The position numbers and the translations under genes are program-made. A DNA stretch of 64,000 bases from Nitrobacteraceae bacterium AZCC 1564 (GTDB taxonomy: Bacteria > Pseudomonadota > Alphaproteobacteria > Rhizobiales > Xanthobacteraceae), in contig JBAGRR010000001.1 of assembly GCA_036924835.1 (NCBI GenBank), forward strand, positions 5,843,001-5,907,000. The letters are read 5' to 3'. Below, piece after piece: positions 1-64,000 of this stretch. Under the pieces are notes generated by a model that saw only the letters and a list, made by a program, of their open reading frames with translations, was not told the DNA's origin and ran no database searches. Within the stretch, counting starts at the first letter, position 1, and each line of letters begins with the position of its first letter.

Positions 1-494
1 ACGGCGTGCGCTACGGCGCCCGCGTCAATGGCCGCAACATCATCGACATGTACGAGAACACCCGCGCCGAAGGTTTTGGTCCCGAGGTGCGCCGTCGTAT
101 CATGATCGGGACGTATGTGCTCTCGGCCGGCTATTATGATGCCTATTACCTTCGGGCTCAAAAAGTCCGCACGCTGATCAAGAAGGATTTCGAGGACGTC
201 TTCGCGCAGGGTGTAAACGCGATCCTGACGCCGGCGACACCGTCCGCGGCGTTCGGTATCGGCGAAAAGGGCAAGGCCGATCCAATCGAAATGTACCTCA
301 ACGACATCTTCACTGTGACGGTGAACATGGCGGGACTGCCCGGCATCGCGGTGCCTGCGGGCAAGGACGGGCAGGGGCTGCCGCTCGGCTTGCAATTGAT
401 CGGCCGTCCGTTCGACGAGGAAACGCTGTTCTCGCTTGGTGAAGTGATCGAGCAGGCCGCCGGAAGCTTCACGCCTAAACACTGGTGGGCTTAG
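1..494 (+). CDS. gatA: Asp-tRNA(Asn)/Glu-tRNA(Gln) amidotransferase subunit A, C-terminal part
   Basis: The reading frame is open at the left edge, so only the last ~163 codons are present. GatA is the amidase subunit of GatCAB, which releases ammonia from glutamine to amidate Glu-tRNA(Gln) or Asp-tRNA(Asn) in the cytosol. The visible part carries the GVRYG segment, the YYLRAQKVR helix and the C-terminal block [12 protein letters not shown] followed by [14 protein letters not shown], all typical of GatA. The catalytic Lys-Ser-Ser residues lie upstream of the window. gatB, encoding the partner subunit, is at 2389 with a lipoprotein gene and repeat elements between them, so the gat genes are not tightly coupled here. 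Confidence 0.95.
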
Positions 495-616
495 TCCTCT
501 AAGCCGCGTGCAGCGTTGCTGCAGGCTTCAGGCGGCATCTCAGACCGGCAATACGGCACATCGGTATGTGTTCATTAACCTCCCGGGGCGAAGGTGCCCC
601 GTGGGGTGGTTGTGTC

Positions 617-2005
617 ATGCGTAACTTTCGGACCATTGGGGCCTTTGCGCTAGCGAGTGTGTTGCTGCTCGGCTGCGCGGCGATTCAGAACGACCCCGTC
701 AACATTCCCGGCACCCCCAACACGCTCGCCAACCGGCTTGGTCTTGGCTTCAAGGAAAGCGAGATCGAGAACGACGTGGTGATCGGCCTCTCGTTCTCAG
801 GCGGCGGCACGCGCGCGGCAGCTTTTTCCTACGGCGTATTGTCTGAGCTGGAGCGGATCCCGGTTCGCGGTGCACAGGAGCCGATGATCGAGCACGTCGA
901 TTTCATCTCCGGTGTGTCGGGTGGCTCGGTGACCGCGGCTTATTACGGTCTGAAGAAGCGCGCTGGCCTTGCCGATTTCCGCGAGAAGTTCCTGCTGCGC
1001 AATGCCGAAGAGGGACTGCAAACGGATATCACGCTGACGAATTTCACCCGCGCGCTTGCTGGCGGCATCAATGACTCCACTGGCTTCCCGCGCTGGCTGG
1101 ATGCCAACCTGTTTCATGGTGCAACGTTCGGGCAATTCCGTGCCGAAGGCAGGCCGCGGGTCTGGATCAACGCCTCGGATATCTACAATCGGACACCGTT
1201 TGTCTTCGACGCGACGGCTTTCCGTGCCATCTGCAGTGATCTGTCCGAATATCCTTTGGCGGATGCTGTTGCAGCCTCCGCCGCAGTACCGGTGGCATTC
1301 GCGCCGATCGTGATCCGGAGCTATCCCCGCGAATGCAATGATCCGCTGCCATCGTGGATCGCGCGGGTACGTCACAATCCCAGTGCGCCACCGCTGCTGA
1401 CGGGATTCGCACGGGCGATGACCCGCTATCGAGACGGCTCTGTTCCCTACATCAAGCTGCTCGACGGCGGTCTTGTCGATAATTTCGGGTTGTCCGGCTT
1501 CACAATCGCACGGCTGTCGTCCGACACACCTTATGGCCCGCTCAGCCCGAGGCAGGCGGTGAAGATACGGCGCGCGGTGTTTCTGGTGGTCGATGCCAAG
1601 ACCGGCGTTTCCGGCGACTGGATCAACACCGTGCAGGGGCCAAGCGGCGTTGAACTGGTGAAAGCGGCAGCCGATACCGCTATCGATGCCAGCGTTGCCG
1701 GAAGCTTCACGGCATTCGACCGCACCATGAGCGACTGGCAGGGCGCGTTGGTCCGCTGGCGTTGTGGTCTCTCGGCTGCTGAGCGTGCCAAGTACGGCGT
1801 GCCGTCCGGGTGGAACTGTGGGGATCTCAAATTCTACGTCGGTCGTGTTGGCTTTGATCAGCTAGAGCCGGAACGCGCGGCCGCGCTTGAAAAGGTCCCA
1901 ACCCGCTTCCATCTCCCCGCGGAGCAAGTGGATGCAGTGATTTCCGCCGGCCGCGATGCACTGCGGACCAGTCCAGCCTTCCGGAATTTCGCTGCAAGCC
2001 TATGA
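617..2005 (+). CDS. Patatin-like phospholipase lipoprotein
   Basis: The 462-residue product starts MRNFRTIGAFALASVLLLGC, a signal peptide ending in a lipobox with Cys20, which favours ATG 617 over an in-frame start at 566. Patatin-fold hydrolases use a Ser-Asp dyad. The Gly-rich oxyanion loop SGGGTRAAAF is at about 61-70, the nucleophile elbow GVSGG (Ser101) follows, and the catalytic Asp is in LLDGGLVDNFG at about residue 285. It probably acts on acyl lipids in the envelope, anchored as a lipoprotein; the substrate cannot be read from sequence. It stands alone between gatA and gatB and is followed at once by a cluster of hairpin elements. Confidence 0.85.
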   Translation: MRNFRTIGAFALASVLLLGCAAIQNDPVNIPGTPNTLANRLGLGFKESEIENDVVIGLSFSGGGTRAAAFSYGVLSELERIPVRGAQEPMIEHVDFISGVSGGSVTAAYYGLKKRAGLADFREKFLLRNAEEGLQTDITLTNFTRALAGGINDSTGFPRWLDANLFHGATFGQFRAEGRPRVWINASDIYNRTPFVFDATAFRAICSDLSEYPLADAVAASAAVPVAFAPIVIRSYPRECNDPLPSWIARVRHNPSAPPLLTGFARAMTRYRDGSVPYIKLLDGGLVDNFGLSGFTIARLSSDTPYGPLSPRQAVKIRRAVFLVVDAKTGVSGDWINTVQGPSGVELVKAAADTAIDASVAGSFTAFDRTMSDWQGALVRWRCGLSAAERAKYGVPSGWNCGDLKFYVGRVGFDQLEPERAAALEKVPTRFHLPAEQVDAVISAGRDALRTSPAFRNFAASL

Positions 2006-2006
2006 A

Positions 2007-2336
2007 CTAGTGCGGTGGATCTGACGTTCGTATCAGTATAACCGCTGATCCATCATACGAACGTCAGATCCAAAACCGCACTAGATTCATATTTTTGCTA
2101 GTGGAGTGGATTTGACATTCGCTACCCACCTTGCCGCAAATTCCGGAAGCGAATGTCAAATCCAAAACTCCACTAGAATTATATAGTTGCTAGTGGTCCT
2201 TTGATTCTAACGTTCGCAAGAGGGCCTGATGAGACGGAATGCGAACGTTAGAATGGACCACTAGTGTCCCTTAGGTTCTGACATTCGTAAACGAGCTAGC
2301 CGCAAACTCATACGAATGTCAGAACCGGGACGCTAG
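2007..2336. mobile_element. CTAG double-hairpin unit (types C + H), split by an inner unit
   Basis: The first hairpin (2007-2084) has arm GGATCTGACGTTCGTAT with extra bases in its 3' arm. The AT-rich spacer is 2085-2097. The second hairpin (2261-2336) has arm GGTTCTGACATTCGTA with a 3-nt bulge in its 5' arm. Between spacer and second hairpin, at the CTAG, lies a complete second unit (2098-2264). Removing it while keeping one CTAG leaves 167 bp, the normal unit length. The relative at 19804-19971 has the same C/H pairing without the insert. Confidence 0.8.
2098..2264. mobile_element. CTAG double-hairpin unit (types D + E), nested
   Basis: This 167-bp unit has hairpin D (2098-2176, arm GGATTTGACATTCGCT) and hairpin E (2190-2264, arm GATTCTAACGTTCGCA), each bounded by CTAG, with a 13-nt AT-rich spacer. 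D has an extra TTT-type bulge in its 3' arm and E in its 5' arm. Close copies are at 23620-23787 and 46616-46785, all three nested in other units. The CTAG at 2261-2264 is shared with the next hairpin. Confidence 0.82.
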
Positions 2337-2388
2337 AATTGAAAAATCCAGGGTTTTCTCACCCGCGCGCGCGGGGTAGAAGTCACCC

Positions 2389-3873
2389 ATGAACGCACCT
2401 GTCAAATCTTCAAAGCTCATCAAGGGCCACACCGGCGATTGGGAAATGGTCATCGGCCTGGAAGTCCACGCCCAGGTGACCTCGAACTCAAAGCTGTTTT
2501 CCGGCGCCTCGACCGCATTCGGCGGGCAGCCGAACGGCCATGTTTCGCTTGTGGATGCCGCAATGCCCGGCATGCTGCCTGTTATCAACGAGGAATGTGT
2601 CGCGCAGGCGATCCGCACCGGGCTCGGCCTGAAGGCAAAGATCAATCTGAAATCAACCTTCGACCGGAAAAACTATTTCTATCCGGATCTGCCACAGGGC
2701 TATCAGATCAGCCAGTACAAGTCGCCGATCGTCGGCGAGGGCGAAGTGATCATCGACACTGGTGATGGGGAAAGCATTTCCGTCGGCATCGAGCGGCTGC
2801 ATCTTGAGCAGGATGCCGGCAAGTCGATGCATGATCAGCACCCAACCATGTCGTTCGTCGATCTGAACCGCTCTGGCGTGGCGTTGATGGAGATCGTTTC
2901 CAAGCCGGACATGCGCTCCGCAGAAGAGGCGCGGGCTTACGTGACCAAGCTGCGCTCCATCCTTCGTTACCTCGGCACCTGCGACGGCGACATGGAGAAG
3001 GGTAACCTCCGTGCGGACGTCAACGTCTCCGTACGCAAACCGGGTGAACCCTTCGGCACGCGCTGCGAGATCAAGAACGTCAACTCGATCCGTTTTATCG
3101 GCCAGGCCATCGAGTACGAGGCGCGGCGACAGATCGACATCCTCGAAGACGGTGGCGTCATCGAGCAGGAGACCAGACTATACGATCCCAACAAGGGTGA
3201 GACGCGGTCGATGCGCTCCAAGGAAGAGGCGCACGACTACCGTTATTTCCCCGACCCGGACCTCCTGCCGCTGGAATTCACGAGCGCGTATGTCGAAGAA
3301 CTGAAGTCGAAGCTTCCCGAGCTACCGGATGAAAAACGTGCACGCTTCATCGCGGAGTTCGGGCTAACGCCTTATGACGCCAGCGTTCTTGTTGCCGAGC
3401 GGGAGAGTGCCGATTTCTACGAAGCAGTGCTCGCCAAGCTCGCTGACAAGGCTCGCGACGGAAAGCTGGCAGCGAACTGGGTGATCAACGAGTTGTTTGG
3501 CCGCCTCAACAAGGAAGGCCGCGACATCGCGACCTCGCCAGTCTCCGCGGACCAGCTTTCGGCGATTGTCGACCTGATCGGAGAGGGAACCATCTCCGGC
3601 AAGATTGCCAAGGACTTATTCGAGATCGTCTGGACCAAGGGCGGCGATCCGAAGTCGCTGGTCGAGAGCCTTGGCATGAAGCAGGTCACGGATCTCGGTG
3701 CGATCGAAAAGGTGGTCGACGACATCATCGCGGCCAATCCCGACAAGGTCGAACAGGCGAAGGCGAAGCCTCAACTGGTCGGCTGGTTCGTTGGTCAGGT
3801 GATGAAATCGTCCGGCGGCAAGGTTAATCCGCAGGCCGTGAACGACATTCTCAAGACCAAACTTGGTCTCTAA
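2389..3873 (+). CDS. gatB: Asp-tRNA(Asn)/Glu-tRNA(Gln) amidotransferase subunit B
   Basis: GatB binds the mischarged tRNA and phosphorylates the Glu or Asp side chain before amidation. The 494-residue product has the family length. It opens with the signature [10 protein letters not shown] near residue 20 and continues with [17 protein letters not shown], the [10 protein letters not shown] block, [14 protein letters not shown], and RCEIKNVNS. The C-terminal Yqey-like tRNA-binding domain ([12 protein letters not shown] ... [10 protein letters not shown]) is complete. It follows a repeat cluster rather than gatA directly, so it probably has its own promoter. Confidence 0.97.
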
Positions 3874-4469
3874 ACAACGTTGACGCTGTGCATCATGCGA
3901 CGATGTGCGGCATCGTTTGCCGCTTCGCTAAGCACGCTCACGCTCCGATTTTGTCTCGACGACGCCGGTCTTCGACCGTTGAGTGCGACTGAAAGGTCCC
4001 CCGCCGAAGAGACGCGATGTGCGAATCGGTGTTCCGGACTCGCCCAAAAAGGGCTCTGTTGCGAGCAATCATCGCGCGAAAAGCAGTTTTTCACGAAAAT
4101 ATTTTTGTTGCCAAAAAACGCGACTCGGAGTTCGCGCGAGGCGATTTTTGTCCGCTCATGCGTTCTGCGTTTGCATTCGATCGCGATTGTGCCGCGTCTA
4201 TCGCGATGAAAGAAACCGCTGCGGCACAGGCACTTTTTGCATGCTCGATGTTTCGCTATGTTTGCAATTCGCGTGAGATGTTTGTTGTCTTGCGTACGCG
4301 TTGAAGCGTTTGCGCTACATGTTTGCGTCGCGACTTGTGCCTCGGGCGTAAACGTTTCCTTAAGTGGGACGCTGTTTTTTTGATCGCGTTGGTGTAATCC
4401 GATTGAAGTGCATTTCGATTCCCGAGTGCACACAGCGATTAAGCCATCTCACTCATTTAGGAGGGCAAC
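3874..4469. other. Long gene-free leader upstream of the H1-like gene
   Basis: I find no convincing coding frame in about 600 bp. The overlapping frames present have composition unlike neighbouring genes. The centre (about 4090-4140) is locally AT-rich and the whole stretch is rich in GCG and CGCGA words. It may hold the promoter and a long 5' leader of the small lysine-rich gene at 4470. I recognise no known riboswitch or sRNA. Confidence 0.4.
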
Positions 4470-4574
4470 ATGGCCAAGAAAGCGAAGAAGGCGAAGAAGA
4501 CGGTAAAGAAGGCAAAGTCGGCAGTGAAGAAGACTGCCAAGAAGACCCGCAAGGTCGCCAAGAAGAAGAAGTAA
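4470..4574 (+). CDS. Histone H1-like lysine/alanine-rich small protein
   Basis: This 34-residue product starts MAKKAKKAKKTVKKAKSAV and ends in a KKKK run; about half its residues are lysine, with Ala, Thr and Val filling the rest. A strong ribosome-binding site, TTAGGAGGG, lies just upstream of ATG 4470. Its composition matches the lysine/alanine-rich C-terminal tails of bacterial histone H1-like proteins, which bind nucleic acid non-specifically. Here only the tail-like part is present, with no folded domain. A TAAGGC-TTC-GCCTTA hairpin overlaps the stop codon. The coding nature is well supported by the ribosome-binding site and bias; the DNA-binding role is inferred. Confidence 0.75.
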   Translation: MAKKAKKAKKTVKKAKSAVKKTAKKTRKVAKKKK

Positions 4575-5408
4575 GGCTTCGCCTTATGGAAGTGCCGGCA
4601 GGTTGAAGCCGGCGACGTCACAAGAGCCGCCAGACTGAATCGTTCATGAGGACGAGTTAAAGCGGTGGTTCTGGTCGACGAGAGAGGGTGTCGGCGAGAC
4701 ATCCGGCAAGACGGTCTGATCAGGTACGGAGGAGACGTGTTCTCCTCGACAGGCGGATCAGGCAGAGGAGCTCAAGAGGCTCTTCGTTCGTTGCGGGTTC
4801 TCCGCATTTTCGTTAGCAGGTGCTTCGGCAATCTGTGCGACGAAATCTTGACCCGGGTGTGTTCACCGACGCCCTCGTCTTATGAGTAGCAACGCTCTAT
4901 GAGTCGCAGCGTTTTATGAGTAGCAGCTCCTTGAGAGCTCCTCGGGCCATCAGGCCATTCTTTCCAGTCACTGCTCTTATCCAGCCAGCTTGCTTATCCA
5001 GCCAAGCTGGCGGACTTCGCGTCACCCGTCGCACGCCGTGCCGTCCCGGCTTGCCCCTTGCCGGTATGAAAGCCTGCACCAACTCCGCCAATGGTTATCG
5101 CTTCGCCAACTGCCACGGTGAATCGATTTTTAGGGATTTCAAGAAAGCCCCGAAAAATGGGCGTTTCTGCGATTTTTCATCGCAGAAACGGTTCCAGGAT
5201 TCAGATTCCGTTCATTGCGATGCTTAAACTGCTCTTCAAATTTTACGGGCCATGATCGCCTCAACAAGCCGGCAAACGGCGAGGGACTTTCGCGGCGACG
5301 GACAGCCGGACAACGCGAAGGACATGTCAAACGGACTAAGGACAGGGGCCGCGCTCGCTGCGGCTGATTTTAACAAGCAGCCGCCTGCGGCGGAAACGGA
5401 GAGACAGG
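4575..5408. other. Gene-poor stretch with one clear hairpin
   Basis: No frame here looks coding. The clearest structure is an inverted repeat at 5162-5190 with arms CGTTTCTGCGAT and ATCGCAGAAACG around a 5-nt T-rich loop. No T-run follows it, so it is not a typical intrinsic terminator. A smaller GCCGGC inverted repeat lies near 4592-4611. Confidence 0.4.
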
Positions 5409-5675
5409 ATGTTTCAGGGAACGATCAATGTCGGCACAGCGATGCCGGTGGAAGCCGATGCTAATGGCGATGCGCTGTTTGAACTCGGCATGCTCTATTC
5501 GACCGGCCGCGGCGGCTTGGTCGATCTGATCGCCGCCCACAAGTGGTTCAACCTTGCCGCGCTCAAGGGGCGTGCTGATGCGATCCCGCTGCGCCGTGAG
5601 GTCGCCGAATTGATGTCGGACGCCGACATCGCGATTGCTCAGCGCGAAGCGCGGGCTTGGATGACGTCGCACTAA
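5409..5675 (+). CDS. Sel1-repeat (TPR-like) small protein
   Basis: The 88-residue product contains the Sel1-type segment ALFELGMLYSTGRGGLVDLI followed by AAHKWFNLAALKGR and a further helix EVAELMSDADIAIAQREAR. This is about one and a half Sel1 repeats, which normally mediate protein-protein contacts. GGAGA lies a few bases before ATG 5409. There is no signal peptide or membrane segment. The partner and role are unknown. A UUCG-capped hairpin follows about 50 bp after the stop. Confidence 0.75.
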   Translation: MFQGTINVGTAMPVEADANGDALFELGMLYSTGRGGLVDLIAAHKWFNLAALKGRADAIPLRREVAELMSDADIAIAQREARAWMTSH

Positions 5676-5725
5676 GCAGATGGGCTTCGCGGTGCAGCTC
5701 GCCGGGTGAGGGGCACGGGAACACT

Positions 5726-5745
5726 GAGATGCCTTCGGGCATCTC
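5726..5745 (+). terminator. UUCG-capped hairpin after the Sel1 gene
   Basis: A perfect 8-bp stem GAGATGCC / GGCATCTC closes a TTCG tetraloop 50 bp after the Sel1 stop. No T-tract follows, so it may act as an RNA 3'-end stabiliser rather than a classical intrinsic terminator. Confidence 0.5.
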
Positions 5746-6232
5746 GGCGCGAGAGCCTCATCATGGAATCTCGATTGAAGAGAAGTCCGCTGCACGCCGG
5801 CCCGAAACGCACTCCATGCCATCGTGCGGGCGTCTGAGGACATTGTTGGTCTACTGTTGCCGGCCAGGATGATCCTCCTGCCGCATTATTCGATCTCGCG
5901 TCGCCCATGGCTTCGTGAACATGGCTTCGTGAACATGACTTCGCGACCAGGCGAGGATCTGATCAGCGCAGTGATCGTCTCCGAATGCTGTGGGGGCTCA
6001 CGGAGCCACGTACCTATCTTCGCTGCAGAAGGACCAGCGGGAGAGGATCGGACAAGATCGCCTCATTCGGTTTGAGCTCGATATGCCCGGCGTGCGGTCA
6101 AGCGAAACCTTCGCGTTCCGCCGGTCACGCTTGCGCCGAAATCGGATCGGGAGCTCGTCTGAAATAAGAATGTGTTTGGGGTGACCTTGAGGCTTGCAGC
6201 GCCGGGCAGGGTGGGGCATATCGGGCGTCGCG
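5746..6232. other. Gene-free stretch before tRNA-Ser
   Basis: I see no convincing gene in this interval. It contains a short tandem repeat at 5906-5947 and otherwise mixed-frame sequence up to the tRNA. Confidence 0.4.
5906..5947. repeat. Three tandem copies of a 14-bp unit
   Basis: The unit CATGGCTTCGTGAA occurs twice exactly (5906 and 5920), followed by a third copy with several mismatches, CATGACTTCGCGAC (5934). It is in non-coding DNA. Confidence 0.7.
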
Positions 6233-6324
6233 GGAGACGTGGCCGAGCGGCTGAAGGCACTCGTTTGCTAAATGAGCATACCTTGAAAAGGGTATCGAGG
6301 GTTCGAATCCCTCCGTCTCCGCCA
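6233..6324 (+). tRNA. tRNA-Ser (anticodon GCU)
   Basis: The acceptor stem GGAGACG (6233) pairs with CGTCTCC (6314-6320), followed by discriminator G and encoded CCA. The anticodon loop TTGCTAA gives GCU, reading AGC and AGU. A long variable arm (ATACCTTGAAAAGGGTAT) is as expected for serine tRNAs, and the T-loop GGTTCGAATCC is intact. An integrase remnant begins 150 bp downstream, so this tRNA is the likely attachment site of the adjacent island. Confidence 0.95.
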
Positions 6325-6448
6325 GACCGCTTTCCCCCTCAGTCGCGCCCAATGTCTGATAGCCTCAAAAATCCGCTGTTTTAGCGGTCTAAATTTCCCC
6401 ACTAGTCTCCTGCGGGTGCTCTCGGCGTGCTACAATCTCGCGCCGGAA

Positions 6449-6469
6449 CAGGGGCACAAATAGGGGCAC
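6449..6469 (+). repeat. Left copy of 21-bp direct repeat flanking the island
   Basis: The word begins CAGGGGCACAAATAGGGG and matches 11158-11178 at 19 of 21 positions. It lies just upstream of the integrase remnant. Internally it is a near-tandem repeat of AGGGGCA. It may be an att-derived or integrase-leader repeat. Confidence 0.5.
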
Positions 6470-6477
6470 ATTCGGAG

Positions 6478-6777
6478 ATGGCTAGAGAGATACACCACCT
6501 TAGCGCCCGAGTTGTGGCCACCGCCAAGAAGGTAGGACGCCATCCTGATGGTGGCGGCCTTTATCTGTCGATTTCCAAGAACGGCGGTCGTCGGTGGGTT
6601 TTTCTCTACCAAAAGGACGGTAAGACCACTGAAATGGGCCTTGGAAGTGCCGTAGCCGGCGCCGTGACATTGGCGCAGGCGCGGGACGCAGCTGGATTGC
6701 ATCGCGCTCAATTGGCAGCCGGTCTAGATCCTCTGTCAGAACGCCGCGCTAAGGCGAGGCGCCTCTACGCCGGGTAA
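6478..6777 (+). pseudogene. Tyrosine integrase, N-terminal remnant (DUF4102 domain)
   Basis: About 99 residues are left: HPDGGGLYLSISKNGGRRWV, then FLYQKDGKTTEMGLGS and VTLAQARDAAGLHRAQLAAG. This is the N-terminal arm-binding domain found in P4-type integrases. Full-length members have about 400 residues. The core-binding and catalytic (RHRY) domains are absent, so the gene is broken. Its place directly after tRNA-Ser is the normal position for an integrase that used the tRNA 3' end as its attachment site. Confidence 0.8.
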
Positions 6778-6930
6778 CACGGGATGGAGCGTCCGGGATC
6801 GATCCGCCTCAATCGTCCAGCCGTCTTGATGACCAAGCGTGTCGGGCGCCGGTGCTCCGCCTTCATTTTCCCAAACGCCAATCGCGAGGGCGTGCCGTCC
6901 CGGTTCGGTATCCGTGCCAGGAGCGTTCAT
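6736..6930 (-). CDS. Small conserved-type hypothetical protein, C-terminus possibly rearranged
   Basis: The 64-residue product has TDTEPGRHALAIGVWENEGG near its N-terminus. I recognise this from short proteins common in Bradyrhizobium relatives, with no known function. The last ~14 codons overlap the end of the integrase remnant on the other strand, so the C-terminus is probably not original and the junction near 6765 marks a rearrangement. Confidence 0.4.
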   Translation of the reverse strand: MNAPGTDTEPGRHALAIGVWENEGGAPAPDTLGHQDGWTIEADRSRTLHPVLPGVEAPRLSAAF

Positions 6931-6945
6931 GGTAGGGGCCTTTCA

Positions 6946-7167
6946 TCAGGTGTTTGGTGCGCTGAACCTGTGAACATAAAGTTCGTTTCCGTCGCTATCG
7001 CTGATCGACATGGCGTCTGGCTGCTGCGGCATATTGAGAGTCTTTGAAAGCCTCTGCGCGATCTCGATTGCCTCATCGAGATTTGCAGGGTCCGCAGTCT
7101 CCCGGCCAATGACAGCGTGCGCCTTGTCCGTTTCGCGGATACGGTAGAACTCGATCACGATCTTCAT
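6946..7167 (-). CDS. Small hypothetical protein (MKIVIEFYR type)
   Basis: The 73-residue product reads MKIVIEFYRIRETDKAHAVI at its start and has the block LDEAIEIAQRLSKTLNMPQQ, then a C-terminal ISDSDGNELYVHRF. The alternation suggests a small alpha/beta fold. Such proteins are frequent in Bradyrhizobium relatives; the function is unknown. ATG 7167 is chosen because the conserved N-terminus begins there. Confidence 0.65.
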   Translation of the reverse strand: MKIVIEFYRIRETDKAHAVIGRETADPANLDEAIEIAQRLSKTLNMPQQPDAMSISDSDGNELYVHRFSAPNT

Positions 7168-7193
7168 CACCGATTCCCGACGCCCACAGAGCG

Positions 7194-7346
7194 TCACGAC
7201 CACCGTGCTTTGCCTTTGGCGCGCCTAATGTTTGTATTCGTGGCGAGTTTGGTTTGGTTGGCAAACGGGTCCGCTGACTTGGAAGCGGCCTTTTCCTTCT
7301 TCGGCTTTTTAGCCTCGCGATTGCCGCGCTTCTGTTCCTTAGCCAT
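7194..7346 (-). CDS. Lysine-rich 50-residue hypothetical protein
   Basis: The product begins MAKEQKRGNREAKKPKKEKA and ends in a basic RRAKGKARW segment. Short proteins of this kind (MAK.QxRxNxExKKPKK) are widespread in alphaproteobacteria; function unknown. An AAGGA ribosome-binding site precedes ATG 7346. It lies 26 bp upstream of the gene at 6946-7167 on the same strand, so the two may be co-transcribed. Confidence 0.65.
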   Translation of the reverse strand: MAKEQKRGNREAKKPKKEKAASKSADPFANQTKLATNTNIRRAKGKARWS

Positions 7347-7902
7347 GACCGAAAGTCCTTTCAATGAGAGTGGCGCTTCGCGACCAGACGAGCGGCTCAC
7401 CAGCTCGAGTTTGTCCTGCGTCGCCACCCGTTCATGACGTTTGCGGGTCTCCGCAGGGCAACGGAAGGACGCGTTGCCTAGTGTGCCCATTCGGACCGGA
7501 ACGATATCCAAGCTGCCAATACATCCGTGGTCAGCGTCGGAGTTCATTTTCAGCTATCGAATGGAGCGACATGCCGCGCCGGATGGCGCATGCATCTGCT
7601 GTCCCAAATTCGACAAAGGATGGTGGGTCTCTGACACCGCAAAGCCATATCGGCCAAATCAACGAACCCTGTTTATGTGGCCTCGATTGAGTTCTAAACA
7701 AGGAGAGCGGCTCGCTTTGTTTCTAGTTGAGGACCACTTTCCTTGAGCTCTCAGGACGCTCGAGCTGGAGGACGAATCATCGGAACTATCTGGCGCTTCG
7801 TCCATCGAACTATTCGCCCTTGTCGGTGCTTTGTCTCGATCTCCGTCCTGGCCAGGAGCAAGCACACCAAAGGCGATCGTAAGTGCTACCAGGAGAACCT
7901 TC
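7347..7902. other. Degraded island DNA
   Basis: No clear gene. A plus-strand frame at 7561-7746 (61 residues, with a CICC motif) and a minus-strand frame at 7659-7904 starting MKVLLVALTIAFGVLAPG (signal-peptide-like, then a serine run) are both open. Neither has a good ribosome-binding site, and I do not call them. Confidence 0.35.
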
Positions 7903-8135
7903 ATGAGCCGCTTGGTTCTTGTCTCCAATCGTGCTGTTCTGCCAGGAGAAAGCGTTCAGCGAGCGGTAGGCTCATGACCGGTCTTGTAGACGCTCTGTAC
8001 CAGGCCGGCGGCCTATGGTTCGGATGGAGTGGCAGGCTCGGAGAGACGCCCTCGGCGCCGAACATTCACCTACGCCACGGTCGATCTCAGTCGCGCGGAT
8101 CACTGGCTACTACAGCGGCCTTTCCAATGCCGCGC
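7903..8135 (+). pseudogene. otsA: Trehalose-6-phosphate synthase (OtsA) N-terminal remnant
   Basis: After a good ribosome-binding site (AGGAGA) the frame starts MSRLVLVSNRAVLPG, the N-terminal signature of OtsA. It then breaks. The next frame gives LVDALYQAGGLWFGWSGRLG, matching the GGLWFGWSG motif, and a third gives FTYATVDLSRADHW, matching the segment just after it. At least two frameshifts and a stop interrupt it, and the remaining ~350 residues, including the catalytic glucosyltransferase core, are missing. OtsA makes trehalose-6-phosphate from UDP-glucose and glucose-6-phosphate; this copy cannot. Confidence 0.7.
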
Positions 8136-8673
8136 TGTGGGGAGAGGATTCGCGTTCATGATCGTCCGGGCCTCAAAAAGCGTCTTGCAATGCTATGCCA
8201 TCGTCAAGGAACGGCTCGACGCCTTCCTGACAAGAACATCTCTGAAAAATGCCGGCTCATCGTGGAGGGCGCGGATCGGGTGATGTCTAGCCGCCCCAAC
8301 TTCACAAGGTGAGAGCGGCCCCGCTGGTGTGAAAGCACACACAGACATCTCCAACCGGGCCATGTCGCTGCTCGACATCAGCAACGCACGCCCGAACAGG
8401 AAAGTGTTGCGGACGTTCCAATCATTGATCATCCGGCATCCTTCCTATCCGTCGGCACCGTCGTTGTGGTTTCCCCTCTATTTCATTTGTAGATTTTCAG
8501 GCGCTTTTAAGCATTGCCCCGCTCAGGCGGCGTTTATCTTTTGATGATGTCAGCGAATTAATTAGCTTTCCGTCAAAAATAGGCGCATCGTTCGCCTATC
8601 ACCGTACTGTCCTTCGGCATCTGCCGGTGAATGAGAGCGATACATGCTCCCGCCCAATTAAGGGAGTACGCAA
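8136..8673. other. Island DNA without a recognisable gene
   Basis: Several short frames overlap on both strands, and none has family-like sequence I recognise. It probably contains decayed coding sequence. The last 40 bp form the leader of the small gene at 8674, with AAGGGAG as ribosome-binding site. Confidence 0.35.
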
Positions 8674-8871
8674 ATGAGAATCATTAAACGATCTAATTCC
8701 ACGACGTTCCATGAGCACTTAACGCGGCATGCGGCGAAAACCACCGTTGAAGCCAACCAGCTTCGTCCAGGATTGCAGAGAGACGCCCTTCTTCAAAAGG
8801 CTCTTGAAGTAAATAATGCCATCCAGATCGAAAGGTGGCTATCATCGCCCGGGCTTCGAGCACCAGTGTGA
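8674..8871 (+). CDS. Small hypothetical protein ending in WLSSPGLRAPV
   Basis: The 65-residue product has an Arg/Lys-rich start, then LQRDALLQKALEVNNAIQIE and the C-terminal WLSSPGLRAP. Short Bradyrhizobium-type proteins share the pattern RDxLLxKAxxxxxAxxxxxWxSSPGLxxP; function unknown. AAGGGAG lies 8 bp before ATG 8674 and a strong intrinsic terminator lies 12 bp after the stop, so this is a complete single-gene transcript. Confidence 0.65.
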   Translation: MRIIKRSNSTTFHEHLTRHAAKTTVEANQLRPGLQRDALLQKALEVNNAIQIERWLSSPGLRAPV

Positions 8872-8883
8872 TCAATCGCAAGG

Positions 8884-8906
8884 AACCCCGCTCAGGCGGG
8901 GTTTTT
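8884..8906 (+). terminator. Intrinsic terminator of the 8674 gene
   Basis: Stem AACCCCGC / GCGGGGTT (8 bp) with loop TCAG, running into TTTTT. Confidence 0.85.
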
Positions 8907-8918
8907 ATTCGACCTACC

Positions 8919-8950
8919 GCCGCGCTCCTTAACGGGGCGCGGCTTTTTTT
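8919..8950 (+). terminator. Intrinsic terminator, CTCCTTAAC-loop type
   Basis: A 10-bp stem GCCGCGCTCC / GGGGCGCGGC closes loop TTAAC and is followed by seven T. It is the best-formed of three related hairpins in the island (others at 9134 and 10301). Confidence 0.85.
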
Positions 8951-9133
8951 CGTCGCGGCCTCGGATGCAAAAATCCCGGCTAGCCATGCCCGACTATGTT
9001 TCATCATTGGCACCAACGCCGGAGGAACAGGAGGACTGCGGGTGGGCCTGATGCCGCATGCACCTATGACACGCCGTCTTCAACGCTGGGGGCTGCTCAC
9101 TCCGGGGGACGGCCTTTACGACGCCTCCCTGTA

Positions 9134-9163
9134 GGCGCGCTCCTTAACTTGGGGCGCGCCTTA
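9134..9163 (+). terminator. Terminator-like hairpin, CTCCTTAAC type
   Basis: Stem GGCGCGCTCC / GGGGCGCGCC (10 bp), loop TTAACTT, with a poor tail (TTATT). It directly follows the stop of a short plus-strand frame (27 codons from ATG 9051), which I do not call as a gene. Confidence 0.6.
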
Positions 9164-9172
9164 TTGGTTGGC

Positions 9173-9349
9173 CTAACGGTTTGGCTTCAACTTCGCAACT
9201 TTGCGATGCCGTTGCCAAAGCTCAACATCGTGACCATCAACGAGCTGTTTCGCAGCTTCAATGGCAACTTCGTCGCTATCGCAAAGAAGATCTTTTGCGT
9301 TAAAAAAGTGGCCATCCCTGCCGATGAAATAGGCTTTGTAGTCCGGCAT
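9173..9349 (-). CDS. 58-residue hypothetical protein (YKAYFIGRDGHF type)
   Basis: The product reads MPDYKAYFIGRDGHFFNAKD, then [20 protein letters not shown] and DVELWQRHRKVAKLKPNR. Proteins with this plan (a short beta hairpin, an acidic helix, then VELWxxxRxVxxL) are common in Bradyrhizobium relatives; function unknown. ATG 9349 has GGAG a few bases upstream. Overlapping frames on both strands are longer but lack family character. Confidence 0.7.
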   Translation of the reverse strand: MPDYKAYFIGRDGHFFNAKDLLCDSDEVAIEAAKQLVDGHDVELWQRHRKVAKLKPNR

Positions 9350-9540
9350 TGAGCTCCATGATCAGGCGGGTGCACGAGCGGTCTCTCAGCCACCGACGCC
9401 TGCGGCAAAGCCCGGCCAGTGATGAGAGGTAAACGAGGTCACTCACGATTGGTTCAAAAGGAAGTGCGGCCGAGGCGAAAAGGCCGCCCGGCGACGCGGA
9501 TGGCATCAATCTGCCAATGCTAAGCGTCGCGCAATGATCG

Positions 9541-10233
9541 CTAGTGTTCTTGCATCGCGCTGAGTGGGATATTGACCTCGCAGATTAACCCATTGGGATC
9601 GAATCGTAAGCGGGCTTCACCATTTAGCTGCCCCGGCAAAGCTTGTTCGATGAGCCGGCTGCCGAAGCTTTTGCGCGAGGGCTCTCGCACGGGCGGGCCG
9701 CCGCTTTCTGTCCAATGCAGGGTAAAGCGCTTAGGATTGTCTTCTGAAACTGTCCATTCGATCGATACGTGACCGCCCGAGACGGAAAGCGCACCATACT
9801 TCGTGGCATTGGTGCAGAGTTCATGAATGACCATTGATAACGACATGGCCGGGCCTGCTGAAATCGGGATGTTCTCACCATTGATTTCAAACTGATCGAG
9901 ACTTCTGGCTTGAAAGGCGTTTATCGCATTTTCGATCAACGTTCGGCAACCGGCTCCGATCCAACGCTCGCGAATGAGAAGGTCTTGAGCCGTTCCCAGG
10001 GCGAGCAACCGATCACTGATCGTCTTGGCGGCTTCCTCCAGACTATTCGCAGTCTTCAAACTTTGGGATGTAATTGCTGAAGCAATAGCGAGTGTGTTTT
10101 TGACACGATGGTGCAACTCTCGGATAACCACTTCCTGGAGTGCCGCTGCTATGGCGCTCGCCTGAGCATCGACGCCGGCTTTCGCAAGCAACTCCCTTAG
10201 GTAGTCAGGCTCGTTTTCAGGCGGGATGCTCAT
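9541..10233 (-). CDS. HWE-family sensor histidine kinase, no sensor domain
   Basis: The 230-residue cytosolic product has a short N-terminal helix, then the HWE dimerisation box RELHHRVKNTLAIASAI with phosphoacceptor His near residue 41. The N-box is HELCTNATKYGAL and the W-E motif is LHWTESGGPP, followed by GSRLIEQALPGQL. HWE kinases are abundant in Rhizobiales, often in stress and light signalling. This one lacks PAS, GAF or membrane segments, so it must take its signal from a partner. No response regulator is nearby. ATG 10233 is preferred (AGGG upstream) over an in-frame start 14 codons earlier. Confidence 0.88.
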   Translation of the reverse strand: MSIPPENEPDYLRELLAKAGVDAQASAIAAALQEVVIRELHHRVKNTLAIASAITSQSLKTANSLEEAAKTISDRLLALGTAQDLLIRERWIGAGCRTLIENAINAFQARSLDQFEINGENIPISAGPAMSLSMVIHELCTNATKYGALSVSGGHVSIEWTVSEDNPKRFTLHWTESGGPPVREPSRKSFGSRLIEQALPGQLNGEARLRFDPNGLICEVNIPLSAMQEH

Positions 10234-10300
10234 CCCTAACGATAACAGACTATCTGGCTTCGTACATCCGGCCATTATGCCACGCTACAGCGTGCACTCG

Positions 10301-10334
10301 GCCGCACTCCTTAACCGGGGCGCGGCTTTTTTTT
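10301..10334 (+). terminator. Intrinsic terminator, CTCCTTAAC-loop type
   Basis: Stem GCCGCACTCC / GGGGCGCGGC with one mismatch, loop TTAACC, followed by eight T. It faces plus-strand transcription although the flanking genes are on the minus strand. Confidence 0.75.
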
Positions 10335-10429
10335 CATTTTGGGGCGTATTCCACGAGCAGTTCTTCGAAGCTCATCGTGTTCGGTTCTAAACTTCGACCT
10401 AGGAGCGCCTTCGTCAACGCGCGGCTCAT
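10334..10429 (-). CDS. 31-residue peptide translationally coupled to the HNH gene
   Basis: The frame encodes MSRALTKALLGRSLEPNTMS and then FEELLVEYAPK. Its ATG overlaps the TGA of the HNH gene (ATGA), which suggests translational coupling. The amphipathic acidic C-terminus looks protein-like, but there is no known family. It could also be a spurious frame; the overlap and clean composition are the only support. Confidence 0.4.
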   Translation of the reverse strand: MSRALTKALLGRSLEPNTMSFEELLVEYAPK

Positions 10430-10653
10430 CGGATAGCCACCACTGGCGCGCGTGGGTCTCCCGCCAAAAGCAGGCGGCGCAGAAACTGGCGGATAGATAG
10501 CGATCCTTTATCGGTGTTGCACTGCTGGCAGACAATCGCCTTGTTGTTTGGGTTTGCAAATGTTCCGCCTCTGCTTCGAGGCTTGATGTGATCCCGCGAC
10601 GGTGGCCAGTCTTCGCCCATGGCCTCGCCGCAATAAGCGCATGGCGCGCCCAT
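10426..10653 (-). CDS. HNH endonuclease-type protein
   Basis: The 75-residue product has a CxxC pair (CAYCG), the HNH core RDHIKPRSRGGTF, Asn in NNKAIVC, and a second pair CQQC followed by NTDKGS. These give a zinc-stabilised HNH nuclease fold, common in phage and island DNA. The frame stays open upstream to 10722. A different frame upstream (10774 down to about 10660) encodes a plausible N-terminus (ARAWELFREIYKYPRI), so a longer gene may have been split by a frameshift. Confidence 0.7.
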   Translation of the reverse strand: MGAPCAYCGEAMGEDWPPSRDHIKPRSRGGTFANPNNKAIVCQQCNTDKGSLSIRQFLRRLLLAGDPRAPVVAIR

Positions 10654-10837
10654 CACAGCGAGCAATGTCGGAGAACTTGATGCGAGGATACTTGTAGATT
10701 TCCCTAAATAGTTCCCACGCACGGGCCATGACGGTGGCTTGCGCCCTTCGGTTGGTTGCTGCGGCTACCTTCATTTCACACCTAATTAATTATGTGTGGT
10801 AACCATAACCATGGATTTGGTGTTGTCAACCAATTTG

Positions 10838-10854
10838 TTGGGTTATATACCCAA
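10838..10854. promoter_or_regulatory. Candidate operator upstream of the XRE gene
   Basis: TTGGGT-TATAT-ACCCAA is a 17-bp inverted repeat with perfect 6-bp arms in an AT-rich region 40 bp before the XRE start. Its size and position suit autoregulation by a dimeric helix-turn-helix protein. Confidence 0.45.
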
Positions 10855-10893
10855 AAAAATGTTTTCAGCACCAACCCATGAAGGGCATTCCGA

Positions 10894-11145
10894 ATGCTAA
10901 CGACAGGAAATCAGCTAAAGGCGGCTCGGGCACTCCTCGATATGGAGCAGGCAGTTCTTTCGACGCTTGCAGGAGTGAGTATCAACACAATCCGCAATCT
11001 TGAGGCATCGAAGGCGAACGGCATAAAAGGGAACAACCAGACCGTGACTGCCGTCCAAAGGGCCTTAGAAGCGCAGGGAATTGAATTTCTGAACCATGGA
11101 CAACCGGGCGTCCGCCTGATTTCATCGATAGATCGCAAGGCCTAA
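10894..11145 (+). CDS. XRE-family transcriptional regulator
   Basis: The 83-residue product is almost only a helix-turn-helix domain: QLKAARALLDMEQAVLSTLA, then GVSINTIRNLEAS, and a C-terminal TVTAVQRALEAQGIEFLNHG with a beta tail GVRLIS. This matches short Cro/CI-like regulators common in rhizobial islands. It is the last gene before the right-hand 21-bp repeat. The region upstream has a good palindrome (10838-10854). Confidence 0.85.
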   Translation: MLTTGNQLKAARALLDMEQAVLSTLAGVSINTIRNLEASKANGIKGNNQTVTAVQRALEAQGIEFLNHGQPGVRLISSIDRKA

Positions 11146-11157
11146 GTCGATGTTTAT

Positions 11158-11178
11158 CAGGGGCAGAAATAGGGGCAT
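11158..11178 (+). repeat. Right copy of 21-bp direct repeat flanking the island
   Basis: This copy matches 6449-6469 with two mismatches (at positions 9 and 21 of the word). It lies 13 bp after the XRE gene and 150 bp before the glycosyltransferase gene, marking the likely right edge of the island. Confidence 0.5.
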
Positions 11179-11328
11179 CGCAAATCCGTCTTGGAGGTTT
11201 TCTAATGTTATCAAGTCGATAGCTCTACTTCTAGGCGGACTCCGTGTCCGCCGCTCTTGCTAAGCGTTTGAAAATATTAAGTCATTTGCGCGGAGCCGCA
11301 TAGGCTTCCTCATTCGCGGCAGCTTCAT

Positions 11329-13716
11329 TTGTCGGCTCAGTTCAGACAGGGCCTGACCGCCCACCAGCAGGGACGCCTCCGTGACGCGGAGGCTCTGTAC
11401 AAGCAGGTCCTTAAGTCCGACCCGAATTATTTCGACGCGCTTCATCTGCTCGGCGTCCTTTCGTTGCAGACAAATCGTGCTGAGCGCGGCATCGAATTGA
11501 TCCAAAAAGCGCTCGCGCTCGATCCGGCCGCGGTCTCCGCTATCGGAAATCTCGGAGCGGGTTTCTATGACCTGGACCGTTTCGAGGAAGCGCTCGACTG
11601 CTTCGATAAGGTGATTGCGCTGAGGCCGCGGGATGCCGGTGCTCACTGCAACCGTGGGAATGCGCTTAACGGACTGAAGCGTTTTGATGATGCGCTTGCA
11701 GCCTACGACACGGCGATCACGATCGAGCCCCGGTTAACGGAGGCTCATGTCAGTCGAGGCAACACGTTGTCCGACCTGGAGCGCTTCGCCGATGCGGTCG
11801 CTGCGTACGATATTGCAATCAAGCTCGAAGGCCGGGCGGTTGATGCCCTTAGCAATCGTGGGAACGCGTTGGCGCGTCTGGACCGGTACGAAGAGGCCTT
11901 GGCGAGCTACGATAAGGCTACCGCCATTGCGCCCAGCTACGCCGACGCCCACTACAACAGGGCAAAAACGCTTCGGCACCTCGGTCGGCTTGAAGAGGCT
12001 CTGGCAAGTTACGACAAGGCTATCGCAGCCAAGCCCGACTTTCGCGCGGCGCACTTCAATCGAGGCGGTCTGCTGAACGATCTCGGGCGCTTCCGCGAGG
12101 CGGTCGCCAGCTACGATACGGTTATCCATCTGAATGCACGCGATGCCGAGGCATATATCGAGCGAGGCAGGACGCTGAGCCGGGCTGGCCTCCAGGAAGA
12201 TGCCATCAAAAGCTTCGATCGCGCTCTCAAACTTGATCCGAAGAATGTGGACGCACTTGTCAGCCGGGGCAGCGTCCTCGTTGGACTGAGGCGCTTCGAT
12301 GAGGCGGATGAAACTTATTCTGCTGCGCTTGCCATTGACCGCGACCACGATTTTCTGTTCGGGAACTGGCTCAGCACCAAGCTTTATAAATGTGATTGGA
12401 CCGATTGGGATGCGCGGATCGCGGAACTCGAAAGCAGGCTGAAGGGCGGTCAGAAGGCTTCGGCCCCGTTTAATCTGTTCGCACTCCTGGATGATCCCGA
12501 TCTTCAAAGACGCGCCGCCGAGGCTTTCACCGCAGCCAGGGTTACGCAGAATCGTGGTTTGCCGGCCATCCTGACGCACCCGCGCCACGATGTGATCCGG
12601 ATCGGCTATTTCTCCGCAGATTTTCGGATTCATCCGGTCTCATTGTTGTGCGCGGAATTGTTTGAGCGGCACACTCGCTCTCAGTTTCAGGTCATGGCCT
12701 TTTCGTTCGGTCACGACACTCAAGATCCCATGAGAAGGCGCCTTGAAGCGGCCTTCGACAAATTTATCGACGTTGGTCACAAGACCGACTTGGCGATCGC
12801 TTCGCTCGCACGGGATCTTGAAATCGACATTGCGATCGATCTGATGGGCATGACCCAAAGCAGCCGTCCGGGTATTTTCGCGGCCCGCGCGGCGCCGATT
12901 CAGATCAACTATCTTGGATATCCCGGCACGGTTGGAGCGGATTACATCGATTACTTGATCGCGGATCGTGTGACGGTTCCTGTATCGCACCGAGCCTACT
13001 ATCGGGAGAAGATCGTCGCGTTGCCCGGATCGTTCATGCCGCAAGACACGAAGCGCGCGATTTCTGACAAGCTGTTCACGCGCTCGGCATTGGGATTGCC
13101 GGAAACAGGCTTCGTTTTCTGTTGCTTTAACGCCAGCTACAAATTCAACCCGCGGGTGTTTGATTGCTGGATGACGATCCTGAGGAACACGCCCGGCAGT
13201 GTGCTTTGGTTGGCTGAAACGAATTCAATGGCAATTGCTAATCTCAAAAGCGAGGCAGCCGCGCGTGACGTCGATCCATCGCGGCTGGTATCTGCCGGTC
13301 GAACGGAAAGCCTCGAGGAGCATTTGGCCCGCTATCGTGCGGCGGATTTGTTTCTCGATACGTGGCCTTACAATGCCCACGCTACCGCAAGTGATGCGTT
13401 GTGGGCAGGTGTACCTGTTCTTACTCTGGCAGGGGAGACGTTCCCGGCCCGTGTGGGGGCGAGCCTCGTCAATGCAATCGGCCTCGGCGAGCTTAGCGAG
13501 ACCACGGATGCGGCATACATTGCCTCCGCAACTGCATTGGCGGCGCATCCGGACAAGCTCGCGGCCGTCAAGCACAAGCTTTCCCTCAATCGCACTTCAG
13601 GGCAGCTCTTCGATATGTCGTCCTATGTGAAGCATATCGAAGAAGCCTATCGCGCGATGTACGACAAGCACTTGGCCGGTGCTGAACCGGAACACATTCG
13701 AATCGACGACTTCTAG
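11329..13716 (+). CDS. TPR protein with O-GlcNAc transferase-like (SPINDLY/GT41) domain
   Basis: The 795-residue product has about nine tandem TPRs (residues ~5-335; repeated pattern EALASYDKAIAxxPxxxxAHxNRGxxL). A GT41 catalytic region follows (~365-780): IGYFSADFRIHPVSLL, INYLGYPGTVGADYIDYLIA, FNASYKFNPRVFDCW, FLDTWPYNAHATASDALWAG and GVPVLTLAGETFPARVGASL. GT41 enzymes transfer a sugar from a nucleotide-sugar to Ser/Thr; the bacterial targets are largely unknown. No ATG exists between the upstream stop (11278) and the TPRs. TTG 11329 is the only standard alternative start and lacks a good ribosome-binding site. The stop codon TAG lies inside the CTAG of a hairpin element. Confidence 0.85.
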   Translation: MSAQFRQGLTAHQQGRLRDAEALYKQVLKSDPNYFDALHLLGVLSLQTNRAERGIELIQKALALDPAAVSAIGNLGAGFYDLDRFEEALDCFDKVIALRPRDAGAHCNRGNALNGLKRFDDALAAYDTAITIEPRLTEAHVSRGNTLSDLERFADAVAAYDIAIKLEGRAVDALSNRGNALARLDRYEEALASYDKATAIAPSYADAHYNRAKTLRHLGRLEEALASYDKAIAAKPDFRAAHFNRGGLLNDLGRFREAVASYDTVIHLNARDAEAYIERGRTLSRAGLQEDAIKSFDRALKLDPKNVDALVSRGSVLVGLRRFDEADETYSAALAIDRDHDFLFGNWLSTKLYKCDWTDWDARIAELESRLKGGQKASAPFNLFALLDDPDLQRRAAEAFTAARVTQNRGLPAILTHPRHDVIRIGYFSADFRIHPVSLLCAELFERHTRSQFQVMAFSFGHDTQDPMRRRLEAAFDKFIDVGHKTDLAIASLARDLEIDIAIDLMGMTQSSRPGIFAARAAPIQINYLGYPGTVGADYIDYLIADRVTVPVSHRAYYREKIVALPGSFMPQDTKRAISDKLFTRSALGLPETGFVFCCFNASYKFNPRVFDCWMTILRNTPGSVLWLAETNSMAIANLKSEAAARDVDPSRLVSAGRTESLEEHLARYRAADLFLDTWPYNAHATASDALWAGVPVLTLAGETFPARVGASLVNAIGLGELSETTDAAYIASATALAAHPDKLAAVKHKLSLNRTSGQLFDMSSYVKHIEEAYRAMYDKHLAGAEPEHIRIDDF

Positions 13717-13823
13717 TGTCCCGAACCCAAAGTTCGCCTCATGAGCAGCGCGCTCCGTAGCGAACTTTGGATTCGAAAGGACACTAGAAAAAAATCGGGC
13801 GAACTTCTGAACCACCACACTAG
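13713..13823. mobile_element. CTAG double-hairpin unit (A + truncated B)
   Basis: Hairpin A (13713-13787, arm AATCCAAAGTTCGC-type, extra bases in the 3' arm) is complete. Hairpin B has lost its 5' arm: only part of the loop and the 3' arm GCGAACTTCTGAACC plus CTAG (13820-13823) remain. The left CTAG contains the TAG stop of the glycosyltransferase gene. Confidence 0.75.
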
Positions 13824-14342
13824 GGCGCGGCTCCGCACGCGCTGATGGCTCCGAGGCTTAAGTCTCGATCCTGGATTGCGAACCGCTCTTCTTGATTGGT
13901 CTCTGAGGTGTGTGCTCGGTGATTCGCATCACTTTCCCCGATGCGCGTATCAACTGCGTCAATCTCCTCGCACGCGCCTTCGACACGCTGCGTTATGCAT
14001 CCTTGGAATAGTTATTTTATTTCAATATCTTGCAAGGAGCGGAACTGTGGCGCTGCGTGTTCTTTGTGCAACACGTCTCCAAAAACGGCCGGAACGGCAC
14101 CGTTTGATGGCGCTCCTTTGTTGCGCGTTTATGAACCTTGGGTAATCGTGGGCACAGCGACGTAGGGGGGCATCCCGAGGTCGTCCCGTTAGGTGGTTTC
14201 GCTTTAGTCGCTCGCGTTCATGCGGGAGCGTTGAGGGCGTGCGACGACCAAGCGGTTAGCGGAGATTTGGAATGAACCACGCGGCGGGCGGCATCCGCCG
14301 GGTTGGGACGTGCCTCGTCTCTCAAACAAACTTGGAGGTTTT
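13824..14342. other. Porin upstream region
   Basis: Over 500 bp with no convincing gene. It presumably holds the porin promoter and a long leader. The porin ribosome-binding site GGAGG is at its right end. I could not single out a promoter with confidence. Confidence 0.4.
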
Positions 14343-15908
14343 ATGAGCAAGATTAAGACCCTTATCCTGGGGTCTGCAGCGGGCATTGCTGCGATCACCG
14401 GGGCACAGGCAGCTGATCTTCCCGTCAAGGCCAAAGCGGTCCAATACGTGAAGATTTGCTCCCTTTACGGCGCCGGCTTCTACTATATCCCCGGCACCGA
14501 TACCTGCATCAAGTTCGGCGGCTACGTTCAGGCCGACGCAAACATCCTCGCCGGCAACTACAACAAGCCAGGATGGGATCAGGGTGGCGCTCCTGGCCAG
14601 TCTAATGCGACAGCATATTCGAACGCACTCGGTACCGGCAGCCGCGATCAGGACTATTTCACCACCCGTTCGCGCGCTCAGCTCAACATCGATACCCGCA
14701 CCGCGACAGAATACGGCGTTGTCCGCACCTACTGGTCGAGCAACTTCGAATTCTCGACGGGCGGCGGACCGTCGTCGGGCAACATCACGCTCGACTTTGC
14801 GTTCGTCCAGTTCGCCGGCTTCACCTTCGGTAAGGCGATTTCCGGCTTCCAGACGCCATGGGGTGCTTACGGCGCCAACAACAACACGTCGTATCTGCTC
14901 GGTGGCTATGACAACGCAACCGGCATCACCCAGGCTGCCTACACTTGGCAGTTCGGCAACGGCGTGTCGGCTCAGATCGGTGTTGAAGACAACCGCGTGA
15001 TCAACCGCGCGCCGCTGTTCAACACGGGCCTCGCGATCACGGGTCTCGGTGGCTTCTTCACCGGCGCTCCGGCTGGCTCGCCCTTCACGCCTCAAGGCGC
15101 AACCGGCGGTAACGTTTCCCCGGATATCGTCGGTAACATCAGAGTCGACCAGTCTGCGTTCACCTTCCAGGTGTCAGGTGCTGCGCATCTCCTTCACGCC
15201 ACCTACTACGCGAATCTGAATGGTACACAGGGTGTCGAAACCAACGGTCATCCGGAAGACGAATGGGGCTTCGCAGTGTCCGCCGGTCTTCAGTTAAAGG
15301 GCCTTACGCTCTTCGGTCCTGGCGACAAGCTGTCGTTGGATGCCACCTACACCGATGGTGCACCTAAGTACATCATCGGCGGCGTGACCGGCAACGGCTT
15401 CGATCATTTCAGCGGTGGCGATAACGGCTTCTACAACAACTTCGCCTTCGCAGGGTTGTTCGACGGTGTGTTCGGTACCGGCACCAGCATTGAGAAGACC
15501 AAGGTTTGGGGCTTCCGTGGCGCGTACGTTCACAACTGGAGCCCGAACTGGGAGACCAGCGTGTTCGGCAGCTACTCGCGTGTCGATTACAACGGCAATG
15601 CTTCGGCTTTGATCTGCAATCGTCTGGGAATCACTGCTGCTGCTGCCGGCGCAACGCCCACGGCTGGATTCTCCTGCAACCCGGACTTCGCCATCTGGCA
15701 GGTCGGATCACGTACGGCCTGGACTCCTGTCCAGAACCTGACGTTCTCCGGCGAGTTCATGTTCACCACGATCGATCAGTCGAACACTGGTGGCGTCAAC
15801 CTGGTTGGCAACCCATCCATCCCGAGCACGTTCAAGCCTGCTGGCGCCTACGAGTTCAAGGATCAGGGCATCTGGTCCGGCAACCTCCGCGTTCGCCGCA
15901 CGTTCTGA
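14343..15908 (+). CDS. Outer-membrane porin (porin family 2)
   Basis: The 521-residue product starts with signal peptide MSKIKTLILGSAAGIAAITG ending at AQA-ADLP, then the family hallmark YVKICSLYGAGFYYIPGTDTC with two cysteines and IKFGGYVQADA. The rest is amphipathic beta-strand sequence, and it ends in the C-terminal aromatic LRVRRTF recognised by the BAM machinery. Such porins form general diffusion trimers in Bradyrhizobium relatives. ATG 14343 has TTGGAGG upstream and gives the proper signal peptide. An intrinsic terminator follows. Confidence 0.93.
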   Translation: MSKIKTLILGSAAGIAAITGAQAADLPVKAKAVQYVKICSLYGAGFYYIPGTDTCIKFGGYVQADANILAGNYNKPGWDQGGAPGQSNATAYSNALGTGSRDQDYFTTRSRAQLNIDTRTATEYGVVRTYWSSNFEFSTGGGPSSGNITLDFAFVQFAGFTFGKAISGFQTPWGAYGANNNTSYLLGGYDNATGITQAAYTWQFGNGVSAQIGVEDNRVINRAPLFNTGLAITGLGGFFTGAPAGSPFTPQGATGGNVSPDIVGNIRVDQSAFTFQVSGAAHLLHATYYANLNGTQGVETNGHPEDEWGFAVSAGLQLKGLTLFGPGDKLSLDATYTDGAPKYIIGGVTGNGFDHFSGGDNGFYNNFAFAGLFDGVFGTGTSIEKTKVWGFRGAYVHNWSPNWETSVFGSYSRVDYNGNASALICNRLGITAAAAGATPTAGFSCNPDFAIWQVGSRTAWTPVQNLTFSGEFMFTTIDQSNTGGVNLVGNPSIPSTFKPAGAYEFKDQGIWSGNLRVRRTF

Positions 15909-15951
15909 TCGTGATCGCCTGATGGCGGTAATGATCTGAATTGCTCGTTAT

Positions 15952-15980
15952 TCCCCGGCGGGAAACCGCCGGGGATTTTT
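15952..15980 (+). terminator. Porin terminator
   Basis: Stem TCCCCGGCGG / CCGCCGGGGA with GAAA tetraloop, followed by TTTTT. Confidence 0.92.
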
Positions 15981-16107
15981 CTATTCTGTGTGGTCTTTTC
16001 TGTGTGATCTTGGCTTCGCGCCTTTGGCTCGTTGGCGGCGAAGGCCCCGATCACGGAGCGCCGGTGTTGCGAACCATCGAAGCCACGCGAGGCGCAGCAA
16101 GGTATGT

Positions 16108-17010
16108 CTAAGAAGCGGATATCTCCGCATGATCGCAGCGAACGCAGAAGGCTTTGATGCGATCGGTGGTCGGCTTGTCCGCCAAGAGCGGCGCATGCCC
16201 TTGGTCAGGCACCTCCACCAGGTCAATGTCGGGACGCCGCAATTGCATGTCCTTTACGCCCTGCAGCGATAGCAAGTCGGAGAGGCGGCCGTGCACCAGC
16301 ATCAGCGGAATGCCCGCGAGCTTGTCAAACAGCTCCCACACCGGCGGTAGTGGGTTGGCTGGGTCGAGGCTCGCGAATCCTTGTGCGAGTCTTAGATCGT
16401 AGGTCCGTTCCAGGCCGCTGCTACCGGGTTTTTCACGAAACGCGCGGCGCGCCCAGGCCATCCACTCGGCATCGGTGAGCGAGGGGAAGACGCTGCCGAA
16501 CAAGTCTTTCAGTCCGCGCGCGGCTTCGTCCCATGTTTTTCGCGGCGGAGGATCCGCGATGTAGCCTTTGATCTTCATCAGGCCATCGATTTCCAACGCG
16601 GGTCCGATGTCGTTCATGATGACACCGGCCAATAGCTGCGGCTGCGTCGCAGCCAGCGCCATCGAGATCAGGCCGCCACGAGAGGTGCCGAGCACAATGG
16701 CGCGTGAGATGCCGAGCGAGGCCGTGATCGCCAGCACATCACCCATCTCGATCGGAACGGTGTATTTCGCGGGATCCGGATCGTAGTCGGACAAACCGCG
16801 CCCGCGGTAGTCGATGGACACCACGCTGCGCGCTGCCGTTGGATCGAGAGCCAGCGCCCGGGCGATATCGTCAAAATCATCGGCCGTGCGGGTGAGGCCC
16901 GGCAGGCACAGCACGGGAAGGGCGGGGCTGTCTTCAGGGCCGATGGTCTTTGCGTGAAGCCTGAGGCCGTCGGCTGACTGGCAGAATACGTCGCGGAATT
17001 GATCGGACAT
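16108..17010 (-). CDS. Alpha/beta-fold hydrolase
   Basis: The 300-residue product has the oxyanion strand LPVLCLPGLTRTADDF, the nucleophile elbow GTSRGG (catalytic Ser), an acid candidate in LMLVHGRLSDLLS, and the catalytic His in VPDQGHAPLL. SIDYRGRGLSDYDPD is typical of the family. It is cytosolic, with no signal peptide. The substrate is not predictable; esterase or epoxide-hydrolase-like activities are possible. The start at MSDQFRDV (17010) is preferred over one 15 codons upstream because the fold begins there. Confidence 0.85.
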   Translation of the reverse strand: MSDQFRDVFCQSADGLRLHAKTIGPEDSPALPVLCLPGLTRTADDFDDIARALALDPTAARSVVSIDYRGRGLSDYDPDPAKYTVPIEMGDVLAITASLGISRAIVLGTSRGGLISMALAATQPQLLAGVIMNDIGPALEIDGLMKIKGYIADPPPRKTWDEAARGLKDLFGSVFPSLTDAEWMAWARRAFREKPGSSGLERTYDLRLAQGFASLDPANPLPPVWELFDKLAGIPLMLVHGRLSDLLSLQGVKDMQLRRPDIDLVEVPDQGHAPLLADKPTTDRIKAFCVRCDHAEISAS

Positions 17011-17112
17011 CGGTTGTTTGCCTTGAGCAAAGGTGGGCAGGCGCGTGCGATCCAAGCGAGATCACGACCGCACCATGAGGAGCGAGCTTAACATCTGTAA
17101 GGCGAATGGAAA

Positions 17113-17445
17113 CTAGTGTGGTGGTTCGGAAGCTCGCCCGGTTTTTTCAGCGAGTCCTTCCAGCGAACTTCTGAACCTGAACCACATGAGTGCCGCGGAT
17201 TTGAAGTTCTTCCGAGTGAAGCCACCACGCTCGATGAAGAACTTCAAATCCAAAAGCGGCACTCAAATCATCGTCTTGCTAGTGTCCCTTTGATTCCGAA
17301 GTTCGCATCCGAGCAAGCCGCACGCCTGTGCGAACTTCGGAATCGGGACACTAGAATTATTGATTTGCTAGTGTCCCCCTCGAATCCAAAGTCCGCTAAA
17401 GGAGCGCGCTGCACGATGAGGCGGACTTTGGATTCGGGACGCGAG
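17113..17445. mobile_element. CTAG double-hairpin unit (inverted A-B), split by an inner unit
   Basis: The first hairpin (17113-17190) is type B in reverse, ending in a degenerate TGAG. After the inner F-G unit come a 13-nt spacer (17355-17367) and the last hairpin (17368-17445), type A in reverse with a CCT bulge in its 5' arm, ending in a degenerate CGAG. Removing the inner unit restores 169 bp. Confidence 0.75.
17187..17354. mobile_element. CTAG double-hairpin unit (F + G), nested
   Basis: Hairpin F (17187-17264, arm GGATTTGAAGTTCTTC) and hairpin G (17279-17354, arm GATTCCGAAGTTCGCA) are closely related to the unit at 22599-22767. The boundary tetramers at F are degenerate (TGAG, ACTC); those at G are intact CTAG. 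Confidence 0.75.
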
Positions 17446-17447
17446 CG

Positions 17448-19643
17448 CTATTCTACTGAGGCGCCGCGGCGCAGATCCGCTTCGATCAGCAGTTTGTTGC
17501 CGCCGCCGAACCTCGCGCGATAGACCTGCACGTTTTCCATGATGCGCTGGACATAATTGCGGGTCTCTGAGAACGGGATCTTTTCAACCCAGTCGACGGC
17601 ATCGACGTTCGGATCACGTGGATCGCCGTAACGCTCGATCCATTTGCGCACGCTGCCGCGTCCCGCATTATAGCCGGCGAACGTCATGATGTAGGAACCG
17701 CGATAGTCGTCGATCAGCCCGCCGAGTTCGGCCGCGCCGAACGCTGCATTATAGGCGGGGTCCTTCTTAAGGCGGTTGAGATCGAACGTCGTGCCGTATT
17801 TCCTAGCAACATATTTGCCTGCGGCTGGCGTCACCTGCATCAGGCCGTAGGCTTGCGCAGGCGAGACGACGCTCGGATTGAACGCGCTCTCCTGCCGCGC
17901 GATTGCGAACACGATCGATTTTTCGACTTCCGGCCCGAAATCCTTATAGGGCGGAATGCCTATCACCGGATAAGCATAGTAATCGAACGGCATGCCTCGA
18001 TTGAGTGCGGCTTTGCCGACCAGCAGCATGGCGCGTGCGTCGTTGTGGCGCTGGGCCAACTCGCACAATGCCAGCAAGCCATCCATGTCCGCGCGCTCGC
18101 CCATGTCAGCGAGAATGGGAATTGCGATTTCGCGCTCATCGAGTGCGTAGAGCAGTTCGACCGCACGGACGATTTCCAGCCTTTCGCCGCCGCGTGACCG
18201 GCCCGGAGCACTGTTCAAGGCGATTTGCGGCAAGCGCAGCTTCGCGCGCGCGAGTTGTCCGTAATAGCTGGTCGAATGCGCGGCGGCTGCTTCGTAGGCT
18301 GCACGAGCTTCCTGCGTGCGTCCTGCAGCTTCAGCCGCGCGGCCTTGCCAGTAACCTGCGCGAGCGAGCGCCGTTGGATTGACGCTGTTGACGCCGATGC
18401 GTGCGAAATGCCGGGCGGCGGTATTGGGGTCGTTGAGAAAGCGCAGCGCAATCCAGCCCGCGGTGAATTCCTGCTCTGTCTTGTAGATATCGCGGTTGGG
18501 TAGCGCCGCATCGCGGGCGATCACATAAGCCGTGCGCGGCTCGTTGTTGTCGAGCAGCTTGCGCGCCACCAGACGCCGCTCGATCCACCACTCATCAAGG
18601 TCGAACAGACGCGCCGGATCGCGCGATGCAGCCATCATCAACTGTGCGGCTTCGGCGATTTTGTCTTCGCGCCTCAGGTATTGAATCCGGCTGAACATGT
18701 AGCCGGGATCGCTGTGCAGTTCGCGAGGCACCGCATCGAGTAGCGCTTTGGAGTTCGAGGACTTGTTGTTGACGGCGATTCGCGCCTTGGCAAGTGCCAC
18801 ATAGGCCGGCCCGAGCCGCTTGGCGGAACGCAGCGCCGCTTCCGCGCCGTCCTTCTCGTAAAGCAGCATGTCCATGCGGGCTTTGTGATCGCTGGACGTC
18901 AGGAGCGGTCCGAATTGAGCGAGAGCAGCTTCTTCGGTGTCTGATCCAAATTGATCGGTGCGCCATGCTTCGCGTACATAGCGTTCCGCACTGTGCCGAT
19001 CTCCGCGGGCGAGGAGTGCGCGCGCCAGCATGAAACGCCCTTTGGAAAACGTCGGCTGGTCCCCTCCGAAAAAGGCGAGGACTGTCGCGTCATCCCGCTT
19101 GTCGTCCCACAGGGCTGCCTCCGCGCGGCGGCGGAGAAAGACCTGGCTCGGCCATGTCGGATTTTCGGCGAGGAACGCGCGGTAGCGCTCCATCGGTGCG
19201 CCGTTGTTGTCACTGCGCAGGATAATCCATTCCGCAAGCTTGCGCGCGACGGGATCGGTGATCGAGGCCTCAAGCTGCGTGGCGTCGCTTTGCTTCTTGT
19301 TTCGGACCAGCTCGATGACCTGTTCGAGCGTTTCCATATCGGCCCGTGATGTGGACGACGTGGAGGACAGGGCCAGAGATACGGACGGCTTTTTCGGCGG
19401 TGGCGCCACAGGCGTCGCGACAGCACGCTCCGGGCCTTTGGGTGCCCTGGGACCAGGCTGGGCGTGCGCGGAGTGCTGCGGCGGTACGGTGTGAGGCGTC
19501 GCGGTGCGGGGGATTGGTCGCGGCTTCGGCAGCGGCACCGCCGACGCCCCGTGTGATGCCAGCACAACGATAGCCGCGCCAAGCACGAAACTGCTTCGCA
19601 ACGCTGCGTAGACACCGAATGACGGGGCAAAAAACGATGTCAC
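17448..19643 (-). CDS. slt: Soluble lytic murein transglycosylase
   Basis: About 730 residues. A signal-like hydrophobic stretch (LRSSFVLGAAIVVLASHGASA) is followed by a Pro-rich linker and a long alpha-helical superhelical U-domain. The C-terminal SLT domain carries the catalytic Glu in ARQESAFNPSVVSPAQAYGL, MQVTPAAGKYVA and AGYNAGRGSVRKWI. Such enzymes cleave the MurNAc-GlcNAc bond in the periplasm to form 1,6-anhydromuropeptides. I chose GTG 19643 because the signal peptide follows soon after; the frame is open further upstream, so the start is uncertain. The end lies 2 bp from a hairpin unit. Confidence 0.9.
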   Translation of the reverse strand: MTSFFAPSFGVYAALRSSFVLGAAIVVLASHGASAVPLPKPRPIPRTATPHTVPPQHSAHAQPGPRAPKGPERAVATPVAPPPKKPSVSLALSSTSSTSRADMETLEQVIELVRNKKQSDATQLEASITDPVARKLAEWIILRSDNNGAPMERYRAFLAENPTWPSQVFLRRRAEAALWDDKRDDATVLAFFGGDQPTFSKGRFMLARALLARGDRHSAERYVREAWRTDQFGSDTEEAALAQFGPLLTSSDHKARMDMLLYEKDGAEAALRSAKRLGPAYVALAKARIAVNNKSSNSKALLDAVPRELHSDPGYMFSRIQYLRREDKIAEAAQLMMAASRDPARLFDLDEWWIERRLVARKLLDNNEPRTAYVIARDAALPNRDIYKTEQEFTAGWIALRFLNDPNTAARHFARIGVNSVNPTALARAGYWQGRAAEAAGRTQEARAAYEAAAAHSTSYYGQLARAKLRLPQIALNSAPGRSRGGERLEIVRAVELLYALDEREIAIPILADMGERADMDGLLALCELAQRHNDARAMLLVGKAALNRGMPFDYYAYPVIGIPPYKDFGPEVEKSIVFAIARQESAFNPSVVSPAQAYGLMQVTPAAGKYVARKYGTTFDLNRLKKDPAYNAAFGAAELGGLIDDYRGSYIMTFAGYNAGRGSVRKWIERYGDPRDPNVDAVDWVEKIPFSETRNYVQRIMENVQVYRARFGGGNKLLIEADLRRGASVE

Positions 19644-19803
19644 TGCAAACCTGTGTGGCGAATCATGCAATTGCCGCGCGCCTTCAAGTCTATTGGATTG
19701 ATTATGTGGACAAAACATCAAATGTGTTAGAACCGGTACCCTGCCGCAACACCGCGGCAAAATAGCGGCTGATGCGACTGATCCGAGGCATTCCCGGGTC
19801 AGC

Positions 19804-19971
19804 CTAGTGCGCTGGATTTGACGTTCGTATCAGCATTGCGGCGAGTCCTCATGACGAACGTCAAATCCAAAAGCGCACTAGTTTCATTAAGTTGCTAGTG
19901 TCCCTTCTGGTTCTAACGTTCGCAAACGAGAGTGCTGCAAAGTGATACGAACGTTAGAACCGGGACACTAG
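19804..19971. mobile_element. CTAG double-hairpin unit (C + H), uninterrupted
   Basis: This 168-bp unit has hairpin C (19804-19881, arm GGATTTGACGTTCGT, extra bases in the 3' arm), a 13-nt spacer, and hairpin H (19895-19971, arm GGTTCTAACGTTCG, extra TTCT in the 5' arm). All four boundary tetramers are intact CTAG. It lies between slt and dapA and is the clean reference for the interrupted unit at 2007-2336. Confidence 0.85.
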
Positions 19972-20063
19972 GCCCATGACCCTTTCATCATGGGCCGGGA
20001 CTCGTTATCAATCGGTAACCTTTTTTCAGAACAAATAGACGACACGCGTTCGGAGACAGACAA

Positions 20064-20954
20064 ATGGCAGCCAAGACGAAGTTCCAGGGGTCCTACACAG
20101 CCTTGGTGACGCCATTCAAAAACGGCGCGGTGGACGAGGCTGCTCTGCGAGCGTTGGTGAATTGGCAGATCGAGCAAGGATCGAATGGCCTGGTTCCGGT
20201 GGGCACCACGGGCGAGAGCCCGACGTTAAGCCACGAGGAGCATAACAAGGTCGTCGAGTGGTGCATCGAGGAGGCCAAGGGCCGTGTGCCAGTGATTGCC
20301 GGCGCCGGGTCGAATTCAACGCGCGAGGCGGTTGCTCTGGCGAAGCACGCGGAGAAGGCTGGCGCCGACGCCGTGCTGGTCGTCACGCCTTACTACAACA
20401 AGCCCACTCAAGAGGGGATGTATCAGCACTTCAAGGCGGTGAATGATGCGATCGGTATTCCGATCTTAATCTACAACATTCCGCCGCGCTCGGTTGTCGA
20501 TATGTCGGTTGAGACGATGACCAGACTGTTTGAGCTGAAGAACATTGCGGGCGTGAAGGATGCCACGGCCAACCTGGCGCGGGTCTCGCTGCAGCGTCAG
20601 GCGATGGGGCCGGATTTCATCCAGCTTTCCGGTGAAGACATGACCGCGCTCGCCTACATGGCGGCGGGGGGCCATGGCTGCATCTCGGTTGTCGCCAACG
20701 TAGCGCCGAAGCTTTGCGCCGATCTGATGTCGGCCGTGTTGAAGGGGGACTATGCGGCCGGGCTCAAGTTTCAGGATCGGCTGGTGCCGCTGCATGACGC
20801 CGTCTTCAAGGAGCCAGGGGTTGCCGGCGCCAAGCACGGCCTCAAGCTTCTCGGCCGTCTGGAAGAGGAAGTTCGTTTGCCTTTGATGCCGGTGACGCCG
20901 CCGACCGGCAAGGCCATTCGCGATGCAATGGTTCATGCTGGGCTGATCAACTGA
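20064..20954 (+). CDS. dapA: 4-hydroxy-tetrahydrodipicolinate synthase
   Basis: DapA condenses pyruvate with aspartate semialdehyde, the first step of the lysine/diaminopimelate branch. The 296-residue TIM-barrel protein has [14 protein letters not shown] near residue 45, [16 protein letters not shown] with the catalytic Tyr, [12 protein letters not shown], and the Schiff-base Lys in [11 protein letters not shown] at about residue 165. The length is normal. Placement next to slt and smpB follows the order seen in related genomes. Confidence 0.97.
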
Positions 20955-20985
20955 TCCGCGCCAATGCGGTAAAGGGAGATTGCCA

Positions 20986-21402
20986 ATGCTCGAGGAGTTC
21001 AAGAAGTTTGCCCTGAGAGGCAATGTTGTTGATCTGGCGGTTGGCATCATCATCGGTGCGGCGTTCGGCGCCATCGTGAACTCCCTGGTCGGCGACATCA
21101 TCATGCCGATCGTCGGTGCGATCACCGGCGGCCTCGACTTCTCGAACTACTTCACGCCGCTGTCAAAGGCGGTGACAGCAGGCAATCTGGCCGACGCCAA
21201 GAAGCAGGGTGCCGTGCTGGCATGGGGAAGCTTCCTCACGCTGACGCTGAATTTCCTGATCGTCGCATTCGTGTTGTTCATCGTGATCCGCCTCATGAAC
21301 CGGCTGAAGGCCGAGGAAGCGGCTGCGCCGCCTGCGCGGGAAAAACCGACGAAAGATCAGGAATTGCTCACCGAGATCCGTGATCTTTTGAAATCGAAAT
21401 AA
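20986..21402 (+). CDS. mscL: Large-conductance mechanosensitive channel
   Basis: The 138-residue product has the amphipathic N-terminus [22 protein letters not shown]1 ([20 protein letters not shown]) with the small-residue pore lining, a periplasmic loop, TM2 ([20 protein letters not shown]) and a charged cytoplasmic helix ending EIRDLLKSK. It opens under membrane tension to release solutes on osmotic downshock. ATG 20986 has GGGAG upstream and gives the canonical N-terminus. Confidence 0.96.
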
Positions 21403-21410
21403 TCTGCTAT

Positions 21411-21452
21411 CTATAGCGCTATAGCGAGCCAGATGTTCTGACAGCCTGTCAG
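21411..21452. promoter_or_regulatory. Two short palindromes between mscL and smpB
   Basis: CTATAGCGCTATAG (21411-21424) is a perfect 14-bp palindrome, and CTGACA-GCC-TGTCAG (21438-21452) is a 6-bp-armed inverted repeat. They could be operator sites for smpB or a weak 3' structure for mscL. Function is inferred only from position. Confidence 0.35.
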
Positions 21453-21519
21453 TCTCAATCTGAAGGATTGCGTTCTCACGCGAGCCGATTTCTTCGCCTG
21501 AACACGCACCGAGGCACCG

Positions 21520-21993
21520 ATGGCTGAAAAGAAAGAGCGTCCGATCAAAGTCGTCGCGGAGAACCGCAAGGCGCGGTTCAACTATGCCGTCGAAGACACT
21601 GTCGAAGCGGGCGTCGTGCTGACGGGGACGGAGGTCAAGTCCGCGCGCAACGGCAAGACGACGATCGCGGAGTCGTATGCGGACTCCAAGGGCGGCGAGA
21701 TCTGGCTCGTCAACGCCAACATTCCCGAATACCTGCAGGCCAACCGCTTCAATCACGAGCCGAAGCGGCCGCGCAAGCTGCTGCTGCACCGGCGGCAAAT
21801 CAACAAGCTGATCGGCGCCATCGAACGCGAGGGCATGACGCTCATTCCGCTCAAGATGTATTTCAACGAGCACGGCAAGGTGAAGCTTCAGCTCGCTTTG
21901 GCGAAGGGCAAGAAGCTGCACGACAAGCGCGAGACCGAAAAGAAACGGGACTGGTCACGCGAGAAGGGCCGCCTGCTGAGGGCAAGAGGATAA
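21520..21993 (+). CDS. smpB: SsrA (tmRNA)-binding protein
   Basis: SmpB delivers tmRNA to stalled ribosomes for trans-translation. The 157-residue product has [20 protein letters not shown], the [16 protein letters not shown] block, [20 protein letters not shown] and [20 protein letters not shown]. The basic tail [20 protein letters not shown] is disordered off the ribosome. Only 4 bp separate it from the peroxiredoxin gene, so the two are probably co-transcribed. tmRNA itself is not in the window. Confidence 0.97.
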
Positions 21994-21997
21994 GACG

Positions 21998-22573
21998 ATG
22001 AATCAGCCGAACCTGATGGGAGTCGATTGGAGCGCGATTCCGGCACCGGTCGACGATGGCGCGGCAAATCATCTCAAGGGTGCGACAATCCCGCCGGTTG
22101 CGTTACGCGCGACAGATGGCAGTTCGGTCATGCTGTCGTCTTTGCCCGGTCGCGTCGTCCTGTTTGCATATCCGCGTACTGGAGAGCCCGGCAAGATCAG
22201 CCTGGTGGATGATTGGGACATGATCCCTGGTGCGCGCGGATGCACTCCGCAGACCTGTTCATTTCGCGACCTGTTCAAGGACTTGAAGGAGGCGGGCGCT
22301 CAGCACGTGTTCGGCCTCTCGACGCAGGACACTAACTATCAGCGGGAGATGGTCGAGCGGCTGCACGTGCCGTTTCAGGTGTTGTCAGATAGTGACCTTG
22401 CCCTTACGCGCGCGCTCAATCTGCCGACGATGGACGTTGCGGGACTGACGCTGATCAAGCGTCTGGCGCTAATTATCGACAACGCCAAGATCACCCATGT
22501 GTTCTATCCGGTGTTTCCGCCGGATCGGAACGCGGGCGATGTCCTGGAATGGCTGCAGGCCAATCCTGCTTAG
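21998..22573 (+). CDS. Peroxiredoxin (AhpC/TSA, BCP-like)
   Basis: The 191-residue product has a thioredoxin-like fold: PGRVVLFAYPRTGEP, then GARGCTPQTCSFRDLFKDLK with two Cys separated by four residues, VFGLSTQDTNYQREMVERLH, and LIIDNAKITHVFYPVFPP. The Cys pair suggests an atypical two-Cys, BCP-like thiol peroxidase reducing hydroperoxides. It lies 4 bp after smpB. The exact subfamily is uncertain because the usual PxxxTxxC spacing is altered. Confidence 0.8.
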   Translation: MNQPNLMGVDWSAIPAPVDDGAANHLKGATIPPVALRATDGSSVMLSSLPGRVVLFAYPRTGEPGKISLVDDWDMIPGARGCTPQTCSFRDLFKDLKEAGAQHVFGLSTQDTNYQREMVERLHVPFQVLSDSDLALTRALNLPTMDVAGLTLIKRLALIIDNAKITHVFYPVFPPDRNAGDVLEWLQANPA

Positions 22574-22598
22574 AGAGCGTTTTCGAGCGAAGTGGCAC

Positions 22599-22767
22599 CT
22601 AGTGCCGCGGATTTGAAGTTCTTCCGAATGAAGCCGCAAGCCCGATGAAGAACTTCAAATCCAAAAACGGCACTAGCATGATAGACTTGCTAGTGTCCCT
22701 TTGATTCCGAAGTTCGCATCCGAGCAAGCCGCGCAACTCTGTGCGAACTTCGGAATCGGGACACTAG
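22599..22767. mobile_element. CTAG double-hairpin unit (F + G), uninterrupted
   Basis: This 169-bp unit has F (22599-22676, arm GGATTTGAAGTTCTTC), a 13-nt spacer, and G (22690-22767, arm GATTCCGAAGTTCGCA, TTT bulge in the 5' arm). All boundaries are intact CTAG. It is the clean copy of the nested unit at 17187-17354. Confidence 0.85.
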
Positions 22768-22799
22768 TTCGCGTGAAGAAAACGCGTCAAAACAAGACT

Positions 22800-22840
22800 C
22801 TAGAGCTTCGGTTCTGATTCAATCAGAACCGAAGCTCTAG
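22800..22840. repeat. Perfect 41-bp CTAG-bounded palindrome
   Basis: Two exact 20-nt arms (CTAGAGCTTCGGTTCTGATT and its complement) surround a single C. Both ends are CTAG, and the right CTAG contains the TAG stop of the minus-strand glycosylase gene. It lacks the long loop of the other hairpins, so it may be a different class or serve as that gene's 3' hairpin. Confidence 0.8.
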
Positions 22841-23535
22841 TTGGCGAGATCGTCCCGGACCTTTGCGAACACGCTCTTGAACATTTTCGGTGTCAGCACG
22901 CCGGTGTTCGTGTTGTAACGCGAGCAATGATAGCTGTCGTAGAGTTTGACACTACCCGCATCGTGAATGGCGCCGTGCGCAAACGGCGCATTCGCGGCGC
23001 GAATGCCGAGCGCTTTCAGGGTCGAGTCATGCGAGACGCGGCCTAGCATCACGATCGCACGCAGGTTTGGCATGTCGTCCAGCGTCGCGTTGAGAAACGT
23101 GCGGCACGTATTGATTTCAGCGGGCAGGGGCTTGTTCTGCGGCGGTACGCAACGCACGGCGTTTGTAATGCGGCAGTTAATTAGCGTCAGCCCGTCATCC
23201 GGGCGCTGCTCGTAGACGCCCTTGGCAAAGCCAAATTCGAGCAATGTTTCGTAGAGCAGGTCGCCGGCATAGTCACCGGTGAAAGGGCGGCCGGTGCGGT
23301 TCGCACCTTGCAGACCGGGCGCGAGGCCGACGATCAGCAGCGATGCGTCGCTTGTGCCGAAGGAGGGAACCGGTCCGTTGAACCAGAGTGGTTCGCGAGC
23401 TTGATTGGCGTGCCGGAAAGCTGCGAGCCGCGGGCAGAGGGGGCAATCACGGTCAGGAACGGGGCGTTGGGCGGCAGCGGCATGTGCATGCCGTTGCCGC
23501 GATCTAGTATTTGCTTTCCGAAGTTCGTGATCCAT
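22837..23535 (-). CDS. Uracil-DNA glycosylase superfamily protein (family 5-like)
   Basis: The enzyme removes uracil or deaminated bases from DNA. The product has a Cys-rich start RDCPLCPRLAAFR (Fe-S ligand candidates), the active-site block LLIVGLAPGLQGANRTGRPF with TGDYAG, an RITNAVRCVPPQNKPLP segment with a further Cys, IVMLGRVSHDS, and SYHCSRYNTNTGVLT with the last Cys. The only in-frame ATG (23535) lies inside a hairpin element (23504-23580), so the first ~10 codons are element-derived. The native start may have been displaced. Confidence 0.82.
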   Translation of the reverse strand: MDHELRKANTRSRQRHAHAAAAQRPVPDRDCPLCPRLAAFRHANQAREPLWFNGPVPSFGTSDASLLIVGLAPGLQGANRTGRPFTGDYAGDLLYETLLEFGFAKGVYEQRPDDGLTLINCRITNAVRCVPPQNKPLPAEINTCRTFLNATLDDMPNLRAIVMLGRVSHDSTLKALGIRAANAPFAHGAIHDAGSVKLYDSYHCSRYNTNTGVLTPKMFKSVFAKVRDDLAN

Positions 23536-23835
23536 CGCCACATCCGCCTTAACGAAACTTCGGAAAGCAAAGGGTACTAGCAAAACTATAATTCTAGTAC
23601 CGCTTTCGATTTGAAGTCCCTAGTGGAGTGGATTTGACATTCGCTTCTCACCCGGCTGCGAGTTCGTCAAGCGAATGTCAAATCCAAACTCCACTAGAAA
23701 CTTATATTTACTAGTGGTCCTTTGATTCTAACATTCGCAGGAGGTGCCTACTGAGACGAGATGCGAATGTTAGAATCGGACCACTAGCGCGCGTTTGCCG
23801 AGAGTGATGCAGGGACTTCAAATCGGCGGTACTAG
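23504..23835. mobile_element. CTAG double-hairpin unit (I + J), J interrupted by an inner unit
   Basis: Hairpin I (23504-23580, arm TTTGCTTTCCGAAGTT, CCC bulge in the 3' arm) and a 13-nt spacer are followed by hairpin J. J's 5' arm (from 23594, CGATTTGAAGTCCC) and 3' arm (to 23835, GGGACTTCAAATCG) are separated by a complete D-E unit. Removing the insert while keeping one CTAG gives J = 78 bp and a whole unit of 168 bp. Hairpin I overlaps the start of the glycosylase gene. Confidence 0.82.
23620..23787. mobile_element. CTAG double-hairpin unit (D + E), inserted in a hairpin loop
   Basis: This 168-bp unit has D (23620-23697) and E (23711-23787), intact CTAG at all four boundaries, and the spacer AAACTTATATTTA. 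It sits at a CTAG in the loop of hairpin J. It is very similar to 2098-2264 and 46616-46785. Confidence 0.85.
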
Positions 23836-23840
23836 GTGCT

Positions 23841-24479
23841 TCAGTCGTCGAACTCTTCGTCATCGCCTCGCGGTGCAATCGTACTTGTGCTTCGCTGCAG
23901 GAATTGCGGCGTGTGTTGACGCTGTTCGCGAGGCTCCCGAGCAGGAGGACGTTCGTTGGGGTCGCGGCCCAGCTTGGATTGTAGCTGGACCAGATCTGTA
24001 AAGACATCTGCCTGACGACGCAATTCGTCGGCGATCATCGGAGGCTGGCTGGCAATGGTGGAAACGACAGTGACGCGCACACCGCGGCGCTGCACGGCTT
24101 CAACGAGCGAGCGAAAATCTCCATCGCCGGAGAACAGAACCATCTGGTCGATATGTTCCGCGAGTTCCATAGCATCGACGGCGAGCTCGATGTCCATGTT
24201 GCCTTTCACCTTGCGGCGTCCGCTGGCATCGATGAATTCCTTGGTCGCCTTGGTGACGACAGTATAGCCGTTGTAGTCGAGCCAATCGATCAACGGTCTG
24301 ATGGACGAGTACTCCTGATCCTCGATGATCGCTGTGTAGTAGAACGCCCGCACCAACGTACCGCGGCTCTGAAATTCAAGCAGAAGCCGCTTGTAGTCGA
24401 TGTCGAAACCAAGCGTCTTGGCGGTGGCATATAAATTGGCACCGTCAATGAACAGCGCGATCTTGTTAGTGGCAGGCAT
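23841..24479 (-). CDS. NYN-domain (LabA/DUF88-like) protein
   Basis: The 212-residue product has the PIN-like NYN core: IALFIDGANLYATAKTLGFD with the first Asp, KGNMDIELAVDAMELAEHID with an acidic pair, and MVLFSGDGDFRSLVEAVQRR with SGDGDF. A VVSTIASQPPMIADELRRQA segment follows, then a low-complexity Arg/Pro/Glu tail. NYN proteins are predicted metal-dependent ribonucleases. It ends close to a hairpin cluster. The RNA target is unknown. Confidence 0.88.
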   Translation of the reverse strand: MPATNKIALFIDGANLYATAKTLGFDIDYKRLLLEFQSRGTLVRAFYYTAIIEDQEYSSIRPLIDWLDYNGYTVVTKATKEFIDASGRRKVKGNMDIELAVDAMELAEHIDQMVLFSGDGDFRSLVEAVQRRGVRVTVVSTIASQPPMIADELRRQADVFTDLVQLQSKLGRDPNERPPAREPREQRQHTPQFLQRSTSTIAPRGDDEEFDD

Positions 24480-24828
24480 CAGTTTGTTCTCGCATCGTTG
24501 TTGTTGTGTAGCATTTTTGGCGGCGTTGGAAGCGCCGCGTGCTGTTTCTTCAGATTTCAGCTGTTCGCCAAACGGTTGTAGAGGGATAAACGGATAGCTG
24601 TATCAAATCGACAACCGTTGGGGGCGATCGAAATAGACTATCACCTTGAGCAGCCAATGAGCCGATTTCTTGTCCATCGGCCAAATTGTTCCTTTCATTT
24701 GACAAGAAGTAACCTCGCGAAAACCCCGATTTCTCGGGCATTTCAAAATTGCTGCTTGCGAAAAGACCCTACTCGCTATACCTAACGCGCATAGCGAGAC
24801 ATTTCTGACCTACTTGGAGCGACAGCCG
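24480..24828. other. Divergent intergenic region NYN / rpoZ
   Basis: About 350 bp between divergent genes with no gene. It must carry both promoters. A weak -35/-10-like pair CTTGCG ... TATACC near 24755-24783 could serve rpoZ, but I do not call it as a firm promoter. Confidence 0.4.
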
Positions 24829-25221
24829 ATGGCGCGTGTCACTGTTGAGGATTGCATTGATAAGGTCGATAACCGGTTCGACCTCGTGTTGCTGGCCGCG
24901 CATCGTGCGCGGATGATTTCGTCGGGATCTCCTCTCACTGTTGATCGGGATAATGACAAGAATCCGGTGGTTTCGCTACGCGAAATTGCCGACACAACCA
25001 TTTCTCCTGAGGATTTGCGTGAAGAGCTGGTCCATTCGCTTCAGAAGTTTGTTGAGGTGGATGAGCCTGAGCCCGATACGGTCCCATTGATCGGCTCTGC
25101 CGGCGCTTCCGTTGACGCGGACGACACCGAAGTTGCTGTCGAGCGCATGACGGAAGAAGAACTTCTGAAGGGCCTCGAGGGCCTCGCACCTCCCGAAGAG
25201 CAGCCTGAAGAAGACGAGTAA
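24829..25221 (+). CDS. rpoZ: DNA-directed RNA polymerase omega subunit
   Basis: Omega assists assembly of the beta' subunit and, in proteobacteria, forms part of a ppGpp site. The 130-residue product has the family start [32 protein letters not shown] and [11 protein letters not shown]. The C-terminal extension is acidic, as usual in alphaproteobacteria. The start at 24829 gives the canonical N-terminus. It precedes rsh, the usual order, with an intrinsic terminator between them. Confidence 0.97.
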
Positions 25222-25262
25222 AACTCGTCTTACCTTCTACATGAAATTTTCGTAATCATTCA

Positions 25263-25288
25263 AAAGGCCCGGATACGTCCGGGCCTTT
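25263..25288 (+). terminator. rpoZ terminator
   Basis: Stem AAAGGCCCGGA / TCCGGGCCTTT (11 bp) with loop TACG, 42 bp after the rpoZ stop. The stem itself ends in TTT. Confidence 0.85.
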
Positions 25289-25393
25289 GCGTTTATTGAC
25301 TTTTTGCGCGTCTTCCTTGCGATCACCCGCGAACGCGGTGATATTGTGATTGGCTGTTCCCGCAGGAATTTCGCCAATCGAGGAAGCGTTGCA

Positions 25394-27673
25394 ATGGCGA
25401 CTTGGCGCCAAAATCATCAAATGCAGGCAGCAGCCGATGTGGGCGCAGTGACCCAGGCTGAGGCGTCAACGGCTGCGAAAAAACCGACGCGCGCCAAAAT
25501 GATGCGGCAATACGATCTGGTCGATCGGGTTCGTGCCTACAATCCGAACACCGACGAGGACTTGCTGAACAGGGCCTATGTCTATGCGATGATGGCGCAT
25601 GGCGAGCAGACACGCGCCTCGGGCGATCCTTATTTTTCGCATCCGCTGGAAGTGGCAGCCATCCTGACGAATCTGAAGCTCGACGATGCGACCATCGTCG
25701 CGGCCCTGCTGCACGACACGATCGAAGACACCGAATCAACGCGTGCAGAGATCGATCAGATTTTCGGCAAGGAAATTGGCGCGCTGGTTGAGGGACTGAC
25801 CAAACTCAAACGGTTGGAACTTGTATCACGCGAGGCCAAGCAGGCCGAGAATCTGCGCAAGCTGTTGCTCGCCATCGCCGATGACGTGCGTGTGCTGCTC
25901 GTCAAACTCGCGGATAGATTGCATAATATGCGCACGCTGGAGTTTGTGCCTCCGGCGTCGCGGCGGCGAATTGCCGAAGAGACACTCGATATCTATGCGC
26001 CGCTCGCCGGCCGCATGGGTATGCAGAAGATGCGCGAGGAGCTGGAAGACCTGTCGTTTCGTGTCCTCGATCCGGACGCGCACCTGGTGGTTGAGCAGCG
26101 GCTGGATGCGCTCGAGGAGCGCAATCGCAATTTGATCGGCGAGATTGAGTCCCAACTCGTCGCCAAGCTCGCGAAGAATGGAATCACTGCGCAGGTGAAA
26201 GGCCGGCGCAAGCAACCGTTCTCGATCTGGGTGAAGATGGAGCGAAAGTCGATCGGCTTCGAGCAGCTCTCGGACATCTTCGGATTCCGTGTCATCGTGA
26301 AGAGCCTCGAAGAGGTGTATGGCACGGTCGGTATCGTGCACACCACCTGGCCGGTCGTTCCGGGCCGCTTCAAGGACTACATCTCGACGCCGAAGCAGAA
26401 TGATTACCGCTCCATCCACACAACAGTGATCGGGCCTGGCAAGCAGCGCGTCGAACTGCAGATCCGAACCGAGGAGATGGATCGCGTCAACGAATACGGT
26501 ATCGCCGCGCATGCCTTTTACAAGGACGGCATTGGTTCACCGACCGAAATGCTTAACCGCGAGTCCAATGCGTTTGCGTGGTTACGGCATACGATCGAAG
26601 TGCTTTCGGAAAGCGCCAATCCCGAAGAGTTTCTGGAACACACCAAGATGGAGTTGTTCCACGATCAGGTGTTCTGCTTCACGCCTAAAGGAAAACTCAT
26701 TGCGCTGCCGCGGCATGCCAACGTCATCGACTTCGCCTATGCTGTGCACACCGACGTCGGCAACAGCGCGGTCGGCTGCAAGATCAACGGCAAGTTCGCG
26801 CCGCTGTCGTCCGAGTTGGAGAACGGCGACCAGGTCGAAGTGCTGACATCGCAGGCGCAATCTGCGCCGCCGAGTGCATGGGAAGCGCTTGCCGTCACCG
26901 GCAAGGCGCGCGCCGCGATCCGCCGTGCCACCCGCGCCGCTGTGCGGGACCAGTACGCAGGGCTCGGACGGCGCATCGTTGAGCGTCTGTTCATGCGTGC
27001 GAAGATTGCCTATGCCGATGACAAGTTGAAAGGCGCACTGCCGCGGCTAGCGCGATCCTCGATCGACGATGTGATGGCTGCGGTTGGACGCGGCGAGATG
27101 AAGGCCTCCGATGTCGCGCGTGCAATGTATCCCGACTACAAGGAAGAAGCTCGCATCGGAGCGAAGAAGGTCGTCGGATCAACTCCCAAGACGAAAACGC
27201 CTGCGGACATCAAGACATCAACCGCGATTCCAATTCGCGGCATCAACTCGGACCTGCCGGTGAAGTTCGCACCGAATGGCGGTGCTGTGCCGGGTGATCG
27301 CATTGTCGGCATCGTCACGCCAGGTGAGGGGATCACGATCTATCCGATCCAGGCCCCCGCGCTGAAGGATTTCGAGGAAGAGCCAGAGCGCTGGCTCGAT
27401 GTTCGCTGGGATATCGAGGAAATGGCGCCGCAACGTTTTCCGGCGCGACTGTACGTGCAGAACGTCAATGAACCGGGAAGTCTTGCCCAGGTTGCCGGCG
27501 TCATTGCCGAACACGACGGCAATATCGACAATATCAGCATGAGTCGCCGATCACCTGATTTTACGGACCTGACCATCGATCTGGAGGTCTATGACCTCAA
27601 GCATTTGAACGCTATCATTTCTCAGTTGCGCGCAAAGGCGGTGGTCGCCAACGTCGAGCGCGTCAACGGCTAG
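25394..27673 (+). CDS. rsh: Bifunctional (p)ppGpp synthetase/hydrolase
   Basis: The 759-residue Rel/SpoT homologue controls the stringent response. The HD hydrolase domain is intact (SHP near 83; HDTIED at 107-112; LADRLHNMRTL). The synthetase domain has FGFRVIV and NDYRSIHTTVIGP with the GPGKQRVELQIRT segment. The TGS domain (LPRHANVIDFAYAVHTDVGN) and C-terminal ACT domain (LAQVAGVIAEHDGNIDNISM) follow. ATG 25394 is chosen because the upstream in-frame extension lacks family character. The TAG stop lies inside the CTAG of a hairpin unit. Confidence 0.96.
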   Translation: MATWRQNHQMQAAADVGAVTQAEASTAAKKPTRAKMMRQYDLVDRVRAYNPNTDEDLLNRAYVYAMMAHGEQTRASGDPYFSHPLEVAAILTNLKLDDATIVAALLHDTIEDTESTRAEIDQIFGKEIGALVEGLTKLKRLELVSREAKQAENLRKLLLAIADDVRVLLVKLADRLHNMRTLEFVPPASRRRIAEETLDIYAPLAGRMGMQKMREELEDLSFRVLDPDAHLVVEQRLDALEERNRNLIGEIESQLVAKLAKNGITAQVKGRRKQPFSIWVKMERKSIGFEQLSDIFGFRVIVKSLEEVYGTVGIVHTTWPVVPGRFKDYISTPKQNDYRSIHTTVIGPGKQRVELQIRTEEMDRVNEYGIAAHAFYKDGIGSPTEMLNRESNAFAWLRHTIEVLSESANPEEFLEHTKMELFHDQVFCFTPKGKLIALPRHANVIDFAYAVHTDVGNSAVGCKINGKFAPLSSELENGDQVEVLTSQAQSAPPSAWEALAVTGKARAAIRRATRAAVRDQYAGLGRRIVERLFMRAKIAYADDKLKGALPRLARSSIDDVMAAVGRGEMKASDVARAMYPDYKEEARIGAKKVVGSTPKTKTPADIKTSTAIPIRGINSDLPVKFAPNGGAVPGDRIVGIVTPGEGITIYPIQAPALKDFEEEPERWLDVRWDIEEMAPQRFPARLYVQNVNEPGSLAQVAGVIAEHDGNIDNISMSRRSPDFTDLTIDLEVYDLKHLNAIISQLRAKAVVANVERVNG

Positions 27674-27836
27674 TGTCCCGAATCCAAAGTTCGCTTGATC
27701 GTGCAGCGGGCTCCATAACGAACTTTGGATTCGAGAGGACACTAGCCGAAATATAAATCTAGTGCGGTTTTGGATCTGACGTTCGTATGATGGACCAGCA
27801 GCTAATACTGATACGAACGTCAGATCCACCGCACTA
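27670..27836. mobile_element. CTAG double-hairpin unit (A + inverted C)
   Basis: Hairpin A (27670-27745) begins at the CTAG containing the rsh stop codon. After a 13-nt spacer, hairpin C occurs in reverse (27759-27836, arm GGATCTGACGTTCGTAT with the extra TTT now in the 5' arm) and ends in a degenerate CTAT. A with C is an unusual pairing, possibly a recombinant unit. Confidence 0.8.
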
Positions 27837-27875
27837 TAAGCGTCATCCTTCTGTCATCTGGTTTTGGATTTTCCC

Positions 27876-28643
27876 ATGCCGACAACTCTTCCGCTCCGTC
27901 TCGGGGTTAACGTCGATCACGTGGCCACGCTACGCAATGCGCGCGGTGGCCATGTGCCTGATCCGGTGCGTGCCGCTCATCTTGCCATCGAGGCGGGGGC
28001 AGACGGCATTACTGCGCATCTGCGCGAAGACCGTCGTCATATCCGCGACGATGACATGGCGCGGTTGAAAGCAGAGATTTCAAAGCCGCTCAATTTTGAG
28101 ATGGCAGCCACCGCCGAGATGCTGCAGATCGCGCTGGCGACCAAACCGCATGCGGCATGTCTCGTTCCGGAGCATCGCACGGAAGTCACCACCGAAGGCG
28201 GGCTTGATGTGGTCGGTCAGCGCGATGCGCTTGGACCGTTCATCGCACGGCTGAGCGATGCTGGTGTCCGCGTGTCGCTGTTCATCGCCGCCGATCCGGA
28301 TCAGATCGAAATGGCAGCGAAACTGAAGGCGCCGGTCATCGAGATCCACGTGGGCGCCTGGTGTGATGCTGTGGTCGAGGGACAGAAGGACAAGGCCGAG
28401 CACGAGTGGCAGCGCATTGTCACTGGGGCCGCGCTGGCGCAATCCGCCGGGCTTGAGGTGCATGCCGGGCACGGCCTCGACTACAAGACCGCGCAGACCA
28501 TTTCGAGCCTGCCGCAGGTCGTGGAACTCAACATCGGTCATTTCATGATGGGTGAGGCGATGTTCATCGGGCTTCCGCAGTGTGTCCGTGACATGCGTGC
28601 CGCGATGGACAGGGGGCGCAAGCTGATCCGGGCCCACGCATGA
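27876..28643 (+). CDS. pdxJ: Pyridoxine 5'-phosphate synthase
   Basis: PdxJ condenses 1-deoxyxylulose-5-phosphate with 3-amino-2-oxopropyl phosphate to form pyridoxine phosphate (vitamin B6). The 255-residue TIM barrel has [31 protein letters not shown], the [19 protein letters not shown] block, HVGAW, and [14 protein letters not shown]. It overlaps acpS by 4 bp (ATGA). This pdxJ-acpS-lepB-rnc-era order is classic for proteobacteria. Confidence 0.97.
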
Positions 28644-29059
28644 TCATTGGGATTGGTTCAGACCTCATCGACATCACGCGCATTGAAAAGGTGATCGGGC
28701 GGCACGGGGACCGGTTCCTGGACCGCATCTTTACCGACACCGAGCGCGCCAAGGCCGAGCGCCGCGCCAAGGCGCCGAAAATGGTCTGGGCGACCTACGC
28801 CAAGCGTTTTGCGGCCAAGGAGGCCTGTTCCAAGGCCTTAGGCACGGGAATCCGGCAAGGCGTCTGGTGGCGGGACATGGGGGTAGTCAACCTTCCAGGC
28901 GGGCGCCCCTCAATGAAATTGACGGGCGGGGCGCTCGCGCGGCTCGAATCCCTCACGCCCAAGGGCTTTGAGGCCCGAATTGACCTGACAATCACGGATG
29001 ACTGGCCGCTTGCGCAGGCTTTCGTCGTTATCTCGGCGGTCCCGGCCGCCATCGGCTAA
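28640..29059 (+). CDS. acpS: Holo-[acyl-carrier-protein] synthase
   Basis: AcpS transfers 4'-phosphopantetheine from CoA to a Ser of ACP, needed for fatty acid synthesis. The 139-residue product has the signature [18 protein letters not shown] with the Mg-binding Asp, [10 protein letters not shown], and [16 protein letters not shown] with the catalytic Glu. The start overlaps the pdxJ stop. Confidence 0.97.
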
Positions 29060-29266
29060 AGTGCTACCATCTCGGGCAGCGAAATCTGCCTGAATCTAAA
29101 ATTCACTGATTTGTCAGGCCATTAGCAAGATTTCATCCGGCGCTTCATTGCGCCCCCTGCGACAACAGTCTAAAACCCGCGCGGGTGATTTGGCTGGCTT
29201 TCCGGTTCGGCGGATCACTTGCCGGCGGGGGCCGCAAGCACTTCGAACCCAGGACCTGAAAGAGCA

Positions 29267-30025
29267 ATGAGCGTGACATCTCCGGCGAAATCCGAAGGCG
29301 GCGTTGGCGAAACCATTCGCGTCGTCATTCACGCGCTCATCATTGCGCTTGTGATCCGCACATTCCTGTTTCAGCCCTTCAACATCCCGTCCGGATCGAT
29401 GAAGGCGACTTTGCTGGTGGGTGATTACCTTTTCGTCTCGAAATATTCCTATGGCTACAGCCACTATTCGATCCCGCTGTCGCCGCGCATTTTCTCGGGT
29501 CGTATTTTTGGTTCTGATCCCCAGCGCGGCGATGTCGTTGTCTTTCGTCTGCCGAAGGACGACACGACCGATTACATCAAGCGCGTGATCGGATTGCCGG
29601 GCGATCGCATCCAGATGAAAGAGGGGCTTCTCTACATCAACGACAAGCCCGTCCAGCGTCAACGGTTGCCGGATTTCATCGGCGAGGACCCTTGCGGTTC
29701 GGATGCGACGGCGCGCGTCAAGCAATGGCAGGAGACGCTTCCGAACGGTGTGACCTACAAGACGCTCGACTGTGTCGATAATGGTTTCTACGACAACACC
29801 AACGTTTACACCGTCCCGCCCGGACACTTCTTCATGATGGGCGACAATCGCGACAACTCGACAGACAGCCGCGTGTTGTCTGCTGTGGGTTATGTGCCAT
29901 CGGAGAACTTGATCGGTCGCGCGCAGATGATTTTCTTCTCCATTGCTGAAGGCGAACAAGCCTGGCAGTTCTGGCGGTGGCCGGTCGCGGTCCGCTGGAA
30001 TCGCATTTTCTCTATCGTGCGATGA
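29267..30025 (+). CDS. lepB: Signal peptidase I
   Basis: LepB cleaves signal peptides at the periplasmic face of the inner membrane. The 252-residue product has one N-terminal membrane segment (VVIHALIIALVIRTFLF), then the catalytic Ser44 in IPSGSMKATLLVGD and the general base Lys105 in DYIKRVIGLPGD. The MGDNRDNSTDSR box follows near residue 190. ATG 29267 removes a non-family extension. It overlaps rnc by ATGA. Confidence 0.97.
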   Translation: MSVTSPAKSEGGVGETIRVVIHALIIALVIRTFLFQPFNIPSGSMKATLLVGDYLFVSKYSYGYSHYSIPLSPRIFSGRIFGSDPQRGDVVVFRLPKDDTTDYIKRVIGLPGDRIQMKEGLLYINDKPVQRQRLPDFIGEDPCGSDATARVKQWQETLPNGVTYKTLDCVDNGFYDNTNVYTVPPGHFFMMGDNRDNSTDSRVLSAVGYVPSENLIGRAQMIFFSIAEGEQAWQFWRWPVAVRWNRIFSIVR

Positions 30026-30837
30026 ACGGCGACAGCGCACCCACGAAGCCTTCGCTGACAATGGATGACGCTGCGGGTGGTGGCCCCGGCGATGCACCGC
30101 CTGTGAAAAAGAAGGCGGTACGGAAGCCGAGCGCCAAGGCCGCCGCCAAGATCGTCGAGCAGCGCCTCGGTCATACGTTTGCCGATCCGTCGCTGCTGGC
30201 GACCGCCTTTACTCATGTTTCCGCATTGAAGTCGGCGCGTAACCGGACTGACAGCTATCAGCGGCTCGAGTTTCTCGGCGATCACGTGCTCGGGCTGATT
30301 GTATCAGACATGCTTTATCGCGCCTTCCCGAAAGCTGATGAAGGCGAATTGTCCAAGCGCCTTGCGGATCTCGTCCGCCGGGAAGCTTGCGCCGATGTTG
30401 CGAAATCGCTTGGCCTTGATGAGGCGATCAAGCTTGGTTCGGTCGGCGCTGGTGCGAGTGCGCGGCTGCGCAATTCGGTACTCGGCGACATCTGCGAAGC
30501 GGTGATCGGTGCCGTATTTCTCGACGGTGGATATGCGGCTGCGGCGCAGTTCGTTGAACGCAACTGGACCGAGCGTATGCGCAAGCCGGTTCGGCCCTTG
30601 CGAGATCCCAAGACTGTTCTCCAGGAGTGGGCGCAGGGCAAAGGCTTGCCGACGCCGGTTTATCGCGAAGTGGAGCGAACAGGCCCGCATCATGATCCAC
30701 AGTTCCGCGTTGCCGTGGAGCTGCCTGGCCTGACGCCTGCGGAAGGTGTCGGCGGCAGCAAGCGCGCGGCGGAAAAGGTCGCCGCCACGGCGCTGTTGAA
30801 GCGCGAAGGCGTAACAGGCGGTAGCAATGATGGCTGA
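30022..30837 (+). CDS. rnc: Ribonuclease III
   Basis: RNase III cuts double-stranded RNA in rRNA processing and sRNA-dependent decay. The 271-residue product has a Lys/Ala/Pro-rich N-terminal extension of about 40 residues, the signature QRLEFLGDHVLGLIVSDMLY with catalytic acidic residues, and GDICEAVIGAVFLDGGY with the second acidic cluster. The C-terminal dsRNA-binding domain has DPKTVLQEWAQGKGLPTPVY and GSKRAAEKVAATALL. It overlaps lepB by 4 bp and era by 11 bp, so translation is coupled. Confidence 0.97.
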   Translation: MNGDSAPTKPSLTMDDAAGGGPGDAPPVKKKAVRKPSAKAAAKIVEQRLGHTFADPSLLATAFTHVSALKSARNRTDSYQRLEFLGDHVLGLIVSDMLYRAFPKADEGELSKRLADLVRREACADVAKSLGLDEAIKLGSVGAGASARLRNSVLGDICEAVIGAVFLDGGYAAAAQFVERNWTERMRKPVRPLRDPKTVLQEWAQGKGLPTPVYREVERTGPHHDPQFRVAVELPGLTPAEGVGGSKRAAEKVAATALLKREGVTGGSNDG

Positions 30838-31753
30838 TCAACAAACAACGGCGGACCGCGAGACGCGCTGCGGCTTCGTCGCGCTGATCGGGGCGCCGAA
30901 CGTCGGCAAGTCGACGCTGGTCAACGCGCTTGTCGGCTCGAAGGTGACCATTGTGTCGCGCAAGGTGCAGACCACGCGCGCGCTGATCCGCGGCATTGTC
31001 GTTGAAGACAATGCGCAGATCATTCTGGTCGACACGCCCGGCATCTTCGCGCCGAAGCGGCGTCTCGATCGCGCGATGGTGTCGACTGCGTGGAGCGGTG
31101 CGCACGACGCCGATCTCGTGTGCGTGCTGCTGGATGCGCGGGCCGGGATCGACGATGAGGCGGATGCGATCTTCACCAGGCTCGAAAGCGTCAATCATCC
31201 GAAAATCCTTGTGCTGAACAAAGTGGATCTGGTGCAGCGGGAAAAGCTGCTCGCGCTTGCCCAGAAAGCGAACGAGCGCCTGAACTTCTCGCAGACATTC
31301 ATGGTGTCGGCGCTAAGCGGCGACGGGGTGGACGATTTGCGTCGGGCGCTGGCTCGCGCCGTTCCCATGGGGCCATTCCATTATCCCGAGGACCAGATGT
31401 CGGATGCACCGATGCGGCATCTGGCGGCGGAAATCACGCGTGAGAAGATCTATCGCCACCTGCATCAGGAGTTGCCCTATCAGTCGACGGTCGAGACCGA
31501 TACATGGACCGAGCGCAAGGACAATTCCGTGCGGATCGAGCAGACGATCTTTGTCGAGCGCGACAGTCAGCGAAAGATCGTGCTCGGCAAAGGCGGTGCA
31601 ACCATCAAGGCCATCGGGGCGGACGCCCGCAAGGAGATCGCGGAAATCGTCGGCCAGCCGGTGCATTTGTTCTTGTTTGTGAAGGTGCGTGATGGCTGGG
31701 GCGACGACCCGGAGCGCTACCGCGAAATGGGACTGGAGTTCCCGAAAGAATGA
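30827..31753 (+). CDS. era: GTPase Era
   Basis: Era binds 16S rRNA and aids 30S maturation. The 308-residue product has the P-loop GAPNVGKST (residues 22-30), switch II DTPGIF, and NKVD. The C-terminal KH domain has [20 protein letters not shown] and [12 protein letters not shown]. Start codons at 30827 and 30830 are both possible. It overlaps rnc upstream and the small membrane-protein gene downstream (ATGA). Confidence 0.97.
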
Positions 31754-32157
31754 CACGGCCCGACGTCGCAATTCCAAAGCACATCTTCTACTTCGAGGTG
31801 CTGCTTTATCTGTCGCTTTTGCTCGACTCACTGTCGATGGCGTTTCGCCGCGATGCATTCAACGATCTCGGCGATATGGCGCCTGCGGAAGCAAAGCTGA
31901 TCACGGCAGTGCTTCTGCTGTTCCTCGTTTATCTGGTCTGGCTTGCGGCACATCGGCGACAGAACTGGGCGCGGATGGTTTTGCTGGTATTGCTCGTGAT
32001 GTCGGTGATCTCGGTCGCCGCGATGATCAACGAGACTGGCTGGCAACTGGCGACCTTCGTCGATTTCATCTCGGCGGCGCTCACGGCGGCCGGGCTGTTC
32101 TTTTCCTTTACCGGCGATGCGCAAGGCTGGTTCGCGCCATCGGGCGGACGGCGTTAA
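31750..32157 (+). CDS. Small membrane protein, unknown function
   Basis: The 135-residue product has four predicted membrane segments (around [55 protein letters not shown] and [18 protein letters not shown]). It has no motif I recognise. Its ATG overlaps the era stop, and recO follows after 32 bp, so it belongs to the lepB-rnc-era-recO operon. The role is unknown. Confidence 0.8.
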
Positions 32158-32189
32158 ATCAACCCGCGAATTCGTGTAAACTTCGCGTC

Positions 32190-32939
32190 ATGGAGTGGAC
32201 CGACGAAGGCATCATCTTAGGGACACGGCGTCATGGCGAATCCAGTGCCATCGTCGAGTTGATGACGCGTTCCCATGGCCGGCATCTTGGTTTGGTGCGT
32301 GGCGGCGCTGGGTCGCGAATGCGGCCTCTGCTGCAGCCTGGCAATACGGTCAATGCGGTCTGGCGCGCGCGGCTCGATGAGCACCTCGGATATTATGCGC
32401 TCGAAGGAACCAAGCTTCGCGCGGCGACGATGTTCGGCTCGCCGCACGCGGTCTATGGCGTCACGCATCTGGCATCGCTGGTGCGCCTGTTGCCGGAGCG
32501 TGATCCGCACGAAGACATCTATGAGACGGTCGAGGCCATCCTCGATGATTTCGAGAATGCGGGTGAGGCGGGCGTTCATCTGGTCAGGTTTGAACTTGCC
32601 ATGCTCACAGAGCTCGGCTTTGGCCTTGATCTCACCGCCTGTGCCGCCACCGGCACGGTGAAAGATCTTGTTTATGTCTCGCCAAAGTCGGGCGCCGCGG
32701 TGTCGCGGCAGGCGGGAGAGCCATGGCGGGATCGTCTGCTGCGTCTGCCGCCGTTTCTGCAGGAGGGGGGCGCCGGCACTAACAGCTGGTCCAGTCTGGA
32801 TCTGGAAGACGGCTTCCGGCTGACAGGGATGTTCCTGCTGCGGAATGTTCTGGAGCCGCGGGGGCAGGGACACTCCGACGCTCGCGAGGGGTTCATAGCG
32901 GCTGTCACACGGCCCCGTCCACGTGCGGTGGAAGGATAA
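32190..32939 (+). CDS. recO: DNA repair protein RecO
   Basis: RecO works with RecR and RecF to load RecA at gaps coated by SSB. The 249-residue product begins [20 protein letters not shown], the OB-fold start, followed by [21 protein letters not shown] helical C-terminal domain ends in [14 protein letters not shown] 32190 gives the canonical N-terminus. A bidirectional terminator follows. Confidence 0.95.
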
Positions 32940-32942
32940 AGC

Positions 32943-32971
32943 AAACGGGCCGGAACCATCCGGCCCGGTTT
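32943..32971. terminator. Bidirectional terminator between recO and the Tyr-rich gene
   Basis: AAACGGGCCGGA pairs with TCCGGCCCGGTTT (one-base bulge), with A and T flanks on both sides. It can serve recO and the convergent minus-strand gene. Confidence 0.8.
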
Positions 32972-32990
32972 ACAAAGGGCAGCCTTATGG

Positions 32991-33260
32991 TCAGTAATAG
33001 TAACGTGGCCGGTAATAACGGCGGCCATAATAGCCGTAATAGGGGCGCGGGCCGTAATAGCGCGGATAGGTGCGATAGCAGGTGCGGACCCAGGCATAAC
33101 CGTTCCAGACCGGGTTGCAGACCAGCGCAACGGTCTCCACCTGGCCTGTCGCAGCTCCGGACAAGCCGGCCAGCGGCATGGCTTCGGCCCGGGAGCCGGC
33201 CAGCAAACCGGCGCCAGCCAATGTCACAGCGGCGACCGCAGCCAAAATCAAACGACGCAT
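32991..33260 (-). CDS. Secreted tyrosine-rich small protein
   Basis: The 89-residue product starts with signal peptide MRRLILAAVAAVTLAGAGLL and ends in a Tyr/Arg/Pro-rich tail (YYGPRPYYGYYGRRYYRPRY). Two Cys (ALVCNPV and VRTCYR) could form a disulfide. Similar short exported GYYGRR-type proteins are common in Bradyrhizobium relatives; function unknown. The ribosome-binding site AGGAGG precedes ATG 33260. Confidence 0.75.
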   Translation of the reverse strand: MRRLILAAVAAVTLAGAGLLAGSRAEAMPLAGLSGAATGQVETVALVCNPVWNGYAWVRTCYRTYPRYYGPRPYYGYYGRRYYRPRYYY

Positions 33261-33431
33261 TTCTTCCTCCTCAAGGGAAAACGAGGTGTCGGCACATCCA
33301 GCACGTCGCACTCTCGGCAGCGGGGCTTACGTGTCCGGGCCGGGCAAAATTATGGCGGAACAATTGCGAACAGGCGATGTCCAAATAATTCACTGGTTGT
33401 TCATTTTGCTCGGGAGAGTTAACCCCTAGCC

Positions 33432-35684
33432 ATGGGAAAAAGACTGATTCCGCCAGAGCCGATGGATGTTCAGGAGGTCGCCCTCCGTGAGGCGCTCGAG
33501 GAGCGCTATCTTGCCTATGCGCTGTCCACCATCATGCACCGCGCATTGCCGGACGCCCGTGACGGCTTGAAACCCGTTCATCGCCGCATCCTTTACGGCA
33601 TGCGGCTGCTGCGGCTCGATCCCGGCACGCCGTTCAAGAAGTCCGCCAAGATCGTCGGCGACGTGATGGGTAGTTTCCATCCGCACGGCGACCAGTCGAT
33701 CTACGACGCTCTTGTCCGCCTCGCGCAGGATTTCGCCTCGCGGTATCCACTGGTCGACGGCCAGGGCAACTTCGGCAATATCGACGGCGACAACCCTGCC
33801 GCGTATCGCTACACCGAAGCGCGCATGACGGAAGTCGCGCGGCTGCTGCTGGAAGGCATCGACGAAGATGCCGTTGAATTCCGCGCCAACTACGACGGTC
33901 AGTCGAAAGAGCCGGTAGTCCTGCCCGGTGCGTTCCCGAACCTTCTGGCGAACGGCGCGCAGGGCATCGCGGTCGGTATGGCGACCGCCATCCCGCCGCA
34001 CAATGCGGCCGAGCTCTGCGACGCTGCTCTGCATTTGATCGACAAGCCCGCGACCAAGACGCGTGGCCTACTGCGCTACGTGAAGGGACCGGACTTTCCG
34101 ACCGGCGGCATCGTGGTGGATTCCCATGAGGTCATTCAAGAGGCCTACACCACCGGACGCGGCGCGTTCCGTGTGCGCGCGAAGTGGCACAAGGAAGAAG
34201 GTGCGCGAGGCGCCTGGAATATCGTCGTCACTGAAATTCCATGGCTGGTGCAGAAGTCACGCCTGATCGAGCGCATTGCCGAACTGCTGAACGAAAAGAA
34301 GTTGCTGCTGGTCGGTGACATCCGCGACGAGTCCGCCGAGGACGTCCGCATCGTCATCGAGCCGAAGACGCGCAACGTCGATCCTGAAGTCCTGATGGAG
34401 ACGCTGTTCAAGCAGACCGAGCTTGAAAGCCGCATCTCACTCAATCTCAACGTTCTGGTGAAAGGCCGCATCCCGAAGGTCTTAGGGTTGGCCGAATGTC
34501 TGCGCGAGTGGCTTGATCATCTGCGCGACGTGCTGCTGCGCCGCTCGCACCACCGCAAGGGGCAGATCGAGCATCGCCTCGAAGTGCTCGGCGGTTATCT
34601 CGTCGCGTACCTGAACATCGACAAGGTCATCAAGATCATCCGCACCGAGGATGAGCCCAAGCCCGTCTTGATGAAGACCTTCAAGCTGACCGAAATCCAG
34701 GCGGATGCTATTCTGAACATGCGGCTGCGCAGCTTGCGCAAGCTGGAAGAAATGGAAATCCGCGGCGAAGACCGGGAACTGCGTGCCGAACTGAAAGGCA
34801 TCAATGCGGTGATCGCTTCCGAGGACGAGCAGTGGAAGAAGGTCGGCGAAGGGGTCAAGAAGGTGCGCGACATCTTCGGGCCGAAGACGCCGCTCGGCAA
34901 GCGCCGGACGCAGTTCGCCGACGCGCCTGAGCACGACCTTGCCGCCATCGAGGAAGCTCTGGTCGAGCGCGAACCGATTACGGTGGTCATGTCGGAAAAG
35001 GGATGGGTGCGTACGCTGAAAGGCCACGTCACCGATCTTTCAAATCTGGCATTCAAGACCGACGACAGTCTCGGCTACGCATTCTTCGCCGAGAGCACGT
35101 CGAAGCTGACGTTGTTCGCAAGCAATGGCCGCTTTTACACGCTCGACGCTCAGAAGTTGCCGGGCGGGCGCGGACACGGCGATCCGGTGCGCATGATGAT
35201 CGACATGGAAGGCGATGCTGACATCGTCTCGCTGTTCGTGAGCAAAGGTGGCCGCAAGTTCCTTGTTGCCAGCCATGACGGGCAGGGCTTCGTCGTCAAT
35301 GAGGATGACTGCGTCGCCAACACCCGCAAGGGCAAGCAGGTTCTCAATGTGACGGCGCCGAACAAGGCGGCGGCGATTGCTACGGTCAACGGCGACACGG
35401 TCGCCGTGATCGGCGAGAACCGCAAGATGGTGATCTTCCCGTTGGAGCAGGTTCCGGAAATGGCGCGCGGACGCGGCGTCCGTCTGCAGCGCTACAAGGA
35501 CAAGGGATTGTCCGATGTCATGACCTTCGTCGGCAAGGACGGCATGACGTGGAAGGACACCGCCGGCCGTGACCAGAGCCTGACGTCGAAGGAACTGAAC
35601 GATTGGCGCGGCAACCGTGGCGATGCAGGCCGCCTCGCCAACGGTTTCCCGAAGTCGAACAAGTTCGGCAAGGTGATCGAATAA
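33432..35684 (+). CDS. parC: DNA topoisomerase IV subunit A
   Basis: ParC cuts and rejoins DNA during decatenation, with ParE as ATPase. The 750-residue product has the family start, the quinolone-contact region [17 protein letters not shown] with Gln at the position of the usual Ser, and the catalytic Tyr127 in [14 protein letters not shown]. The C-terminal beta-pinwheel region has [14 protein letters not shown]. An alphaproteobacterial ParC with this length is normal. The start [10 protein letters not shown] is preceded by a 170-bp gap from the divergent Tyr-rich gene. Confidence 0.96.
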
Positions 35685-35831
35685 TTCGGATCAGTGAGAA
35701 CACTGCTCAAATTGACGATGGACTCGCCAAAAAGCGGGTCCATTCGTTTTTGGACCCGAAAGTCGGAGGAAAATCATCGGACGTGAACCAGTGTTCCTCT
35801 ATGATGTTCATCCGAGTGGAGCGCCCGAGGA

Positions 35832-36335
35832 ATGCTGAGCATGGTCCGCTATAACGAAATCCGCGACGGTGAAGTCGCCATCGATCGGCCGGCGCCGTCC
35901 GACGCCGGTCTCGTGTTCATTGGCCGTATTCGCACACCATGGACGGACCGCATGATGACACCGCGGCAGGGGAGACACGATGGACCGATCTGCCGGATCG
36001 AGATTTTCGATCCGTGGGTGCCTGCACTGAAGGGGCTTGATCAGTATAGCCAGGTCGAGGTGCTGTACTGGCTGCACGAATCGCGCCGCGATCTTGTCCT
36101 GCAAAGTCCGGCGAGTGACGGCACGACACGAGGAACGTTTTCGCTGCGCTCGCCCGTCCGACCAAATCCTATTGGGACATCAGTTGCCAAATTTGTCGGA
36201 ATGGAGGGCGCGACTGTGCTCGTGCGCGGCCTCGACTGTCTCGATGGCACGCCTCTGATCGATCTCAAGCCCGATCGATGTCAATTCACCCCGATCGCGC
36301 CGCCGCAGCCGGGCGATTTTGAAGCGGAAGCTTGA
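35832..36335 (+). CDS. trmO: tRNA (N6-threonylcarbamoyladenosine37-N6)-methyltransferase TrmO-like
   Basis: The 167-residue product belongs to the TsaA/UPF0066 family, which methylates t6A37 of certain tRNAs using SAM. Conserved blocks are [28 protein letters not shown] and [34 protein letters not shown] with the SAM-binding RPNPIG motif and LIDLKPD follow. It stands alone between parC and the RTX-like genes. Confidence 0.88.
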
Positions 36336-36624
36336 TCAATCTTTCGCTGAAGAATTTATGACATCGCTGTAAACCCCCAAGCGAAATAAACTGCGCTCGG
36401 ATTATATCTGCCGTGAAAATCCCGGCATGAATTAAATCGTGAACGGTGAGGCGTGAGCTGGGTATTGACGGGAGTTTCTCGGTCAATTTAATCGGAGTGT
36501 GGTTTGATTTATTTTTGTTCGCTGGGGCGCCTCATTTAATTTAGAAAACAATAAGCGCTCGGACGAATTGGATTCCTGTTGGTTTAGGAAGCTGGTTACG
36601 CAGCAATTCGCCAAGGAGGGAAAC

Positions 36625-38232
36625 ATGCCCAATTCCCCAAAGAGCCAGAGCGTTCAGCAAGTGATCGGAAGCAATGACTTTTTTGATGCTCGAGACTTCG
36701 ATTGGTTATCTCTCATAGATCCCATCAACGATTTGATTGTCGGAACACCGCGTGACGACGTTCTCAGTGCGGGAGCCGAGGGGGATGTCGTCATCGGACT
36801 TGGCGGTAACGACCGGTTGAGCAGTGCATTCAACCGCACCGCGCTGATCGGTGGTACCGGTAACGACACGCTGACAACCGATGTTCTGGTCCCAACGCAA
36901 GGCACCGAGCCGGTTCACGGGCTTGCGGTCCAGCTCGGCGGATCAGGGCACGACAGTCTGGATGCGACTGTTACCCTTCAAGGCGCAACGGGAATACCTA
37001 TCGACAGGATCATCATTGCCGAGGTTTTGCAGGACGGCGGAGGTGGTAACGACACCATCAACGCCACCGCCAATGTTGCGGGGAACATTGTGCTTGGCGA
37101 CGTCACGGCCAGAAATCATGTTCTCGGCGGCGCCGGGGACGACACCATAAACGTTCTTGCAGATACACACGGTGTGATCGGCGACAATACCGCCATTAAC
37201 GAGGTGGATGGCGGCACTGGCAACGACCACATCATCGCGCGCGCCGACACTGAATTTTCTGGATTCTTCGCGACCGCCAAGAATATTCTTGATGGCGGTG
37301 CCGGTGACGACATTCTGGATGCGTCCGCCTTCGGCCGGGCAAACACGACGCAACTGGTGTCGAATGAGCTCCACGGTGGGCGCGGCGACGACATGCTGAC
37401 CGCCTTCAACTTCACGGATTCCAATTCGCGCGCGCCAGTCGGTGTGAACAATCTATTCGGTGATGAAGGCAATGATGTGCTGGTCGCGACTCATTCCACC
37501 GACGGCGAAAACACCATTACAGACGTCACCAGCTATCTCGATGGCGGGATAGGCAACGACAGTCTGACGGCTGATTCAACCGCACTGGGTGGTTTCATTA
37601 TCGCCCTCAATCACCTTGAGGGTGGTGATGGGGGGGATAGCCTCACGGCGCATCTCGACGCGGAAGCTCGCCCCACTACTGGCCTCGTGCGCGATCTCTA
37701 CCATGTCTCCAACGTCCTGAACGGCGGGGCCGGTAACGACAGCCTGACAGCTTTTCTATCCGCAGTGCCTGACCCGTTTGTCACCGATAACTCGACGGCG
37801 GAAAATCATCTGGATGGCGGCAGTGGTAATGACGTTCTGACGGCAACCGTCGCCCCGGGGTCGCTTGGGACGAGCTTCCTCAATGGCGGGACAGGGAATG
37901 ATCAGCTCACAGTCATCGGCGGATCAGACAACGTGCTCCACGGTGGTGATGGCAGGGATGTCCTGACTGGTGGCATTGGCAACGACCATATGTTTGGCGA
38001 CAGCGGTGCGGACCGGTTCGTGTTTGCGGCCGATAGCGGTCATGATACCGCCGACTTCACGAAGGGCGACAAGATCGACCTGACGGCGTTGGCCGGAGAG
38101 GGCATTCACAATATCGGCGATCTCACTATCGACGTCACCGGTGGTAACACCGTCGTCCACTTCGACAGCAACAACGATCTGACGATCGCCGGCGTGAAGA
38201 ACCTCACAGCGGGTGATTTCTGGTTTGCATGA
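36625..38232 (+). CDS. RTX-like calcium-binding secreted protein, copy 1
   Basis: The 535-residue product has about 15 Gly/Asp nonapeptide-like motifs (GGTGNDTLT, GGAGDDTIN, GGSGNDVLT, GGDGRDVLTG) spread through residues ~55-460. The tail DRFVFAADSGHDTADFTKGD is the serralysin-type C-terminal secretion region, and it ends in DFWFA. There is no N-terminal signal peptide, as expected for type I secretion. No catalytic domain is seen, so it may be an adhesin or matrix protein. AAGGAGGG precedes ATG 36625. It is 1,836 bp from a near-identical second copy. No type I exporter genes are in the window. Confidence 0.85.
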   Translation: MPNSPKSQSVQQVIGSNDFFDARDFDWLSLIDPINDLIVGTPRDDVLSAGAEGDVVIGLGGNDRLSSAFNRTALIGGTGNDTLTTDVLVPTQGTEPVHGLAVQLGGSGHDSLDATVTLQGATGIPIDRIIIAEVLQDGGGGNDTINATANVAGNIVLGDVTARNHVLGGAGDDTINVLADTHGVIGDNTAINEVDGGTGNDHIIARADTEFSGFFATAKNILDGGAGDDILDASAFGRANTTQLVSNELHGGRGDDMLTAFNFTDSNSRAPVGVNNLFGDEGNDVLVATHSTDGENTITDVTSYLDGGIGNDSLTADSTALGGFIIALNHLEGGDGGDSLTAHLDAEARPTTGLVRDLYHVSNVLNGGAGNDSLTAFLSAVPDPFVTDNSTAENHLDGGSGNDVLTATVAPGSLGTSFLNGGTGNDQLTVIGGSDNVLHGGDGRDVLTGGIGNDHMFGDSGADRFVFAADSGHDTADFTKGDKIDLTALAGEGIHNIGDLTIDVTGGNTVVHFDSNNDLTIAGVKNLTAGDFWFA

Positions 38233-38261
38233 GGTGCTTCAGCCTCGTGCTGTAAGGGAGG

Positions 38262-38287
38262 CCAGCCTGCCGATTTAGGCAGGCTGG
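38262..38287 (+). terminator. Hairpin after RTX copy 1
   Basis: Stem CCAGCCTGCC / GGCAGGCTGG (10 bp) with loop GATTTA, 30 bp after the stop; there is no T-run. Its counterpart after copy 2 has a different but still perfectly paired stem. Confidence 0.6.
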
Positions 38288-38460
38288 AAGCTTGAAGATG
38301 GCCGAGACGGCGTGCGCGATGCTCGGTCAATTTAATCAGCGGTACTTATTTGTCTGTGGTGGGGCGTCTCATTTAATTATTCGAAGTCGTGGACGCTCAG
38401 GCGGATTGGATTTCTGTGGTTTGGGAGCTGGGTACGCAGCCATTTGCCAAGGAGGAAAAC

Positions 38461-40068
38461 ATGGCCAATTCCCCAAAGAGCCAAAACGTTCAGCAGGTGA
38501 TCGGAAGCAATGACTTTTTTGATGCTCGAGACTTCGATTGGTTATCTCTCATAGATCCCATCAACGATTTGATTGTCGGAACACCGCGTGACGATGTTCT
38601 CAGTGCGGGCGCTGAGGGCGACGTCGTCATCGGACTTGGCGGTAACGACCGGTTGAGCAGTGCATTCAACCGCACCGCGCTGATCGGTGGCACTGGTAAC
38701 GACACGCTGACAACCGATGCTCTGGTCCCAACGCAAGGCACGGAACCGGTTCACGGGCTTTCGGTCCAGCTCGGCGGATCAGGGCAGGATAGTCTCGATG
38801 CGACTGTTACCCTTCAAGGCGCAACGGGAATACCTATCGATAGGATCATCATTGCCGAGATCTTGCAGGACGGCGGAGGCGGTAATGACACGATCAACGC
38901 CACTGCGAACGTTGCTGGTAATATTGTGCTCGGCGACGTCACGGCCAGAAATCATGTTCTCGGCGGCGCCGGGGACGACACCATAAACGTTCTTGCAGAT
39001 ACACACGGTGTGATCGGCGACAATACCGCCATCAACGAGGTGGATGGCGGCACTGGCAACGACCACATCATCGCGCGCGCCGACACTGAATTTTCTGGAT
39101 TCTTCGCGACCGCCAAGAATATTCTTGATGGCGGTGCCGGTGACGACATTCTGGATGCGTCCGCCTTCGGCCGGGCAAACACGACGCAACTGGTGTCGAA
39201 TGAGCTCCACGGTGGGCGCGGCGACGACATGCTGACCGCCTTCAACTTCACGGATTCCAATTCGCGCGCGCCAGTCGGTGTGAACAATCTATTCGGTGAT
39301 GAAGGCAATGATGTGCTGGTCGCGACTCATTCCACCGACGGCGAAAACACCATTACAGACGTCACCAGCTATCTCGATGGCGGGATAGGCAACGACAGTC
39401 TGACGGCTGATTCAACCGCACTGGGTGGTTTCATTATCGCCCTCAATCACCTTGAGGGTGGTGATGGGGGGGATAGCCTCACGGCGCATCTCGACGCGGA
39501 AGCTCGCCCCACTACTGGCCTCGTGCGCGATCTCTACCATGTCTCCAACGTCCTGAACGGCGGGGCCGGTAACGACAGCCTGACAGCTTTTCTATCCGCA
39601 GTGCCTGACCCGTTTGTCACCGATAACTCGACGGCGGAAAATCATCTGGATGGCGGCAGTGGTAATGACGTTCTGACGGCAACCGTCGCGCCGGGGTCGC
39701 TTGGGACGAGCTTCCTCAATGGCGGGACAGGGAATGACCAGCTCACCGTCATCGGCGGATCGGACAACGTGCTCCACGGTGGTGATGGCAGGGATGTCCT
39801 GACTGGCGGCATCGGCAACGACAATCTGTTTGGCGACAGCGGGGCGGACCGGTTCGTGTTCGCCGCTGACAGCGGCCATGACACCGCCGATTTCACGAAT
39901 GGCGATACGATCGATGTGACCGCGTTGGCCGTGAACGACATTCACGGCATTGGCGATCTGGATATCGAAGTGACTGGCGGGAACACGGTTGTTCGCTTCG
40001 ACGCCAGCAACGAGCTGACGATCGCCGGCGTGCAAAACCTTACAGCGAGTGATTTCTGGTTCGCATGA
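38461..40068 (+). CDS. RTX-like calcium-binding secreted protein, copy 2
   Basis: Same length (535 residues) and layout as copy 1. The middle is identical at nucleotide level over ~650 bp (37200-37852 against 39036-39688), while both ends differ: the N-terminal third has scattered changes, and the last ~80 residues diverge (for example GNDNLFGDSG and VTALAVNDIHGIGDLDIEVT). The leader, ribosome-binding site (AAGGAGG) and 3' hairpin are also duplicated, so each copy looks independently expressed. This pattern fits an older duplication homogenised by gene conversion. Confidence 0.85.
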   Translation: MANSPKSQNVQQVIGSNDFFDARDFDWLSLIDPINDLIVGTPRDDVLSAGAEGDVVIGLGGNDRLSSAFNRTALIGGTGNDTLTTDALVPTQGTEPVHGLSVQLGGSGQDSLDATVTLQGATGIPIDRIIIAEILQDGGGGNDTINATANVAGNIVLGDVTARNHVLGGAGDDTINVLADTHGVIGDNTAINEVDGGTGNDHIIARADTEFSGFFATAKNILDGGAGDDILDASAFGRANTTQLVSNELHGGRGDDMLTAFNFTDSNSRAPVGVNNLFGDEGNDVLVATHSTDGENTITDVTSYLDGGIGNDSLTADSTALGGFIIALNHLEGGDGGDSLTAHLDAEARPTTGLVRDLYHVSNVLNGGAGNDSLTAFLSAVPDPFVTDNSTAENHLDGGSGNDVLTATVAPGSLGTSFLNGGTGNDQLTVIGGSDNVLHGGDGRDVLTGGIGNDNLFGDSGADRFVFAADSGHDTADFTNGDTIDVTALAVNDIHGIGDLDIEVTGGNTVVRFDASNELTIAGVQNLTASDFWFA

Positions 40069-40102
40069 GGCGCTTCAGCCTTGTGCTGTGAGGGGAGGCT
40101 GT

Positions 40103-40130
40103 TCCAGCCCGCCAACGCCGGCGGGCTGGA
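40103..40130 (+). terminator. Hairpin after RTX copy 2
   Basis: Stem TCCAGCCCGCC / GGCGGGCTGGA (11 bp) with loop AACGCC; no T-run. Stem bases that differ from the hairpin at 38262 change in pairs. Confidence 0.6.
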
Positions 40131-40170
40131 AGCTTGAAATAGCCGGGACGGCGACGCTGGGTTCCAGCGC

Positions 40171-40223
40171 AAGTGTCCCGAATCCAAAGCTCGCCTCATC
40201 ATGCAGCGCGCTCCGCAGCGAAT
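40171..40223. mobile_element. Remnant of a type A CTAG hairpin
   Basis: AGTGTCCCGAATCCAAAGCT and the loop typical of hairpin A are present, but the 3' arm is lost after GCAGCGAA and the left CTAG is altered (CAAG). It is a decayed half-element between the RTX genes and mntH. Confidence 0.7.
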
Positions 40224-40314
40224 GTTGCCCTCCGCCCGTCAGGTCGGAGCAACGGGGGCATACGAGTTCCCGAGCGGACAAATGAACGCCTCTTATTTGT
40301 CCTGTTTTTGCTCT

Positions 40315-40329
40315 TGCAACTCACTTGCA
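40315..40329 (+). promoter_or_regulatory. Candidate metal-regulator operator upstream of mntH
   Basis: TGCAA-CTCAC-TTGCA is a perfect hyphenated palindrome 31 bp before ATG 40360. TGCAA/TTGCA-type boxes are bound by Fur-family Mur in rhizobia, and Mur controls mntH there. The match is by eye only. Confidence 0.5.
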
Positions 40330-40359
40330 ACTAATCCCTGATCTGTGCATAGTCCCTGC

Positions 40360-41739
40360 ATGGATGCAAAGACCCCCTTCAAGCCTGCGCCAGCGACAAG
40401 TGGCGCCAGTGACCTGCCTGTGGCCGGTGGCTGGCGAACGACACGCAGCGAGCCCTCGCTGGCAGGCGTGTTCGCGTCGGTTCGGGTGGCGAAGTCCGGT
40501 TCGTTCTGGCGCAAACTGGCGGCCTTCCTCGGACCGGGCTACCTCGTCGCCACGGGCTATATGGATCCCGGCAACTGGGCGACGTCGCTCGCTGGCGGTT
40601 CCAAATTTGGCTATGCGCTACTGACGGTAGCGTTGATGTCCAACATCATGGCCATCATTCTGCAGGCGCTGTGTGCGCGGCTGGGTGTCGGGGCAGGGCG
40701 TGATCTTGCTCAGGCTTGCCGCGATGCCTTTCCCAAGGTGCTGGCCTGGCCGCTCTGGCTGCTTGCCGAAATCGCGATTGCCGCCACCGACCTCGCGGAA
40801 ATCATCGGCACCGCCATCGGTCTCAATCTGCTGTTCGGCATTCCACTTGAGATTGGTGTTCTGATCACCGCGCTCGACGTCTTCCTCATCCTCGCGTTGC
40901 AGGCCGCCGGCTTTCGCTGGGTCGAGGCATTTATCGTCGGCATGCTCGGCATTATCTCGGCATGTTTTGCGATTCAAATCGCGATGGCCGATCCGAACTG
41001 GGGCGAGGTGATCCGCGGCTTTGCGCCGACCACGGAGATCATCCGCAATCGGGACATGCTGTACCTTGCGCTCGGTATTCTCGGCGCAACGGTGATGCCG
41101 CACAATCTCTACCTGCACTCCGGGCTGGTGCAGACGCGCAACTACGGAAACACCGTTCCCGAGAAGAAAGAAGCCATCAAACTCGCGACCATCGACTCCA
41201 CCATTGCGTTGTGCCTCGCGCTGTTGATCAACGCGTCGATCCTGATCCTCGCGGCTGCGACGTTTCACAAGGTCGGCAAGACCGACGTGGCCGAGCTTGA
41301 ACAGGTGCACTCGTTCCTGTCGCCGCTGCTCGGATCGACGTTGGCGCCGAGCCTGTTTGCGGTTGCGCTGTTGTGTTGCGGCCTGAGTTCGACGGTGACG
41401 GCAACGCTGTCGGGTCAGATCGTGATGGAAGGCTTCATCAACATCAAGGTGACGCCGTGGCTTCGGCGATTGATCACGCGCATGGTGGCGATCATTCCGG
41501 CGGCGTTGGTGACGATCTGGTATGGCGAGAAGGGAACCGCCCAGCTTCTGATCTTCAGTCAGGTGGTGCTGAGCCTGCAGTTACCCTTCGCAATTGTCCC
41601 ACTGGTGATGTTCACCGCGAGCAAGGCCAAGATGGGCGAATTCGTTGCGCCGCGTTGGCTAACCGTCATAGCCGCGCTGATCGCCGCGCTTGTCGTAACA
41701 TTGAATGTGAAACTGCTGATCGACTTCGTCAGCGGATAA
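40360..41739 (+). CDS. mntH: Nramp-family Mn2+/Fe2+ transporter
   Basis: The 459-residue inner-membrane protein imports divalent metal with protons. The TM1 motif YMDPGNW (Asp69, Asn72) and the TM6 motif [13 protein letters not shown] (Met, His) form the Nramp metal site. About eleven hydrophobic segments are visible, and the [14 protein letters not shown] stretch is typical. ATG 40360 is 5 codons inside the longest frame and leaves a palindromic operator candidate upstream. It converges on the chemoreceptor gene across a shared terminator. Confidence 0.93.
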
Positions 41740-41775
41740 CGCGATAGGCGTTTAGTTAATGCTGAAGCAGGCGAC

Positions 41776-41804
41776 TGGAGCGGGCGTAAAGTACACCCGC
41801 TCCA
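41776..41804. terminator. Shared terminator between mntH and the chemoreceptor gene
   Basis: Stem TGGAGCGGG / CCCGCTCCA (9 bp) lies between convergent genes with a modest T-rich flank. Confidence 0.65.
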
Positions 41805-41811
41805 AGGTTTG

Positions 41812-43869
41812 TTAGGCTACACGCAGCGAGCCGAGGAAGACGCCGACCTGCTCGTGCATGGCGTTGCCGCGCTGGCTAAGGGCGCTGGTCGCTTCGTTGA
41901 CCGCATCGGCCGTGGCGCGCGTGCGGCCGGCACCCTGCCGGACGGACTCAGCATGACGAGCCGCGTCTTCAACGCCCGCTGCTGCTCGCTTGACCGCATC
42001 CGCGATGCTTTGCGTGGCCTGGCTCTGTTCGCTCGCGGCGTTGGAGACGGCCGCGGTGACGCCTTCGAGCCGGGCGATCGTCTCGGTGATGTTGTGGATC
42101 GCCGCGACTGCGGTGTCGGTCGCGCCCTGCATGGCGCTGATCTGACGGACGATCTCTTCGGTCGCCGTCGCAGTCTGACTGGCAAGCGCTTTGACTTCGC
42201 CGGCGACCACCGAGAAGCCCTTGCCCATCTCGCCGGCGCGTGCGGCCTCGATGGTGGCGTTGAGGGCGAGGAGGTTGGTCTGGCTTGCAATGTTGCGGAT
42301 GAGCTGCACCACGTCGCCGATGCGTTGGGCCATATTGGAGAGCTCTTGCACCGATGCGTCGGTATCGCGTGCGGCTGCAGAGGCATTCTCTGCAATTTGC
42401 GCCGCATCGGCGACACGTCCGTCGACATCGGCAATGCTGCCCGCCAGTTGCGTGATCGCGGCCGCAACCAGACGCACATTTTCCAGCGCGATCGATGTCG
42501 CCGCGGCAACCGCGTCCGCCTGCGCGTTGCCATCTTCGGCGGCACCAGTGAGGGTGGCTCCGGCGCTCTCGAGCTGTGCGGTGGCATGCGCGACCGCGCT
42601 CAGGGCCGCGTTGATCTGCGTTTCGAAATCGCGGGCCGAGCTCTCCAGTGCGGCGCCGCGCGATGCGCGGGACTGTTGTTCTGCGAGAGCATTCTGTCCC
42701 GCGGCATCGGCCTGAATGGCGTTGCGGCGCAGTGTTTCAATGGCGTGTGCCATCTGGCCCAGTTCATCGGTCCGGTCTTGCAGAGGAACTTGGACGTCGC
42801 GGTTGCCGTCAGCCAGAGCGAGGATCGTTTCGGTGATCTGGCCCGTTGGCGTGACCACGCGGCGATTGAACCACCACGTCCCGGCCGCTGCGGCGCAGAT
42901 GGTGAGTGCGACCAGGCCGAGAGCCAGGGCGAACTTGATCCACAGCACGCTGATCATGGCTTCGCTTTGGCGCGTGGCTTCCGCAAGCGCTGCTTCACGA
43001 AGCGGCAGGACGTTGTCGAGGATTGGAATGATGTAGGGGAGGAATTTGTTGGGCTCGAGAGCAAGAGGCTTGCCGCGGTTCGGCAGCACGTAGGTGGCGT
43101 AGGCTTCGCCGCCCTTGCCCCAGAACGCGCGATCTACTTCGGCAAATGTTGCCGACACTGACGGGCTATGGATGTCCTCGACCGCCGAGCGGATGGTCGA
43201 CCAGATCTGATCAATGCGTCCCTTGAAGCCTGACAGCACTTCAGCCTGTTCGCCTTCCATCGGCAAACGCATGGTCATGTAGCGGATCATGGTGCTTGAC
43301 TGCCGACCGGCCCAATCGCGCATGTCCCAGGCAAGCTGGGCCAGACGTGCAGCCTGTCCCACGTCCGGATTGCCGGCATTGATGCGGCGCTGAACGGTCG
43401 CCCCAAACGCGCGCGCGGTTTCCTGAATGGCGAACATCTGCGGCAGGTAGGTGTCGACGACGTTCTTCGGACGCTCCGTCAGAGGCACTTCAACGGCGGC
43501 AAGAACGGCCTTGCGGACCTTGGCGAGGCTGTCTTCCAGTTCGCGAAGTGCGGTGACGTCGCTTTCCAGAACGGCTTGTCGGCGCGCATCCGCAAGAATG
43601 GCATCAAATCCGCTCATCTTGGCCTGCACCGGCGCCTTCTGCTGAGCGGTAATCGGCGTCGGCGTCACCAGAGGAGGGTTCACGAAAGCTCGCTCGAGGT
43701 TCAATGCCTCAGGCAGGCGCAGCGCACTCGCGAGCAGACGCACGTCATGATCGACGTTCCGGGCGGTCGATAGTGCGGACCATTGCTGGGCGGCGAACAG
43801 AACCGTAGCGAAGAGACCCACAGCCGAACCAAGGGCGATGGACAACAGAAAAACTTGCCGGATGCGCAT
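41812..43869 (-). CDS. Methyl-accepting chemotaxis protein
   Basis: The 685-residue receptor has TM1 ([20 protein letters not shown]), a periplasmic helical sensor region (~35-310), TM2 ([20 protein letters not shown]), and a HAMP domain around [20 protein letters not shown]. The long signalling coiled coil has the CheA/CheW-binding tip [20 protein letters not shown] followed by [20 protein letters not shown]. The C-terminus lacks a CheR-tethering pentapeptide. The ligand is unknown. No che genes are in the window, so it is an orphan receptor. Confidence 0.93.
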
Positions 43870-44075
43870 TGCAGTCTTTGCCTTCGAGAGTGCGCGTAGA
43901 GCGCTGAAATCTTGATCGAAACGGACTGCGAAAGTTTATCGGGTGATCACCAAGAATATCTTAAGAGACGCGGTAAAGTTGCAGCGCGTTTTTGTCGCAA
44001 GCCTGTCATCAGGTGTGACGCGCAACTTCAAATGGCCCACACTTTCTTCGCGGGCGCTGGAATCTCGAAGTGCAT

Positions 44076-44360
44076 CTAGCGGAGATTCTCAGATTCGAGT
44101 TTTTGGATCGCGGCTCTAGATTGATCGACGAGCTTTCTGGCCTCTTCCACTAACTTGGCTTTGTGGTGCTTGAGGCATCTTTCGAGGCTCGGTTTGTTGC
44201 GTTGAGCTCGTTGCATGTCGCCCGCCTGGATCGCTTCGGTAACACTATTGAGGATATGATCGCAGAGCTTGGTCTGGACCTTATCATCCTCCTGCGCGGC
44301 GGATGCAGGCGTTTGACTGAGAACGGCGGTGAACGCCAAGGCAACAAATAACGTGCGCAT
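44076..44360 (-). CDS. Small exported hypothetical protein
   Basis: The 94-residue product has signal peptide MRTLFVALAFTAVLSQTPAS ending at AA-QED. The mature part is helical with two Cys (TKLCDHIL and LERCLKHHK) and a charged C-terminus. I recognise no family. ATG 44360 is chosen for the signal peptide. It follows the HxlR gene on the same strand after 7 bp, so it may share its transcript. Confidence 0.65.
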   Translation of the reverse strand: MRTLFVALAFTAVLSQTPASAAQEDDKVQTKLCDHILNSVTEAIQAGDMQRAQRNKPSLERCLKHHKAKLVEEARKLVDQSRAAIQKLESENLR

Positions 44361-44367
44361 TACAGAA

Positions 44368-44763
44368 TCACGCGTCCTTGGAATCGAACTTCTCCCGCGC
44401 GTTTTTAATCTCGGGCAGATTTTCAAAAGCCCAATGACCGAGATTTTGCACGGGGTTGCGGAGGGAGCGCCCGAGCTCGGTCAATTCGTAATCGACGCGC
44501 GGCGGGATCGTTGGAAATACGGTGCGGGTAACGAGGCCGTCGCGTTCGAGACCCCGCAGCGTCAATGTCAGCATTCTCTGCGAAATGCCGCCGACCATGC
44601 GCTTGATCTCATTGAAGCGGCGCGGCTGATCGCCGAGCAGCATGATAATCAGCACGCTCCATTTGTCGCCGATGCGAGCGAGGATCGTGCTCACCTCCCG
44701 GCAGTCGCTCGGTAGATGCTGCGGTTCCGGTGTCGCGGTTACATCGGTGTTCGCGGGTGCCAT
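44368..44763 (-). CDS. HxlR-family transcriptional regulator
   Basis: The 131-residue winged-helix protein has the conserved Cys in SDCREVSTILARIGDKWSVL, the recognition region RRFNEIKRMVGGISQRMLTL, and TLRGLERDGLVTRTVFPTIP with PRVDYELTELG. HxlR/YodB proteins often sense electrophiles or oxidants through this Cys and repress quinone reductases and azoreductases. Its divergent position to azoR fits that role. An inverted repeat lies between the genes. Confidence 0.9.
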   Translation of the reverse strand: MAPANTDVTATPEPQHLPSDCREVSTILARIGDKWSVLIIMLLGDQPRRFNEIKRMVGGISQRMLTLTLRGLERDGLVTRTVFPTIPPRVDYELTELGRSLRNPVQNLGHWAFENLPEIKNAREKFDSKDA

Positions 44764-44829
44764 GAGTGTGCTCGGGTTCAAAAAATGTGCCTTCTTGCGC
44801 GGTTTATCAAAGGTCACTTATAGCGTCTA

Positions 44830-44846
44830 GGTATAAACTTGATACC
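44830..44846. promoter_or_regulatory. Candidate HxlR operator between hxlR-like gene and azoR
   Basis: GGTAT-AAACTTG-ATACC is an inverted repeat with 5-bp arms, 19 bp before azoR and 67 bp before the divergent regulator. Its size suits a winged-helix dimer. Confidence 0.5.
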
Positions 44847-44864
44847 AACACTAAAGGTGATCCT

Positions 44865-45476
44865 ATGAAACTCCTTCACATCGACGCCAGCATTCTCGGC
44901 GGCAATTCGGTTTCCCGGCAGCTTTCCGCCGCGGTGGCCGACCGCCTCAACGCAACCATTCCCAATCTCGAGGTGACGTATCGCGACATTTCGTCCGCGC
45001 CGCTGTCGCATCTGAGCGGGGCACATCTTGCCGCAGCTCAGGGCGCGACGCCGGAGACGGCCGATCTTCGGGCCGATATCGCAGCCAGTACCGCTGTACT
45101 GGACGAATTCCTTGCCTCCGACATCGTGGTGATCGGCGCTCCCATGTACAATTTCACGATTCCGAGCCAGCTCAAGGCCTGGATCGATCGCATCCTCGTG
45201 GCCGGCAAGACGTTCAAATATTCCGAAAAGGGCGTTGAGGGCCTCGCCGCCGGCAAGCGTGTCATTGTCGTGATCTCGCGCGGAGGCTTCTACGGCGCCG
45301 ATATGCCGACGGCGGCCGGCGAGCATCTGGAAACCTACCTGCGGTGGGTGTTCGGTTTTATTGGCATTCCGAATCCGGAGATCATCGCCGCGGACGGACT
45401 GCAGATGGGGCCTGAGCATCGCGAGAAGGCGCTTGCCGGTGCGATGCAATTGGCGACAGGACTGCAGGCGGCCTGA
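44865..45476 (+). CDS. azoR: FMN-dependent NADH-azoreductase
   Basis: The 203-residue flavodoxin-like enzyme reduces quinones and azo compounds with two electrons. It has [20 protein letters not shown] (phosphate-binding loop), the family signature [31 protein letters not shown], and VISRGGFYG. It is transcribed divergently from an HxlR-type repressor. ATG 44865 is the canonical start. Confidence 0.93.
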
Positions 45477-45505
45477 GATCGCAGACGAGCTGGACATCGG
45501 GCTGG

Positions 45506-45671
45506 CTAGTGTCCCGCTTCCGAAGTTCGCATCATTCCGCTGCACGTTCGTTTGCGAACTTCGGAATCGAGGGACACTAGCAAGTTAATTGGTCTAGTGT
45601 GGCTTTGGTTCAGACGTCCGCATTCCAGACTCGCCGCACGAATGATGCGGACTTCTGAACCGCCACACTAG
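45506..45671. mobile_element. CTAG double-hairpin unit (G-like + B-like), uninterrupted
   Basis: First hairpin 45506-45580 (arm CTTCCGAAGTTCGCA, extra bases in the 3' arm), 13-nt spacer, second hairpin 45594-45671 (arm GGTTCAGACGTCCGCA, TTT bulge in the 5' arm). All boundaries are CTAG; 166 bp. The reverse complement closely matches the outer unit at 46527-46856. Confidence 0.83.
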
Positions 45672-45711
45672 ATGCGCGATGTCCAGTTCGGCGATGAGTT
45701 GGGGGATAGAC

Positions 45712-46488
45712 TTAGTCCTGAGGTTCGGTTGCCGCGCTACCAGCGGCGTCGACACGGACCCAGCCGCTCGGGGCCAGTCGCTGCTGCGGCAGGAAGCGAG
45801 CCTTATAGTCCATCTTTCGCGAGCCCTCGATCCAGTAGCCGAGGTAGACGTAAGGAAGGCCCAGCCTGCGCGCGCGGGCGATATGATCGAGGATCATGAA
45901 CGTCCCAAGCGAACGGCTTTCCTCGCTCGGTTCGAAGAACGAATAGACCATTGATAGGCCGTCGCTAAGGATGTCGGTTAGCGCCACGGCGAGGAGCTCG
46001 CCGCCTTTGCCGGTGATGCCGCTGTCGGCGGTGCGCCGCCGGTATTCGATGATACGCGTCTCGACATGGCTGTCTTCGACCATCATCGCGTAGTCGAGGA
46101 CGGTCATGTCGGCCATCCCGCCGTCGCGATGGCGCGCGTCCAGATACGCACGGAAGATCGAATACTGTTCAGAAGTCGGAACGCCGCTGCGCTGCTCGCT
46201 GACGATGTCGGCGTTGCGCGCCTGGACCTTGCGGAAATTGCGGGAGGGGCGGAATTCGTTCGCGATCACGCGCACCGAGATGCAGGCGCGGCACTGGTCG
46301 CAGGCGGGACGATAGGCAATCGACTGGCTCCGGCGGAAGCCGCCATGGGTGAGCAGATCGTTCAGATCGGCTGCCTTGTCACCCACAAGATGCGTGAACA
46401 CTTTGCGCTCCTGCTTCCCCTCCAGATAAGGGCAAGGCGAAGGAGCCGTCAGATAAAACTGCGGCGTGTTGCGCGAGTGCTGGGTCAC
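45712..46488 (-). CDS. bpt: Leucyl/arginyl-tRNA--protein transferase (Bpt type)
   Basis: The 258-residue product adds an amino acid from aminoacyl-tRNA to N-terminal acidic residues, marking proteins for ClpSAP decay. Conserved features are [40 protein letters not shown] (Cys cluster), and the GNAT-like [20 protein letters not shown] with [18 protein letters not shown]. The length is normal. It is flanked on both sides by related hairpin units in opposite orientation. Confidence 0.93.
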
Positions 46489-46526
46489 GAGGTCTTGTTC
46501 GTCTCCATACAGTCCGATTCTATCCC

Positions 46527-46856
46527 TAGTGGCGGTTCAGAAGTCCGCACCTTTTAGTGCGGCGAGTCCCGGAATGCGGACTTCTGAACCAAAGCCACAC
46601 TAGAACAATAGCTTGTTAGTGGAGTGGATTTGACATTCGCTACCCACTCAGGCTGCGAGTTCGTCAAGCGAATGTCAAATCCAAAACTCCACTCAAAACT
46701 TATATTTGCTAGTGGTCCTTTGATTCTAACATTCGCAGGAGGTGCCCGCCGAAACGGGGTGCGAATGTTAGAATCGGACCACTAGTGTCCTTCGATTCCG
46801 AAGTTCGCAGACGAACGTGCAGCGGAATGATGCGAACTTCGGAATCGAGACACTAA
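46527..46856. mobile_element. CTAG double-hairpin unit (inverted G/B type), split by an inner unit
   Basis: First hairpin 46527-46603 (arm GGTTCAGAAGTCCGCA), a 12-nt spacer, then an inner D-E unit (46616-46785), and the last hairpin 46782-46856 (arm GATTCCGAAGTTCGCA), ending in a degenerate CTAA. Without the insert the unit is 164 bp. It is the reverse complement of the unit at 45506-45671, on the other side of bpt. Confidence 0.8.
46616..46785. mobile_element. CTAG double-hairpin unit (D + E), nested
   Basis: D (46616-46694, boundaries degenerate to TTAG and ACTC) and E (46709-46785, intact CTAG). The CTAG 46782-46785 is shared with the next hairpin. Third copy of the D-E unit. Confidence 0.8.
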
Positions 46857-46911
46857 CATCGCGCCGCGCGGGCAGACGGTCAACGAGTTTGGTCGGCCGT
46901 CTGGGGGCAGC

Positions 46912-47457
46912 TTAAACGCGGTTCGTTCGCACCAGGGTCGGGGCCTGGACATTGCTGTTGATGATCACGGCGCCGAGCACGATGTCGTGCAGCATCCGGC
47001 GGCGGTCATTGAGCAGGCCAACCACCAGCACCAACGGCGTCAGAACCGAAACGGACACCCAGTACAGAACAGCGTGAACCACACCGAGCAGGAAGTAGGG
47101 CCGCTCACCGCTCCAGGTTCTCATCTGAATATCCATTGTCCGCATGCCGATCGTCGCGCCGTGCGGCCCGCCCAGCGAAACGCCGTAATAGATCAGGGCC
47201 CAGATCACGGAGAATGGCGAGACAAGCCAGAACAGGAACCAGCCGAGGCCGAGCGTCACGATGCCGAACAGGGTGATGAAGATGATGGCCAGGATAATCG
47301 GTATCGACAATACGAACAGGTCGATCAGAAATGCGAAGAACCGCTTGGTCAGAACGCCGCGGAACAGCTCGGGCTGCGTCCACGGATCATACGCGCTGGA
47401 GCTGGCTGACGGATCGTTCCGCCAGGTCGCGCGACCGGTGTTTCTCGTGTCAGACAT
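46912..47457 (-). CDS. RDD-family membrane protein
   Basis: The 181-residue product has the RDD opening LTKRFFAFLIDLFVLSIPII (Arg and Asp in the first membrane segment), a second hydrophobic block, and GGPHGATIGMRTMDIQMRTW followed by a third segment and NDRRRMLHDIVLGAVII. RDD proteins are small inner-membrane proteins, some linked to ion transport. No partner is nearby. Confidence 0.85.
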   Translation of the reverse strand: MSDTRNTGRATWRNDPSASSSAYDPWTQPELFRGVLTKRFFAFLIDLFVLSIPIILAIIFITLFGIVTLGLGWFLFWLVSPFSVIWALIYYGVSLGGPHGATIGMRTMDIQMRTWSGERPYFLLGVVHAVLYWVSVSVLTPLVLVVGLLNDRRRMLHDIVLGAVIINSNVQAPTLVRTNRV

Positions 47458-47583
47458 CGCTTAACCTCTCCGGAATCGGTCTCACCGACCGACTTGCTGG
47501 CACATGGCCCCGGTCATGCAGCGCTGCAAGACGGGATAGGCTCACATCGAGAAAAAGATATCCGGCGAGAAAAGGGCGATATC

Positions 47584-48872
<1,289 letters not shown>

Positions 48873-48937
48873 TCACCGCACGGTATCGCAGTGGTGTGCA
48901 TTGATTTTGTCGGCCCGAAGGACCAAACAGTGGCTCC

Positions 48938-49471
48938 ATGAGCAAGAATCCCCTGCAATCATTAGCGGCAAAGTTTGGCCGATCCGCAGCGAACGCAGCG
49001 AACGATGATGTCGCTCCGCCCGAGCGTGATCAGGTCAATCGCGATAAGGTGAATATGGTCACCGCGATGCCGCCTCCGGATGCGGAGACAGGTGAGCACA
49101 CCTGGACGGGTCGGCTGGTTCTTTTCCTCAGAGTCATGGCGGTGCTGTCCATGATCAAGGGGCTTTATCATTGGGCGCAGATCACGGGCTTCATCGGCGG
49201 TGAAGATAGCTCGTTTGAATATCAGACAACGCAGTGGCAAACCGCGACGGTTTATTTTGCGGTGATCGAACTCGTTGCTGCCGTTGGGTTGTGGCTCGCC
49301 ACGCCGTGGGGCGCAGTGGTGTGGCTCACGACCATCGTTTCGACAGCCGTGATCGAGTTGATGTTTCCCACAATCTATGGCGGCAATCTCTTCGCCGTTC
49401 TCGTCTCGGCGATCCTGCTTGTCGCTTACCTCGCGCTTGCCTGGATGGCGGCGCGGGAGAGGCCGCCCTAG
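48938..49471 (+). CDS. Conserved-type membrane protein, unknown function
   Basis: The 177-residue product has a hydrophilic N-terminus (~50 residues), then four membrane segments (GRLVLFLRVMAVLSMIKGLY, TVYFAVIELVAAVGLWLATP, GAVVWLTTIVSTAVIELMFP, LFAVLVSAILLVAYLALAWM). It matches the layout of short four-helix proteins (DUF6163-like) found in Rhizobiales, but I cannot assign a function. It lies upstream of ldtR on the same strand. Confidence 0.75.
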   Translation: MSKNPLQSLAAKFGRSAANAANDDVAPPERDQVNRDKVNMVTAMPPPDAETGEHTWTGRLVLFLRVMAVLSMIKGLYHWAQITGFIGGEDSSFEYQTTQWQTATVYFAVIELVAAVGLWLATPWGAVVWLTTIVSTAVIELMFPTIYGGNLFAVLVSAILLVAYLALAWMAARERPP

Positions 49472-49739
49472 TGGTCCGTTTCAGGCCGCTTGCCACGATA
49501 CTTGACGGAATCTTTCAAATTTGAACGGTCGCTGTTCTGGAATGTGACAGGGGGCGTGACGAAGCGTGAACATCGCCCGTTTGGGGTGAATCAAACCTAA
49601 CAAAAAGCCTTATTTCATAGGCGTAATGTATGATTTACCGTTTTAAATAAACCCTCTCTTCATGCTGTTATTTAAGCTGATCTTCAAACGCATCTCTTAG
49701 TTTGCCCCTATCAGGCGAGACAAAAGTTTCGTCGAATAA

Positions 49740-49755
49740 GTCGTAAAAATACGAC
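49740..49755. promoter_or_regulatory. Perfect palindrome just upstream of ldtR
   Basis: GTCGTA-AAAA-TACGAC ends 14 bp before ATG 49770. Position and symmetry suit binding by the MarR-family product itself (autoregulation). Confidence 0.5.
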
Positions 49756-49769
49756 ATAGGGGAAGTGTC

Positions 49770-50282
49770 ATGATTAAAGCCGCAACCACGGCGATTGAAC
49801 CTGCGCGTGAGAATGCGTCTGCACCAGTGCAGCCGCTCTATCTTGAAGCTTTGACTCTCGTTGAACGGCTGCATCGCCGTTTGCTCGACGTCATCAAGGA
49901 CGAATTCGACCGTCGCGGTCGCGCGGATATCAACTCCGTGCAGGCGCTGCTGCTGTACAACATCGGCGACAAGGAATTGACCGCCGGCGAGCTGCGCACA
50001 CGCGGCTACTATCTCGGCTCCAACGTCTCGTACAACCTGAAGAAGCTTGTCGAGATGGGCTTCCTCGATCATCAGCGTTCGCGCGTTGATCGCCGCTCGG
50101 TCCGCATTCGCTTGACCGCGCAGGGCCAGGAAATCCGTCACATCGTCGAGGCGCTGTATCAGAAGCACGTCAAGACGGTGGAGCAGGTGGGCGGCATCTC
50201 GAACGCGGAGTTCGCAACGCTGAATAAGTCGCTGCATCGTCTCGAGCGCTTCTGGACTGACCAGATCCTGTACCGGCTCTGA
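49770..50282 (+). CDS. ldtR: MarR-family winged-helix regulator, LdtR type
   Basis: The 170-residue product has the helix-turn-helix region AGELRTRGYYLGSNVSYNLK followed by KLVEMGFLDHQRSRVDRRSV and RIRLTAQG, with a long C-terminal dimer helix. GYYLGSNVSYNLKKLVEMG is characteristic of the LdtR group described in Liberibacter and Rhizobiales, which regulates an L,D-transpeptidase and osmotic tolerance. A perfect palindrome lies before the start. The assignment to LdtR is from sequence recall. Confidence 0.8.
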   Translation: MIKAATTAIEPARENASAPVQPLYLEALTLVERLHRRLLDVIKDEFDRRGRADINSVQALLLYNIGDKELTAGELRTRGYYLGSNVSYNLKKLVEMGFLDHQRSRVDRRSVRIRLTAQGQEIRHIVEALYQKHVKTVEQVGGISNAEFATLNKSLHRLERFWTDQILYRL

Positions 50283-50614
50283 TTTTAATTTAATCGGGAA
50301 AATTGCGAGACAGCCGGCGGAAGATCGGCGCCTCACAATTACCCCCGTTGGGTTTTCGGCCAGCATCTCCACTGGCAACGCCGAAGTGCGCGTCAAGACG
50401 CACGCGGTTCCTCGTTCCGTCGCCGAAGCGTCCAGAAGAGACGCGCGGCTCAATTCTAGCGAGAATCCCCCTTGCAGAATGCGGCAAGGCGCCTTCGGGC
50501 GCCTTTTCGCGCTTGGGAAAGGAATCGACTCGTAAACGAGCCCTGAATCCAGCCCGGTTCTCGTCGAAAATATACTCCGCGACTCTTCGCACGAGCCTTC
50601 CCATCATTCAGCCT
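50283..50614. other. Intergenic region after ldtR
   Basis: No convincing gene. It contains a strong terminator (50486-50507), presumably ending the ldtR transcript after a long 3' region. Confidence 0.45.
50486..50507 (+). terminator. UUCG-capped intrinsic terminator
   Basis: AAGGCGCC-TTCG-GGCGCCTT with following TT: 8-bp stem and stable tetraloop, 200 bp after ldtR. Confidence 0.8.
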
Positions 50615-50719
50615 ATGAAGACGATTCTCAAAAGCGCTGGCGATCGGGTGCAGGTTCTTTTGACCGTTGCACTGCTCGTGGCGTGTTCGCTGAACGTGAT
50701 GTTCCTCTGCGCGCTTTAG
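50615..50719 (+). CDS. 34-residue single-span membrane peptide
   Basis: The frame encodes MKTILKSAGDRVQVLLTVAL and then LVACSLNVMFLCAL: a short basic start and one hydrophobic segment to the C-terminus. It could be a small membrane protein. The ribosome-binding site is weak, so the call is tentative. Confidence 0.4.
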   Translation: MKTILKSAGDRVQVLLTVALLVACSLNVMFLCAL

Positions 50720-50897
50720 GCCGCACCCATCGTTTTCCCGACATCTCTTGAGAGCCTGGCACGTTGCGCGGCGTCACTCTGCGTTTCGGCGAACGGAGGG
50801 CGAATGGTTCGTGTCCAGCGATCGATGGTTAGTAAATAATTAATCGGCTGGCCCGACGATGGATCGTTAACGCTCGCTCTCTCACCTGAGGAAGCCC

Positions 50898-51053
50898 ATG
50901 GACGCGCAAACAATTGCTGTCGACGCGGTTGTCGTTCTCACCGGCTGTAACCGCGATACGGTGGCCGCTCTGATCGAGAAGCTCTACCGGGACGGCGTGA
51001 GGGACCCCAAGCGCCTGACCTTCAAGGGGCTGCAGGCCGTCGCCCGGAACTGA
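50898..51053 (+). CDS. 51-residue hypothetical protein
   Basis: The product starts MDAQTIAVDAVVVLTGCNRD and continues TVAALIEKLYRDGVRDPKRL and TFKGLQAVARN. The helical pattern and GAGG ribosome-binding site 6 bp upstream support coding. I recognise no family. It lies before glyA on the same strand with a 284-bp gap. Confidence 0.55.
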   Translation: MDAQTIAVDAVVVLTGCNRDTVAALIEKLYRDGVRDPKRLTFKGLQAVARN

Positions 51054-51337
51054 CCTCGTTCACGGCTCACTGCCAGCAGTACAGGTGGTGGAGGTCGCCG
51101 GTTACCGTAGGTCGGTCCGGAGAGACGGTTTTTCGAGTTTTTCGCCGGTTTTGCGGACGTTTTGACCGAGGGACGCCGATCCCGATTGCGGAGCCCGGTA
51201 TCTCGCCTAAATAGCGGTCCGAGCAGCCAGAACTTGGACGTTCGCCCCAGATATGGTATCTCGCCACTGCCGCCCTTAGTACCACCCAGAGCCGTCCGCA
51301 CCCGACTTGAGGCTGCGGCGGTGGAGACATTTTTTCC

Positions 51338-52639
51338 ATGAGCTCATCTGCCAAAACTGCCTCTACGCCCGACACGTTTTTCACGGCCTCGCTCGCCCAG
51401 GCCGACCCCGAGATCGCCGCCGCGATCAAAGGTGAACTCGGTCGTCAGCAGCACGAGATCGAGCTGATCGCGTCGGAAAACATCGTCAGCCGCGCCGTGC
51501 TCGAGGCGCAGGGCTCGGTGATGACCAATAAGTACGCGGAAGGTTATCCGGGCGCGCGTTACTATGGTGGTTGCGAGTTCGTCGACGTCGCCGAGACGCT
51601 CGCGATCGAGCGCGCCAAGAAGCTGTTTGGTGCGAACTTCGCCAACGTGCAGGCGAATTCCGGCAGTCAGATGAACCAGGCCGCATTCCTGGCGCTGCTG
51701 CAGCCGGGTGATACCTTCATGGGTCTCGATCTCGCAGCCGGTGGGCATCTCACCCACGGTGCGCCGGTCAACATGTCCGGCAAGTGGTTCAAGCCGGTGC
51801 ACTACACCGTGCGCCGTGAGGACCAGATCATCGATATGGATGCCGTGGCAAAGCAAGCCGAGGAGATCAAGCCGAAGCTGATCATCGCGGGTGGCTCGGC
51901 TTACTCGCGCGCCTGGGACTTCAAGCGTTTCCGCGAGATCGCGGACAGCGTCGGCGCTTACCTGCTGGTAGACATGGCGCATTTCGCGGGCCTCGTGGCC
52001 GGCGGTGTCCATGCTTCGCCGGTACCCTATGCCCATGTCACCACCACCACGACGCACAAGTCGCTGCGCGGTCCGCGCGGCGGTCTCATCCTCACCAACG
52101 ATGAGGCGATCGCGAAGAAGATCAATTCGGCGATCTTCCCAGGCCTGCAAGGCGGCCCGCTGATGCACGTTATCGCCGCGAAGGCTGTTGCGTTCGGCGA
52201 GGCCTTGCATCCAGACTTCAAGATTTACGCGAAGAACGTCGTCGAAAACGCCAAGGCTCTGGCGGAAACGCTGCGCTCCAACGGTTTCGAGATCGTCTCC
52301 GGTGGCACCGACAACCATCTGATGCTGGTCGATCTGCGGCCCAAGGGGCTCAAGGGCAACGTGTCCGAGAAGGCGTTGGTGCGCGCGGGCCTGACCTGCA
52401 ACAAGAACGGTATTCCGTTCGACCCCGAGAAGCCATTCGTCACGTCCGGTCTGCGTCTCGGCACGCCTGCGACGACGACGCGTGGCTTTGGTGTCGCGGA
52501 ATTCAAGCAGGTGGGTGCGCTGATTTCGGAAGTGCTTAATGCCGTTGCGCAGTCGGGCGAGGGCAGTGCGCCGCTCGTCGAAGCGTCGGTGAGGGAGCGC
52601 GTGAAAGAACTGACCAGCCGCTTCCCGATTTATCAGTAA
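51338..52639 (+). CDS. glyA: Serine hydroxymethyltransferase
   Basis: GlyA interconverts serine and glycine with tetrahydrofolate, the main source of one-carbon units. The 433-residue PLP enzyme has [35 protein letters not shown], the [12 protein letters not shown] block, and the PLP Lys in [17 protein letters not shown]. It heads the glyA-nrdR-ribD-ribE-ribH-nusB series typical of Rhizobiales. Confidence 0.98.
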
Positions 52640-52678
52640 AGGCATCAGTAAGGGCAAAACCAGGAAGGCAATCCACGC

Positions 52679-53179
52679 ATGCGCTGCCCAAGCTGCAACA
52701 GTCTCGATACGCAGGTGAAGGATTCACGGCCGACGGAAGATTCGTCCGTGATCCGCCGGCGGCGCGTGTGCATGGCCTGCAACTTCCGCTTCACCACCTT
52801 CGAGCGGGTGCAGCTTCGCGAGCTAACAGTGATCAAGCGCAACAGCCGCCGCGTGCCGTTCGATCGCGACAAGCTCATGCGCTCGGTCCAGATCAGCCTG
52901 CGCAAGCGCCCGGTTGATCCGGATCGGGTCGAGCAGATGGTGTCGTCCATCGTGCGTGAGCTTGAAAGCGGTGGTGAATCCGAGATCTCGTCGGAGGTGA
53001 TCGGCGAGACGGTGATGGAGCATCTGCGCCAGCTCGATGATGTCGCCTATGTGCGGTTCGCTTCGGTCTATCGCAATTTCCGCGAGGCCAAGGATTTCGA
53101 GACCGTGCTCGGCGAACTGACCGGTGAAGAAGAGACGCCGCCGCCCACGGCGCCACGCCCGCTTGTCATGCGCAAATGA
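52679..53179 (+). CDS. nrdR: Transcriptional repressor NrdR
   Basis: NrdR represses ribonucleotide reductase genes according to ATP/dATP. The 166-residue product has the zinc ribbon [20 protein letters not shown] ... [20 protein letters not shown] (two CxxC pairs) and the ATP-cone starting [21 protein letters not shown] short Pro-rich tail follows. It is followed by ribD after 24 bp. Confidence 0.97.
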
Positions 53180-53203
53180 TGTTCGTGCGCTACGGCATCG
53201 AAA

Positions 53204-54325
53204 ATGCAGTCTCAGTCTATGCCGGACGCTTCTGACCAGCGCTTCATGCGCCTGGCGCTGGAGCTCGGCCGGCGCGGGCAGGGCCGGACCTGGCCGAACC
53301 CGGCTGTCGGCGCCGTCGTCGTCAAGGACGGCGTGATCGTCGGCCGCGGCTGGACCCAGCCCGGTGGTCGCCCCCATGCTGAACCGGAGGCGTTGCGGCG
53401 CGCCGGCGAAGCAGCGCGCGGTGCGACGCTTTATGTCACCTTGGAGCCTTGTTCGCATTTTGGCCGGTCGCCGCCTTGCGCGGATGCGGTCATCGCAGCA
53501 GGCATCGCCCGCGTGGTCTCGGCGATTGAAGATCCCAATCCGGACGTCGGCGGGCAGGGGCATGCCCGGCTGCGCGCTGCCGGCATCAAGGTCGATGTCG
53601 GGCTCTTTGCCGATGAAGCCGCGCGTGATCACGCGGGACATTTCCTGCGTGTGCGCGAGAAGCGGCCCTACACCATTCTCAAGATGGCGTTGTCCTCCGA
53701 CGACAAGATCGCGGCTGCCGGGTATCGCCCGCTTGCCATTACCGGCGATGTGTCGCGGTCGCGTGTTCACCTGTTGCGGGCTCGCAGTGATGCCATTCTG
53801 ATCGGGATCGGAACGGCGCTCGCTGACGACCCGCTGCTCACTTGCCGCCTGCCGGGCATGGAAGGCCTGTCGCCTGTGCGTGTGGTGCTGGACCGTGCGC
53901 TGCGGCTGCCCGGCGACAGCCAGCTGGTTCATACGGCACGAGAGCATCCTCTTTGGATCATGACGTCTGATCTGGCGGAGGCGCCTGCCGCTGCCAAGCT
54001 CGGAGGGGCCGGTGCTCACATCATGCGCATTCCGGCGATCGACGGCCAGCCGGGTCTTGATCTAAAGGCTGCGCTGCATGCGTTGTCCGACAAAGGCGTC
54101 ACGCGGCTCTTGGTTGAGGGCGGCGCACGGGTGGCGTCGTCGTTTTTGTCGGCGGATCTTGTGGACGAGATCTGGTTGCTGCGCGGACCAGCCGAAATCG
54201 GTTCCGAAGGGATCGCCGCACTCGACGCGCAGCCGGTATCCGTGATCACCCATTCGCCGCGCTGGCAGGTGCATGCTACTGAGGCGTTGGGTCAAGACAC
54301 TCTCACAATTTACGAGCGAGCTTAA
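53204..54325 (+). CDS. ribD: Riboflavin biosynthesis deaminase/reductase
   Basis: RibD deaminates and then reduces the pyrimidine intermediate of riboflavin synthesis. The 373-residue product has the deaminase zinc site HAEPEALRRAGEAARGATLY with PCSHFGRSPPCADAV, and the C-terminal reductase domain (YTILKMALSSDDKIAA, ITGDVSRSRVHLLRARSDAI, LVEGGARVASSFL). Its stop overlaps the ribE start (TAATG). Confidence 0.95.
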   Translation: MQSQSMPDASDQRFMRLALELGRRGQGRTWPNPAVGAVVVKDGVIVGRGWTQPGGRPHAEPEALRRAGEAARGATLYVTLEPCSHFGRSPPCADAVIAAGIARVVSAIEDPNPDVGGQGHARLRAAGIKVDVGLFADEAARDHAGHFLRVREKRPYTILKMALSSDDKIAAAGYRPLAITGDVSRSRVHLLRARSDAILIGIGTALADDPLLTCRLPGMEGLSPVRVVLDRALRLPGDSQLVHTAREHPLWIMTSDLAEAPAAAKLGGAGAHIMRIPAIDGQPGLDLKAALHALSDKGVTRLLVEGGARVASSFLSADLVDEIWLLRGPAEIGSEGIAALDAQPVSVITHSPRWQVHATEALGQDTLTIYERA

Positions 54326-54933
54326 TGTTTACCGGTATCGTCACCGACGTGGGTGAAATTGTCAGTGCAGCGCCGACGGCGCAGGGGCAGCTACATCGGC
54401 TGCGCATTGCATGCCGTTACGATCAATCCACAATCGTGGATGGCGCATCCATCGCCTGCAACGGCGTGTGCCTGACGGTGGTCGCCTCCGGTGTCGATCA
54501 GGGAAAGACGTGGTTCGATGTCGATGCTGCCGCTGAGACGTTGCGCCTGACCACCGCAAAGAATTGGAGGCAGGGAACGCGCCTCAATCTCGAACGCGCG
54601 TTGAAGATCGGCGATGAGCTTGGTGGCCACATCGTGGCCGGGCATGTGGATGGGATCGCGACCATCGTCTCGCGTGAGGATTTGCCGGATATGGCGCGGT
54701 TTGAGCTGCGTGCTCCGCGCGAACTCGCACGGTTCATCGCGGCGAAAGGCTCGGTCACGCTCGATGGTGTGTCATTGACAGTCAATACCGCCGTTGATGA
54801 CAGTTTCACCGTGCTCATCATTCCTCATACGCTGCAGGTCACTACGCTGGGTAACTGGCGCGAGGGCTCCGAAATCAACATCGAAGTCGACCTCATGGCG
54901 CGCTATGCCGCGCGTCTGACGGAAATGAAATAG
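54325..54933 (+). CDS. ribE: Riboflavin synthase alpha chain
   Basis: The enzyme dismutates two 6,7-dimethyl-8-ribityllumazine molecules into riboflavin. The 202-residue product shows the two tandem lumazine-binding folds: MFTGIVTDVGEIV with the SIACNGVCLTVV block, and GHIVAGHVDGIATI with GVSLTVN. It overlaps ribD by one base and precedes ribH. No FMN riboswitch is seen in this cluster. Confidence 0.96.
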   Translation: MFTGIVTDVGEIVSAAPTAQGQLHRLRIACRYDQSTIVDGASIACNGVCLTVVASGVDQGKTWFDVDAAAETLRLTTAKNWRQGTRLNLERALKIGDELGGHIVAGHVDGIATIVSREDLPDMARFELRAPRELARFIAAKGSVTLDGVSLTVNTAVDDSFTVLIIPHTLQVTTLGNWREGSEINIEVDLMARYAARLTEMK

Positions 54934-55080
54934 CAGCTATTCCGCAGGCCTTTAACGTCTTGCCTTTAACGGCTTGGCTTTGCGTTAAGCTGCCGCTACA
55001 AACGCTGTAATGCTGACAGTTCTCACACATGTTGACTGTCAATCCCCGCATGACCACCCTGGAAAGCACTGGATTGAACG

Positions 55081-55575
55081 ATGGCCGAACCGCGCCGCGC
55101 TGAACTGAAGGATGAAACCGATATTAGTGGCGCGCATGTCGTCATCATCGAAGCTCGGTTCTACGACGATATTCAGGATGCTTTGCTGGCCGGCGCAGTT
55201 TCCGAACTGGAAGCAGCCGGAGTGGGTTACGATGTCATCAGCGTTCCGGGCGCACTGGAAATTCCGGCTGCGATTGCGATCGCACTTGATGCATCGAAAA
55301 GGAATGGCCGGCCCTATGATGGCGCGATTGCGTTGGGTTGTGTGATCCGTGGCGATACGATCCATTTTGAGATCGTGTCCATGGAGTCCTCGCGTGCGTT
55401 GATGGATCTTTCGGTTGCGCGGAGCCTGCCGCTCGGCAACGGCGTTATCACGGTCAATACCACCGAGCAGGCATGGGAACGTGCGCGGGCCGACAAGCTG
55501 AACAAGGGCGGCGATGCGGCCCGTGCAGCATTGACGATGATGCGTATCAAACGCCGTCTGGCAAAACCGCTATGA
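55081..55575 (+). CDS. ribH: 6,7-dimethyl-8-ribityllumazine synthase
   Basis: RibH makes the lumazine substrate of riboflavin synthase. The 164-residue product has [51 protein letters not shown] and [16 protein letters not shown]. It overlaps nusB by 4 bp (ATGA). Confidence 0.96.
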
Positions 55576-56078
55576 ACGACACGAAGAAAAACGCTGGCAG
55601 AAATTCTGGCGAGAAGAAAGCCAACCGGCGCGGCGCGGCTCGGCTCGCGGCCGTGCAGGCGCTTTACCAAATGGACATCGCGGGCGCCGGCATTAACGAC
55701 ATTTTCGCGGAGTTCGAGAGCCATTGGCTTGGCAATGAAGTCGAAGGCGACACGTATCTGCCGGCTGAAGCCGCGTTCTTCAGGGACGTCGTTGCCGGTG
55801 TCGTGCGTGACCAGACCAAACTCGATCCCTTGCTTGACGATGCCTTGAACAAGGGCTGGCCGTTGAAGCGCATTGATGCGATCCTGCGCGCGACGTTGCG
55901 CGCCGGTGCGTATGAACTCGAACATCGCAGGGACGTTCCTGCGCGCGTTGTCGTCAAGGAATATGTCGACGTCGCCAATGCATTCGTCGATCGAGATGAA
56001 ACTGGTCTGGTCAACGCGGTTCTTGATCAGATCGCCCGGCAGTTTCGCGCGGACGAGTTTTCGCGCATCAGCGGCTAG
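55572..56078 (+). CDS. nusB: Transcription antitermination factor NusB
   Basis: NusB with NusE binds boxA RNA to prevent early termination in rRNA operons. The 168-residue product has [60 protein letters not shown] and [15 protein letters not shown]. The start overlaps the ribH stop; thiL starts at the next base after its stop. Confidence 0.96.
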
Positions 56079-57080
56079 ATGAACATGACAGCGCGCGGCC
56101 AAGGTGGCTCCGGTGAGGACAATCTGATCGCGCGTTACTTCCGGCCGCTCGCGACCGACGCAGGGGCGCTAAGCCTTATCGACGATGCGGCAATCCTGGC
56201 CGCGACGGGCCAGGATGTGGTGGTGACCACTGACGCCGTTGTGGAGGGCATCCACTTTCTTCCCGACGATCCGCCGGACACGGTCGCGCGCAAAGCACTG
56301 CGCGTGAACCTGTCGGATCTTGCCGCCAAGGGCGCTGTGCCTGCGGGCTTCGTGCTGACGCTCGCGTTGCGTGATGCAGGGGAAGCGTGGCTCGCACCGT
56401 TTGCAAAAGCCATTGGTGAAGACGCTGTGACGTTCGGCTGCCCGCTGTTGGGGGGCGACACGGTGTCAACACCGGGCCCCTTGATGATTTCGATTACCGC
56501 TTTCGGCCATGTTCCCGTCGGCAGGATGGTTCGCCGCGACGGGGCAAAGGCTGGCGACAGGGTCGTCGTGACCGGCACTATCGGTGATGCGGCGCTCGGC
56601 TTGCGCATCCTGCGGGGGGACATCCCGCGCGAAAGCCTCGATGCGCCATCGCGGGAGCAACTGGTGCAGCGATACCGGGTGCCGCAGCCCCGCAACACGA
56701 TTGCTCTCCCCGTTCGCGAATATGCCAATGGGGCCATGGACATCTCGGATGGTTTGGCCGGTGATCTCGCCAAACTGTGCGCCGCTTCCAGCGTCTCCGC
56801 GACGATTGATATCCCGGCTCTTCCGCTTTCAGAGCCGGCTCGCACCATGCTCGCTGAGGCGCAGGTAAATCTGGAAAACATCGTCGCAGGGGGCGACGAC
56901 TACGAAGTGCTTTGTACGGTTCCAGACGATCGATGGGACGCCTTCTGTGCCGCGGCGCTCGAGGCGAACATGCTCATCACAACTATTGGCAGGGTCGTTG
57001 CGGACCGGGCGCCGCCCCGGTTCGTCGACGCTGACGGGAACGCGATCACGCTGAAACGCCTGTCTTACAGCCACTTCTGA
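56079..57080 (+). CDS. thiL: Thiamine-monophosphate kinase
   Basis: ThiL phosphorylates thiamine monophosphate to thiamine pyrophosphate. The 333-residue product has SGEDNLIARYFRPL, the Mg-binding IDDAAIL and VVVTTDAVVEGIHFLPD, LRVNLSDLAAKGAVPAGFVL, LLGGDTVSTPGP and MDISDGLAGDLAKLC. It directly abuts nusB, the usual order. Confidence 0.94.
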   Translation: MNMTARGQGGSGEDNLIARYFRPLATDAGALSLIDDAAILAATGQDVVVTTDAVVEGIHFLPDDPPDTVARKALRVNLSDLAAKGAVPAGFVLTLALRDAGEAWLAPFAKAIGEDAVTFGCPLLGGDTVSTPGPLMISITAFGHVPVGRMVRRDGAKAGDRVVVTGTIGDAALGLRILRGDIPRESLDAPSREQLVQRYRVPQPRNTIALPVREYANGAMDISDGLAGDLAKLCAASSVSATIDIPALPLSEPARTMLAEAQVNLENIVAGGDDYEVLCTVPDDRWDAFCAAALEANMLITTIGRVVADRAPPRFVDADGNAITLKRLSYSHF

Positions 57081-57305
57081 ATTTTCCGCACTGCAATCGT
57101 CTCGCATTGTAACGTCCAAAAACTCCAGCGTGATCAAATCGCTGGCGGCGTTGCGTCGCGAATATGATTTTGGCATGCTTCGTTTTGAATTGAGGCTGCT
57201 CCCTCTCTTCTCCGGGGTTTGCCTCGTTTGACGTCCTGACCGCTTTGTGCGGAGCAAAAATAATTGGGGCGTTGGGGAAACACACGGGATTTGAGGCAAA
57301 AATAG

Positions 57306-59429
<2,124 letters not shown>

Positions 59430-59456
59430 GACGCAACAGATTGGGATCAACAGAGG

Positions 59457-59487
59457 CCCCGCAGCGCGAGCTGTGGGGTGTTTCTTT
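59457..59487 (+). terminator. hppA terminator
   Basis: CCCCGCAGC pairs with GCTGTGGGG (one G-T pair) and is followed by TGTTTCTTT, 28 bp after the hppA stop. Confidence 0.75.
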
Positions 59488-59618
59488 GCGGCAAAAGTTC
59501 GGTTGATTCGCTTCGAGTTGATGACAATTCGACGCGGCTGAGCCGGATATATTTTTCGTCTGTGCCCGGAAACCCGCCTCAGTTGCCGCGTTATCTGCGT
59601 TCAACGAGGGAACATACC

Positions 59619-59771
59619 ATGGCAGCTGATGATGGAGATCCGTTTGAGCAGGGAAAGCTTGCACGGGTCAACAACGAGCCGCACGAGAATCCCTATCCGG
59701 AAAATACCGAAGAGCATGACCGCTGGGAGGCCGGCTACCAATTCGTAGAGCGCGGCCTGACAGCGGTATGA
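59619..59771 (+). CDS. Small Rmf/CrpP-like protein
   Basis: The 50-residue product has FEQGKLARVNNEPHENPYPE followed by NTEEHDRWEAGYQFVERG. The pattern GxxAxxxxxxxxNPYPxxxxxxxxWxxGy resembles ribosome modulation factor and CrpP-like proteins, which bind ribosomes or small ligands. GAGGGA precedes ATG 59619. The family link is by pattern only. Confidence 0.6.
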   Translation: MAADDGDPFEQGKLARVNNEPHENPYPENTEEHDRWEAGYQFVERGLTAV

Positions 59772-59856
59772 TGGATCGGTCACAAGACAGGACGGCCCCC
59801 TGAACGGCGCCGTATTGGGGATTCATTGATGCCAACGCGAGCGAGCGCGATGTCCG

Positions 59857-60855
59857 TCAATTGACGTCCATCTTCAGTCCCTCCTTCTCGATGATCCCGG
59901 CAAACTTTTTGATCTCGGCGTTGATGAATCCAGTGAACTGCTCAGGCGTCCCATAGTCGGGGACAGCGCCCATCTGGCTGATGTTCTTCTTGATGTCGTC
60001 GCGCGCCAGCATCTTTTTGATTTCGCCATTCAGTGCATCGACCGCGGGCCGCGGCGTGCCTTGCGGCAGAAACACACCGAACCAGGACGAGACGTCAAAG
60101 TTCGCAAGCTCCGGCGCGCTTTCCCGCATCGTCGGAACGTGAGGCGCCATGAAGCTACGCTCCGGCGTGGTAACGGCCAGCGGCACAAGCTTTCCATCCA
60201 GTGCCTGAGGCAAGGTGGGGAAGAGGTTGTCGAACAGGATCGATATATCGCCTCCTAGCGCTGCCGTGAGTGCTGGGCCTGCGCCACGGAAAGGAATGTG
60301 CGTCATCTTCAAGCCCGTTAGCTGGAGAAACCAGACGGCAGTGAGGTGCGGGCTTTGTCCGACGCCGGATGAGCCGTAGTTCAGTTTGTCGGGATTGGCC
60401 TTGAGATAGGCGATCAATTCCGGAATCGATTTGATGCCGCTGGAGGGATGAGCGGACACGATGTTCGGAATGCGGATCGCGTTGCTGACCGGCTGCAACT
60501 GGTCGGCTTTGTAGGGCAGGTTACGGAAGATGCTGTAGGCCACCGCGTTCGGTCCGGGATTGCCGACCAGGATGGTGTGCCCGTCAGGCTTCTGCCGAAC
60601 GAAATCGGCCGTGCCGATGGTCCCGCCCGCACCTGATTTGTTGTCAACGACCGCAGATTGTCCCCACGCGGCCTGAAGATGTTGCGCGAGGTAGCGTCCG
60701 ATCACGTCAGTGCTGCCGCCAGGAGCCGCAGGCACAACGATGCGGATCGTCTCAGTGGGACGCCAGTCGGCTTTCGCATGGCGCGGCCAGAATAGACTTG
60801 TGGAGAGAGCGGCACCACCGGACAGCACGGTGCGGCGAGACAGCGGACGCGTCAT
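59857..60855 (-). CDS. Bug-family (tripartite tricarboxylate transporter) substrate-binding protein
   Basis: The 332-residue periplasmic protein has a twin-arginine-like signal (SRRTVLSGGAALSTSLFWPR, cleaved after AKA). It then has ETIRIVVPAAPGGSTDVIGR, NKSGAGGTIGTADFVRQKPD, GHTILVGNPG, the YGSSGVGQSPHLT loop and a C-terminal EKEGLKMDVN. Bug/TctC proteins bind carboxylates for TctAB-type importers. No TctA/TctB genes are near, so it is an orphan binding protein with unknown ligand. Confidence 0.9.
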   Translation of the reverse strand: MTRPLSRRTVLSGGAALSTSLFWPRHAKADWRPTETIRIVVPAAPGGSTDVIGRYLAQHLQAAWGQSAVVDNKSGAGGTIGTADFVRQKPDGHTILVGNPGPNAVAYSIFRNLPYKADQLQPVSNAIRIPNIVSAHPSSGIKSIPELIAYLKANPDKLNYGSSGVGQSPHLTAVWFLQLTGLKMTHIPFRGAGPALTAALGGDISILFDNLFPTLPQALDGKLVPLAVTTPERSFMAPHVPTMRESAPELANFDVSSWFGVFLPQGTPRPAVDALNGEIKKMLARDDIKKNISQMGAVPDYGTPEQFTGFINAEIKKFAGIIEKEGLKMDVN

Positions 60856-60919
60856 CGATATCCTCCCATGTGTATCTCTTTGCGAGATTTTTATCGGGAG
60901 AGCGTACCGGTCACATTTC

Positions 60920-61061
60920 CTAGTGTCCAGAATCCAAAGTTCGCCTCATCGTCCAGCGCGCTCTTTAGCGAACTTTGGATTCGAGAGTGTGGTTCAGGTT
61001 CAGAAGTTCGCTGAAAGGACTCGCAGGAAAAATCGGGCGAACTTCTGAACCACCGCACTAG
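60920..61061. mobile_element. CTAG double-hairpin unit (A + B) fused by a deletion
   Basis: Hairpin A starts at CTAG 60920. Its 3' arm ends at GGATTCGAGAG and is directly joined to the B arm TGTGGTTCAGGTTCAG. The usual GACACTAG, spacer and CTAG between the hairpins are missing, about 25 bp shorter than normal. The right CTAG is at 61058-61061. Confidence 0.78.
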
Positions 61062-61095
61062 CGGCAAGGTGATTGGATCCAGAGAAGATGGCGCA

Positions 61096-61127
61096 ACGCA
61101 AAAGCCCCGCAGCAGCGCTGCGGGGCT
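61096..61127 (-). terminator. bamE terminator
   Basis: Stem AAGCCCCGCAG / CTGCGGGGCTT (11 bp) with a short loop. Read on the minus strand it ends in CTTTTGCG, 24 bp after the bamE stop. Confidence 0.8.
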
Positions 61128-61150
61128 TGAGACATTCGATGTGCCGCGGG

Positions 61151-61636
61151 TCAGCGCGGGCTGAGGAGTTTGAACAGCGGTGTCAGGTAGCTCATTTCCT
61201 GACCACTGGTCGGCGTGGTGCGGCTGATGAAGTCGAAGATCTTGCCGTCCTTGAGACCGTAATTGGCGATGCGCTGGACGGTCCGGTTCTTGTCGAAATA
61301 GATCGCGATTACGCGCTGGTCGATGACCTGCTGCGGCATGAAGGCGACCTTCCGCTCGGAGCGCTGGGAGATGTAGTAGAACACCTCGCCGCTCAGGGTC
61401 GCGACGGTGGAGGGGGTGCCCATCACGATCAGGACCTGATCCTGGCTCGCCCCGATTGGGATTTGCTCCAGTGCGCCTTCCGGCAGGATATAGCCCCTCT
61501 GGAATTGTTCGCCTGTACAGGCGCCCAAGGCGCCGCAGACAACAGCGACTACAGCGATTGCGCGCAACTTCCGCCAGCCGGCAACAAAGCCGAGCCGGCC
61601 TTTGGTCGCAGGACCAGCTTGACCGGTAACAGTCAT
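61151..61636 (-). CDS. bamE: Outer-membrane protein assembly factor BamE (SmpA/OmlA)
   Basis: BamE is a lipoprotein of the BAM complex that inserts beta-barrels. The 161-residue product has a hydrophobic signal ending in the lipobox GALGAC (Cys40), then PEGALEQIPIGASQDQVLIV, MGTPSTVATLSGEVFYYIS, FDKNRTVQRIANYGL and a short tail. It is divergent to the cytochrome bc1 chaperone gene. Confidence 0.92.
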   Translation of the reverse strand: MTVTGQAGPATKGRLGFVAGWRKLRAIAVVAVVCGALGACTGEQFQRGYILPEGALEQIPIGASQDQVLIVMGTPSTVATLSGEVFYYISQRSERKVAFMPQQVIDQRVIAIYFDKNRTVQRIANYGLKDGKIFDFISRTTPTSGQEMSYLTPLFKLLSPR

Positions 61637-61761
61637 ACTTGGGATTGACCTTCCTCTTGCGTCGATCGAAGCGTTGACGTACCGGGCAGGGCTTCCGATT
61701 TCAACACTTCAGAAGCCTCGGGTTATCTAGTGGGTCCCAAGGCCTCAGCGCGGAACCAAAA

Positions 61762-62298
61762 ATGCTCTGGCCCTTCAATCGCTTGAAAAATCCTCACGCC
61801 CCGCCGCGCGGCACCATTGAAGCCATCTATGGCATGATCGTGGCGCAGGCGCGAGAACCGGCCTTTTACGCAAGCCTCAATGTGGCCGATTCGGTTAATG
61901 GCCGGCTGGATATGCTCATCCTCCATCTGTGGCTGGTGTTGCGCCGATTGCGGTCGGTGGACGGAGGGGAACAGTTGGCGCAGGCCCTGTTCGATCATTT
62001 CTGTACCGATATGGACGACAACCTGCGTGAAATGGGAGTTGGCGACCTGACCGTGCCGAAACGAATGCAGGCCTTCGGCGAAGCCTTTTATGGCCGGTCC
62101 ACCGCTTACGACATGGCGTTTGAGGCCGGTGACGAGGAGCTGACCAAGGCGCTGATGCGCAATGTCCTCAACGGCGAATTTCCGGATAGCGCCCCGCGTC
62201 CTTACGAACTACGTGCGGGCGGTCAGTGCTGCTCTCAATGCCGCAGAGCCCAAGGCTCTTTCTGCAGGTTCATGGACGTTTCCCAAGCCGATGCTTAA
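61762..62298 (+). CDS. Ubiquinol-cytochrome c chaperone (CBP3-like), C-terminus frameshifted
   Basis: The product begins with FNRLKNPHAPPRGTIEAIYG, MIVAQAREPAFYASLNVADS and MLILHLWLVLRRLR, and continues DMDDNLREMGVGDLTVPKRM and AFYGRSTAYDMA, all matching the family needed for cytochrome bc1 assembly. The last ~35 codons as read (ELRAGGQCCSQCRRAQ) do not. Shifting by one base at the CCCC run near 62192 gives LTNYVRAVSAALNAAEPKAL and SAGSWTFPKP, the expected C-terminus, with a stop at 62303-62305. It is either a real frameshift or a base-calling error. Confidence 0.8.
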   Translation: MLWPFNRLKNPHAPPRGTIEAIYGMIVAQAREPAFYASLNVADSVNGRLDMLILHLWLVLRRLRSVDGGEQLAQALFDHFCTDMDDNLREMGVGDLTVPKRMQAFGEAFYGRSTAYDMAFEAGDEELTKALMRNVLNGEFPDSAPRPYELRAGGQCCSQCRRAQGSFCRFMDVSQADA

Positions 62299-62317
62299 CT
62301 CCTGAACAGGTGGTGGC

Positions 62318-62908
62318 ATGAGCAAAGCTGACGAGATGACGGAAAAGATGATTCCCTGGAGTTTCCCGGTTGCGGTGGCTCAGCTACCCGAGAAGGGCGC
62401 ACATCAGAACTTGGAGGCCACGGCGGCGCAGCGTGACGCGATCGCAGTCCTTGCGGAGCTGCCGGCGGTGATGGAAGCGAGGGCGGAATTCGATCTGGCC
62501 CATGCTCCGGGTGGCCAGGTTCACGTCACTGGGCGCGTGAAAGCACGTGTCGAGCAGACCTGCGTGGTGAGCCTCGATCCGGTCGAGAACGACATCGACG
62601 AGCCGATCGACATCATGTTTGCGCCGCCCTCGCAGATCCCCGTGAGCGCCAAGGTCGTCCAGTCGGAAGAGGGCGACGAGTTCGAGATCCCGGATCCGCC
62701 AGAGCCCATCGTCAATGGCTTTATCGATCTTGGGGTGTTGGCAGCCGAGTTCCTGATTCTGGGATTGGATCCCTATCCGCGGAAGCCCGGGGCGGAATTC
62801 GTCCCGCCGGAGGTTCCTGAGGACCCGGAGGAGCACCCCTTCGCCGCCCTAAAGGCCCTCAAGGACACTCCTGCCTCTCCCAAGGCCAAGAAGCCAAAGA
62901 AGAAGTGA
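62318..62908 (+). CDS. YceD-family (DUF177) protein
   Basis: The 196-residue product has VHVTGRVKARVEQTCVVSLD, then PVENDIDEPIDIMF, the acidic EEGDEFEIPDPPEPIVNGFI and DLGVLAAEFLILGLDPYPRK. It ends in an HPFAALKALKD tail, all typical of DUF177/YceD. Members are linked to 23S rRNA accumulation and usually lie near plsX, as here. The Cys in EQTCVVSL is conserved. Confidence 0.88.
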   Translation: MSKADEMTEKMIPWSFPVAVAQLPEKGAHQNLEATAAQRDAIAVLAELPAVMEARAEFDLAHAPGGQVHVTGRVKARVEQTCVVSLDPVENDIDEPIDIMFAPPSQIPVSAKVVQSEEGDEFEIPDPPEPIVNGFIDLGVLAAEFLILGLDPYPRKPGAEFVPPEVPEDPEEHPFAALKALKDTPASPKAKKPKKK

Positions 62909-63087
62909 AGAAACCGGGTATAGGGCCATTGACCGAACGGGTCTGCCGGGTCAAGGCGTTGTATCGGACAACGAAAACGCTATTGTCGCTGCCCGGCTGG
63001 GGGCCGGTACCGTATTTTGGTCCGCCTTTGCCTCACGCCTAACCCGCGGTTCTCTGAGGCCGCAAGAATCAGGTTTCCAGGACGCCC

Positions 63088-64000
63088 ATGCCGCAAAAGG
63101 TTCGAATCGCGCTTGACGCCATGGGCGGCGATTTCGGTGCGTCGGTGGTTGTCCCGGGGGCTGCGCTGGCGTTGACACGGCATCAGGATGTGGAATTCCT
63201 GCTGTTTGGTGACAGCACGCTGATCAATGCTCAACTGGCTCAGCATCCGGCCCTTAAGGCCGTATCACGCGTGTTTCATGCTGACATCGCCATCAGCATG
63301 GACGAGAAGCCAAGTCAGGCGCTCCGGCGGGGCCGCAAGTCGTCGTCCATGTGGCTGGCGATCGATGCGGTCAAAAAAGGCGAGGCGGATGTTGCGGTCT
63401 CGGCCGGCAACACTGGCGCGCTTATGGCCATGGCCAGGCTCAACCTGCGGATGCTGCCGGGAATCGAACGCCCGGCGATCGCTGCGGTCTGGCCGACGGT
63501 GCGCGGTGAATCGGTGGTGCTCGATGTCGGCGCGTCGATCGGCGGCGATGCACGTCATCTCGCGTCGCTTGCGATCATGGGCGGTGCCATGGCCCAGGTG
63601 CTGTTCGATCTCGAGCGTCCGACCGTCGGTCTGCTCAATATCGGCGTCGAGGAAGTGAAGGGCGTCGAGGAGGTTCGCGAGGCTGCGGAGTTGCTCCGGG
63701 CCATGAACCTGCCTCAGCTTGATTTCATTGGTTTCGTCGAGGGCGACGGCATCGGCAAGGGTGCCGCCGATGTTATCGTGACAGAAGGGTTCACCGGCAA
63801 CATCGCGTTGAAGACGGCGGAGGGCACCGCGCGCCAGATCGCGGAATATCTGCGCAGTGCCATGAGCCGAACTTGGCGCTCCAAGCTCGGCTATATTTTT
63901 GCACGTGGTGCGTTCAATGCGCTGCGCGACAAGATGGACCCTCGCAAGGTCAATGGTGGCGTATTTCTTGGACTGAACGGGGTGGTCATCAAGAGCCATG
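63088..64000 (+). CDS. plsX: Phosphate acyltransferase PlsX, 5' part
   Basis: The frame is open to the right edge, with ~304 codons present of about 350. PlsX converts acyl-ACP to acyl-phosphate, the first step of phospholipid synthesis with PlsY. Visible blocks are [107 protein letters not shown] and [16 protein letters not shown]. It follows DUF177 as expected. Confidence 0.95.

Follow-up and report, generated by a model that had tools for sequence, protein, structure and literature searches.

In the window, that is, the whole 64-kb stretch of DNA analyzed here, a single hairpin, J (23594-23835, 242 nt), is divided by a complete two-hairpin unit, D-E (23620-23787). Very probably, D-E represents one copy of a mobile but non-autonomous element of about 167 bp, which an unlinked mover acting in trans inserted whole into a CTAG of J.

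Interruption of hairpin J by the D-E unit

The insert is flanked by CTAG at 23620 and at 23784 (cf. Table 1), and removal of 164 nt with one CTAG retained brings J to 78 nt. The preliminary description had placed a complete D-E unit between the arms of J and had derived a 78-bp hairpin from this deletion; its coordinates and arithmetic are correct, and a 78-bp J is also present in uninterrupted paralogs. The arm of J (CGATTTGAAGTCCC) occurs exactly twice in the 64 kb, as one inverted pair, even when two mismatches are tolerated. J in turn belongs to a host twin unit (23504-23835), of which it is the inner half; hairpin C and a 13-nt spacer make up the rest.

Table 1. Coordinates of the hairpin units and their parts in the window
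Feature	Position	Strand	Basis
Hairpin C, outer partner of J in the host twin, CTAG...CTAG, 77 nt	23504-23580		Eight full-length C-J twins elsewhere in the genome
Spacer of the host twin, 13 nt, IHF-like (AATTATAGTTTTG on the minus strand)	23581-23593	-	Sequence
Hairpin J, left part	23594-23619		Arm search and uninterrupted paralogs
Hairpin D of the inserted unit, 78 nt	23620-23697		Sequence
AT-rich spacer of the inserted unit, 13 nt (AAACTTATATTTA)	23698-23710	+	Sequence
Hairpin E of the inserted unit, 77 nt, second CTAG at its end	23711-23787		Sequence
Hairpin J, right part	23788-23835		Arm search and uninterrupted paralogs
Twin unit (2007-2084 and 2261-2336) with a D-E unit (2098-2264) at its spacer/hairpin CTAG	2007-2336		Sequence
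Twin hairpin, then inserted D-E-type unit (one CTAG decayed); second hairpin of the host from 46782	46526-46785		Sequence
Intact twin unit	19804-19971		Sequence
Intact twin unit	22599-22767		Sequence
Intact twin unit	45506-45671		Sequence
Twin unit, first CTAG providing the TAG stop codon of the upstream RelA/SpoT-like gene	27670-27837		Comparison with relatives

A BLAST search with the joined J twin (insert removed, single CTAG retained) revealed eight uninterrupted full-length J twins elsewhere in the same genome (G000), with 90-95% identity to the query and an 82% match for the eighth copy (L336), and two in the relative G005 (86-88%). In these paralogs J is a single 78-bp hairpin, and they represent the insert-free state that supports the earlier claim of a whole D-E unit having moved into J as one piece, with CTAG on both sides. 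The accompanying claim placed a CTAG, as the entry point, in the loop of J; the entry point proved to be the top of the stem and not the open loop (CCCTG pairs with CAGGG in intact copies), and the CTAG of the recipient is deduced from the copies as follows. Where the unit entered, the sequence is CTGT, CTGG or CAGT in intact J copies and CTAG-unit-CTAG in both interrupted ones, and therefore the simplest inference is that the recipient copy had mutated to CTAG beforehand.

In the second interrupted J twin (L335), both the insertion point and the orientation of the D-E unit agree with those in the window, so the insertion may predate the arrival at this locus: D-E may have entered J elsewhere, the nested composite reaching 23504-23835 later. 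That a composite of J-C with D-E inside was formed only once, elsewhere, and moved here as a single 332-bp unit is a possibility that we find somewhat doubtful. It is consistent with the flanks of L335, which differ from those of the window copy, and with the spacer ending in CTATAATT and the GCCTAC motif in E that both copies share; however, J-C of the window shows fewer differences from the uninterrupted L328 (8) than from L335 (13), and its D-E is about equally close to L113 (9) and L335 (10), which the tree does not separate.

The preliminary description had proposed to look for an uninterrupted J in related strains at the same intergenic locus, between the NYN and uracil-DNA glycosylase (UDG) genes. 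None was found: J is absent from all 26 same-genus loci examined, 24 of which contain no hairpin unit, and the remaining two (G005 and G019) have an older twin that has decayed and belongs to a different sequence family. Since the loci of the relatives are either empty or occupied by this other family, we concluded that J-C arrived in the lineage of the window. The twin of the other family also suggests separate landings in the NYN-UDG spacer. The feet of this old twin (L032 and L034) read CCAG/AAGT and CTGG.

Architecture and placement of the twin units

The units follow the plan CTAG-hairpin-CTAG-12/13 nt-CTAG-hairpin-CTAG and have a median length of 167 bp (range 158-171). A strict pattern built on this plan gave 320 + 289 matches in the 5.99-Mb genome, compared with 3 + 5 in a reversed control, which corresponds to about 300 units, since each twin is able to match once per strand. 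The 1.02 Mb of sequence scanned contained 239 intact CTAG-bounded hairpins, mostly of 75-80 nt, and 88 neighboring hairpin pairs with a gap of 12-13 nt; the arrangement was head-to-head in 82 of 91 pairs, with the arm bulge towards the spacer. The units are extragenic: the center of only 1 of 91 falls inside an ORF of at least 200 aa, such ORFs making up 73.5% of the sequence. Their orientation is unbiased in replichore 1 (22 vs 23), and the other half gave 8 vs 2, a sample too small to be read. At the stop of the RelA/SpoT-like gene (27670-27673), where the window has the CTAG of a unit, relatives have CTAA or TTAA. Rfam matches in the 64-kb window were limited to one tRNA; no phage sequence matched the units, and four plasmid sequences did so, all distantly.

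The 13-nt spacers of G000 matched the IHF consensus WATCARNNNNTTR at 6.44 of 9 positions, whereas shuffled spacers reached 4.49 (4.9 at most) and genomic 13-mers of matched AT content 4.53. The class-wide spacer consensus is AATCATAAANTTG, its position 6 being mostly T and not R. In sequence, the spacer fits a predicted IHF-like site.

Two other features of the window were recorded. A CTAG-bounded perfect palindrome of 41 bp (CTAGAGCTTCGGTTCTGATT...; 22800-22840) lies 33 nt from a twin unit and belongs to a different type of CTAG-ended repeat, and the region 6233-7726 contains a tRNA gene closely followed by an apparent N-terminus of a tyrosine integrase, possibly the edge of a genomic island.

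Distribution and signs of recent movement

Units were found at no fewer than 80 loci across the genome collection and, among the matches listed, all are from Alphaproteobacteria or from metagenome-assembled genomes (MAGs) labeled only Proteobacteria. In a sample of 398 genomes of the phylum, a narrow pattern was matched only by G000 and by a second genome from its order, with no match outside the class. Within the family, 58 of 150 genomes had at least one match, many of them only 1-3, which is the level of the reversed control, and copy number in unit-rich family genomes reached about 370 per strand. Twins are also present in Caulobacter ginsengisoli and Brucella tritici.

Near-identical copies were found in Chelatococcus, including C. 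asaccharovorans DSM 6462, in one Parvularculaceae MAG and in G100. In Chelatococcus asaccharovorans (L360, 3869-4440), three twins stand in tandem with shared CTAGs, and the first hairpin of a fourth follows before the contig ends. Recent movement is indicated by the copies in G593, G592 and G100, which are near-identical or stand in tandem.

Nested units and the CTAG target

Nesting is not confined to J. Units are inserted at spacer/hairpin CTAGs in the window (2098-2264 and at 46.6 kb; cf. Table 1) and at L080, L114, L121, L122, L132 and L140, and inside hairpins at J, L335, L130 and L339, the last of which is nested three deep. In a scan for interrupted hairpins with CTAG-bounded arms, which covered 1.02 Mb of the genome and to which the loop insertions L130 and L339 were added by hand, no interrupted hairpin other than J both passed the filter and enclosed a complete two-hairpin unit.

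Two filled/empty comparisons show that a pre-existing CTAG is the target: (i) in L130 a unit is inserted at a loop CTAG that stays present and empty in its paralog, the intact hairpin 2261-2336 of the window, and (ii) in Chelatococcus a repeat, CTAGAGCATTTTCGAGC, occurs in two copies that are free and have their own CTAG and in three in which a twin abuts the same CTAG. No target consensus was seen outside CTAG. A target-site duplication is unreadable at orthologous virgin sites, since the relatives are about 20% diverged. In G100 (L072, 2051-2165), a different CTAG-bounded element with the ends TACAGCGA...TCGCTGTA lies at the CTAG between the spacer and the second hairpin of a twin.

The same comparisons bear on whether J was split without transposition, through recombination or gene conversion among the scattered hairpins. 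These are plentiful, and chimeric units do occur, e.g., L302 of G094; however, the insert boundaries coincide exactly with whole units at CTAG, and they do so in many families and unrelated contexts, one host being a non-homologous repeat, which makes this course highly improbable.

Covariation of the stems and of the two hairpins

The two hairpins of the unit were aligned separately on a 25-pair structure (40 L and 38 R hairpins, representing many families of Alphaproteobacteria; duplicates were removed and kinship was otherwise ignored). In the L hairpin, 98.6% of cells were paired and 18 pairs had changed on both sides (199 such cells), and the corresponding values for the R hairpin were 98.9%, 15 and 140. 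All 500 shuffles scored lower on all three pairing measures, and slid controls paired 25-41% of cells. Since G-T pairs are rare in the stems, except for R pair 10-71, where another register is possible, selection on DNA pairing, or repair between the arms, would fit better than RNA pairing.

Furthermore, the L and R hairpins vary together. At stem position 19 the same base was found in both in 35 of 35 elements (mutual information 1.00, compared with a null maximum of 0.28), and for this reason one factor probably reads both hairpins, with common descent of the families also contributing.

These data must be set against a reading in which the units derive, in the manner of MITEs, from a DDE insertion sequence whose transposase acts on the outer ends only, the parent being either of the IS630/Tc1 type with TA or of the IS5/IS701 type with a 4-bp CTAG duplication. 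Such an origin would agree with the CTAG flanks on both sides, the terminal inverted repeats CTAGTG..CACTAG, the extragenic placement and the agreement of the L and R ends at position 7 in 30 of 35 elements. It is nevertheless unlikely in our opinion, since recognition of the ends alone requires neither the inner CTAGs nor the covariation of the whole stem, and since the first base of the outer CTAG is C in 137 of 153 cases in G000 and in 105 of 113 class-wide (about 90%, like the TA), in contrast to what a TA-only duplication would leave. IS630 (PF13358) is moreover represented by one fragment in G000 and is absent from G013, G103 and G118, with many copies in G094.

Search for a mobilizing enzyme

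Neither a mobilizing gene beside or within the units nor an autonomous version of the unit was found in 1.02 Mb of G000 and 92 other loci. IS630 and Y1/RAYT enzymes were both judged unlikely mobilizers, as their association with the units is poor. A Y1 transposase gene in the upper part of a twin hairpin of G094 (L327, 1015-1950) was discounted as well, since it is bounded by its own GTGACAGTGCACTTAATT repeats and hence represents an insertion into the hairpin.

One candidate for such an enzyme is a RAYT (TnpA_REP, a Y1 HUH transposase), as for REPIN/BIME elements. The units resemble REPIN, BIME and RIB elements in being multicopy, extragenic and non-autonomous, in their inverted hairpin pairs with a tetranucleotide foot, and in the IHF-like spacer, which occupies the place of the IHF site between the hairpins of RIB-type BIMEs; moreover, G103, G118, G126, G036 and G084 carry RAYT genes, and every one of them is unit-rich. 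Nonetheless, we consider mobilization by a RAYT improbable. Y1_Tnp is absent from G000, G013, G592 and G593, the last two of which carry near-identical units, and no Y1_Tnp or RAYT gene was found in G000, G005 or G013, so that several copy-rich genomes are without the Y1 enzyme. None of the RAYTs examined had CTAG hairpins nearby, and that of L351 is flanked by copies of its own GTAGGGTGGGC repeat. In addition, each hairpin has CTAG at both feet, unlike the GTAG on one side in REPIN/BIME, and measures 75-80 nt instead of 20-50 nt.

Comparison with other repeat families

No description of CTAG twin hairpins was found in the literature searched, and their nearest known kinds are REPIN/BIME and CIR elements. 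The CIR elements that Chen and Shapiro (2003) described in Caulobacter and Brucella are reported to be extragenic, about 110 bp long, and composed of two stem-loops and a linker, with TA termini and often CcrM sites (GANTC), in or at the terminal loop (PMC2229807, PMC10969869). The units share with them the alphaproteobacterial host, the extragenic position, two independent stem-loops with a linker, TA at the termini and the frequent presence of GANTC (PMC2229807). However, they are longer (158-171 bp, median 167) than reported for CIR elements, and in contrast to the CIR loop they have GANTC mostly in the arms or not at all: it lies in the loop of 9 of 40 L and 3 of 38 R hairpins and in an arm of 25 of 38 R hairpins. 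CTAG targeting, nesting and the IHF-like spacer do not appear in these accounts of CIR elements (PMC2229807, PMC10969869). The two may belong to the same superfamily, their separation following from the published description of CIR and not from sequence.

Correia/NEMIS elements, RUP and other bacterial MITEs are likewise small and non-autonomous with terminal inverted repeats, and Correia elements carry an IHF site (PMC2229807), but these elements form one end-to-end hairpin and use TA, whereas the units have two separate hairpins and the full CTAG. GTAG- and CGTC-tagged REP families form high-copy palindromic dimers, also in Bradyrhizobium and Rhodopseudomonas, that are sometimes inserted within longer palindromes (PMC3733652). 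Their stems are of 5-13 bp, compared with 25 here, and CTAG is not mentioned for these families (PMC3733652).

Proposed mechanism and significance

D-E consists of two inverted, non-identical hairpins and a 13-nt IHF-like spacer, and we propose that it entered a CTAG in J, a hairpin of another such element, as one piece, with CTAG on either side. An unlinked enzyme acting in trans would recognize the hairpins, most likely single-stranded or as a cruciform with CTAG feet, and IHF would bend the spacer and thereby bring both hairpins together. The excised or copied unit would then join a CTAG, with a net gain of one CTAG copy. Between an enzyme reading the folded hairpins and a DDE enzyme reading the ends alone, we lean slightly towards the former. 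More tentatively, and with less confidence than doubt, we suggest a class-wide alphaproteobacterial family of co-evolving hairpin pairs with an IHF site that is read in folded form, is specific for CTAG, and depends on an enzyme beyond HUH/RAYT and IS630.

Given their high number (about 300 in 6 Mb), their extragenic position and their recent movement in several lineages, the units shape intergenic regions; one of them even supplies the stop codon of a gene in the window. The insertion of one element into another provides a natural record that fixes both the boundaries of the unit and its target. Finally, the scarcity of G-T pairs and the matched changes in both hairpins point to recognition at the DNA level, which makes the search for the enzyme tractable: it is expected to vary with the family-specific stem bases and to occur in genomes with near-identical copies.
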